From IMG/VR virus record IMGVR_UViG_3300046820_003380, positions 1 through 37,443 of that record: DNA of 37,443 bases; one strand, given 5' to 3'. The first letter of the stretch is position 1. The number at the start of each line of letters is the position of its first letter. Shown one piece after another: positions 1 through 37,443 of this stretch. The notes below the pieces were generated by a model. The model was not told the DNA's origin. It ran no database searches and saw only the letters and a program-made list of their open reading frames with translations. Position numbers and translations under genes: made by a program. Source of the stretch: a virus.

Positions 1-1772
1 ATAGGTGTAAAGTTGAATGGGTTGTACATAGTTGGAGTTAATTGAAGTGGTACATACGGTGCGTAGATGTAACCAGTGTCAAGAAGTGATGTACCTTTGT
101 GACCCAACAATACTGTGTTTGCTGGGAAGTAAGGGTCACGATAAACTTGGTAACGACCTGCCAATGTACCTACTCTTTCAATACCCATGTTATACTGGTC
201 TTGCTCAGGAGCTGCGTTAGAAACATGGAAATATTGAAGGTCATCGAAAATTGCAGAAACTTCAGATGATACAACAATCCAGTTAGCACCACCTCTCAAA
301 GTAGATTTGTGAATCTGTGCAGAGATTTGGTTGATTGCAGTGATAAGAGTTTGGTTCCAGTCCTTCTGAGTATAAGGAGTAGATTGGTTGTTCAGACGCT
401 TCCAACCGTTGTAATCCCAACGAAGTGTCCAAGCCGCACCTTTACGAAGGTCACGGAGGATTTCACGGTCGATTTCAGCAGCCACTTGTTCTGACAATAA
501 AGCTGTCAATTCAGCTTCAGCGTCAATGTTGTGGAATGCCGCAACATCTTGAGCAAGTTCTGGTGACCATTGTGCTCTCAACTTTCTTTCAGTTACAGAA
601 ACTGTTACTGACTCAAGGTCGAAAGAAACTTCACCAATCTTGTCTTCAAATTCTAATTCTTCATAACGTCTCCAAGCCGCCTTAATGTTAGTATTTGCAG
701 ATGCACCACTCCAAGCAGTTGAACTTGGTGTAAGAGTTGCACCTGAGTAACCATCAGGAGTTGTTTGTCCACAAGCAATACATGCAGGAACTTGAGCGTC
801 AATCTCTAAATAGATAAATCCTGTTTGGCTACAAACATTATCGTAGTAACCACCGTTACCACCTGTAGATGATGTACCGAAAGCAGCTTGTGTTGAAGTG
901 TATTGTGGTCCGTACATTGCTTGACCATATTTCTGTGTCACTACACGGAATAAAAGTGGTGCGAATGTAGTAGTATTTAAATTGGCAGCTACTGTAGCGT
1001 TGTCAGTATAAAGAGTTAAGTTAGACAAGAAAGATTCAGTGTCTTGTTCTTGACCATCAGGACCAATCAATTTACCGATACCTGCAGTTGAGAAACCTGA
1101 AAGTGCAACAATAATCTTTCTATATTCAGCACTTGAGTTTGTAGTATAAGCTGAAGCAACTAACGCACCATTTGACCATGCAACTGTTGGTGTAGCAGAT
1201 GTCAATGTTACAAAACGACCTTTAGAGTAGTCAAACAAACCAGCTGGGTTAAGACCTGGCTCAGTACCTTCGTAGAACAAATCATAAAGGTTTTTAGTAG
1301 CTTGACCAAATGGTTGACCAGTACCTGAACTATAACCTGCGTTAGGGTCACCAGGATAGTTACCAGGTGAACCTACAGGTGCGTAGTGGTCACCTGAAGC
1401 AATACCTAAACCATCTGTTGCGGTTCCACCACTGTAACCTTGGATTTGAGGCACAAAGTAGAACAACTTACCGATAGGAAGGTTCATAGCTTGTACTGAT
1501 ACGATTTCATTAGCTAAAAGCTTAGAGAATACACGACGAATGATTGGGAATACAACAGTTTCAAATGAACCTGAATCTGCAGTAGACGCCGCTTCGTTAA
1601 TTAAGAATGAAGCTTGGTTCTCATATAACTGAGCCACATTCTCTTTTAGGTGACCACGAAGGCCTTCAAGGAACCCTAATTTGTCCCATTTGTTAATAGT
1701 ATCTTCTTTGATAACTTTAAGGTGCTTAAGACCAATGTTACCAACAAGACCTGATTCTAATAATGCTCCCAT
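1..1772 (-). CDS. 23: Major capsid protein, T4 gp23 family (3' end outside window)
   Basis: Forms the hexameric head shell. The frame is open from ATG at 1772 to the left edge, about 590 residues, with no stop, so the gene is truncated by the window. The N-terminus (MGALLESGLVGNIG...) resembles the gp23 propeptide. Residues 56-61 read FLINE-A, matching the (L/I)xE cleavage site where the T4 prohead protease removes the gp23 propeptide. Next comes the gp23-like stretch around LLANEIVSVQAMNLP and IGKLFYFVPQIQG. Near the visible end are WNQTLITAINQIS, RGGANWIVVSSEVS and YAPYVPLQLTP, all typical of the gp23 C-terminal half. It is the last gene seen of the leftward head block, just after the scaffold gene. 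Codon use is more GC-rich and regular than its neighbours, as expected for a highly expressed gene. Confidence 0.95.
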   Translation of the reverse strand, partial: MGALLESGLVGNIGLKHLKVIKEDTINKWDKLGFLEGLRGHLKENVAQLYENQASFLINEAASTADSGSFETVVFPIIRRVFSKLLANEIVSVQAMNLPIGKLFYFVPQIQGYSGGTATDGLGIASGDHYAPVGSPGNYPGDPNAGYSSGTGQPFGQATKNLYDLFYEGTEPGLNPAGLFDYSKGRFVTLTSATPTVAWSNGALVASAYTTNSSAEYRKIIVALSGFSTAGIGKLIGPDGQEQDTESFLSNLTLYTDNATVAANLNTTTFAPLLFRVVTQKYGQAMYGPQYTSTQAAFGTSSTGGNGGYYDNVCSQTGFIYLEIDAQVPACIACGQTTPDGYSGATLTPSSTAWSGASANTNIKAAWRRYEELEFEDKIGEVSFDLESVTVSVTERKLRAQWSPELAQDVAAFHNIDAEAELTALLSEQVAAEIDREILRDLRKGAAWTLRWDYNGWKRLNNQSTPYTQKDWNQTLITAINQISAQIHKSTLRGGANWIVVSSEVSAIFDDLQYFHVSNAAPEQDQYNMGIERVGTLAGRYQVYRDPYFPANTVLLGHKGTSLLDTGYIYAPYVPLQLTPTMYNPFNFTP

Positions 1773-1808
1773 TTTTATTTTGGTTTTTTATTTTTATTGT
1801 TTATTTTT

Positions 1809-3281
1809 TTATTTTGAAATTTTTGACATGATGTCTTTCATTCTAAGGAACTGTGGATTCTCATATGTCTTAGATTCAATAAGGTTAACTGCTGAACCAG
1901 ATTGTGGTTCACGGTCAATTACTCTTTCAATTGATTCTGTAATAGGAGAAGCATTAGTTGTAGATGAAAGTTCATCTTTTATTGTCTTATACAACGCTTT
2001 TGATTCCTTGAGGGTTTCGGCTGAATCGAATCTTCTAAGAATATTAATTTTTTCTTGCTTAGAAGTTGAATGTTCAGTAAATAAACGAGTAGCATAAGCT
2101 AAGTTTGAATTAAAGATTGCAACTTCATTTAATTTATCTCTAAATAAATTAAGTGCCTTTCTGTATTCTTCATTTTTAGCTCTGAGCATTTCAAGTTCTT
2201 TGTCAACTGACTCATCTTGTCTAGCCTTCTTTGAACCTGTTCTCGCTCCTTTTGGAAGTGCTCCTTTTCTCCAACCCATTCCATAAGTACGTGCCGCCTC
2301 TTTTGCTTCTTCTTTTGAAAGTTTTGGCATTCTAGATGGCATATCCATCATTTCTCCTTCTTTGAATTCGAACTTTGGTTTACCTGTACCTTTTGTTGGG
2401 CTACCGTGCTTCATGTCTTCTTTAAATCCGCCACTTGACTTCTTATAAGAAAACTTTTTAGCTGAGCCAAGTTTAGCTCCTTTACCTACTTTTGGTTTCA
2501 TTCCCTCTTTGGTTTCCATTTTCTTAGCTTTTTTAGCTTCCATCATTGGATTGTAGGACTCGTTATCCTCCTCTTCAGATTCTTCCATTTCAAACTCAAA
2601 TTCTTCGTCATTGTCTTCTCCGATTTCAAGTTCATAAATAGTTTCATTTGATTCAGATTCTTCCTCCATTTCTGAACCTTCTTCAAGTTCATACTCAGGT
2701 TCTTCTGACATATAATCACCTTCCTCAAGTTCTTCAGATTCTTCGAGTTCATACTCAAATTCTTCTGATTCACCTTCATTTTGGATTAGAAATTCTTTGT
2801 CAGAATCATTGTCAGAAACATGTAAGTATTTTCCATCTTTTACAACTTCGATTGTGTCATCAGGACCCATTTGCTTCAAAAATACATCAAGTACTTCTGA
2901 ATCGGATTCATCAGTCAAATCTCTTACTTCCATGTCCATGCCCATATCCATGTCTTCTTCTGAGTCCACTTCAAATTCATCCTCAGATTCTTCGTCTTCC
3001 TCTTCAGAATCCTCCATTTCGAATTCATCTTCAGATTCTTCACCTTCTTCTTCAGACTCCTCTTCGTCGTCCATAGCCATGAATTCATCTTCATCAGCTT
3101 CTGTGACTTCTTGATTGGTTTCCTCAGGTTCTTCAGTCTCTTCTTTCATAGACTCCTTTACTAATTCGCTAATTTCTTCCTTCATAGTTGAAGCAAGTAT
3201 TTCTTTTGCGTTTTCATTGATAACTTCCTCCAAATTTTGAATTTGGAGTAATGTTTCATTAACTAAATTTTTTTCAGCCAT
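1809..3281 (-). CDS. 22: Prohead core scaffold protein, T4 gp22-like
   Basis: Internal scaffold around which the capsid assembles, normally degraded by the prohead protease. At 490 residues it is much longer than the T4 protein (about 270). Residues 1-45 are helical; about 45-250 is a very acidic Glu/Ser/Asp tract broken by short hydrophobic patches; 250-360 is basic and Lys/Gly/Ser-rich; 385-490 is predicted helical and carries the part most like gp22 (LFRDKLNEVAIFNSNLAYATRL, then KINILRRFDSAETLKE). It lies directly between capsid and protease genes, as in T4. ATG at 3281 is preceded by the motif TATTTATTAA at 3303-3294. Family assignment rests on position plus the C-terminal region; the acidic expansion is unusual. 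Confidence 0.85.
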   Translation of the reverse strand: MAEKNLVNETLLQIQNLEEVINENAKEILASTMKEEISELVKESMKEETEEPEETNQEVTEADEDEFMAMDDEEESEEEGEESEDEFEMEDSEEEDEESEDEFEVDSEEDMDMGMDMEVRDLTDESDSEVLDVFLKQMGPDDTIEVVKDGKYLHVSDNDSDKEFLIQNEGESEEFEYELEESEELEEGDYMSEEPEYELEEGSEMEEESESNETIYELEIGEDNDEEFEFEMEESEEEDNESYNPMMEAKKAKKMETKEGMKPKVGKGAKLGSAKKFSYKKSSGGFKEDMKHGSPTKGTGKPKFEFKEGEMMDMPSRMPKLSKEEAKEAARTYGMGWRKGALPKGARTGSKKARQDESVDKELEMLRAKNEEYRKALNLFRDKLNEVAIFNSNLAYATRLFTEHSTSKQEKINILRRFDSAETLKESKALYKTIKDELSSTTNASPITESIERVIDREPQSGSAVNLIESKTYENPQFLRMKDIMSKISK

Positions 3282-3293
3282 TTATACTTTTTT

Positions 3294-3303
3294 TTAATAA
3301 ATA
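3294..3303 (-). promoter_or_regulatory. Putative late promoter motif before gp22
   Basis: On the minus strand this reads TATTTATTAA, 12 nt before the ATG at 3281 and just downstream of the terminator at 3346-3371. It is one member of the recurrent motif described in the findings. Confidence 0.5.
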
Positions 3304-3345
3304 TAGCATTAGAATAAAAAAATTAATTTATTTGTTATGGGCAAC

Positions 3346-3371
3346 AAAAAAAGGGACAAAATGTCCCTTTT
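3346..3371 (-). terminator. Rho-independent terminator after the DUF4494-like gene
   Basis: AAAGGGACA (3350-3358), loop AAA, TGTCCCTTT (3362-3370). Read on the minus strand the hairpin is followed by a run of T. It sits between the 69-residue gene ending at 3393 and the scaffold gene starting at 3281. The same hairpin recurs at 27702-27722. Confidence 0.8.
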
Positions 3372-3392
3372 CTTAAATGATTGTTTTTAGAT

Positions 3393-3602
3393 TTACTCGA
3401 TTACTTCATCAATTTTACTTTCCACGATTGCCGTAATTCTCCAATCTTCAGAATAACTTTCAAATACTTTGGTTACTTTTGCCTCAACATCGGTTGGAGA
3501 ATATCCTTTAACCAATTTTTCTTGTCTGAGCTTTTTAATTTTACCTGTCTCAGGGTCAGGCATGTCTGTTGTAATTTTTGCTACAAAATATTTCTCGTCC
3601 AT
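3393..3602 (-). CDS. Small DUF4494-like protein
   Basis: 69 residues. The pattern is a basic strand pair (YFVAKITTDMPDPETGKIKK), then EKLVKGYSPTDVEAKVTKVF and WRITAIVESKIDEVIE. From memory this resembles DUF4494 proteins of Bacteroidetes and their phages, whose function is unknown. It lies 5 nt downstream of the prohead protease and is followed by a terminator, so it is probably co-transcribed with the protease. In T4 small core proteins (67, 68) occupy this neighbourhood, but no sequence similarity to them is visible. Family call moderate, function unknown. Confidence 0.7.
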   Translation of the reverse strand: MDEKYFVAKITTDMPDPETGKIKKLRQEKLVKGYSPTDVEAKVTKVFESYSEDWRITAIVESKIDEVIE

Positions 3603-3607
3603 ATTAA

Positions 3608-4327
3608 TTATTTTGATAAATAATCGGAAAGTTTTTTCATTAAATCAATAGACTGAGATGCATCTCTTTGAGCTTTTAGTTCTTTTTCTTCCTGAAGATT
3701 CTCCTCATACTTGTATCTATCCTTTTCGTCTTTAAAAAGATAAGCTCCAGGTGTTGATGGAGAAGATACAAGGTCAAAACAAATTAATTCAAAATCTTTT
3801 TGGACTTCGTTTTGTTCTCCTACTTTTTTTAGCGACCCAACACCACGAGAAGAAATTCCAAGTGTTACACCTTGTCTTAAAAGATTTGCCGCTTGGTCTC
3901 CCTTTGTTGATACAATCCCTCTTTCGTGAAAACCTGGTGAAGTTAAAAGTCTCAATTTTCCAAGTAATACATTTTTATCCCACCACATATCTGTAATAAT
4001 GTGAGAAACTCTGTCAAGGTCGATAAGTGAAGATTCGGGGTGATTGAGTTCTGAAAGAGCAGTTCCTCTTTTAATGTAATTTTTAATATAGTTTTCAGAT
4101 TCTCTTTTTAATATTTCTTCAGGATAGACTCTTCCATTTCTATTTGGGGTATTATACTTTTGGAGTACGGCATAAAATTCAAATGGTTTTGAGTGGTCAG
4201 AAGCATTTAAATTTTCTTTGATGATTCTATCATTTGAAAATTCATTTGGTGACACGTAACCCGCATCATATTCAATAAGAATTCCCTTACCTAATTCATT
4301 AGGTCCAAGTATTTTCATGTTTTGCAT
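3608..4327 (-). CDS. 21: Prohead core protease, T4 gp21 family
   Basis: Serine protease that processes scaffold, capsid protein and internal head proteins during maturation. 239 residues, close to T4 gp21 (212). The catalytic His is expected at H96 in LSELNHPESS, and the catalytic Ser at S159 or S160 in VTLGISSRGVGS, the two hallmark motifs of the herpes-assemblin/gp21 fold. The N-terminal half contains FYAVLQKYNTPNRNGRVYP, also typical of phage prohead proteases. It lies between the unknown 151-residue gene and the DUF4494-like gene. The putative late motif TATTTATAAA lies at 4348-4339, 11 nt before the ATG. Confidence 0.92.
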   Translation of the reverse strand: MQNMKILGPNELGKGILIEYDAGYVSPNEFSNDRIIKENLNASDHSKPFEFYAVLQKYNTPNRNGRVYPEEILKRESENYIKNYIKRGTALSELNHPESSLIDLDRVSHIITDMWWDKNVLLGKLRLLTSPGFHERGIVSTKGDQAANLLRQGVTLGISSRGVGSLKKVGEQNEVQKDFELICFDLVSSPSTPGAYLFKDEKDRYKYEENLQEEKELKAQRDASQSIDLMKKLSDYLSK

Positions 4328-4338
4328 TTAATATTTTC

Positions 4339-4348
4339 TTTATAAATA
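4339..4348 (-). promoter_or_regulatory. Putative late promoter motif before gp21
   Basis: Minus strand TATTTATAAA, 11 nt upstream of the ATG at 4327. It partly overlaps the stop codon of the gene ending at 4349. Confidence 0.5.
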
Positions 4349-4804
4349 TTAAACTAATTGCAAATTTGAAATTTTGTCAGTCTTAGTAAGATAAAAATTG
4401 AATAATTCTGAATTTTCAAATATTTCTTTTTGTACATTTGAAATGATATCTCTTATAGAATTTTTTAATTTAACTGATTTGAAATCTATCGGTTCTTTCA
4501 TAAAGAGAGTGATTTCCAAATTCATAAAAGACCTCTTACCTTGACATATTCCGCTTGACCTGAGGTCCATATCAACAATAAATTTTGAAAGAAAAATAAA
4601 TTTATCTATAATTTCAGTTAAAAGTTGTTTGACTTCTTTTGTGAAATAAGACACTTGTCTTGCCCAATCGTCGGAATCTTTTTTTGGCTCTAGCCAAGAT
4701 TGTATGTTTATGTAAATTGACTTTAGATTTTTGGAATCTACCGTTCCATAAGATGTTTTGAAATTTTTATAACCCTTCAACACGCAAGACTTGCCTTTTT
4801 TCAT
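4349..4804 (-). CDS. Unknown protein between prohead protease and portal genes
   Basis: 151 residues, not recognised. The N-terminus is basic (MKKGKSCVLKGYKNFKTSYG). The centre (SYFTKEVKQLLTEIIDKFIF) looks helical. LRSSGICQGKRSFMNLEITLF could form a beta pair, and the C-terminus is helical. No signal peptide and no clear motif. It is read in the head-block direction, with a 63-bp divergent gap to the bS21 gene. A TATAAATA sequence, the T4 late-promoter consensus, lies on this strand in that gap (about 4834-4827). A role in head assembly is inferred from position only. Confidence 0.6.
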   Translation of the reverse strand: MKKGKSCVLKGYKNFKTSYGTVDSKNLKSIYINIQSWLEPKKDSDDWARQVSYFTKEVKQLLTEIIDKFIFLSKFIVDMDLRSSGICQGKRSFMNLEITLFMKEPIDFKSVKLKNSIRDIISNVQKEIFENSELFNFYLTKTDKISNLQLV

Positions 4805-4825
4805 TCATTTTTTAGCATTTCTGTT

Positions 4826-4835
4826 TATTTATATA
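4826..4835 (+). promoter_or_regulatory. Putative late motif before the bS21 gene
   Basis: TATTTATATA, 32 nt before the ATG of the bS21 gene, in the orientation seen before the structural genes. Its complement contains TATAAATA, so it could also serve the divergent gene starting at 4804. Confidence 0.4.
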
Positions 4836-4867
4836 ATAAATCTAATAAAAAAAATTCAATTGTCAAA

Positions 4868-5053
4868 ATGTTAATTATAGAAGTTAAAAAGGGAAATATT
4901 GACTCAGCTCTCAAGCAATTTAAGTCAAAAGTAATTAAGACAAAACTTGTGTCACAATTACAAGATAGAAAAACCTACAAAAAAAAATCTGACGTAAAAC
5001 GCCAGATTATTAAAGATGCAATCTACAAAGAAAAGAAGAAATCAGATAACTAA
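4868..5053 (+). CDS. rpsU: Ribosomal protein bS21 homologue
   Basis: 61 residues, similar in length to bacterial bS21 (about 60-70). The sequence fits the family: a beta-like start MLIIEVKKGNIDSALKQFK, the helix KSKVIKTKLVSQLQDRKTYKK, then the basic tail SDVKRQIIKDAIYKEKKK. The start MLII and the ALKxFK...KT...L...R..YKK...KR spacing resemble Bacteroidetes bS21. In flavobacteria bS21 belongs to the 30S platform that masks the anti-Shine-Dalgarno sequence, so a phage copy could change start-site choice or favour phage mRNA (inference). It is read opposite to the head block and overlaps the 3' end of the convergent gene by 12 bp. Confidence 0.85.
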   Translation: MLIIEVKKGNIDSALKQFKSKVIKTKLVSQLQDRKTYKKKSDVKRQIIKDAIYKEKKKSDN

Positions 5054-5749
5054 TCCTCCATTTAATTGAGATAGTTTCACAAATTCTTTTTTTGAGTAGT
5101 TCGATGATACAACTTTTTCTTTTGTTTCACTTAATACTTTTTTCAAATCTTCATCTGACTCATTAATAAGTGAATCCAATTTTTTAATTGTAGATTCTTT
5201 AAGTGAATCAAATTCCTCTTTTGAAGGTTCAGATTTTAATAAAGAGATAACCTGTTCTCTTTCAGACTCATTGAGTTCTTCCAAAGCTTTTTGTACATTG
5301 GCGTTTGCAATTTTCAACATCGACTTTATTGGAACTATTTTTTTCTCTTCTTTAACAACTGGTTTCTTTGTTAAAGATTCAACTATTTCTTTTTTTGCAA
5401 TTGATTTTTTTTCAGGATTCAAAGCATCTCCATAAATTAAATCATCAACTTTTGTGTAGTTATTTTCTTTAACTACAGATAAAGTCCATTTTTTAATTTT
5501 GTTTAATGTGTCTTCATTTAAATTCAAAGACTTCGCCTCATTAACAAGGTCGTCAACCATATAAGTTGCAGTTTCTTTATCAAGACCTTTATTTTCCTTT
5601 AATGTATCATATATAAAATACAACCTTTTGAAAGACTTATCTTCCAATATTGTGTTTTTGAAAAACTTCATATCTTTGCTTAATTTCTTTTCGGCAAAAG
5701 ATTTTACAAGTTTGTTTTCAACCAATGTTTTAATTACTCCGAATCTCAT
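5042..5749 (-). CDS. Unknown, probably head-associated protein
   Basis: 235 residues, Lys/Glu-rich and almost wholly predicted helical, with no Cys and no membrane segment. The N-terminus MRFGVIKTLVE-NK has an LxE motif of the kind cut by the T4 prohead protease, which would fit a core or internal head protein. The middle (about 120-145) is a basic/acidic linker (KKPVVKEEKKIVPIK). It lies directly downstream of the portal gene in the same direction. The motif TATTTATATA is at 5771-5762, 12 nt before the ATG. Its 3' end overlaps bS21 by 12 bp. Function not recognised. Confidence 0.65.
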   Translation of the reverse strand: MRFGVIKTLVENKLVKSFAEKKLSKDMKFFKNTILEDKSFKRLYFIYDTLKENKGLDKETATYMVDDLVNEAKSLNLNEDTLNKIKKWTLSVVKENNYTKVDDLIYGDALNPEKKSIAKKEIVESLTKKPVVKEEKKIVPIKSMLKIANANVQKALEELNESEREQVISLLKSEPSKEEFDSLKESTIKKLDSLINESDEDLKKVLSETKEKVVSSNYSKKEFVKLSQLNGGLVI

Positions 5750-5761
5750 TTTGTGATTTTA

Positions 5762-5771
5762 TATATAAATA
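5762..5771 (-). promoter_or_regulatory. Putative late promoter motif before the gene starting at 5749
   Basis: Minus strand TATTTATATA, 12 nt before the ATG and directly after the portal stop codon at 5772. Confidence 0.45.
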
Positions 5772-7586
5772 TCAATCTTTTAATAAGGAATTTAATTTAT
5801 TCTCAATTTCATCCAAAGATTTTCTCGCCTTTGACAAATCAATAGTTTCATCATCGTCAATTAAATCATTTTCTAAAAGAATATTCATATCTTTCTCAAT
5901 AGATTCAGGCGTAACACCCGCTTCTCCGCCAGGCTCAGGACCAGGTGGTGGTGGAAGTGGCGATTCACCAGCTGGAGATTCTAATCCTCCTGATTCAGGA
6001 GGTGCTCCCCCTTCAGTCGGTGTTCCGGCAGGCTCACTTTCTTTCTTACCATATAATTTATCCAAATTATCAAATAATCCTGTGTGAGTAATAACTTCAG
6101 CAGTTTTCTTTAATTCTTCACCAACTGCTCTTTCGATTCTTTGTTGTTGGAGGTCAAGTTTAATTTCTTCATCAGAAAACCCTAAAATATGTTTTTTAGC
6201 CCATGATTGTGATACTGCGGCAATACCGGAACCAGGGTCAGCAACCATATCTTTATATAATAATACTTTTTCTTTCCAAACATCAATTCTAAGTAAGTCT
6301 TGTTGAGTCGATGAATTTGTTAATGAAAGTGTAAAGTTTCCAATTTCCTCTTCAAAACCTAAAACAAACAAGTGAATAATTGCAATTTTATTTAATTCTT
6401 GCAACATATTCTTTTGAATTCGATTAATAGTTCGCGCAAAACGAATGTCTTGAAGAGAAAGATTTTTTCCGTCTCCTACAGTCTCCTCAAATCCAAGAAA
6501 TGCTTTTGGAACACGGAGTGCGGTTAAAAGTTTCTTTTGAATATATTCGATATCTGCGATTTCAGAAAGGTTCTGAGCACCTGCAAGAGTTTCAATAGGA
6601 GAAGCTTGAGCTGGGTCACGAACTGGAACGAAATAATCTTGGTCAACAGCCATTTGATTAAACCTCATATCCACATTTCCTGTCTTGTGGTCAACAACTT
6701 GGTCTCTTTTAAATTTGTTTGCAAATCTTTGGATATATGGTTCAACATCTGCGTCATCCATATTTCCGACAAATACTTTAAATACTCGTCTTTCAGGTGC
6801 CCTTGATGTTCTATAAATTAACATCGCATCTTCTGATAATAACAATTGTTTCCAAATGCGTCTTGCTTTCTCAAGCATTGATGTACCATAAGGTAATCTT
6901 CTGTCGTCACCAAGTAATCTAAAGTGAGCCACTTCCCAAGTATTAAATTCAAGGTCTTTTTGTTTCCACTTAAATCTTGTATGTTTTTTTGTTGGGTTTG
7001 TCTCAGGGTCTGCTGATTTTCCGCCCATACCCGATTCCAATCTTTCAATTTCAATAATTGGAAGTTGCATTACACCTATAACACCTTTTGTTGGGTCTAA
7101 TTTTAAATAAACAAAATTATCACCATACTTACAAGTGTTTCTTGTCCACATTGGGAGGTTAGTATTAATATCAAGATTGTTGTTAAACAGGTCGGCTAGT
7201 ATTGATTTAATTCTTCTTGATTCAGAATAAATCTGAAGCATAAATCCATTTTGGTCTATAGTTGTTGACTCTTCTGCGTAGATATCAAGAGCTGCCGATA
7301 TCTCAGGAGTAAACTCCATAGATTCATAATCATAGAATGAAGATAATCTGGTTGGTTCGTAATAAACTGCTTGAGTATATAAATTATGCTCAATTTTACC
7401 CCACTGATTTGCAAGATAAAAATTTTGTTGAGCCTGTAATTTTTCTCTTTCGTATTCTTGTTTGGAAGTAGTCCTTAAAAGTTCTTTCTTGTCGTATCTA
7501 TATGTTGGATAGTCTTGACCAAGAAGTGAATTTGGACCAAATGCTTGTGATAACCTTTGCCAAACTGTCAGTTTATTATTTTCCAT
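5772..7586 (-). CDS. 20: Portal vertex protein, T4 gp20 family
   Basis: Forms the dodecameric ring at the packaging vertex through which DNA enters and leaves the head. 604 residues, against 524 in T4. gp20-type features: FYDYESMEFTPEISAALDIYAEEST near residues 83-107, then LDPTKGVIGVMQLPI, RTSRAPERRVFKVFVGNM, and VPKAFLGFEETVGDGKNLSLQDIRFA, a very characteristic gp20 segment. Residues about 514-552 are a Pro/Gly/Glu-rich linker, followed by a short acidic helical tail that is extra relative to T4. The gene order portal, protease, scaffold, capsid matches T4, apart from inserted genes. Confidence 0.95.
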   Translation of the reverse strand: MENNKLTVWQRLSQAFGPNSLLGQDYPTYRYDKKELLRTTSKQEYEREKLQAQQNFYLANQWGKIEHNLYTQAVYYEPTRLSSFYDYESMEFTPEISAALDIYAEESTTIDQNGFMLQIYSESRRIKSILADLFNNNLDINTNLPMWTRNTCKYGDNFVYLKLDPTKGVIGVMQLPIIEIERLESGMGGKSADPETNPTKKHTRFKWKQKDLEFNTWEVAHFRLLGDDRRLPYGTSMLEKARRIWKQLLLSEDAMLIYRTSRAPERRVFKVFVGNMDDADVEPYIQRFANKFKRDQVVDHKTGNVDMRFNQMAVDQDYFVPVRDPAQASPIETLAGAQNLSEIADIEYIQKKLLTALRVPKAFLGFEETVGDGKNLSLQDIRFARTINRIQKNMLQELNKIAIIHLFVLGFEEEIGNFTLSLTNSSTQQDLLRIDVWKEKVLLYKDMVADPGSGIAAVSQSWAKKHILGFSDEEIKLDLQQQRIERAVGEELKKTAEVITHTGLFDNLDKLYGKKESEPAGTPTEGGAPPESGGLESPAGESPLPPPPGPEPGGEAGVTPESIEKDMNILLENDLIDDDETIDLSKARKSLDEIENKLNSLLKD

Positions 7587-7614
7587 TAGTTAAAATTAAT
7601 TCTATTTCTTTTTG

Positions 7615-7623
7615 TTATAAATA
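7615..7623 (-). promoter_or_regulatory. Putative late promoter motif before the portal gene
   Basis: Minus strand TATTTATAA, 28 nt upstream of the portal ATG at 7586, in the short gap after the stop codon of the giant gene. Confidence 0.45.
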
Positions 7624-7642
7624 GTCTTCGGATTTTTAATTA

Positions 7643-10600
7643 TCATATGGTAAAATAATTTCCCGTAGACCAACAAGAATAATAAATATTAGTTCCTGTA
7701 CCAAATTTAGTTCTTACTTGAACATTAAATGCTGTCGCCGCAGGAATTGGTGTACTTACAGTATTACTTATAGTGTAAGTAGATACAACACCTAAAGATA
7801 TTATTGTACCATAATCAGTATCTGTATTTTTTTTGTATCTTATCTCATATCCTGTGGCGTTTGTAACTAAAGTCCAACTTATAAAAATACTAGCATTTGT
7901 TGCAAAACCTCCTTGAGGATTAAGAATTGGATTTTGAGTCAATGTTATTGTAAAGTTTCTAGGTGCGGTTGTTAGAGTGGCAAATGAAGCATTTGAGGTT
8001 GAGCTTCTTCCACAATTATCGTATTCTCCGCCAAAAATATTTTCTAATTTTAAAGTCACATTGTTTAATGATGTGCTGGCTAATCCCTGAATAATACTAT
8101 CAATTATACTTGTAGATAGACCACAGTTTCTTAAATCAATTAATGTCAACTGTGTTCCTGCAAAATTCAAGCTAAAATTTCCACCAAAATTATTACCATT
8201 TAATTCTAATGTACCTAATGATGGGAATACACTTAAATTATTTGTAGATAAAATCTGAGTAGTATTTGTGAATAAACAATTTGTTACTTTTAAACTTACC
8301 AATGAGGTACATGAACCTAAATTACTGATTGAACTTAAAGAACCATTATTTGATAAATCGAGTGAAGTGATTGTTGTATATGATTTACCTGGAGCATTTA
8401 AATTTATTGATGAAATCGTATTTGCCCTGTGAGTCGCTGTCGTTTCGTTTTTTAAATTAATTGTTCTAATTTGTCCGTTTAATGTGGGGGTAAATGATGT
8501 GATTCCACAATTTTGAGCGGTTAGAGTAACTATTGATTTTGTTGATAAATTATAATTGAAATCTCCAAAATTATTTCTGTTTGGGGTACCGGCCAATAAT
8601 ACTCCATCTGTTGCATCGCTGGTCAATCCTATTTGTAAAGTTATACAACTATTAGGTATTGTAGGTAAAGTTGTTAGTAAGTTACCATTTAATTTAAGTG
8701 TTTCCACACTATTTGTAATTGTTACACCCACAAATGAAGTATCGGTCAATCTATTTCTATCAAGATTTAAAGTTATTAAAGATGATGGAGAACTTAATGA
8801 TACTGGTATAGTTTCTAATATATTTTTACTTAAATCTATTGAAGTTAGATTGTTCAAATTAGTCAAATTTGATGAAAACTCAGTCAATCTATTAAAAGTT
8901 AAATTTAACAGGTTAATTCCTGATGGTAGAGATAGGTTAAAGATACCTGTTAAATTATTACTATCCATTAATAAATTAAATCCAACATAGCTTATTGATG
9001 ACAATCCGTTAATTGTTGGTATTGTACTAAGTCCAATATTACTTTGAGCGGTTCCGTTATTTGATATTTCAATTTCTCTAATTTGAGTTGGAACTGTAAT
9101 ATTTACTGAACTCCATGTGTTATTTTTGTCCATGTCATAAATTCTAAAAGTTCTTAATGATGACATTGACGCCATGTTTAGAACAAATCCCGATACTTTT
9201 CCATATCTTAAAACAACATTTTGTATTGTTGTATTACTTGTGATATTATTTAAGAAATTAGTAGAATTAAAAGAGTATATTAGTTCGCAATTTTGCAAAT
9301 TTAAAGTTGCAATATCATTTGGTAGTGTGGCAGTTGAAAATCCTGAAGGTCCTGTTAAATAATAATAATATATAAACAACGACCCTATTCTTGGAAACTG
9401 AGTTAAAGTTTGTGGGGTACTAATAAATCCACTGATAAATCTAAAAATCAAATTAGCTGAAATAGAATATGACGAGTCAAGTCCTTGCCAATCATATAAA
9501 AATGCTGAAATTCCTGTCTCAGCATATGTATGAGAAACTAACCAATTTACAGAAGAAGGAATACTACTAAAATTAGTATTGTTTGTAGGATTACCATTTA
9601 CATCAAATGAATCGTTCCATTGAGCAGTAAATGAAAGAGTAGGGGATGCAGATTTTTGTCCGCTAATTTCCATAGTTGTGTCTGCAACACTTAGAACTCT
9701 AATTCCTTGTGGAACAGTTGGTGAATTTGGGACACAAGCACTTACCGATGTGATTATACATCCAACTCTCTGACAGATATAAACACCATCAGTAGGATTA
9801 AGGTCCACATTTGTTAGTATAGTGTAAGTAATCCAAAATGGTACTGTTGGTAATCCGGTAATATTACATCCACATGAGGTACTACCAGGTGCGTAAATAG
9901 TACCGCAATTTCCACCAGGACATAATGGGTTCCAATTATGGATATCAATTCTAATATTATCAACTGTCCATGAAGGAAAATCTGTCCAGTTGGCAAATGT
10001 TGGTCCCAAATATCTCTGACATGCATTATCAACACTTGTAAAATTATAAGGAGCTCCTTGAGCATTTATTAATCTTGAAGAAATTTGGACATTTAAAGTC
10101 ATATTTGTTGTAGGCCTTACACAAGGAGGTTCAGTTACAGTACATGTTATAGGGAATGTTGCACCAACTGAATCTGTAACGATTAATGTATATGAGCCGG
10201 CAGCTAAATTAATTAAAGGGAGCGTTATTGGGTTTCCATTATAAGTTATAGTATATGGTGGCTCACCTCCCGTAATTATTAGATTAACACTACCATTTTT
10301 ACCTCCAAAAGTTGTAACATTTGTTGAGTTACAAGTTGCATTAAGCGACTGTACAAATGTACATGTATAAATGTCAGTAATAATACAATTAAGTATTGTT
10401 ACAACCGCAAACTGTATATTTGTTTGTCCTGGCGACCAAACATACGATGTAGGGTTATTTAAATTAACAACATAAAAACCATCAGGAAGTTTTACCTTAT
10501 TACAATCACAAGTTGTCGTATCGGGATATAATCTACCTCCTATTACAAATTCACCTGGAGCATAATTTGTGGGGGTATAAGTTAATTGACAAGATGAACA

Positions 10601-13483
10601 AATATTTGGGTTATTTAAATAACCATCTATAGTCGGCACCAAGTCGCATATCTCAATTGATGTTGAGTAGATTCCATTCTTTAACCAATTAACATTAGTT
10701 GCAGGTGCATTATTATTAATATATCCTTGTGTTAATATTACTTGTAAAGCCGAACCTCCAGGAGGTGTACAAACAATGAAACTATTTTTAATACAACTTG
10801 GAACTTGTGAAGCCCCTGCCATTGAATCGGGTGGAACAGACTGTAAAGTAAGACCAAATGGTGAATTTAAATCAACCGTATATTGCCATGGAGAAGTTGA
10901 ACTACCTCCAGCAATGTATAGTTCTCCATTATGTTCATACATTGCATATCCATAAAATCCCGCAGATAAAATCGTTGGGGTGATGTCGACTTCTAATTCA
11001 GGATTACCGTCAGGATAACTATATTGAACAATGTATTGTTTTCTATTAGGACTAACAGATGTTTCTTTATTATCCACTAAGGCTATCAATTTAGAATCCG
11101 TAGTTAGAATCATGTCACCACTTACTCGGCAGTCCTCAAGAAGAACTTGGTTGTGAAGTCCAATTGGGAATAATGGATTTAGAACCTCAGTTGAAGTATT
11201 GTATTCATAAAACCATATGTCTGTATCACCTGGTTCTATTTGTGATGTTGTTAATATTACAGTAGTGTCGTCAACAACCGCTAAGCCAGCGCCTAAAGAA
11301 TTAGTAAATGGTAATGTGTGACTTGTAACAAAAGTTGATGTAAAATTTGGGGAAAGGGTTATATCCCACTCTAACAATGTTGGAGGTGTACCAGATTTTG
11401 ACATATACATTTTGGTTTCAGTATGAGCAATGTCAGTACTTGAAGCCGTGTCTGTGATATTATTTAGTTGAGTTGCGGTATTAGAATCAGGGTCATATAG
11501 ATACACATTCGCAGCAACATTATATAATACAGAACATCCTGATGCATCTGGATTTTGCGGACCTGGTGGGGTGGGTGTAACAGTTGGTGTTGGTGTCTGT
11601 GTTGGGGTCTCAGTTGGCGTTGGGGTATTTGTCGGTGTCTCAGTAGGGGTTTGACTTGGTGATGAGGATGGTTCGGGCGCCGGTTCTTGACAACCTGTTA
11701 ACACATAAATTTCACAATTATTACCAACTAATAATAAACCAATTTGCAAGTATGTTAAACTCGTGTTAACAGGTTGAGATGGGTCAAGAGCATTATATAA
11801 ATATATACCCCAAGGAACTGAACAATTACATGACCCACCTGGTAAACTAATAATTGAATATGGTGACCCAATTGATGCAAAACCTTGACTTGCAACAATT
11901 TGAAATTGATTTATGGTTGCACCTCCAGGATTTGTCTGAACAAGGTCTCTCCATATCGCGCACAAAGTTCCATAATTTGACCCCCCCTGATTTGTTTGTA
12001 CAAAAACAGTACTATTGTAAGTAAACCCACTAGATATCCAAAAAGTGGGGGAGGATGGTGCAACGCAATTTGGGGTTAAAGAAGGAGTAGGACTCAAGGA
12101 AGGGGTTGGAGATGCCGACCCAACTGGAGGTGAAGGTGTTAAAGATGGGGTTGGTGTTAATGAGGCAGTCGCTGATGGTGATAGTCCTGGTGATGGAGTA
12201 ACTGTAGGAGTTATTGTAGGTGTTGCAGATTGTGATTGATTTGGGGTACTTGTCACTGTAGGAGTCACACTACGAGATGGAGTGGTAGTCGGGGATACAG
12301 AAATACTTGGTGTATTTGTTGGAGTAACGGTTGGTGTAGGACTTTGACTTTTAGATACCGTGATTGAAGGGGTGACTGACTTTGTTGGAGTTCGACTAAC
12401 TGGTGGTCCTGATGGACAAGCAATTCCATTTCCACATGTTCCATAATCTATAATATCCGCCCTAGCATCATCAGGGCTTGGCTGAGTTCCACACACATAT
12501 ACAACAGGCTCACTTCCATCATTTGATGTTATTGGTAACTGTCTCTCAACCCCATTACATTCATACCACCTAATAAATGTTGAAGCAGGAAAACCTCCTC
12601 CAGTGGTGTAAAATACCCCCCAACAATTACAAAGAGTTGGTAATTTTGGACTTTTAGTTACAGTAGGGGTAGGAGTAGTAGTTACAGATGATGTTGGTGT
12701 ACTTGTTGGTGCCCTACTTAAAGAAACGCTAGGTCTAGGTGATTTAGTTGGTGATGGTGTTTTAGTTGTTGTAGGATTTGGCGTATTAGATTTGGTAACA
12801 GTTGGGGTCACTGTAGGAGTTTTTGTATTAGTCGGAGTATTGGTTGGAGTTTTTGGAGGGGTTCTAGTTGGGGTTGCTGTGATTGTTTCACTAGGTGTAA
12901 CACTACTTGACGGTGTTTGAGTTTTAGTTGGTGATGGTGTTTTAGTTACGCTAGGCGTTACTGAATTGGATGGTGTAACACTTGGAGATACCGAAATACT
13001 AGGTGTAACAGTTGGTGTTACGGATTTACTTGGTGTAATACTTGGAGATATCGAAATACTAGGTGTAACAGTTGGTGTTACGGATTTTGAAGGCTGTGGG
13101 GGTGGGGGTGATTTAGTTACCGATGGTGTGTTTGTTGGAGTTTTTGATGGTGTGTTTGTTGGAGTTGCTGACTTACTTGGTGTGTTTGTTGGAGTAATTG
13201 ATGGAGTTATTGAAATTGATGGTGTGTTTGTTGGAGTAATTGATGGAGTTATCGAAATTGAAGGGGTAACTGTTGGTGTAACACTATTTGTTGGGGTAAC
13301 TGTTGGTGTAACACTATTTGTTGGGGTTACGGAAGGTGAGAGAACTGGGTCAGGCCCCTCAATTGGTGGAACTACCTTATCAATTTCTTTTTGATTAATA
13401 ACGGATTTAACACCCATATTATCAACAACTAATTTTGAACCGTCAAATCTTCTACCCGTTTTCGGTCTTCTATTTAAACCCAT
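7643..13483 (-). CDS. Giant modular surface protein with Thr/Pro/Ser repeats, SprB-like repeat, LRRs and FN3-like end
   Basis: 1946 residues, not assignable to one family. Order: a short basic N-terminus; a long T-P-S-V repeat tract (about 46-280); a small Cys-rich domain (281-362); a second T/P/S tract (363-473); a second Cys-containing domain (474-600); a third tract (601-641); a probable beta-propeller (about 645-880); Cys-rich modules; a SprB-like repeat (about 1054-1119, GSVNLIITGGEPPYTITYNG, then AAGSYTLIVTDSVGA); leucine-rich repeats (about 1450-1770, for example LTSIDLSKNILETIP); and a fibronectin III-like end (1838-1946). There is no signal peptide. It is translationally linked to the terminase by a TAATG overlap. 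Lying among virion genes, it is probably a long fibre or head/tail decoration that binds host surface sugars or adhesins; that role is inferred. SprB-type repeats point to a flavobacterial host. Confidence 0.8.
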   Translation of the reverse strand: MGLNRRPKTGRRFDGSKLVVDNMGVKSVINQKEIDKVVPPIEGPDPVLSPSVTPTNSVTPTVTPTNSVTPTVTPSISITPSITPTNTPSISITPSITPTNTPSKSATPTNTPSKTPTNTPSVTKSPPPPQPSKSVTPTVTPSISISPSITPSKSVTPTVTPSISVSPSVTPSNSVTPSVTKTPSPTKTQTPSSSVTPSETITATPTRTPPKTPTNTPTNTKTPTVTPTVTKSNTPNPTTTKTPSPTKSPRPSVSLSRAPTSTPTSSVTTTPTPTVTKSPKLPTLCNCWGVFYTTGGGFPASTFIRWYECNGVERQLPITSNDGSEPVVYVCGTQPSPDDARADIIDYGTCGNGIACPSGPPVSRTPTKSVTPSITVSKSQSPTPTVTPTNTPSISVSPTTTPSRSVTPTVTSTPNQSQSATPTITPTVTPSPGLSPSATASLTPTPSLTPSPPVGSASPTPSLSPTPSLTPNCVAPSSPTFWISSGFTYNSTVFVQTNQGGSNYGTLCAIWRDLVQTNPGGATINQFQIVASQGFASIGSPYSIISLPGGSCNCSVPWGIYLYNALDPSQPVNTSLTYLQIGLLLVGNNCEIYVLTGCQEPAPEPSSSPSQTPTETPTNTPTPTETPTQTPTPTVTPTPPGPQNPDASGCSVLYNVAANVYLYDPDSNTATQLNNITDTASSTDIAHTETKMYMSKSGTPPTLLEWDITLSPNFTSTFVTSHTLPFTNSLGAGLAVVDDTTVILTTSQIEPGDTDIWFYEYNTSTEVLNPLFPIGLHNQVLLEDCRVSGDMILTTDSKLIALVDNKETSVSPNRKQYIVQYSYPDGNPELEVDITPTILSAGFYGYAMYEHNGELYIAGGSSTSPWQYTVDLNSPFGLTLQSVPPDSMAGASQVPSCIKNSFIVCTPPGGSALQVILTQGYINNNAPATNVNWLKNGIYSTSIEICDLVPTIDGYLNNPNICSSCQLTYTPTNYAPGEFVIGGRLYPDTTTCDCNKVKLPDGFYVVNLNNPTSYVWSPGQTNIQFAVVTILNCIITDIYTCTFVQSLNATCNSTNVTTFGGKNGSVNLIITGGEPPYTITYNGNPITLPLINLAAGSYTLIVTDSVGATFPITCTVTEPPCVRPTTNMTLNVQISSRLINAQGAPYNFTSVDNACQRYLGPTFANWTDFPSWTVDNIRIDIHNWNPLCPGGNCGTIYAPGSTSCGCNITGLPTVPFWITYTILTNVDLNPTDGVYICQRVGCIITSVSACVPNSPTVPQGIRVLSVADTTMEISGQKSASPTLSFTAQWNDSFDVNGNPTNNTNFSSIPSSVNWLVSHTYAETGISAFLYDWQGLDSSYSISANLIFRFISGFISTPQTLTQFPRIGSLFIYYYYLTGPSGFSTATLPNDIATLNLQNCELIYSFNSTNFLNNITSNTTIQNVVLRYGKVSGFVLNMASMSSLRTFRIYDMDKNNTWSSVNITVPTQIREIEISNNGTAQSNIGLSTIPTINGLSSISYVGFNLLMDSNNLTGIFNLSLPSGINLLNLTFNRLTEFSSNLTNLNNLTSIDLSKNILETIPVSLSSPSSLITLNLDRNRLTDTSFVGVTITNSVETLKLNGNLLTTLPTIPNSCITLQIGLTSDATDGVLLAGTPNRNNFGDFNYNLSTKSIVTLTAQNCGITSFTPTLNGQIRTINLKNETTATHRANTISSINLNAPGKSYTTITSLDLSNNGSLSSISNLGSCTSLVSLKVTNCLFTNTTQILSTNNLSVFPSLGTLELNGNNFGGNFSLNFAGTQLTLIDLRNCGLSTSIIDSIIQGLASTSLNNVTLKLENIFGGEYDNCGRSSTSNASFATLTTAPRNFTITLTQNPILNPQGGFATNASIFISWTLVTNATGYEIRYKKNTDTDYGTIISLGVVSTYTISNTVSTPIPAATAFNVQVRTKFGTGTNIYYSCWSTGNYFTI
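12970..13089. repeat. 60-bp tandem repeat, two copies, in the giant gene
   Basis: Copies 12970-13029 and 13030-13089 differ at only a few bases and encode two nearly identical Ser/Thr/Pro/Val units. They lie inside the T/P/S tract of the giant protein. Confidence 0.85.
13179..13322. repeat. 42-bp and 30-bp tandem duplications in the giant gene
   Basis: A 42-bp unit occurs at 13179-13220 and 13221-13262, and a 30-bp unit at 13263-13292 and 13293-13322. Each pair is almost identical at DNA level. All unit lengths are multiples of three, so copy-number change would keep the reading frame. Confidence 0.85.
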
Positions 13484-15234
13484 TATCTAAGTCCTCCAAA
13501 TAACCAATTATAGTTCATGTAATCACTTTTTGTAGGCTGATTTTGATTTTGTTTTCCTTCATTTATCGTTGGGTTAAAATAATCCGACCTTTTTTGAATA
13601 TTTGTTGATACTTGCCAAGCGTCAATCATAGCCTTTGCCTGTTGTGTTACTTTTGATATTGATGTAAATGAAGATTCTGACACATATGTACACATCGATA
13701 TTGACATAATTAAATCATCATGATGTCCCTTTTGATGGTCAGGTCTTCCATTAATATATATAAAGGTTCCCATTTCATTTAACAATCTTGACGAATAAAT
13801 TTTAAAATTATGTCTTAACGATTCTTCAAATGATGCAATAATTTGAACTCTTTTATTATTAAAATTAATTCCAGGAATCTTATCTGTAGATTTTGGGTCA
13901 TATTTCCATTTATTTAAGTGGTCAACTCCATCAACATATAAATCTCTATACCCAAGTTCTTGTAGTTTTCTTGCCGTAGTTACACCCATGCCTCCTGTGA
14001 TGTCAATTACAATAAATGCAGAATACATATTACCCCACTTATAACAAATTTCAGCAAGTGTGTCAGGCGGTAGTTTTCCAACATATTCAAATACCTGTTC
14101 TCTTTCGTCAAAATCTATAATCTGAATACAAGAAAAATCTTCACTATCACCCCTACTAACATCGACTCCCATAATATATTTGTGACCAATAACAGGTTCT
14201 TTCCAAATCCAAATAGCTCCTCCCATCATTTTATTAACAGGTTCCCTCATCATATTTTCTCGGTAGTTTTGAAGCATTTCAGCATCGAATACATTATCTC
14301 CAGAGCCAAGAAACTTACACTCCAATTCTTGATTAACCTTTCTTCTGTCATACTTTAGTTTTTTAACCATCGATTCATACCAAGATGAAGTAGGTTTGTA
14401 ACCTTGATTAATTAATACTTTTATATCTTCAAAATTTCTTTCTTTAAACGGAATTGTTGAATAATCAACCGATTCAAATTCAGGATATTCATCTCTATTT
14501 AAATAAAAATGTATAATATCATTAACTTTAACAAGTGATAAATCTTTTGAATATCTTGGGTCTTTAAACCATACCATTTCTGAAACCTTAAACTCATTCA
14601 TACTACGAAGAGCTTGGTCATAAATTTCATAATATATTGGGTCAAATCCGTTTGGAGTTGAAATTACAATTACCTTACCCCCTGTCGAAAGAGATGCCAT
14701 ACAAGCCGCCCAAAAGTCAGAATCGGCTTCAATATACGCAGCTTCGTCAAATATTAATATTGTTGGGGTGTAACCTCTTAATGCATCTTTTGATGTTGCA
14801 ACGGCTTTAACTTCACATCCGTTATTTAATTTAAAGTGTCTTTGTGAATTCTTCTCAGCTGAAAATCCAATACCTGTCCAAGAGGGCCACTGTTCGGTAA
14901 ATCCTCTAACTTTATTTGCCATTTCCACTGCCGTATCAAGTTTGTTTGCAATAATCAAAATTTTTTCAGGTTTTGTCTTTTTTGCAAATGCAAGTCTTTT
15001 TGAAGCCCAAGCGGCGGTTACAGTTGATACACCCGCCTGACGGTATTTTAACGCAATGTTTTCATTAAAGTTTTCATAGTCCTCAATCAAAGTTTGTTGG
15101 TCGGGGAATAATTCTAAAGGGACATATTTTGATACGGTGTTATCGTAAGTTTGTAGGTAAGTTTTTAAAGCATAGGGAGTGCTTTTCATACACTTTCCAT
15201 ACTCCAATATAACTTGTTCTTTTGTAAGTGACAT
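13483..15234 (-). CDS. 17: Terminase large subunit, T4 gp17 family
   Basis: ATP-driven DNA packaging motor and headful nuclease. 583 residues, near T4 gp17 (610). ATPase: the variant Walker A is RQAGVST at 65-71 and Walker B is ILIFDEAAY at 159-167, with the catalytic Glu following Asp; the coupling motif is ISTPNG at 191-196. RNase H-type nuclease: first acidic cluster GVDVSRGDSEDFS from 356, second Asp in VIDITGG (409-415), third in HHDD (504-507). All expected catalytic residues are present. The stop codon overlaps the start of the giant gene (TAATG). No small terminase is recognisable in the window. The motif TATTTATAAA precedes the ATG by 10 nt. Confidence 0.96.
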   Translation of the reverse strand: MSLTKEQVILEYGKCMKSTPYALKTYLQTYDNTVSKYVPLELFPDQQTLIEDYENFNENIALKYRQAGVSTVTAAWASKRLAFAKKTKPEKILIIANKLDTAVEMANKVRGFTEQWPSWTGIGFSAEKNSQRHFKLNNGCEVKAVATSKDALRGYTPTILIFDEAAYIEADSDFWAACMASLSTGGKVIVISTPNGFDPIYYEIYDQALRSMNEFKVSEMVWFKDPRYSKDLSLVKVNDIIHFYLNRDEYPEFESVDYSTIPFKERNFEDIKVLINQGYKPTSSWYESMVKKLKYDRRKVNQELECKFLGSGDNVFDAEMLQNYRENMMREPVNKMMGGAIWIWKEPVIGHKYIMGVDVSRGDSEDFSCIQIIDFDEREQVFEYVGKLPPDTLAEICYKWGNMYSAFIVIDITGGMGVTTARKLQELGYRDLYVDGVDHLNKWKYDPKSTDKIPGINFNNKRVQIIASFEESLRHNFKIYSSRLLNEMGTFIYINGRPDHQKGHHDDLIMSISMCTYVSESSFTSISKVTQQAKAMIDAWQVSTNIQKRSDYFNPTINEGKQNQNQPTKSDYMNYNWLFGGLR

Positions 15235-15244
15235 TAATACTTTT

Positions 15245-15254
15245 TTTATAAATA
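15245..15254 (-). promoter_or_regulatory. Putative late promoter motif before the terminase gene
   Basis: Minus strand TATTTATAAA, directly after the T-run of the terminator at 15256-15284 and 10 nt before the terminase ATG at 15234. Terminator and promoter are back to back. Confidence 0.55.
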
Positions 15255-15255
15255 C

Positions 15256-15284
15256 AAAAAAACCCCCTTTTGTTAAAGGGGGTT
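15256..15284 (-). terminator. Rho-independent terminator upstream of the terminase gene
   Basis: AACCCCCTTT (15261-15270), loop TGTT, AAAGGGGGTT (15275-15284), a perfect 10-bp stem. On the minus strand it is followed by seven T. It ends the transcript of the gene stopping at 15305. Confidence 0.88.
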
Positions 15285-15304
15285 AGTTTTTGTTATTAGT
15301 TTTT

Positions 15305-16567
15305 TTATTTTATTCCTAATTCTTTGAATAAATCATCAAAATTATCATCCTCATCTTCGTCATCAGAACTTCCTGACATTGCATCATCGTATTGTCTTTT
15401 CTGTTCCATGGCTTTTTGCATGATTTCATTGAACTTTCTTCTCGCCTTATCGTTATCAGATGAATCTTCTGAAATAGTCATTGCAATCAAATCCAAAAAT
15501 TCTTTTGCTGGAACTTTATATAATTCTGTTTTGAACCAAGGACGGACTGTTCTATTTTCAGGGTCGAACATTTCATCAGGAAGAACGAAATTAAGTTTTT
15601 CTACGAGAGCTGGACCTAATCTCAATTGCATTGGTTCATTTGGTAGAATATCAGTTTGGCCTCTAACACTTGAAGCTCTTGATGGGTCCATACCGGCAAA
15701 TTGATGTCTTGCCGGTGCCTCTTCTAAACCCTTTATTACTTCGTGTAATAAAATAGGGAAAATAATACCTGTTGCAACTATTTTTGTATCAGCGTCTCCG
15801 CTACCTTCTCCACCCTCATCATCTTCATCAGCATCTTGTAATTCCATTTTACCTGCAACCCCTGAGCCAGTTTGACTCATCATCTCAATCATTTGCTCCA
15901 TTGTGAAATAAAGCAAATCATTTGCGGCCATTACTTGTCTGTAAAGTGTCGGTAGCTGTGGGTCAATCTCTTCAACTCTTTCAAGGAAACCTGGCTTCAT
16001 AAAAGAATAGTGTCCTTTCTTAGCCTCACCTTGAATTATAAGATTAACTATATTTCTTTTATCAACTTCAGATTGGAATTGTTCTTCATCTGTTTCAGTA
16101 TCAATATCAAAATTCTTTGGTAATTCAAATTTTGGTTTTTCTTTTTGTTTCATTTGAAAACCACCTCTTGGGGGCATTCCTCCAAGAGTTAATTCAAATT
16201 GATACCAATCAGGATTTGTTCCAGTTTCATCTAATGCAAGTTCCAAAGCAAGTTGTTCTAACTCTTCCTTATGTCTACTTTCAATTGACATAATTCTTTG
16301 AGTTATCATCATCATTTGTTGCATGATTTGTTGTTTAACTTGGTTTGAAGTTAAATCAGGTTGGTCAAATGCGTCTCTTACTCTATCAACAACTTCTTTA
16401 AATCTTTTACCTGCAAGTCTTTCAACATCCGCCGCTCCTTTTTTGAACGCTGGATTTTTTGCGTATAAACTTTCGGGGCTACCAAGTTTTCTTTCCAAAT
16501 TTGGGTCCATCCTTTCGGGATAATCACCATAATCCACCGGAGCTTCTTTTAATCTAAATTTTCTCAT
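15305..16567 (-). CDS. Unknown, probably virion structural or assembly protein
   Basis: 420 residues, not recognised. The N-terminus MRKFRLKE-APVDYGDYPER contains an LxE-A site like those cut by the T4 prohead protease. Residues about 60-115 are Met/Gln-rich and helical (QQIMQQMMMITQRIM). About 225-255 is an acidic Gly/Asp linker, and the C-terminus is very acidic (SSDDEDEDDNFDDLF). The centre contains GIIFPILLHEVIKGLEEAPARHQFAG, which looks like an ordered helical core. It is part of a leftward run from 19076 to 15305 with gaps of a few bases or overlaps, and ends in a strong terminator. A head or neck role is a guess from position. Confidence 0.6.
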   Translation of the reverse strand: MRKFRLKEAPVDYGDYPERMDPNLERKLGSPESLYAKNPAFKKGAADVERLAGKRFKEVVDRVRDAFDQPDLTSNQVKQQIMQQMMMITQRIMSIESRHKEELEQLALELALDETGTNPDWYQFELTLGGMPPRGGFQMKQKEKPKFELPKNFDIDTETDEEQFQSEVDKRNIVNLIIQGEAKKGHYSFMKPGFLERVEEIDPQLPTLYRQVMAANDLLYFTMEQMIEMMSQTGSGVAGKMELQDADEDDEGGEGSGDADTKIVATGIIFPILLHEVIKGLEEAPARHQFAGMDPSRASSVRGQTDILPNEPMQLRLGPALVEKLNFVLPDEMFDPENRTVRPWFKTELYKVPAKEFLDLIAMTISEDSSDNDKARRKFNEIMQKAMEQKRQYDDAMSGSSDDEDEDDNFDDLFKELGIK

Positions 16568-16568
16568 A

Positions 16569-17471
16569 TTAGTTTTGGTTTAATATCTTCTCAATAAACT
16601 TGATGATTTTGTCTTTCTTATCTTCCATCGCCTTTGGAGCTGGTTGCTCACCAGGTGAAGGGTTTTTTCCAGGATGTGAAGGTTTTGTTTTCTCTCTTTC
16701 CTTTTCTCTTGGTTTTGCAGGTGCTGGAGCAGTTTCATTTTCCATAGTTTCACCTTTCATCGACATCATCTTACCGATAGGTTTTTTCATCATCATCTTT
16801 TTTTCTTGGATGATTTTAATTAGTTCGGATTTTGTAATTTTTGGTGACAAGTAACTTTCAACTAACTCTTCCATTTTTGATTCTATAACAAATTCGTAAG
16901 GATTTTTTCCTTCTTTAATATTTTTCTTAACATTCATTACACAATCCTCATATTTCTTCTTGTCTTTTCTACCGACTGACGCTGTACAAATTGCCCAAGG
17001 ATTGGCTTTCTTTTTTGATTTCTTTTTATTTTCAGCCAACTCAGTTTCATCAGCAATATCATTAGGACCTTTAGCCTTACTTGGGTCATAATTTTTGTCA
17101 GTATCTGTAGTTTTAGTCAATTCAGGTTTGTTTACCATAGCTCTTGCTTGCTGTACAGTTGTCTTAGGTGGAAGTTGGTCATTTGGCTGGAGTTTTGTCA
17201 CTTTTTTTGTTGTTTGCTCAGCTTCTTTAATCTCTACATTCTTACACTTAACATCAACAGGATTTTGTAAGCAATAATTTGCTAATCTAACATCGGCTGC
17301 AATAGTTTTGTCTAAAACTGTTTTTGTTGTAACAACTGCCTCTTTAGACTCTTTCTTTTTATTAATCTTCTCAAAAAGAAGTTTAATTTCCGATTCGGTC
17401 ATTAGGGAAACAGTCTTTTTACTCAACCCCATTTTAAGCAGTTCTTGAAGATTTTTTTTCTTTTGTTCCAT
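16569..17471 (-). CDS. Unknown Lys-rich protein with a PWAICTASVGR-type Cys motif
   Basis: About 300 residues, very Lys/Glu-rich. Residues near 167-195 read NPWAICTASVGRKDKKKYED followed by CVMNVKK, a short two-Cys motif that I recall from other large-phage proteins but cannot assign a function. The C-terminus is a Met/Lys segment, then a Pro-rich linker and a short helix. The start is uncertain. A TTG at 17477 is possible; ATG at 17471 overlaps the upstream gene by 38 bp; ATG at 17432 lies one base after the upstream stop codon (TAAAATG) and would avoid the overlap. The stop codon is one base before the next gene's start. Confidence 0.6.
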   Translation of the reverse strand: MEQKKKNLQELLKMGLSKKTVSLMTESEIKLLFEKINKKKESKEAVVTTKTVLDKTIAADVRLANYCLQNPVDVKCKNVEIKEAEQTTKKVTKLQPNDQLPPKTTVQQARAMVNKPELTKTTDTDKNYDPSKAKGPNDIADETELAENKKKSKKKANPWAICTASVGRKDKKKYEDCVMNVKKNIKEGKNPYEFVIESKMEELVESYLSPKITKSELIKIIQEKKMMMKKPIGKMMSMKGETMENETAPAPAKPREKEREKTKPSHPGKNPSPGEQPAPKAMEDKKDKIIKFIEKILNQN

Positions 17472-17853
17472 TTTCAAATTCTTTATAAAATTCCAAAATT
17501 ATGTCTTTTTCGTACAATTTGTTTTTAACAACTTCTTCAGTATCTCCGAAGTGAAAAACAAGTCTATTGTCAATATCTTTATCTCTTTCCCATCCAAGTG
17601 CAACAACTCTGTCAACACTATCCTTCATTGAAAAAAAATCGGAGTTTTGGATAAGTTCGAGGTCTATCCCCTCCCTGTTCAAAACTCCTACCTTTTTTAT
17701 ATATTCTGTATCGGGTGGTGTTGGATTTCCGTTTGCCGGTTCAGTGTCCCAATCGTCTCCCCATACTTCTAAACTACTTGAGAATACAAATTCATAAATT
17801 TTATTCCCTTTGTAATTTGCTCCTAATCCATTTACAAAAACTAAATAATTCAT
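17434..17853 (-). CDS. Unknown small protein in the structural run
   Basis: 139 residues, not recognised. The first 30 residues look like beta strands (MNYLVFVNGLGANYKGNKIY, then EFVFSS) and contain a repeated aromatic pattern. The middle has a Pro-rich turn (NGNPTPPDTEYI), then a predicted alpha/beta part with VDRVVALGWERDKDIDNRL and an acidic/basic C-terminal helix. No Cys, membrane segment or signal peptide. The ATG overlaps the upstream stop codon (ATGA), so it is translationally coupled to the gene at 17850-19076. The compact fold suggests a structural or assembly protein, which cannot be proven here. Confidence 0.6.
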   Translation of the reverse strand: MNYLVFVNGLGANYKGNKIYEFVFSSSLEVWGDDWDTEPANGNPTPPDTEYIKKVGVLNREGIDLELIQNSDFFSMKDSVDRVVALGWERDKDIDNRLVFHFGDTEEVVKNKLYEKDIILEFYKEFENGTKEKKSSRTA

Positions 17854-19076
17854 AATAAATCACCATTTGGTGATACTTTCAATTGTTTGTTATTGTGTTC
17901 AAAAATCAAATTCCCTTTATTCGTCTTTCCAACAAATTTAATTTCAGGAAAACTATCAATTACACTTTCGGCAACTACTTGTTGTTTTCTTGTTTTTGAA
18001 AGTTTTTTGATTTTTACTTTATCTACTTGGGATTTTTGTTCCAAAAATAATTTTTTTCTTGCTTCTTTCTCTTTAGCAAATTTACGCTCACTTTCCGAGA
18101 TTACAAAATATTTTGATAAAATGTTATCAACACTTGATTCTGAGAATATCTTTGAAACTAATTTTGAAGTTAATTCGGCTTCTCCCATTTCTTCTTTTGG
18201 GGGCTCTTCATCTGACGACATTTCTTCTCCTCCCATATCACCCATGTCTTCCATATCCATTGGTTCCTCTTCACTTTCAATTCCTGAAGGTTCCATTCCA
18301 TAGTCAGCTTCTTCTTCACCTTCTAATTTTGAGATAATATCTTCTTTATCTTCATCTTCCAAATTGTCAGCAAGTGCCGATAAAACTGAATTAACAACAT
18401 ATTTTGCATCTTTTGATGTAATTTCTTCGTCTTTCTCTTGGAAATCTCTGATTTTTTGAGCTAGTTTTCCTGTTAACTTTTGGATGATTTTGAAACTAAC
18501 ATCTTCATCAGGAGCCTCAGGACCCATATCTTCCATTCCTGAATCCATCATATCATCTGACGGCATTTCACCTTCTGGTTCCTCTGGCATATTCATGTCC
18601 ATATCGTCAGCTGGTGGTGCCGGTGACTCTTCAGGTGATGGTGGAGGTAATTCAGCGGCTGGCTCTTCCATAGGGGCTTCCTCAGTCGGAGCGGGATTTG
18701 GATTTTTCAAGAAATATTTCTTGTCTTCAGTGAATAAAGAAATACCTTCATTAATATTATGAACTCTGTTCAATTCCTTAGCAATTAAATTTAGTTTTTT
18801 AAGAGCCTCGGCATATGAATTATAGTAAGTTCTATTTTTCATAGGTTCAATGTAATCCAAAGTAGACTCATTCAAACCTTTTTTAATTATGTATCCTTGT
18901 TTTTCTCTAGAAATGAAATAAACATTTCCATCTACAAGTTTAGTGTTGTATTCAACACGAGTATCTTCATTTATAGGAGTAGGAATAACCTCCTTATACT
19001 TAGCAATTTGAAGCATTCTGTTCAACTGCTCTTGACCTTTTAATTTCTCACTTCCTATTGGTTTTAATTTACTCAT
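17850..19076 (-). CDS. Unknown acidic protein, possible head core or assembly protein
   Basis: 408 residues. Residues 1-125 look ordered (GYIIKKGLNESTLDYIEPMK, YYNSYAEALKKLNLIAKEL). About 130-190 is a Pro/Glu/Met/Asp-rich low-complexity tract. 190-240 is helical, about 245-300 is again Met/Asp/Glu-rich, and the C-terminal 100 residues are basic, ending in a beta-like segment (IKFVGKTNKGNLIFEHNNKQ). The alternating acidic composition recalls the scaffold protein at 1809-3281. LFTE and INE motifs near 110-120 could be processing sites. It is the first gene of the run 19076-15305. No family recognised. Confidence 0.6.
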   Translation of the reverse strand: MSKLKPIGSEKLKGQEQLNRMLQIAKYKEVIPTPINEDTRVEYNTKLVDGNVYFISREKQGYIIKKGLNESTLDYIEPMKNRTYYNSYAEALKKLNLIAKELNRVHNINEGISLFTEDKKYFLKNPNPAPTEEAPMEEPAAELPPPSPEESPAPPADDMDMNMPEEPEGEMPSDDMMDSGMEDMGPEAPDEDVSFKIIQKLTGKLAQKIRDFQEKDEEITSKDAKYVVNSVLSALADNLEDEDKEDIISKLEGEEEADYGMEPSGIESEEEPMDMEDMGDMGGEEMSSDEEPPKEEMGEAELTSKLVSKIFSESSVDNILSKYFVISESERKFAKEKEARKKLFLEQKSQVDKVKIKKLSKTRKQQVVAESVIDSFPEIKFVGKTNKGNLIFEHNNKQLKVSPNGDLL

Positions 19077-19089
19077 CTTAAATTTTTTG

Positions 19090-19275
19090 TTAGTTATTTA
19101 CTCCATTAAACCCGCCAAGGGTAATTGCGTTTAATTGGACAATAGTATCCGCAGAATTAGAAATACTGCTGTAGACAGGATGTGGTTGTATCGTTGAGGT
19201 ACAAGCCGCACAATTTGTAACACCTGTATAATTAATCAATACATAAGTATAAGTTCCTGAAGATAGTACTGCCAT
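19090..19275 (-). CDS. Small unknown protein, possibly virion-associated
   Basis: 61 residues, Ser/Thr/Asn-rich with few charges (VLSSGTYTYVLINYTGVTNC, then AACTSTI, ending LGGFNGVNN). The composition is that of beta-rich phage surface or fibre proteins, and the two Cys in CAAC could bind metal or form a bond. It has its own TATTTATATA motif at 19297-19288, 12 nt before the ATG, supporting late expression. Function unknown. Confidence 0.55.
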   Translation of the reverse strand: MAVLSSGTYTYVLINYTGVTNCAACTSTIQPHPVYSSISNSADTIVQLNAITLGGFNGVNN

Positions 19276-19287
19276 GGCGATTTTTTC

Positions 19288-19297
19288 TATATAAATA
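19288..19297 (-). promoter_or_regulatory. Putative late promoter motif before the gene starting at 19275
   Basis: Minus strand TATTTATATA, 12 nt before the ATG. Confidence 0.45.
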
Positions 19298-19331
19298 TAG
19301 CAGTAAAATTGTTTTTTTAATAAAAGAATAA

Positions 19332-20057
19332 TTATTCGTCTAAAGAAAGTCCTTTGTCTGTGAGAGATTTTTCAAATTCAAATAACTTATCTAAATATCC
19401 ATTCCTTCTGAGATACTTAAAAGTTAAATTTTCATAGGAATATTCCCCTCCTGACTTCAAACCACTACTTCTAAATTTTTTAATCTTTTCTTTTAAATTT
19501 TTCACATATTCTTTAGCTTCTTCCACACTCTCACCTTTTGAGTTATTAATTACAGTATCAATTTTACCCATCCACTGTTCAATTTTTGATTTCAAAATGG
19601 ATGTATCTATTTTTTCATTTTCTTTTCTTGGTTTGTCAATCCATTCATCATTTAATACTGAATATACTCCTGTAGAAAAGTGAGCTTCCGATTCATTTTG
19701 AACATAAAGTTCAACATCATAACCAAAAATTTTAATATTGTAATCTGAATTAAAAATTGTTTTCTTAACTTTGAATAATTCTTGATAAAGTTCAAGTAGG
19801 TCTTCACTGAACTGAGAAAAGTCACAAACAATGTGAAGGTCAATATCTGAATATTCGCTCCAATTATAGTTGGCAAGAGAGCCAGTGAATATCACATCTT
19901 CTACCACGATTGGAACTGAAATGAAATCGATGAATTCAGCCGCGATTTCAAGTAGTTTATCCCTAACTTCAGGATTTAACTTATCCTCAGTCTCCCAAAC
20001 CTCAGAATTTAATGAGTTTTTAGAAAAAAAACTTTTTATAATATTATTGTTCTCCAC
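19332..20057 (-). CDS. Nucleotidyltransferase-fold protein (Pol beta-like)
   Basis: 241 residues. The motif GSLANYNWSEYSDIDLHIVC (59-78) is the GS...(S)DxDL signature of the polymerase-beta nucleotidyltransferase superfamily, giving the two metal-binding Asp residues D71 and D73. A third acidic residue is probably in the strand around KIFGYDVELYVQ. The C-terminal half is helical and Lys-rich, with LTFKYLRRNGYLDKLFEFEK. The substrate is unknown: RNA, protein nucleotidylation or a small molecule are all possible. It starts with GTG at 20057, with a TATTTATTAT motif just upstream (20068-20059). Confidence 0.8.
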   Translation of the reverse strand: MENNNIIKSFFSKNSLNSEVWETEDKLNPEVRDKLLEIAAEFIDFISVPIVVEDVIFTGSLANYNWSEYSDIDLHIVCDFSQFSEDLLELYQELFKVKKTIFNSDYNIKIFGYDVELYVQNESEAHFSTGVYSVLNDEWIDKPRKENEKIDTSILKSKIEQWMGKIDTVINNSKGESVEEAKEYVKNLKEKIKKFRSSGLKSGGEYSYENLTFKYLRRNGYLDKLFEFEKSLTDKGLSLDE

Positions 20058-20068
20058 AATAATAAATA

Positions 20069-20311
20069 TTACAACTTTTTGTATTTGAATTTTTTGGCAA
20101 TTTCAGAGTTAAAAAACTTTCCTTGTGACTCTGACATTCTAAATCCAGTATATAGTTGGTGCGGAACATCCTCATATTCATATTTTGCTCCGTTTTTAAA
20201 TTCCACAATCAATTTTTTATTTGATGTATCATATTCTGTTTCCACGATATTGGTGGATTCAATTTTATTGATAATTTTTGTACCTGATATTGTTTCGCTT
20301 ACTATTCCCAT
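20069..20311 (-). CDS. KTSC-domain protein
   Basis: 80 residues. The core follows the KTSC pattern: ESTNIVETEYDTSNKKLIVE, then FKNGAKYEYEDVPHQLYTGF, then SESQGKFFNSEIAKKFKY. KTSC domains are small and found alone or fused in many bacteria and phages; a link to RNA or lysyl-tRNA biology has been suggested from domain context but is not established. It is separated from the nucleotidyltransferase gene by 11 nt and probably co-transcribed with it. A divergent 85-bp gap separates it from the clp gene. Confidence 0.8.
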   Translation of the reverse strand: MGIVSETISGTKIINKIESTNIVETEYDTSNKKLIVEFKNGAKYEYEDVPHQLYTGFRMSESQGKFFNSEIAKKFKYKKL

Positions 20312-20350
20312 GATTAAAATGTATTAAAAAACTTTTATCTGTCAATATTA

Positions 20351-20381
20351 TTGAATTAATCTAACTTTTCATTTAGATTTT
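20351..20381 (+). promoter_or_regulatory. Host-type promoter for the clp gene
   Basis: TTG at 20351-20353, 20-bp spacer, TAGATTTT at 20374-20381, close to the Bacteroidetes consensus TTG-N20-TAnnTTTG (last base T instead of G). It predicts a short leader before the ATG at 20397. Confidence 0.6.
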
Positions 20382-20396
20382 AAAAAAATATAAGAT

Positions 20397-22445
20397 ATGA
20401 CAGATTCAGCGGACGAAGGAAAAAAACCAAGACCACAAAAAGGAAGCGATAGTGCTACTCCGGTATTGGATAATTTCTCAAGAGATTTAATACAACTGGC
20501 AGAGGAGAATAAATTGGACCCAGTTGTCGGAAGAGAGCAAGAAATTGTAAGAATTGCCCAAATTCTATCAAGAAGAAAGAAAAATAACCCAATTATTATT
20601 GGTGAACCAGGTTGCGGAAAGACTGCAATAGTAGAAGGTCTTGCAATGAAGATATTACAAGGGGATTGCCCAAGGAATTTGCTCGATAAGAGAATTTTAT
20701 CACTCGATTTAAACTCAATTGTTGCTGGAACAAAATACAGAGGTCAATTTGAAGAAAGATTGAAGGTTATTATCGAAGAAATCCAAGTAAATCCAAATGT
20801 AATCTTGTTTATTGATGAAATTCACACTTTGGTTGGAGCGGGAAATGCTTCGGGGTCACTAGATGCATCAAATATCCTAAAACCAGCTCTTTCAAGAGGT
20901 GAAATTCAATGTATTGGAGCAACAACCCTTGATGAATTCAAAAAGAACATCGAAAAAGACGGAGCACTTGACAGAAGATTCCAAAAAGTGATTGTATCAC
21001 CCTCAACAAAGGAAGAAACATTTGAAATCCTCCAAAATGTTAAGGAAAAGTACGAGGCGCACCATAAAGTTAATTACACAGATGAAATTTTGCAGATTTG
21101 TGTGGAACTTGCCGATAGATACATCACAGACAGAGAGTTTCCTGACAAAGCTTTTGACATTATGGATGAAGTCGGAGCAAGAAGTCAAGTTGATGTAAAA
21201 AATCCTGAGGTAATTGAGGAACTAAAGAAAGAGTCTCAAAAAATTCGAGAAGAAAAACTCCAAGTTGTTAAAAGACAGAATTATGAGATGGCCGCCCAAC
21301 TCAGGGACAGAGAAAAAAAGATTCTATCCCAACTTGAGTCAGAAAAACAGAAATTTGAGACTGACCTTCAAACAAAGAGAAAGGATATTTCTCCTGAGCT
21401 CGTTTATGAGGTTGTATCAATTATGACAAAAATCCCTGTAACCAAACTTTCAATTGATGATACTCAGAATCTATTGAATTTGGAGGAAACTTTGTCAAAA
21501 TCGGTTATTGGTCAAGCTGAGGCAATTAATATTATTGCAAAATCTATCAGAAGAAATCGTCTTGGAATCAAGGACCCAAACAAACCAATTGGTTCATTCA
21601 TATTCCTTGGTTCAACAGGTGTTGGTAAGACATTACTTGCAAAGGAACTTGCAAAACAAATCTTCGGAAGTGAAGAAAACCTTATCAGAGTGGATATGAG
21701 CGAGTTTCAAGAGAAACACACCGCATCAAGACTCATTGGCTCCCCTCCTGGTTATGTTGGATATGAGGAAGGTGGTCAATTAACAGAACAAGTCAAGACA
21801 AAACCATATTCAGTAGTACTTTTCGATGAGGTCGAAAAGGCTCATAAGGATATTTTCTCATCACTACTTCAACTTTTGGATGAAGGTTATATGACGGACA
21901 GCTTTGGAAGAAAGGTTAATTTCAAAAACTGCCTAATCATTATGACCTCAAACATCGGGGTGAAGAAAATGCAAGATTTTGGCGCTGGAATTGGATTTGG
22001 AAAATCAAGCAATGTTTATGCTGACCAAGAATTGAAGAAACAAATGTTGAATAAGGAATTGAAAAACTATTTCGCTCCTGAGTTCATCAATCGACTCGAT
22101 GAAATAATTGTCTTCAATACCTTGAAGGATGAAGATGTTAAAAAAATCGTTTTGGTTGAGGTTGCAAAACTTCAGAAGAGACTTGGAAAACTTGGATATA
22201 CAATCAGTCTTGACGATTCAGTTATTGATTACATTACAAAAGTTGGATTTGACGAGGTATACGGGGCAAGACCGCTCAAAAGAGCAATTCAAGAAAAAAT
22301 TGAGGATTTTGTATCTGATGAAGTACTCAGAGGTAATATAAAATCAGGAAAAAATTACACAATCAAAATAGAGGAAGAGAAGGTTATTTTGGAAGAAGAA
22401 GTAACCGAAAAGAAAACAAAGGGGAGAAAGAAAAAAGGGGAGTAA
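20397..22445 (+). CDS. clpC-like: ClpC-like AAA+ unfoldase lacking the N-domain
   Basis: Hexameric two-ring ATPase that unfolds proteins and can feed them to ClpP. 682 residues, against about 840 in bacterial ClpC. The first 25 residues are a disordered basic tail in place of the Clp-N domain. D1 has Walker A GEPGCGKT (69-76) and Walker B ILFIDE (136-141). The middle region contains a UVR-like helix (NYEMAAQLRDREKKI, about 291-305), which marks ClpC rather than ClpB. D2 has Walker A GSTGVGKT (from about 404) and VVLFDEVEKAH. The loop AGIGFGKSS contains IGF at 532-534, the ClpP-docking tripeptide. The gene ends in a Lys-rich tail and a terminator. Phage-encoded adaptor-independent delivery to host ClpP is inferred. 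It lies upstream of the metallopeptidase and tmRNA genes. Confidence 0.93.
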   Translation: MTDSADEGKKPRPQKGSDSATPVLDNFSRDLIQLAEENKLDPVVGREQEIVRIAQILSRRKKNNPIIIGEPGCGKTAIVEGLAMKILQGDCPRNLLDKRILSLDLNSIVAGTKYRGQFEERLKVIIEEIQVNPNVILFIDEIHTLVGAGNASGSLDASNILKPALSRGEIQCIGATTLDEFKKNIEKDGALDRRFQKVIVSPSTKEETFEILQNVKEKYEAHHKVNYTDEILQICVELADRYITDREFPDKAFDIMDEVGARSQVDVKNPEVIEELKKESQKIREEKLQVVKRQNYEMAAQLRDREKKILSQLESEKQKFETDLQTKRKDISPELVYEVVSIMTKIPVTKLSIDDTQNLLNLEETLSKSVIGQAEAINIIAKSIRRNRLGIKDPNKPIGSFIFLGSTGVGKTLLAKELAKQIFGSEENLIRVDMSEFQEKHTASRLIGSPPGYVGYEEGGQLTEQVKTKPYSVVLFDEVEKAHKDIFSSLLQLLDEGYMTDSFGRKVNFKNCLIIMTSNIGVKKMQDFGAGIGFGKSSNVYADQELKKQMLNKELKNYFAPEFINRLDEIIVFNTLKDEDVKKIVLVEVAKLQKRLGKLGYTISLDDSVIDYITKVGFDEVYGARPLKRAIQEKIEDFVSDEVLRGNIKSGKNYTIKIEEEKVILEEEVTEKKTKGRKKKGE

Positions 22446-22459
22446 ATCCCCTTTTTTTT
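22431..22459 (+). terminator. Terminator of the clp gene
   Basis: AAAAAGGGGA, loop GTAAA, TCCCCTTTTT, followed by a T run. The stop codon lies in the loop. It is nearly symmetrical and also serves the convergent peptidase gene ending at 22458. Confidence 0.85.
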
Positions 22460-23270
22460 ATATGTTAACCTTTGACGGATGGTCAAAGAAGTATTTTTCT
22501 CTTCCAAGTGATTTGATTAGTTCTTCACCTGAACGAATTCCAGCCTCAACTTCTTCAATACAAACGTATTCATTCTTTGTGTGATAGTTATGGTATCCAA
22601 TTGAGAAGTTAATACAAGAAAAATTGTATTTCTTTTTCAAAGCATATACATCGGTATAGGGATGGACCATATACTGAGGTGTTCCAAGCATATGTTCGGT
22701 CAATACTTTATCAGTTTTTTCAAAAAACTCAGATTCCTTATCATATAGTTTAACACCAAAACAATACTGTGTCACCATATAGTCACCAGGGGCATCAAAC
22801 TCAATTACATATCCAACATTTTCAAAGAACTCATCGTCAGAATTTTTTGACCCGATACAACCAACTTCCTCAGATACAAAAAATGCGGCTTTAATTACAT
22901 CAAACTTATCAAGAAGTTCAAGACAAGCAAAAACTCCGCATTTATCGTCACCACCAATTCCTGTTGGTTCATCAAAATCATTATATGCCTTTAAACATAG
23001 TGAATCTTGCCCTTTTGAATTTGGAAGGGTTTCCTCAACTACGTTAATCGTGTCAAGTTTATGTACAGTATCAGTGTGAGATACAACACAAGGGAAATAT
23101 TCACCTGGCAAAACTTCTCCTTTTGTTACATATACATTTCCGTACTTATCCACCTCATACGAGTATCCTTTGTTAATTAAATGATTTTCCAAAAAATCAA
23201 TCATTTTATCTTCCTCAAAAGTATGGGTTGGGACAGAAAGGAGCTGTTTAAAAAAATCAAGGTTTTTCAT
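22458..23270 (-). CDS. M20/M42-type zinc metallopeptidase (peptidase T-like)
   Basis: 270 residues, shorter than bacterial peptidase T (about 410). Probable zinc ligands and catalytic residues are all present: HTD at 65-67, GGDDKCG (107-112) for the bridging Asp, SEEVGCIGS with the catalytic EE at 134-135, FDAPGD with D159, and GYHNYHTKNEY with the C-terminal His at 227 or 230. The insertion that forms the dimerisation (lid) domain is reduced. The family trims di- and tripeptides or aminoacyl peptides. With the unfoldase gene adjacent and convergent, it could recycle peptides released by Clp proteolysis; this is inference. No signal peptide, so cytoplasmic. Confidence 0.88.
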   Translation of the reverse strand: MKNLDFFKQLLSVPTHTFEEDKMIDFLENHLINKGYSYEVDKYGNVYVTKGEVLPGEYFPCVVSHTDTVHKLDTINVVEETLPNSKGQDSLCLKAYNDFDEPTGIGGDDKCGVFACLELLDKFDVIKAAFFVSEEVGCIGSKNSDDEFFENVGYVIEFDAPGDYMVTQYCFGVKLYDKESEFFEKTDKVLTEHMLGTPQYMVHPYTDVYALKKKYNFSCINFSIGYHNYHTKNEYVCIEEVEAGIRSGEELIKSLGREKYFFDHPSKVNI

Positions 23271-23300
23271 TAATTGTTAAAAAATATATTACAAAGATAA

Positions 23301-24368
23301 TCAAAAAAGCTCAGGGTGGAACAAAAAATTCATTAATTCTTCATAATCCATCCAATTAACAGGGTTTTTACCGTAATCATTTACCAATTCTACCTTAACT
23401 TTACCTTGACTTATATCTCTGAAGATAAATTGATTATTTGATTTTTTACCAAAAGTTTTTTGGGTTGGGAATGAGTATCTTTTATCAAATCTATATCCAT
23501 AACTTGCTAATTTATCAAAAATTTTACCGTTCATCTTAACTTCTTCATTATCAAAATCTTCTTCTAAATTATCTTTAAGTCTTTCTAAGATTCTATTAAC
23601 ATTTCTGTTAAATCCTACAGAATCAAAGTTTCTATCTTCAAAATAATTATGGTAGTCTTCCCCTAAATCTTCATCAATTCCTAAATCATATTTAACAACT
23701 AGTTGTTTTAGCATTTCTAAAACAGTACTATCCTCACTTACCCCAGAATCATTCCAAACTTTTAATAAATTATTGACAGTTGTATAATATTTTTCTCGAC
23801 AAGTCTTTTCAATGATGTTAAAATTTTTAAAAGGATTACAAATTTTATTTTTTATATATTCTCTTAAACCTTCAATAAGGGCATTATCATATTCTGAAGT
23901 GTAATCATATGCAATTTCAGAAGCTTGATTATTAAAAAAAGATTGAAAATACGAGCCAGCGTCTCTTGCGTCATCATAACTATTAAAATCCACATTGGAT
24001 AATGAAGGTCTTGATAGTTTAAATATTTCTTTAATTAAATTCTTATTTTCTTCATCAAAATAGCTAAACATGTATCCCTCCTCCCAAGCATAATCACCTT
24101 CGTAACTTTCATCTAAAAAAACATTACCATATCTACGGCCATGAAAGGCAATACTTATATAAAAATTATTATTACTGTAATCATTATCTTGTTCACTAAA
24201 AATTGAAATAAATTCTTCTTCGGTGAAAAAAAATTCAACTATTGATTTACCTCTGTTTCTATTTGAAACTGTTGCAATTTTCAAAATTCCGTCAGGGTCC
24301 TCATTTTTTACCCACATCGGGTCATTCTCATTATCCCTAAAATCAATAAGTGCTTTATATACTGACAT
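23301..24368 (-). CDS. Unknown acidic protein
   Basis: 355 residues, not recognised. Rich in Asp/Glu/Asn/Phe/Tyr. The N-terminal 100 residues are beta-rich (KIATVSNRNRGKSIVEFFFT, then NNFYISIAFHGRRYGNVFLD). The middle is helical (ALIEGLREYIKNKICNPFKN), and the C-terminus again contains strands with SFPTQKTFGKKSNNQF and ends NWMDYEELMNFLFHPELF. No signal peptide or membrane segment, and only two Cys. TATTTATTAA lies at 24390-24381, upstream of the ATG. It stands between the metallopeptidase and the tmRNA, reading away from the latter. Confidence 0.6.
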   Translation of the reverse strand: MSVYKALIDFRDNENDPMWVKNEDPDGILKIATVSNRNRGKSIVEFFFTEEEFISIFSEQDNDYSNNNFYISIAFHGRRYGNVFLDESYEGDYAWEEGYMFSYFDEENKNLIKEIFKLSRPSLSNVDFNSYDDARDAGSYFQSFFNNQASEIAYDYTSEYDNALIEGLREYIKNKICNPFKNFNIIEKTCREKYYTTVNNLLKVWNDSGVSEDSTVLEMLKQLVVKYDLGIDEDLGEDYHNYFEDRNFDSVGFNRNVNRILERLKDNLEEDFDNEEVKMNGKIFDKLASYGYRFDKRYSFPTQKTFGKKSNNQFIFRDISQGKVKVELVNDYGKNPVNWMDYEELMNFLFHPELF

Positions 24369-24391
24369 TAAAAACTTTTTTTAATAAATAC

Positions 24392-24422
24392 TTGGATTAT
24401 TAATAAACTATTTATATCTTTG
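24392..24422 (+). promoter_or_regulatory. Consensus Bacteroidetes promoter for the tmRNA
   Basis: TTG at 24392-24394, exactly 20 bp, then TATCTTTG at 24415-24422, a perfect match to the TTG-N20-TAnnTTTG form. It predicts a start about 15 nt before the mature tmRNA 5' end, leaving a short leader for RNase P to remove. Confidence 0.8.
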
Positions 24423-24538
24423 TAGCACGTTATTTGAAATATGGGGGTGTTCTTTGGAATTGATTGGCATAACTTGTTAATCGGGGCACGCAGTGAGATG
24501 TTTCCTATCACTTTAATCTATGGTCACAAAAGTTAAAT

Positions 24539-24604
24539 GGCAATACAATTGCAAAACTTCAGACACTCGGTTTCATCCGCACTGAAGAAGTATCAGTAGC
24601 CTAA
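24539..24604 (+). CDS. tmRNA-encoded proteolysis tag
   Basis: Reading frame inside the tmRNA. From GGC at 24539 the tag is 21 residues, starting GNTIAKLQTL and ending TEEVSVA before TAA at 24602-24604. Bacteroidetes tags, as recalled, begin with Gly (GENNYALAA type), which supports GGC as the resume codon. The alternative is GCA at 24551, giving 17 residues. The tag is about twice the usual length and ends VSVA instead of ALAA. The stop codon lies in a helix 5-like hairpin (GTAGCC with GGCCTAC). The exact resume codon is not certain. Confidence 0.65.
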   Translation, partial: GNTIAKLQTLGFIRTEEVSVA

Positions 24605-24810
24605 TCTAGGATTGGCCTACAAAACGGGTCGGTAAGCATATAACCTTGGAACAGAAGCTCGTACTGTGGTGTGGTTTCTACCCGAAAAGAAACAAACCCT
24701 TGTTTGTCCGTTACGGAAGGGTAATCTAAACGGAATATTTTGGAATGGTGAGAACCATCATTAACCTAAGCGTGTAGTCCTTATTAATCCGTATGAGCAA
24801 GACCTGGGTT

Positions 24811-25034
24811 TAATTTCGGACCCATACTGCAGGAATGTAGTATTAAAAATTGGAAGAATTCAGTGAACTCTTAACAGGTAATGCTGATGACAACACTGAG
24901 CCGAGCCTCGTAGGAAGAGGAAGGTGCAGAGACTAGTGGGGGTTAGACGCTTCTAACGTAATACCACATAAGAATCCGACACCCAAAAAGGGTGATGATA
25001 TAGTCCACATTTCAAGGAAACTTGAGAAGACTGG
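24811..25034 (+). ncRNA. Group I self-splicing intron in the tmRNA T-loop
   Basis: 224 nt with no protein-coding frame of note. P1: exon TGGGTT (24805-24810) pairs with GACCCA (24819-24824), ending in the U-G wobble that marks a group I 5' splice site. P10: TCG (24816-24818) with 3' exon CGA (25035-25037). P2: TACTGCA-GGAA-TGTAGTA (24825-24842). P6: CCTC/GAGG (24906-24920). R-like segment TGCAGAGACTA (24925-24935) and S-like segment GATATAGTCC (24997-25006) form P7 (GACTA with TAGTC). P8: GTTAG/CTAAC (24942-24957). P9: TTCAAG-GAAA-CTTGAG (25011-25026). The last base is G (25034), as required. P3, P4 and P5 were not fully traced and no subgroup is claimed. Confidence 0.9.
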
Positions 25035-25060
25035 CGACTCCCAGCACCTCCACCAAAAAG

Positions 25061-25095
25061 TTAAAGTGGTCGAATTAGGCCACTTTAATTTTTTT
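25061..25095 (+). terminator. Terminator after the tmRNA
   Basis: TTAAAGTGG (25061-25069), 10-nt loop, CCACTTTAA (25080-25088), then seven T. It begins 5 nt after the tmRNA CCA and overlaps the last codons of the convergent gene ending at 25075, which it may also terminate. Confidence 0.85.
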
Positions 25096-25485
25096 AACTG
25101 ATTTTATTTTAACCCCTTTTCCTTTCTTTTTTAAAGTTACTTCTTGTTCGTTGGGGTAAAGAATATTATTATGTATTGTTTGGAAAAAGTCAATTTGCGA
25201 TTTATCGGCAATTACTGTAACCAAGAAAGTATCATCTCCGATTCCTGTAACATAACTATGTGATGAAAGTAAGTCTTTTTTATTTGGGCTATAATGAGAA
25301 CCCAGTTCTTCCAAATCAATATCTTCTTTTGAATCTGCCTTTAAAATTCTATATAGTGTAATTTTTTCAGGTAAAGATTCAATGTAATCCATTAAATTTT
25401 TTAATTCTGAATCAATGTCCTCACCCGAAAAATCCATCATTTCAAGGGTGTCCTTCAGGTCTGATATTTGTTTCTTTGAAAACAT
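25075..25485 (-). CDS. Possible ADP-ribosyltransferase-fold protein
   Basis: 136 residues. The C-terminal two thirds follow the pattern of short phage R-S-E class ADP-ribosyltransferases: LYRILKA with R46, then LGSHYSPNKKDLL (about 61-73), a strand FLVTVIADKSQIDFFQTI, and YPNEQEVTLKKKGKGVKI with an E-Q-E triad at 113-115. This resembles the R...S...ExE layout of the Alt/VIP2 type, where the ExE residues bind and activate the target and NAD ribose. The target cannot be told; T4 Alt modifies host RNA polymerase. The N-terminal 40 residues are helical. It overlaps the upstream M23 gene by one base (TAATG). An alternative is a non-catalytic relative. Confidence 0.5.
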   Translation of the reverse strand: MFSKKQISDLKDTLEMMDFSGEDIDSELKNLMDYIESLPEKITLYRILKADSKEDIDLEELGSHYSPNKKDLLSSHSYVTGIGDDTFLVTVIADKSQIDFFQTIHNNILYPNEQEVTLKKKGKGVKIKSVKKIKVA

Positions 25486-26246
25486 TATGCTTTGGTAAAA
25501 AGTTTTGTAATTGCGTCAGCAATTGCTTTTTCGGGAGCACTTAATTTTTTATTTTTCAATAAATCTGAAGCAGAAGACTTAACATCTGAAAAGCTTAAAT
25601 CATTTTTTTTATCAAAATTAAAACTTCCTGAAGATTTTCCTATAATTGCTCCAGTTGATGGCGCATTACTCTTTGTATCAACATCTAATTGAGACTGGTT
25701 ACCTGAAACTTTTTCTTTTTTGGGGGATGAAAACCCTTTTGGTTTACTATAATCCGATGATAATAATTTATCGATATGTTTTCCGTAAGGTAATCCAACA
25801 TGCACATGAGTACCTTTACTTTTTCCCCATTCAGAGACTTCCCCAATTAAATCCCCGATATCGACTTTATCACCGACCGATACCACAACATTTTTTAAAT
25901 GAGTGTAAAAAATATTAGGAAACCCATCTTCACCCTTTACTGTCACTTGTGTCCCATATATTTTACCTGAATTTTTTCCAGTATTATACACTTTTGAAAC
26001 CGTTCCTTTAGTTATGGCGTACCATTTTGTTCCGGCAGGTGCAAATAAATCCCAAGCATTATCTGATTGCCAATTTCCAAGGGCTCTTGACTGGTGATAT
26101 TTTGGTCCATTTTGTATGTCACCTTTAAAATTTGACAATACCCTAACCTCTCTCTCGGTAATAATTGATTCATTTAATGGTTCTTCACCCATTAATTCTC
26201 TGTATCTATTGATTTCAGTAATTAATTTTTTTTTCATTTCAGACAT
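25485..26246 (-). CDS. M23-family (LytM-like) peptidase, variant active site
   Basis: 253 residues. Residues about 55-155 follow the M23 peptidoglycan endopeptidase fold: DLFAPAGTKWYAITKGTVSK, then FYTHLKNVVVSVGDKVDIGD, then GTHVHVGLPYG. The Asp ligand is D66, the catalytic His H116, and the HxH motif H147/H149. The usual first ligand His of HxxxD is D62 here, so zinc binding may be altered or the enzyme inactive. The N-terminus carries ITEINRYRELMG...LNE-S, a leader-like segment with an LxE processing motif also seen in other proteins here, which suggests packaging into the head or virion. The C-terminus (160-253) is low complexity, then helical. The divergent gene begins 17 bp away. Confidence 0.8.
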   Translation of the reverse strand: MSEMKKKLITEINRYRELMGEEPLNESIITEREVRVLSNFKGDIQNGPKYHQSRALGNWQSDNAWDLFAPAGTKWYAITKGTVSKVYNTGKNSGKIYGTQVTVKGEDGFPNIFYTHLKNVVVSVGDKVDIGDLIGEVSEWGKSKGTHVHVGLPYGKHIDKLLSSDYSKPKGFSSPKKEKVSGNQSQLDVDTKSNAPSTGAIIGKSSGSFNFDKKNDLSFSDVKSSASDLLKNKKLSAPEKAIADAITKLFTKA

Positions 26247-26250
26247 GATA

Positions 26251-26262
26251 TATTTATAAATA
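26251..26262. promoter_or_regulatory. Palindromic late-type motif between divergent genes
   Basis: TATTTATAAATA reads almost the same on both strands and lies within the 17-bp gap between the M23 gene (leftward) and the zinc-finger gene (rightward). The same arrangement occurs at 36791-36802. Confidence 0.4.
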
Positions 26263-26263
26263 C

Positions 26264-27022
26264 ATGGATAAGTTAATTAAAATCGTACCAAGAATTGCAA
26301 AAAGATTCAAGTCTTCAAATTTAACAGATATCTACCATCTTTTTTTGGTTGATGATTTCTTGAGACAAATATCAAAAAGTATCCAACCTGTAGATGTAGT
26401 TAGATTATGTTTTTTAGTCAAGTGTTATAAAGATGGAAGGGAACTTAAACCTTTTAGTGAGATACTTTTAACTGATTTATTCACATTTAGTATTATCGAA
26501 GTTGGCTCAGAGCATTCAACAGTAACTTGTGATAATTGCAATGGTGATGGTCAAATTGACTGTAGTGATTGTCAAGGAACTGGAAGACAAGATTGTTATG
26601 ATTGTGATGGAACAGGTGAGGATGATGAAAATAATACTTGCCAAACCTGTGATGGAGAAGGGGCAGATAATTGTGAAACTTGTAGTGGTGAAGGATACGA
26701 AACTTGTGATTATTGTGACGGAAGTGGAGAAGTAGAAGATAGTAACTATACTGACTACGAACTCAAATATTACGCATCAATAGAAAAAGAAGTTTTTAAT
26801 TACTTGGAACTTTTAGATGAAGAAGAGGAGATAAAACAGGACACTGGAAGAATTTTTAAAATGAATGGATATACTTTATATTTGGGTAAGAAATTTTATA
26901 GTACGGACTCAAATTATCCTGAGCGTCTTGGAGATACTCTATTCAAGCAACTAAATCGTACTCCTGATTTTGAAAGAAAAAACGATGGAGAAATAAGAGA
27001 TGAAGAGTTGTTTTATTTTTAA
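26264..27022 (+). CDS. DnaJ-type zinc-finger protein without J domain
   Basis: 252 residues. Residues 89-157 hold six successive CxxC motifs, each followed by a Gly/Asp pair (CDNCNGDG, CSDCQGTG, CYDCDGTG, CQTCDGEG, CETCSGEG, CDYCDGSG), the cysteine-rich zinc-finger pattern of DnaJ, which normally has four. There is no HPD J domain, so it cannot stimulate DnaK in the usual way. The first 85 residues are mostly helical; after the finger comes an acidic helix (LNYLELLDEEEE-like) and a mixed C-terminus. Such stand-alone fingers act as disulfide isomerase-like or chaperone modules; the partner is unknown. The start lies 2 nt after the palindromic TATTTATAAATA motif. Confidence 0.8.
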   Translation: MDKLIKIVPRIAKRFKSSNLTDIYHLFLVDDFLRQISKSIQPVDVVRLCFLVKCYKDGRELKPFSEILLTDLFTFSIIEVGSEHSTVTCDNCNGDGQIDCSDCQGTGRQDCYDCDGTGEDDENNTCQTCDGEGADNCETCSGEGYETCDYCDGSGEVEDSNYTDYELKYYASIEKEVFNYLELLDEEEEIKQDTGRIFKMNGYTLYLGKKFYSTDSNYPERLGDTLFKQLNRTPDFERKNDGEIRDEELFYF

Positions 27023-27636
27023 ATAATCAAATTTCCAACGGATTCCCCATCCACAACCATCTCTTCTTTAAACTCTTGGGTAAATTCTTCACCTTTCATA
27101 AAATCACTTGGAATTTCACTGAAAACCCAGTCCAAAACCATAATTGAAACAAGTTGTTCTTGAATGTCATAAATTGGAACTGCGGCCGTTGCCTGACTTC
27201 CAAATTTTCTAAAAAGAGCCTTTGTTGCAACATCCTCAATATTCTCACAATCTGTATAGAACATACTTTCAGATAAAGTATTTTTAATAAACCAAGTATA
27301 GTGACTAACGAATATATGTTGGAGGTGGTCCGATGTTCTTTCAAGTCCATCTGAACATCTTTCAAATGTTACCGATGCTTTTTGCATTGGTGAATTTGTA
27401 TAGAATATTCCTCCGTTATGGAATTGAATTATATAGATTCTGTCTGCGTGATATTTTCTTCTAATTTCTTTTAATGTGAAATGAACAAGTTCGTCCTTTT
27501 CAATTTGTTTGATAAGTTTTTTCTTTGACGAATTTTCATTTCGTTTTTCCCAAAACTTTTTAAAATACCCTGCCGCAATTAGTGCCACAACTATCGATGT
27601 AATCGAGGTAATTAAGAGCTCAATAATATTCTCCAA
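27019..27636 (-). CDS. Membrane-anchored GAF-like protein
   Basis: 205 residues. One N-terminal transmembrane helix (about 6-26, LLITSITSIVVALIAAGYF) is followed by a basic Lys-rich linker. Residues 45-190 resemble a GAF/PAS-type sensor domain, with RKYHADRIYIIQFHNGGIFY and AAVPIYDIQEQLVSIMVLDW. This architecture occurs in other large phages and its ligand is unknown. The start codon must be TTG at 27636: an in-frame stop lies two codons upstream and no ATG precedes the domain. It overlaps the convergent zinc-finger gene by 4 bp. Confidence 0.7.
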   Translation of the reverse strand: MENIIELLITSITSIVVALIAAGYFKKFWEKRNENSSKKKLIKQIEKDELVHFTLKEIRRKYHADRIYIIQFHNGGIFYTNSPMQKASVTFERCSDGLERTSDHLQHIFVSHYTWFIKNTLSESMFYTDCENIEDVATKALFRKFGSQATAAVPIYDIQEQLVSIMVLDWVFSEIPSDFMKGEEFTQEFKEEMVVDGESVGNLII

Positions 27637-27701
27637 GACTTATTAAATTTTAAAGTTTAAGTAAAAGATACAATTAATAAATATTGCAAAAATCACAAAA
27701 A

Positions 27702-27722
27702 AAAGGGACAAAATGTCCCTTT
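27702..27722 (-). terminator. Terminator of the secreted-protein gene
   Basis: AAAGGGACA-AAA-TGTCCCTTT, followed on the minus strand by eight T. The stem-loop is identical to that at 3350-3370. T-rich sequence on both sides makes it potentially bidirectional. Confidence 0.8.
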
Positions 27723-27746
27723 ACTTTTTTTTAATTTAACCGCCAA

Positions 27747-28130
27747 CTATCTGTAAATTACTCCATAAATTATACATACATCGTCATATTCGATGATGAT
27801 AAGATTTGCGTTATCTCCACCATACATATAAAATTTACATCTCTTTCTATTATCATCAACAGCATACCAATAATACCCATTTCCATCTTCAGTTGTATAT
27901 TCAGGTTTTAAAGTTTGGTAATACTGAATATCCTCGGTGAAGATGGTAATTTCATTATTATCAATTTTAATCGGAATATTGTCAGTTATCTGTTTTGTTT
28001 CACCCCAAGTAAATTTTTGACCAGCATTATCTCTGTATCCTATAGCAAGACTTGTCGCATTCGCCCAAACTTGTGAGAAAGAAATTGTTGTTAGTAACGC
28101 TAGAATTAGCGTAAGGATTGTTTTTTTCAT
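27747..28130 (-). CDS. Small secreted or periplasmic protein
   Basis: 127 residues. A clear Sec signal peptide (MKKTILTLILALLTTISFSQ) has the Ser-Phe-Ser-Gln end common in Bacteroidetes, so cleavage is probably just before Gln20. The mature part is beta-rich with many aromatic residues (GYYWYAVDDNRKRCKFYMYG, ANLIIIEYDDVCIIYGVIYR) and two Cys that could form a disulfide. No family recognised. Phages use such proteins for envelope modification or superinfection exclusion; that is only a possibility here. It has its own terminator and lies just after the tRNA-Arg gene in the same direction, perhaps sharing its transcript. Confidence 0.7.
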   Translation of the reverse strand: MKKTILTLILALLTTISFSQVWANATSLAIGYRDNAGQKFTWGETKQITDNIPIKIDNNEITIFTEDIQYYQTLKPEYTTEDGNGYYWYAVDDNRKRCKFYMYGGDNANLIIIEYDDVCIIYGVIYR

Positions 28131-28144
28131 TTTAATTTAAAAAG

Positions 28145-28218
28145 TACTCCCGAAGGGATTCGAACCCCTGACCAGCAGATTAGAAATCTGCGGCTCTGTC
28201 CAGCTGAGCTACGGGAGC
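28145..28218 (-). tRNA. tRNA-Arg (anticodon UCU)
   Basis: On the minus strand: acceptor GCTCCCG with CGGGAGT (first pair G-U), D-arm GCTC...GAGC, anticodon stem GCAGA/TCTGC with loop TTTCTAA (anticodon TCT), T-arm AGGGG-TTCGAAT-CCCTT (last pair G-U), discriminator A. CCA is not encoded. It reads AGA, a frequent Arg codon in these AT-rich genes. Confidence 0.95.
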
Positions 28219-28225
28219 ATATATT

Positions 28226-28239
28226 AGAACAGGCGTTCT
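28226..28239. repeat. 14-bp repeat, left copy of an inverted pair
   Basis: AGAACAGGCGTTCT, the exact reverse complement of 28632-28645. Each copy is itself an imperfect palindrome (AGAAC...GTTCT). The pair flanks the gene at 28252-28605 between the two tRNA genes. Confidence 0.8.
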
Positions 28240-28251
28240 ATGTTTATATAT

Positions 28252-28605
28252 TTATTTTATGATTTGTTTTTTCGCACCTACAATATCAAAGTAAGTGTCT
28301 ATTAATTTATCTATTCTTGAGTCGGTATAAGATTTTGAACTTTCCAAAATACCTTTATCCATCTCATGAATGTCACCTCGCATTTCTCGAAATTGACCCC
28401 AAACATCATCAAATCGTTTATCAATATGCTGCGTCATATCTCTTGAACTTGAGTAAAATTCTCGTGGCATTTCATCTAATTTTTGTTGAAGTATCTCAAT
28501 ACTTCTTTGTTGGTTTTTAATCTTAAGCAAACCCCAAATAACTATGGCAACAAAAGCCGCCGCAACTATCGAGAGCATACCCAAAACGAAATACATAGTT
28601 TCCAT
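28252..28605 (-). CDS. Membrane-anchored coiled-coil protein
   Basis: 117 residues. An N-terminal transmembrane helix (about 5-27, YFVLGMLSIVAAAFVAIVIW) with few preceding residues suggests an N-out signal anchor. The rest is a long charged helix with heptad-like spacing (QRSIEILQQKLDEMPREFYS, IDKRFDDVWGQFREMRGDIH). The pattern resembles phage proteins with Rz-like or membrane-tethered coiled coils, but no identity can be given. It lies between tRNA-Met and tRNA-Arg, flanked by a 14-bp inverted repeat pair. Confidence 0.65.
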   Translation of the reverse strand: METMYFVLGMLSIVAAAFVAIVIWGLLKIKNQQRSIEILQQKLDEMPREFYSSSRDMTQHIDKRFDDVWGQFREMRGDIHEMDKGILESSKSYTDSRIDKLIDTYFDIVGAKKQIIK

Positions 28606-28631
28606 TTTATTATCTCCTTTATTTATGTCAA

Positions 28632-28645
28632 AGAACGCCTGTTCT
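28632..28645. repeat. 14-bp repeat, right copy of an inverted pair
   Basis: AGAACGCCTGTTCT, the exact reverse complement of 28226-28239. It lies 2 nt from the tRNA-Met 3' end. Confidence 0.8.
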
Positions 28646-28647
28646 AG

Positions 28648-28721
28648 TGCATCTTGTAGGATTCGAACCTACGACCTTCTCGTTATGAGCGAGCTTCTCT
28701 AACCGTCTGAGATAAAGATGC
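28648..28721 (-). tRNA. tRNA-Met (anticodon CAU)
   Basis: On the minus strand: acceptor GCATCTT with AAGATGC (seven pairs), D-arm TCTC...GAGA, anticodon loop CTCATAA (anticodon CAT), T-arm GTAGG-TTCGAAT-CCTAC, discriminator A, no encoded CCA. The outer anticodon-stem pair is mismatched (G-A). A paired first acceptor base (G-C) argues against an initiator tRNA; an Ile tRNA with modified CAU cannot be excluded. The 5' 39 nt are also the last codons of the HNH gene. Confidence 0.93.
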
Positions 28722-29276
28722 TTGTTTAATCCATTTCCTTACCGCATTATCCGATACTCCATATTCTCTACCAACTGCACTGTATCCTTGTTCTTTCACT
28801 TTTTCAATAATAACATCTATATCCGGTCTGTCAACTTTTCTAAGGTTTTTTTGGTTACAAGATTGACATCTCTTACCCCACTTACTTATTTCACAACCAC
28901 AATCAATACAGTTATTTATTTTTGGTTTTACAAAGTTAATCCATCTTTCACTTTGTTCCAAATTAAATTCAGATATTTTTTTTCTAACTTTATCCAATTC
29001 TAAGTCAGGAAAGTGAGTTTCTCTATGACAATTTGCGCATAAAACTTGGCATTTCTCAAACTCAGTCATTATAAATTCCATACTAGAATTTGAAAGTTTC
29101 CTTTGGTCTAATTGAGCCTCTTTACTATCCCTCTCTATGTGGTGAAATTCTAAAACCGCTAAATTTTTATCATACCCACAAATTTCACATTTACCACCTC
29201 TCAAATTTATCAAATGCATTTTTCTTTTTAATGCTCTGATAATTTGATACTCATAAGTATTTCTTTGTTTTTTCAT
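28683..29276 (-). CDS. HNH endonuclease with zinc ribbon and HTH, 3' end inside a tRNA
   Basis: 197 residues. HNH core: CEICGYDKNLAVLEFHHIER (about 30-49) and CQVLCANCHRETHF, with four Cys for structural zinc and the His pair of the active site. A second zinc ribbon follows (CIDCGCEISKWGKRCQSC, about 118-135), then a helix-turn-helix (AVGREYGVSDNAVRKWI, about 168-184). The layout suits a free-standing homing or nicking endonuclease. The last 12 codons and the stop lie within tRNA-Met, so the protein's C-terminus reads the tRNA sequence. This suggests insertion just beside the tRNA. The motif TATTTATAGT is at 29300-29291. Confidence 0.88.
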   Translation of the reverse strand: MKKQRNTYEYQIIRALKRKMHLINLRGGKCEICGYDKNLAVLEFHHIERDSKEAQLDQRKLSNSSMEFIMTEFEKCQVLCANCHRETHFPDLELDKVRKKISEFNLEQSERWINFVKPKINNCIDCGCEISKWGKRCQSCNQKNLRKVDRPDIDVIIEKVKEQGYSAVGREYGVSDNAVRKWIKQASLSQTVREARS

Positions 29277-29331
29277 AATATTAACCTTTAACTATAAATA
29301 TTATGAAATTATTCAGAATTTATATTATGAG

Positions 29332-29544
29332 TTAGATTTTTCCATCTTCAAAATCTTTTGATAAAACTATTTCCATTGTCTTATCTTGGATGTAGGTAGA
29401 ATTATACTTAAAATCTTTCCAATTGTCAAAATCTTTTAGGTCCTCGATAACTTTTTCGTGAACCATAACAAATCCTTCAGGTATACTACCTGTTAGTTTG
29501 TAGTAGTTTGCTTTCTTTATTTTATCTTTAATATCCTCCGTCAC
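29332..29544 (-). CDS. Small unknown protein, GTG start, leaderless
   Basis: 70 residues (TEDIKDKIKKANYYKLTGSI, then PEGFVMVHEKVIEDLKDFDN, ending SKDFEDGKI), acidic and mostly helical, not recognised. The GTG at 29544 lies 5 nt after a TATATTTG promoter element, giving a near-leaderless transcript. It is divergent from the HNH gene at 29629 and probably expressed early. Confidence 0.6.
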   Translation of the reverse strand: MTEDIKDKIKKANYYKLTGSIPEGFVMVHEKVIEDLKDFDNWKDFKYNSTYIQDKTMEIVLSKDFEDGKI

Positions 29545-29549
29545 GAGTA

Positions 29550-29579
29550 CAAATATAAGGCAAAAAAACTATTTATCAA
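29550..29579 (-). promoter_or_regulatory. Host-type promoter, leftward
   Basis: Minus strand TTG (29579-29577), 19-bp spacer, TATATTTG (29557-29550), then 5 nt to the GTG start codon. Confidence 0.65.
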
Positions 29580-29591
29580 ATGAAAATAAAT

Positions 29592-29622
29592 TTGAATTTC
29601 ACAATTCCTTTTTTTACATTTG
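29592..29622 (+). promoter_or_regulatory. Host-type promoter, rightward
   Basis: TTG (29592-29594), exactly 20 bp, TACATTTG (29615-29622), then 6 nt to the ATG at 29629. It fits the TTG-N20-TAnnTTTG consensus with the same spacing as the tmRNA promoter. Confidence 0.75.
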
Positions 29623-29628
29623 TTATAA

Positions 29629-30117
29629 ATGAACGTAGGAGTTTTAGTTTTAAATTCAGATTATTCACCCATTAATGTTACAAGCTTTAAAAGGGGTTTT
29701 AACCTTGTTTTTAAGGGTAAAGCCGAAGTTGTGCAATCAACAGGTGAACCAATAACAACTTATCTTGGTGAGTTTCTAAGACCCATTATTATTCGATTAC
29801 TTGATTATATTCATTACAGACCCAAAAAAATAAGTGTCTCTAAGAATAGAATTATTAAAAGGGATAAGTTCAGATGTGTATATTGTGGAAGTCAGAAACA
29901 TCTAACCATTGACCACGTTATTCCAAAATCAAAAGGAGGACAAAATACTTGGTCCAATATGGTAACGTGTTGTTCAAAATGTAATTGTAAAAAAGGGGAT
30001 AGGTCCCCTGAAGAAGCCGGACTAAAGTCCGTTTACCCAAAGGAGCCCACCATGTTTCAAGATGTTATCAGTAGTGAGCTCCTTCAGGCTTGGGAATTAT
30101 TTAAATCGGGATTTTAA
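29629..30117 (+). CDS. HNH endonuclease
   Basis: 162 residues. The N-terminal 70 residues (VLVLNSDYSPINVTSFKRGF, then VFKGKAEVV) are typical of a widespread short HNH family in Bacteroidetes and phages. HNH core: RCVYCGSQKHLTIDHVIPKS with KGGQNTWSNMVTCCSKCN, with two CxxC pairs for zinc and DH as catalytic motif. Roles in the family include homing and helping terminase cleavage; neither can be assigned here. A strong host-type promoter lies 6 nt before the ATG, so the mRNA is probably leaderless and early. It is convergent with the gene ending at 30114 (4-bp overlap). Confidence 0.9.
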   Translation: MNVGVLVLNSDYSPINVTSFKRGFNLVFKGKAEVVQSTGEPITTYLGEFLRPIIIRLLDYIHYRPKKISVSKNRIIKRDKFRCVYCGSQKHLTIDHVIPKSKGGQNTWSNMVTCCSKCNCKKGDRSPEEAGLKSVYPKEPTMFQDVISSELLQAWELFKSGF

Positions 30118-30740
30118 CCTTCTTTTTCTTCTTGTGCCTTTGAGATGAGGTCTTTAACCATTTGGACAATCTTCCCTTTTTTATCGTCCATCTTGCCTCC
30201 AATCATTTGCTTGATTATTTTTCCAAGCTTATAACGAAAATCAGGAGTATCGAAATATGAAGCGGTTACAACTTCAAGTGCTGACATAATATCACTTGGT
30301 TCTGATGTATTTGATTTTGCACTTTCAATAACGGCATTAACTAGAACATCAGTTAAGATTTGTGGCTTTAAAAATAAATCACCAAGTTGTTCTTTGCCAA
30401 CTGATTCGAGCTCATTTTTAACGTAATCTTTCATTGAACTGGTAAGACCTAAATCTCTTTCCAAATAATTTAATAATTCTTCTTTAATTTTATCTTCTTG
30501 TCCTCCGAGCAAACTTATTCCTTTTGAGAAAAGCTCCTCATCTGACTCAGTAAGAATTTTCTTTGAGTTTTTGTATGCTTCGGCAAGTTTGAACATTTTT
30601 GAGAAATACTTATCGTAATTTTCTCCAATTAAATGTTTATGTACCTTTTGGTAATTTTCAGTAATTTTGATTACCTTATTTGCTTTATCAACATATTTTG
30701 TTGTAAGCTTCTCTCTGATTGATTCTTGTAAGTTTTTCAT
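30114..30740 (-). CDS. Unknown helical protein, possible packaged virion protein
   Basis: 208 residues from the ATG at 30740. An earlier in-frame ATG at 30779 would overlap the upstream gene by 23 bp, whereas the chosen start has an A/T-rich leader and yields MKNLQE-SIREKL, with an LxE motif of prohead-protease type. Almost fully helical and Lys/Glu-rich (VIKITENYQKVHKHLIGENY, FSKGISLLGGQEDKIKEELL). About 120-190 has LKPQILTDVLVNAVIESAKS and FRYKLGKIIKQMIGGK. No family recognised. It is the last gene of the run 33907-30114. Confidence 0.6.
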   Translation of the reverse strand: MKNLQESIREKLTTKYVDKANKVIKITENYQKVHKHLIGENYDKYFSKMFKLAEAYKNSKKILTESDEELFSKGISLLGGQEDKIKEELLNYLERDLGLTSSMKDYVKNELESVGKEQLGDLFLKPQILTDVLVNAVIESAKSNTSEPSDIMSALEVVTASYFDTPDFRYKLGKIIKQMIGGKMDDKKGKIVQMVKDLISKAQEEKEG

Positions 30741-30756
30741 TTTTTTATATATTTTA

Positions 30757-32526
30757 TCAACATGATAGAGGGGTCGCATCTTCCCAATACCAACTTCCTT
30801 TTACTTTATATGCCATTCTTGTTTTCTTGTTTGCTAGATTAACAAATTCGGCTTGCTTATCTGAAATTTTATTAACTTGAAAGTTTCCATCTGCAATACA
30901 AGGGAATGCTTCATAAAGTTCTCTTGCAATTGGTTCAGTTATACTCTCTATTTTTGCTCTGTTTAATTCGGGCCCTGATGATGCCCCACCTCCCTCTATT
31001 TTATTTTCAATATTTTCAACCTCTTCCTTAGCATCTGGAGGTAAATCTTGTTTTAACTCTTCATATTTTTCTTTAGCGTCTTCTTGAGCGGCTCCTATTT
31101 TTGATTTAAATTCTTCTCCAACATTTCCAATACCTCCACTTCCAATTACTTTAGCAACATCAATTGCCTCGTCAATTAAAGTAAAATTAAGTAAGCTTGT
31201 AACATCATCTGGTAATGCCGATATAAAATTTTCTTTAAAATCATCCCAAAAATATGTCCCATTTTCATCTGATTCATTAAATTCCACCCAATCGGGTCTC
31301 TCATCTTTAAATACATCCGCCACTGTTTCACCCCAAGATGTTATTGCTTCTAAAGGTGTCTTTAATACCGCATATAGTAAAGGATAAAGACCATAATTGA
31401 TTACCCAATAACTGACAAAAATCGATAACATGGTACCCTGAACACCTTTGTTTCTCAAAGAAGTAACTAATTCGCTGGTATAACGAGGGTCCATATAAAC
31501 AATAGTATTTGCCAGTCTTTTAAATACTTTTGGGTCCGTTCTAAAAATAAAGAATCCTTTTAAATCATTAGATTTATATGGTAATCTAAATGGCCAAGCT
31601 TCCCTATACGCTTTAAACATTGTTTTGTAAGGGTCCATAAATTCAGGAGTTTCTTTTAATTTTTTCCAAACTTCTTCGTGAATGCCACTACCATATTCTA
31701 TATCTCTTATAATATCTTGTTTACCTTCTGTTTTTAATTGTTGTTTCCATTGCTCCCAAACTTCTTTTGGAGAATTTTGAAACCATTTTTTTGTTGCTTG
31801 TAAAATATCTCCCATCTTTTTTAACTCAGCATCTATTCTATCTCCAGCCGCTTTTTTATCGGAAGCCTTTTTAGCTAAGTCAATAAATTCTTTTTGTAAT
31901 TCTTCTGCAGTTTTAAATGCTCTTCTCCAAATTCTAAATGCACTTTCAATTTCTTTTGGGGATATATAAGCAAAAAATTTATTTACCCCTGTTGATGCTT
32001 TAGCTCCTGTGGCTCCTGATTTTCCAAAATTATCAATAGTATCATTAAATTCGTCTACTAATTCTTTCTTTAATTTATCTGAAGGAATTTTTTTAAATAT
32101 TTGGTTAACTTGAGCTCTTGCAACAGTCTTAATTTGCTCAGGAGTATATTTACCGGATTTTAAAGCCGAAATTATTTTTTGTTCAACAACATCCAATAAT
32201 TTTTGATTTACGATTTTAACTTTCGGAAAAATAATTTTATAGAAATCATCTGATTCATCCATCATTCTAGAAATTATTAAAAGTTTGTCGTCATCAGTAA
32301 CCGCTCTCTGAAAAGATTTAATTAAATCGTCCATGTCAGATGAAACTCTTTTTCCTGTTTTTTTAAAGTTATCTAAAACCCCAACAACTTCGTCAAATAA
32401 CCCAACCCAACTCTCAACAAGTAAATTTGATTCATTTATGATAAAATCTTCATTTAACTGAGATTTACCCCCAATCAATTCATTTATTCTATCAATTTCT
32501 TCTTTTAATATTTTTTTTTTATCCAT
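30757..32526 (-). CDS. Large unknown protein with hydrophobic segment, possible injected virion protein
   Basis: 589 residues. The N-terminus (KEEIDRINELIGGKSQLNED, then FIINESNLLVES) resembles the leader of the M23 protein and contains several (L/I)xE sites. Residues 40-300 are helical. About 365-395 is hydrophobic (MLSIFVSYWVINYGLYPLLY, then AVLKTPLEA) and could insert into a membrane. About 480-515 is a coiled-coil/linker, and the C-terminus is a small compact domain (ARELYEAFPCIADGNFQVNK...GSWYWEDATPLSC) with two Cys. It overlaps the upstream gene by 8 bp. Large helical proteins with membrane-active segments beside a peptidoglycan-binding protein recall ejected head proteins; that is inference. 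Confidence 0.6.
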   Translation of the reverse strand: MDKKKILKEEIDRINELIGGKSQLNEDFIINESNLLVESWVGLFDEVVGVLDNFKKTGKRVSSDMDDLIKSFQRAVTDDDKLLIISRMMDESDDFYKIIFPKVKIVNQKLLDVVEQKIISALKSGKYTPEQIKTVARAQVNQIFKKIPSDKLKKELVDEFNDTIDNFGKSGATGAKASTGVNKFFAYISPKEIESAFRIWRRAFKTAEELQKEFIDLAKKASDKKAAGDRIDAELKKMGDILQATKKWFQNSPKEVWEQWKQQLKTEGKQDIIRDIEYGSGIHEEVWKKLKETPEFMDPYKTMFKAYREAWPFRLPYKSNDLKGFFIFRTDPKVFKRLANTIVYMDPRYTSELVTSLRNKGVQGTMLSIFVSYWVINYGLYPLLYAVLKTPLEAITSWGETVADVFKDERPDWVEFNESDENGTYFWDDFKENFISALPDDVTSLLNFTLIDEAIDVAKVIGSGGIGNVGEEFKSKIGAAQEDAKEKYEELKQDLPPDAKEEVENIENKIEGGGASSGPELNRAKIESITEPIARELYEAFPCIADGNFQVNKISDKQAEFVNLANKKTRMAYKVKGSWYWEDATPLSC

Positions 32527-33907
32527 TTTTTGAAAGTTCGATTAATTTAGTTATAGTATCGTAACCAACTATTCCATCAATTTTTAATTTGTTATCTGAT
32601 TGGAATTTCCTTACAGCGTCTTCAGTGAGAGGTCCAAACTTACCGTCAATTCCTGAAGATAGTTTACCAAAGTCATTTAATAAATAATCATATTTTAAAT
32701 TGTTCAACATTATTTGTACCTGTCTAACTCCCTCTCCTTTTTGTCCTCGCCTAATAATATACGGTTTATTGGTTGATGGATTAATTTCTTTATTTACAAC
32801 TCTTGTTATTTCTTTTTCTGAATAATTTATATTCTCAATCTTGGTTGACTCACTGGTTCCAGATGATGAATCGACCTCAGTCTCAGGTAAAGGATTTAAT
32901 TCAAATTCTCTCATCATTCTATCAAAATCATTCTCAATCATTTCCTCAGTTACATCAGATTTTAATAAATTTTCCCCACCATCAGGAAGATTTAATAATA
33001 AATCGGCTGATTTTTTCATTAAAAATTCATTAACCGCATCTTCATACCCTAGTAATCCATTAACTGTGGCCCTTAATTCATTTCTTGTTCTTGAGTCTAA
33101 TTTTGATTCATCGGCAAGTATAGTATCCCTAAATACAAATAGGTATAGTTTATCGAATGTGTATATTGTTGCACCAAATTTAGCAACAAGAGATGAAAGT
33201 TTAACTATATTTGATTTTTGTAGTTTTAGTAAAAGATTTACTAAATATTTTGGGGTTTTTTTGGCTAATGCCTTAACAATATTAGTTCTCGCAGCTTTTT
33301 TAAGTGCTAATTTAATTGGCCCTGAGTTATTCGTAAAAGCCTTTGCAAGTTGCATTAATTCCTCTTGCTCAAGTTTAGACATTGGCTTACCAAGTTTTGA
33401 CTTCTTTATCAAAAGTTGAGCATACCTTGGTCCTTTAGACGGCAACCATTTAACTCCCTTTAGTAAACTTACCAATTGACCACCGGGTATCAAATTCATT
33501 GCTAACACTAATCCCGCAGTATATGGGTCGCCTTCTTTATTATATAAATAAGCGTCATAAGAACTTGCCGCAATTTCTAAACCAACAAAAATAGGTGCAA
33601 ATGGACCCGAAACTAAAGCTAAAACTCCCGATGAAATTTCAACAAGCATTAACCAATCGTGAGTATCAATTGATTTTAAATAATTAGAAATTGATGTAAT
33701 ATGTTCTGATTGTTTTTCTAAAGCTGGCTTAACTGTTTCGGGTTTACCTTGCTTATATCCGTATTTTTCAATTTGGAATGGCATTTTTGAGTCGGGTTGC
33801 TCACTTAAAATTTGCACATTTTCTGCAAGTGTCATTTTTGTATCATATCTCATTAAAAGAAGTGACCTTTGTAATATTTCTTGATTTTTGTTAATATTCA
33901 CTTGCAT
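32519..33907 (-). CDS. Protein with hydrophobic core and C-terminal peptidoglycan-binding domain
   Basis: 462 residues. The C-terminal 75 residues form a peptidoglycan-binding domain 1 repeat (RGQKGEGVRQVQIMLNNLKY, IDGKFGPLTEDAVRKFQSDN, KLKIDGIVGYDTITKLIEL). The middle (about 75-140) is hydrophobic (LMLVEISSGVLALVSGPFAP, GLVLAMNLIPGGQLVSLLKG) and resembles pre-toxin or membrane-inserting modules. About 150-280 is helical and basic. The N-terminus has MTLAE-N, another LxE site. No lysozyme motif is visible, so cell-wall binding rather than cutting is the supported role. TATTTATAAA precedes the ATG closely (33922-33913). It is the first gene of the three-gene run and may help the injected DNA cross the envelope (inference). 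Confidence 0.7.
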   Translation of the reverse strand: MQVNINKNQEILQRSLLLMRYDTKMTLAENVQILSEQPDSKMPFQIEKYGYKQGKPETVKPALEKQSEHITSISNYLKSIDTHDWLMLVEISSGVLALVSGPFAPIFVGLEIAASSYDAYLYNKEGDPYTAGLVLAMNLIPGGQLVSLLKGVKWLPSKGPRYAQLLIKKSKLGKPMSKLEQEELMQLAKAFTNNSGPIKLALKKAARTNIVKALAKKTPKYLVNLLLKLQKSNIVKLSSLVAKFGATIYTFDKLYLFVFRDTILADESKLDSRTRNELRATVNGLLGYEDAVNEFLMKKSADLLLNLPDGGENLLKSDVTEEMIENDFDRMMREFELNPLPETEVDSSSGTSESTKIENINYSEKEITRVVNKEINPSTNKPYIIRRGQKGEGVRQVQIMLNNLKYDYLLNDFGKLSSGIDGKFGPLTEDAVRKFQSDNKLKIDGIVGYDTITKLIELSKNG

Positions 33908-33912
33908 TTTTT

Positions 33913-33922
33913 TTTATAAATA
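33913..33922 (-). promoter_or_regulatory. Putative late promoter motif for the run 33907-30114
   Basis: Minus strand TATTTATAAA, 5 nt before the ATG at 33907, in the 51-bp divergent gap. Confidence 0.5.
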
Positions 33923-33946
33923 TTTTCATAATACAAAAAAAAGATA

Positions 33947-33954
33947 TATATTTG
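33947..33954 (+). promoter_or_regulatory. Host-type -7 element TATATTTG
   Basis: TATATTTG, 4 nt before the ATG at 33959, so the mRNA is probably leaderless. The -33 position holds TTT rather than TTG. Confidence 0.5.
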
Positions 33955-33958
33955 TATT

Positions 33959-34306
33959 ATGAATGAAATAGTTAAAGGTTCAGAAGTTTATCACAAAGTA
34001 AGTAATACTAAACATATTGTAGAAAGTATTGAATCTTTTGATAATGTTACATTAGTATTTACTGAGGATTCGAAATGCTTCCCAATTAAAGAAGTATTAA
34101 ATACAAACCCAGTTCATCTAAGATTATGTAATGTTTTCAGAAGTTGGATTTTTGGTAAACCTCAAATTCTTAAAGAAGATACTGAAGAACACGAAGAACT
34201 AGAAAGACTGTTAACTATGGATTATGATTGTAAAAAAATAGAAGAAGATTTTGATAGACAAATTAATGAATTATCAAAAAAGAGTTTAGGTAGTACCTCC
34301 TCCTGA
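33959..34306 (+). CDS. Small unknown protein
   Basis: 115 residues, not recognised. The N-terminal half is beta-like (EIVKGSEVYHKVSNTKHIVE, then NVTLVFTEDSKCFPIKEVL) and reminiscent of small SH3-like domains that phages use in regulators. The C-terminus is an acidic helix with a Cys. It probably has a leaderless early transcript from the TATATTTG element. The 3' end overlaps the convergent gene at 34286 by 21 bp. Confidence 0.6.
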   Translation: MNEIVKGSEVYHKVSNTKHIVESIESFDNVTLVFTEDSKCFPIKEVLNTNPVHLRLCNVFRSWIFGKPQILKEDTEEHEELERLLTMDYDCKKIEEDFDRQINELSKKSLGSTSS

Positions 34307-34552
34307 ACCAGGTAATTGATTTGCAAGACCTCTTGTTAATCCTGAAGACCATTTTTCACCTTTTTTACCAAGCATATTGGCCTTACCTCTTTTAATTGTG
34401 TAGAGCTCGTTCCAATTACTGCCACGCTTATTTGTGTTTTGAGTCGTCTCCCCTCCGGCACCAGCCGCAGCATCCTGTTCGGACATCTCAACTTTCTCTT
34501 CTCCTGACAAGGAGTTTAAAAGGTCTATATATGTATCAATATCTACTTTCAT
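34286..34552 (-). CDS. Small unknown protein
   Basis: 88 residues. The N-terminal helix MKVDIDTYIDLLNSLSGEEK is followed by an Ala/Gly/Asn-rich linker and a basic C-terminus (RGKANMLGKKGEKWSSGLTR, ending Gly-rich LPGSGGGTT). No family recognised. The ATG and the upstream stop codon overlap by one base, so it is translationally coupled to the gene at 34552-34884. Confidence 0.55.
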   Translation of the reverse strand: MKVDIDTYIDLLNSLSGEEKVEMSEQDAAAGAGGETTQNTNKRGSNWNELYTIKRGKANMLGKKGEKWSSGLTRGLANQLPGSGGGTT

Positions 34553-34884
34553 TAAAATGGAACTGATTTTGGCAAATCATCTGAATTTTCTTCGTAGTAT
34601 TCTGTTAAAAAATTTTTTAACTCTTGTTTATCTATTTTAATTTCTTGGAAATCATCCCTATCCCCAACAAAAAGTTCATCCGTATCTTCTTCGTAAGACA
34701 AATACAAATCCTCTGACTCGTAACTATCTGACTCTATGATAAGATAACCATAGTCTTTGGTTAAGGAAATCTCAAACTCGGCCTCTCTCATCTGTGTTTC
34801 AGGGTCACCAGCCACTCTGAAACTTACTTCTATTGAATCCGATGTAGGATTATAGTAATAATCAATAATTTCCTTAATTTTCAT
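34552..34884 (-). CDS. Small acidic unknown protein
   Basis: 110 residues, strongly acidic (about one third Asp/Glu) with alternating strands (SIEVSFRVAGDPETQMREAE, DYGYLIIESDSYESEDLYLS) and a C-terminal amphipathic helix (KQELKNFLTEYYEENSDDL). Acidic small phage proteins sometimes mimic DNA, but nothing specific supports that here. Gap of 2 nt to the upstream zinc-ribbon gene, overlap of one base with the downstream gene. Confidence 0.55.
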   Translation of the reverse strand: MKIKEIIDYYYNPTSDSIEVSFRVAGDPETQMREAEFEISLTKDYGYLIIESDSYESEDLYLSYEEDTDELFVGDRDDFQEIKIDKQELKNFLTEYYEENSDDLPKSVPF

Positions 34885-34886
34885 AA

Positions 34887-35360
34887 TTAGTATTTTCTAA
34901 ATCTATTAAACATATCCAATGATTCATTGATTTGTTTAATAACCTGTACTTTCTTTGATTTAATCTTAATTGATTCCTCAAGTTGTTCTTCTGTATACAT
35001 TACCATTCCACACTCGCAGATTTTACCTTCGGCAAGTTCTTTTCCACACTTTTCACATGTCTTTCCTTCTTCCATATATCCTCTCATTCCGCATTCACAT
35101 ATTTCTCCTTCATACATTCCACCACATTCCTTACAGTTCTTTTTCATAGGTTTGTTAATTCCTTTGTTTTTATATTCAGAAACTTCACCCTTATTATTTA
35201 CGGTAATTCCAGCTTTATCTTGTCCCAAGTCCTCAACTGTTAACGGAGTTTCGCTTGCAATTTTAGGTGCCATTGTTTTATATCCGTCATAAAGACTTCT
35301 TTGTTTTTCTTGGATTGATTTTCTTTCTTCTTCAGATATGTTTAAAAAGTATGCTCTCAT
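34887..35360 (-). CDS. Zinc-ribbon protein
   Basis: 157 residues. After a helical, probably structural N-terminus come four CxxC or CxC pairs: CKECGG, ICECGM, CEKCGK and ICECGM (about residues 76-120), forming two zinc knuckles. Each knuckle has the layout CxxC-x(n)-CxC. The C-terminus is a Lys-rich helix (SIKIKSKKVQVIKQINESLD). Function unknown; nucleic-acid or protein binding is likely for this zinc pattern. First gene of the run 35360-34286, with a TATTTATTGC element upstream (35383-35374). Confidence 0.7.
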   Translation of the reverse strand: MRAYFLNISEEERKSIQEKQRSLYDGYKTMAPKIASETPLTVEDLGQDKAGITVNNKGEVSEYKNKGINKPMKKNCKECGGMYEGEICECGMRGYMEEGKTCEKCGKELAEGKICECGMVMYTEEQLEESIKIKSKKVQVIKQINESLDMFNRFRKY

Positions 35361-35426
35361 TATTAAATGTTTTGCAATAAATATATTGGTATTTTCATTT
35401 TACAAAAAAGACACTATAATTGTTTT

Positions 35427-35942
35427 ATGACACTTGAACCATTTGAAACAGAATCACCAGTATTTGAGGATTTCAGAGGTTGTTTTGCCCCTGTAAAATT
35501 ATATGGAGACTGGCTCCAATCAAACATTAGTATTAGCGACAATCTATTCACATTTAGAGGGCTCCATCTCCAACAAGGAAAACATGCTCAAACTAAGAAA
35601 GTATCAGTTATAAGAGGTAAAATTATTGATTTTTGTGTTGATTTAAGAAAAGAAACTTTTGGTGACACTTACCAGTTTGTACTAGAACCAGGACAAGCTG
35701 TATTTGTACCAAATTGGTTTGCTCACGGATTTTTAACATTAAAATCAGGAACCATTGTAAATTATCTTGTTGACCAAGATTATAATAAGGAAAGTGAAGT
35801 TTCAATTAATTGGAATTCCGTTCCTGATGTTAAGGAAACAATAATAAAATATATGTCGGGTTGGGATTTAAAATTAACTATTAATGGTAAAGACGAAGAC
35901 GCTATAACACTTGAAGAATATGGACAGAAGTATGTTGGATGA
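35427..35942 (+). CDS. rmlC-like: RmlC-like sugar 3,5-epimerase
   Basis: 171 residues from the ATG at 35427, near the usual 180 for dTDP-4-dehydrorhamnose 3,5-epimerase. An earlier in-frame ATG at 35367 would add 20 unrelated residues. Core motifs match RmlC: VFEDFRGCF, RGLHLQQGKHAQTKKVSVIR (catalytic His H47), GKIIDFCVDLRKETFGD, and VFVPNWFAHGFLTLKSGTIV with NYLVDQDYN. Together these give a cupin fold and the expected active site. In a phage it may modify host surface polysaccharide or provide a nucleotide sugar for virion or DNA glycosylation. TATAATTG lies 4 nt before the start. Confidence 0.87.
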   Translation: MTLEPFETESPVFEDFRGCFAPVKLYGDWLQSNISISDNLFTFRGLHLQQGKHAQTKKVSVIRGKIIDFCVDLRKETFGDTYQFVLEPGQAVFVPNWFAHGFLTLKSGTIVNYLVDQDYNKESEVSINWNSVPDVKETIIKYMSGWDLKLTINGKDEDAITLEEYGQKYVG

Positions 35943-36177
35943 ATACGCTGAAGGGGCAATAATCCTTGACAATTTTGATGATTGTATTATTGGAATCTCT
36001 GAACAATTTGGGGAGGGGAATCGAATTGTCTATTCTAAAGATATTATAATTAAAAAATTATGTGAGGAAATGTCTGAAGAAGAAGCTTTGGAGTATTACG
36101 ATTACAATATTTTGGGTGGATACTTCGGGGAACAGAATCCAATATTTTTAGCGATAGGTGGTCATCCACATATCTAA
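35920..36177 (+). CDS. Small unknown protein coupled to the RmlC-like gene
   Basis: 85 residues from the ATG at 35920 (a second ATG at 35932 is possible). The first codons overlap the end of the epimerase gene. GAIILDNFDDCIIGISEQFG, YSKDIIIKKLCEEMSEEEAL, DYNILGGYFGEQNPIFL is a pattern I recall in small phage proteins of unknown function. The 3' end overlaps the convergent gene at 36148 by 30 bp. Confidence 0.65.
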   Translation: MDRSMLDEYAEGAIILDNFDDCIIGISEQFGEGNRIVYSKDIIIKKLCEEMSEEEALEYYDYNILGGYFGEQNPIFLAIGGHPHI

Positions 36178-36789
36178 AACTTTATTTGAGTATCTTTTTA
36201 TTTCACGAGAAACCAAATCAAGTTCAATTTCTTTTCCTTTTTTTTCCAAAACTTTAACCACTCCTTGAATCATTTTGTCTTTTGCGTCGTCCGCCATTTC
36301 TACAAGCTCATCAAAAGCTTCTTCGTCCTTACTTTCATTATAGACATTATCGTGGGAGATTCTTTGTGACCCCATGTAAAGATATGGTGATGCCCCAAAC
36401 ATATTAGTTATTCCTGACTCCCTAAGTTTTTCAAGATAACTAAATAAAAATTTTGTGTCAAAATTTCTAAAGACATCGGCATTTTTAATAACCTTTTTTG
36501 TTAAGTCAGTGTTGGACTCATTAACCTTTTTTCTTTTGGACATAACACTTTCAAAGGCATCTTCAAACATCCATTTATCAAGTTGTTCTTCATCACCTTT
36601 TTCTTTTAAAAGTGCAAGACTTGAGCCATTATCCCAATCAACTCTATATTGAATAAATCCAGGTCCTTCGCCAATGCCAGTAACTGTACCTTTGTCTTTA
36701 TATGAAACACTTGAAGCTTCTCCGTGCATGTTTATACATACAACTCTATCTCCAACTTTAAGGTCAGGGTTAATAATGTCTTTTTTCAT
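36148..36789 (-). CDS. Unknown protein with SH3-like N-terminus
   Basis: 213 residues. Residues 8-60 look like a small beta-barrel (LKVGDRVVCINMHGEASSVS, YKDKGTVTGIGEGPGFIQYR, VDWDNGSSLALLKEKG), similar to KOW/SH3-type domains. The rest is helical (ADVFRNFDTKFLFSYLEKLR, EEAFDELVEMADDAKDKMIQ) and Lys-rich. SESN...LTKKV and LxE-type sites are visible but not diagnostic. It starts at a palindromic TATTTATAAATA motif shared with the divergent membrane-protein gene. Function unknown. Confidence 0.6.
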   Translation of the reverse strand: MKKDIINPDLKVGDRVVCINMHGEASSVSYKDKGTVTGIGEGPGFIQYRVDWDNGSSLALLKEKGDEEQLDKWMFEDAFESVMSKRKKVNESNTDLTKKVIKNADVFRNFDTKFLFSYLEKLRESGITNMFGASPYLYMGSQRISHDNVYNESKDEEAFDELVEMADDAKDKMIQGVVKVLEKKGKEIELDLVSREIKRYSNKVLDMWMTTYR

Positions 36790-36790
36790 A

Positions 36791-36802
36791 TATTTATAAA
36801 TA
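36791..36802. promoter_or_regulatory. Palindromic late-type motif between divergent genes
   Basis: TATTTATAAATA in the 15-bp gap between the genes starting at 36789 (leftward) and 36805 (rightward). Same arrangement as 26251-26262. Confidence 0.4.
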
Positions 36803-36804
36803 CG

Positions 36805-37434
36805 ATGAAATTTATTATAAGTGAATCACATAGAAAAAAACTCATAACCGAGTCAATTTTATCCGACATTGAATCCACCCTGTCTAACCTAAAAGAACTT
36901 GGCAAAAAAACTCTTGAGGACACAAAGAATATGGTCAATTTTGACCTGAAATTTCTTTTGACTTGGAGTACAACTATTGGCGGATTTATGGGACCTCTTA
37001 CAAATTTCATCCTATCTGAAAATCCTGACCTATCAAGAGAAGAAGTTTCAACAATTGCTATTGGGGTGTCTGCATTTTTATTCTACAATAATATTGAACT
37101 TGCAAGAAAGATTTATAACTCAGTCGTTGAAAAAGGTCTTGGTGGAATTTTTGAAAAAACGATGGATAAGGGAATTCAATTAAGGGATGCATTGATGTCT
37201 TTCCTATCTTCAATTGGATTAACTATTCAGAATGTTTCTCATGTTGCCGCTTTCACATTTTTAATACCAGTTGTTGGTTATATTATAGCACTTATAAATG
37301 GAGGAGAATTAACTGGTGATAATGTTGAGGATATTGTTAAAAGAATAACTGCCGCTGGTGTTACTTATCTGTCAATCAATTTAATAAAAAATGTTGTAGG
37401 TAAACTTATCGATAGGACAAAATCGACCTCTTAA
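36805..37434 (+). CDS. Multi-pass membrane protein, possible packaged or pore-forming protein
   Basis: 209 residues from the ATG at 36805. An earlier in-frame ATG at 36724 lies inside the divergent gene and is unlikely. The N-terminus MKFIISESHRKKLITE-SIL holds an ITE-S site of prohead-protease type. Four hydrophobic segments follow: FLLTWSTTIGGFMGPLTNFI, VSTIAIGVSAFLFY, HVAAFTFLIPVVGYIIALIN and AAGVTYLSINLIKNVV. Helical connectors are basic. A holin, membrane pore or injected head protein are the main options and cannot be separated here. It ends 9 nt before the window edge. Confidence 0.65.
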   Translation: MKFIISESHRKKLITESILSDIESTLSNLKELGKKTLEDTKNMVNFDLKFLLTWSTTIGGFMGPLTNFILSENPDLSREEVSTIAIGVSAFLFYNNIELARKIYNSVVEKGLGGIFEKTMDKGIQLRDALMSFLSSIGLTIQNVSHVAAFTFLIPVVGYIIALINGGELTGDNVEDIVKRITAAGVTYLSINLIKNVVGKLIDRTKSTS

Positions 37435-37443
37435 TTTCTTCGA

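Follow-up and report, generated by a model that had tools for sequence, protein, structure and literature searches.

A 37,443-base virus record of IMG/VR, analysed over its whole length and referred to here as the window, very probably carries a phage tmRNA gene that is split within its T-loop by a group I intron; the spliced RNA of 389 nt would rescue ribosomes and add a phage tag. Exon 1 ends at 24810 with GACCTGGGTT (last letters CTGGGTT) and exon 2 begins at 25035 with CGACTCCCAGCACCTCCACCA, so that the insertion lies after UU of the T-loop (TT^CGACT). Joining the exons gives the T-arm CTGGG-TTCGACT-CCCAG, a 7-bp acceptor with a G3.U70 pair, and CCA; the acceptor strands, GGGGGTG and CACCTCC followed by A and CCA, are tRNA-Ala-like ends as in tmRNA. 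An initial annotation of this DNA had proposed that joining 24810 to 25035 restores the T-arm, that the intron comprises 224 nt without an ORF, and that the mature RNA measures 389 nt; the sequence at the junction and the exon coordinates (368 + 21 nt) agree on all three points (Table 1).

Table 1. Position of the predicted tmRNA gene, its intron and the associated elements in the window.
Feature	Position	Strand	Remarks
ClpC/ClpA-like AAA+ unfoldase	20397..22445	+	682 aa, two-domain; Pfam, NCBIfam and PHROG matches
Bacteroidota-type promoter	24392..24422	+	Predicted from sequence; TTG at 24392-24394, 20-nt spacer, TATCTTTG at 24415-24422
tmRNA exon 1	24443..24810	+	368 nt; 5' acceptor strand GGGGGUG (G3.U70 pair), D-arm, tag-encoding frame, pseudoknot region, T-arm 5' half
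Tag reading frame	24539..24604	+	GNTIAKLQTLGFIRTEEVSVA then stop; resume codon GGC at 24539; 21 aa
Group I intron	24811..25034	+	224 nt, no ORF, 3' terminal G
P1	24805-24810/24819-24824	+	U.G at 5' splice site (24810.24819); U.G in 16 of 17 homologues, U-A in one
P10	24816-24818/exon 2 25035-25037	+	98% of cells paired
P3	24850-24854/24975-24979	+	100% of cells paired; compensatory change in one pair
P7 (guanosine-binding helix)	24931-24935/25001-25005	+	Invariant in 17 homologues
P7.1	24936-24939/24964-24967	+	Inside P7
P7.2	24942-24947/24952-24957	+	Inside P7; compensatory change in 5 of 6 pairs
P8	24980-24984/24990-24994	+	Compensatory change in 2 of 5 pairs
P9 with GAAA loop	25011-25016/25021-25026	+	Compensatory change in 6 of 6 pairs
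tmRNA exon 2	25035..25055	+	21 nt; T-arm 3' half, acceptor 3' strand, discriminator A, encoded CCA
Terminator-like hairpin	25061..25096	+	Likewise predicted; TTAAAGTGG-10 nt-CCACTTTAA, then T run

Relatives were sought among viral contigs by a pattern in which the intron 3' end is joined to CGANTCCC and the acceptor strand. At least 25 other viral contigs have the same split layout; the relatives come from metagenomes, and several of their contigs are short; the intron-bearing ones include records of 281, 150, 126 and 69 kb. The matches of a first viral scan were mostly chance or ordinary tRNAs and were discarded. In every intron-bearing contig found, the intron ends in a G that stands before CGA. 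Across the exons the T-stem covaries (CTGGG/CCCAG, GAGGG/CCCTC, GTGGG/CCCAC, CGGGG/CCCCG and GCGGG/CCCGC), as does the acceptor, where GGGGGTG, GGGGGCG and GGGGATG each occur with a matching partner. Because T-stem and acceptor covary across 224 bases, comparison shows two exons that behave as a single predicted RNA. One of the relatives also carries a GOLLD RNA (L091:2509-2918; 330 bits) about 1 kb from its intron-bearing tmRNA, on the same contig.

The Rfam model Intron_gpI matches 24801-25027 with 67.7 bits (E 2.9e-15). A structure built by hand on 17 homologues comprises P1, P2, P3, P4, P6, P6a, P7, P7.1, P7.2, P8, P9 and P10, and the P3, P4, P6, P7 and P8 core of group I introns, with its conserved P7, is present in the window intron. 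Over the 17 homologues 96.0% of cells are standard pairs and 27 of the 60 pairs in the structure show compensatory changes; compensatory cells number 128, compared to 38.9 in shuffles and 11-31 in slid-partner controls. The Rfam match, this covariation and the family model presented below together sustain the earlier proposal of a group I intron with the predicted fold. The elements named at that time (P1 with its U-G, P10, P7, P8, P9 and the terminal G) are all found in the window, their pairs being covered in the 17 homologues. The P7.1 and P7.2 stems suggest what we take to be membership of subgroup IA.

A separate search, for T-arms that are intact and carry the exon-1 motif, yielded at least 120 stretches. 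Among the matches listed, most of the readable ones are tmRNA genes of the same kind without the intron, and some are other sequences. One intron-less gene (L277) aligns with an intron-bearing gene (L135) at 98% identity except for a gap at GGGTT^CGAG that measures exactly 224 nt; this empty-site allele thus lacks precisely the predicted intron at the predicted T-loop junction. On a tree of 108 exon sequences, again among the matches listed, 9 changes are required to explain the distribution of the intron, well-supported branches forcing at least 8 of them. With at least eight to nine changes, this ORF-less element has, judged by these alleles, been acquired or lost repeatedly.

A covariance model (R1) was built from the 17 homologous introns, window included; the window intron, being part of the model, scores 260 bits. 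The same intron is present in the ssrA gene of 2 of 395 Bacteroidia genomes (135.9 bits in Hymenobacter and 146.2 bits in the second), where the spliced forms are tmRNAs according to ARAGORN and the tags are GNNQFALAA and GDYSYAMAA. The next three R1 matches in these 395 genomes are introns that interrupt tRNA anticodon arms. A further member of the family, 231 nt long, lies in the T-loop of a phage tRNA-Ala(TGC) (L005:9088-9393; R1 152.7 bits); it is inserted one base earlier (T^TCGAAT), and once spliced the gene is recognised as tRNA-Ala by ARAGORN. Among 76 loci probed from the intron-less scan only L231 scores with R1 (41.4 bits), and this is another intron at another site: a different group I core (L231:600-1050, minus strand) that follows an HNH-like coding stretch and precedes an apparent tRNA 3' part. 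The tmRNA of that phage is itself intron-less. A strict pattern scan of the 84,980-species genome contigs gave no match. A looser scan of genome contigs gave eight, of which only that in Hymenobacter reads as a tmRNA T-loop intron; the others look like intact or chance T-arms, the Slackia match lying just downstream of normal tRNA sequence. Cultured phages searched by blastn matched only through other introns, and no tmRNA homologous to either of two intron-less tmRNA probes turned up in cultured phage records.

With a portal, a prohead protease and a large terminase of T4 type encoded in it, the window is the record of a T4-like phage, as expected of the phage origin first proposed for the tmRNA gene; a T4-type portal gene is also found in 7 of the 25 intron-bearing relatives. 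The predicted hosts are Bacteroidota-type bacteria. The tmRNA gene seems to form a short transcription unit by itself, with a Bacteroidota-type promoter and a terminator of its own. Across the phage tmRNAs, 56 of 73 distinct upstream regions have TANNTTTG within 60 nt of the gene, compared to 5.3% of random segments from the same loci; the hairpin downstream of exon 2 is not listed by the terminator scan, which allows loops of at most 8. Elsewhere in the window there are two HNH ORFs, one for an endonuclease (28683-29276, minus strand) that ends within a tRNA-Met gene (28647-28721) and another at 29629-30117; a 1946-aa protein encoded at 7643-13483 (minus strand) is rich in T/P/S repeats at its N-terminal end and has weak PHROG matches only.

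The reading frame of the tag was followed through 88 phage tmRNAs, from which 53 distinct tag sequences were aligned. Phage tags are 21 aa long, or 22 aa in a few relatives, with G1, G11 and A21 invariant and L12 and V20 nearly so. Among tag pairs at least 70% alike, pN is 0.113 against a pS of 0.353, and the other two frames contain stops in 53 of 53 and 51 of 53 distinct sequences. By this comparison the predicted phage tag is under purifying selection. The window tag ends in VSVA, and nearly all phage tags end in VA; the usual Clp-type degron end A[LM]AA is absent from the window tag, an absence that concerns the usual tag and not the identity of the RNA as tmRNA. Tags of Bacteroidia hosts, 8-10 aa in length, mostly end in [YF]A[LM]AA (27 of 28 ARAGORN calls). 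A different long tag type (...ENFLDEATFVSNGELAVA) is found in L199, L224, L273, L280 and others, with no ClpC-like gene in the records searched, and an intron-bearing tmRNA at L036:1-561 has, by eye, an apparent reading frame of more than 30 codons that ends in ELV and a stop and is unlike the common tag.

The gene for the ClpC-like protein of the window lies 2 kb upstream of the tmRNA gene. The protein has a UVR-like segment and an IGF loop, its 682 aa give no match to the Clp N-domain, and [IV]GF is present in every ClpC-like relative with a readable loop. In all 65 measurable loci the ClpC-like gene precedes the tmRNA on the same strand, at a distance of about 2-6.5 kb; one record of 380 kb (L185), where the two are far apart, is an exception to this linkage. 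Such a gene is carried by 78 of the 80 records with the window's tag type, the two others being a 5.5-kb fragment and a record with a divergent ATVGHF tag. It is found in 17 of the 25 intron-bearing records, the remaining 8 being short or having other tags, and in 4 of the 29 remaining records; these 4 proved, when inspected, to share the window's tag type. The linkage of clpC and tag may reflect common descent. In five phage copies of clpC (L144, L151, G069, G075 and G107) the translated alignment contains one or two in-frame stops. The cultured Flavobacterium phage immuto (its last 366 bases lying outside the clpC check) and Rhodothermus phage RM378 gave neither a clpC nor an Rfam tmRNA match. 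Among 30 large related records ClpP is encoded in 8 and SmpB was found in 1; given the single SmpB, use of the host protein is assumed.

Taken together, these features suggest the following course of events. In the unspliced RNA the T-arm would be unable to form. The folded intron would pair the exon end GGGUU in P1, with U.G at the cut; guanosine would attack the 5' splice site, P10 would hold CGA, and ligation would produce CUGGG-UUCGACU-CCCAG. The resulting 389-nt RNA would be charged with alanine by virtue of G3.U70 and, together with SmpB, presumably that of the host, would free stalled ribosomes and add the 21-aa tag. As to the fate of tagged products, our preferred reading, offered tentatively, is that the neighbouring phage ClpC-like unfoldase, together with ClpP, recognises the phage tag as a degron. 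With the same reserve, one may picture a tagging and degradation channel of the phage's own, in which host ClpX would not read the tag, the linked unfoldase acting on host or phage ClpP would, and intron-bearing copies would need splicing first.

Of the two Rfam models named as a check in the initial annotation, Intron_gpI finds its match at 67.7 bits and the tmRNA model RF00023 gives none in the unspliced tmRNA region of the window. ARAGORN does not call the window copy a tmRNA, spliced or unspliced, nor for any nearby splice choice, and MFE folding of the spliced window RNA is uninformative (z -0.60). The identity of the gene as tmRNA is upheld through its relatives: L094 (67.7 bits) and L091 (55 bits) pass the RF00023 cut-off, and ARAGORN calls tmRNA in seven relatives spliced in silico (L094, L099, L122, L125, L129, L130 and L134). 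The nearest of these, L099, is 97% identical to the window copy and lacks one T that the latter has near 24452, either a natural change or a read error; this T may be why ARAGORN accepts spliced L099 and rejects the spliced window copy. The window copy could on these grounds be taken for a decaying tmRNA, inactive or weak, whose tRNA-like fold is upset by the additional T in the 5' portion of exon 1. However, ARAGORN also rejects spliced relatives that lack the extra T (L132, L133 and L137, for example), so its rejection of the window copy means little, and that copy is intact in its tag frame, acceptor and T-arm as well as in its promoter and intron core; we regard decay as unlikely. That the gene is not the phage's at all, the contig being misassembled or a host-derived piece, might be argued from the occurrence of the same intron in the ssrA of two cellular Bacteroidia genomes, but is scarcely credible given the portal, protease and terminase of T4 type in the window, the portal in the intron-bearing relatives, and a phage tag unlike the host tag.

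Two alternatives accept the gene as the phage's and assign it another role. The RNA could be a decoy that blocks host tmRNA and tags no protein, much as phage DS6A reportedly inhibits endogenous tmRNA with a short RNA that resembles tmRNA (PMC11915505). Selection on the tag frame, with G1, G11, L12 and A21 conserved, argues against a decoy, as does the full-length pseudoknot region that is retained, and we consider this role very improbable. Alternatively, the intron could be a switch, splicing being set by infection state or guanosine level so as to time ribosome rescue by the phage. The T-arm is broken until splicing has occurred, and maturation must therefore come after it, as a switch would have it; yet intron-less alleles are common, one of them being the near-identical partner of an intron-bearing gene, and recurrent gain and loss is better accommodated by a tolerated mobile element. 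A regulatory intron is accordingly improbable.

The conserved tag and the ClpC-like neighbour go beyond the initial annotation; side by side, they predict that some phages replace the degradation tag of the host with one of their own. Since near-identical alleles with and without the intron exist in nature, the cost or use of the intron is open to experiment. With these genes, phages enter the story of intron-split tmRNA genes.

T-loop introns of tmRNA genes were already known, as the initial annotation had stated: PMC11915505 describes them in 883 ssrA sequences at four subsites, with position 3 in class Bacteroidia. The known intron-form genes, as described there, resemble the window in having a T-loop group I intron with -1U and a terminal G; such introns are short, and most of them lack an endonuclease gene. 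The site in the window, after the second loop U, and the shared intron family match Bacteroidia 'position 3' as we read the numbering of PMC11915505, and the phage introns look like new members of this kind. They differ from the known forms in being carried by phages, in having many related intron-less phage alleles, and in the unusual tag of the gene that hosts them; the main text of PMC11915505 counts 79 bacteriophage tmRNAs and is silent on introns in them. The tmRNA of Bacteroidia hosts is, like that of the phages, a one-piece RNA of about 390 nt with a G resume codon and a Bacteroidota-type promoter, but the host tag has 8-10 aa and the phage tag 21-22 aa. Huge phages carry tmRNA, SmpB and Clp genes, with no intron mentioned (PMC7162821); like the family of the window phage, they encode part of the machinery for ribosome rescue. 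That the window's tag type might also occur in huge-phage records with a ClpC-like gene was not supported by the single tmRNA read, that of the 484-kb record LR756508, which has a ClpC-like gene and a tmRNA reading frame unrelated to the window tag. The group I introns of T4- and Staphylococcus-type phages share with the window intron a group I core with P7.1/P7.2, and several are matched by blastn; these introns reside mainly in protein genes, whereas that of the window resides in ssrA.
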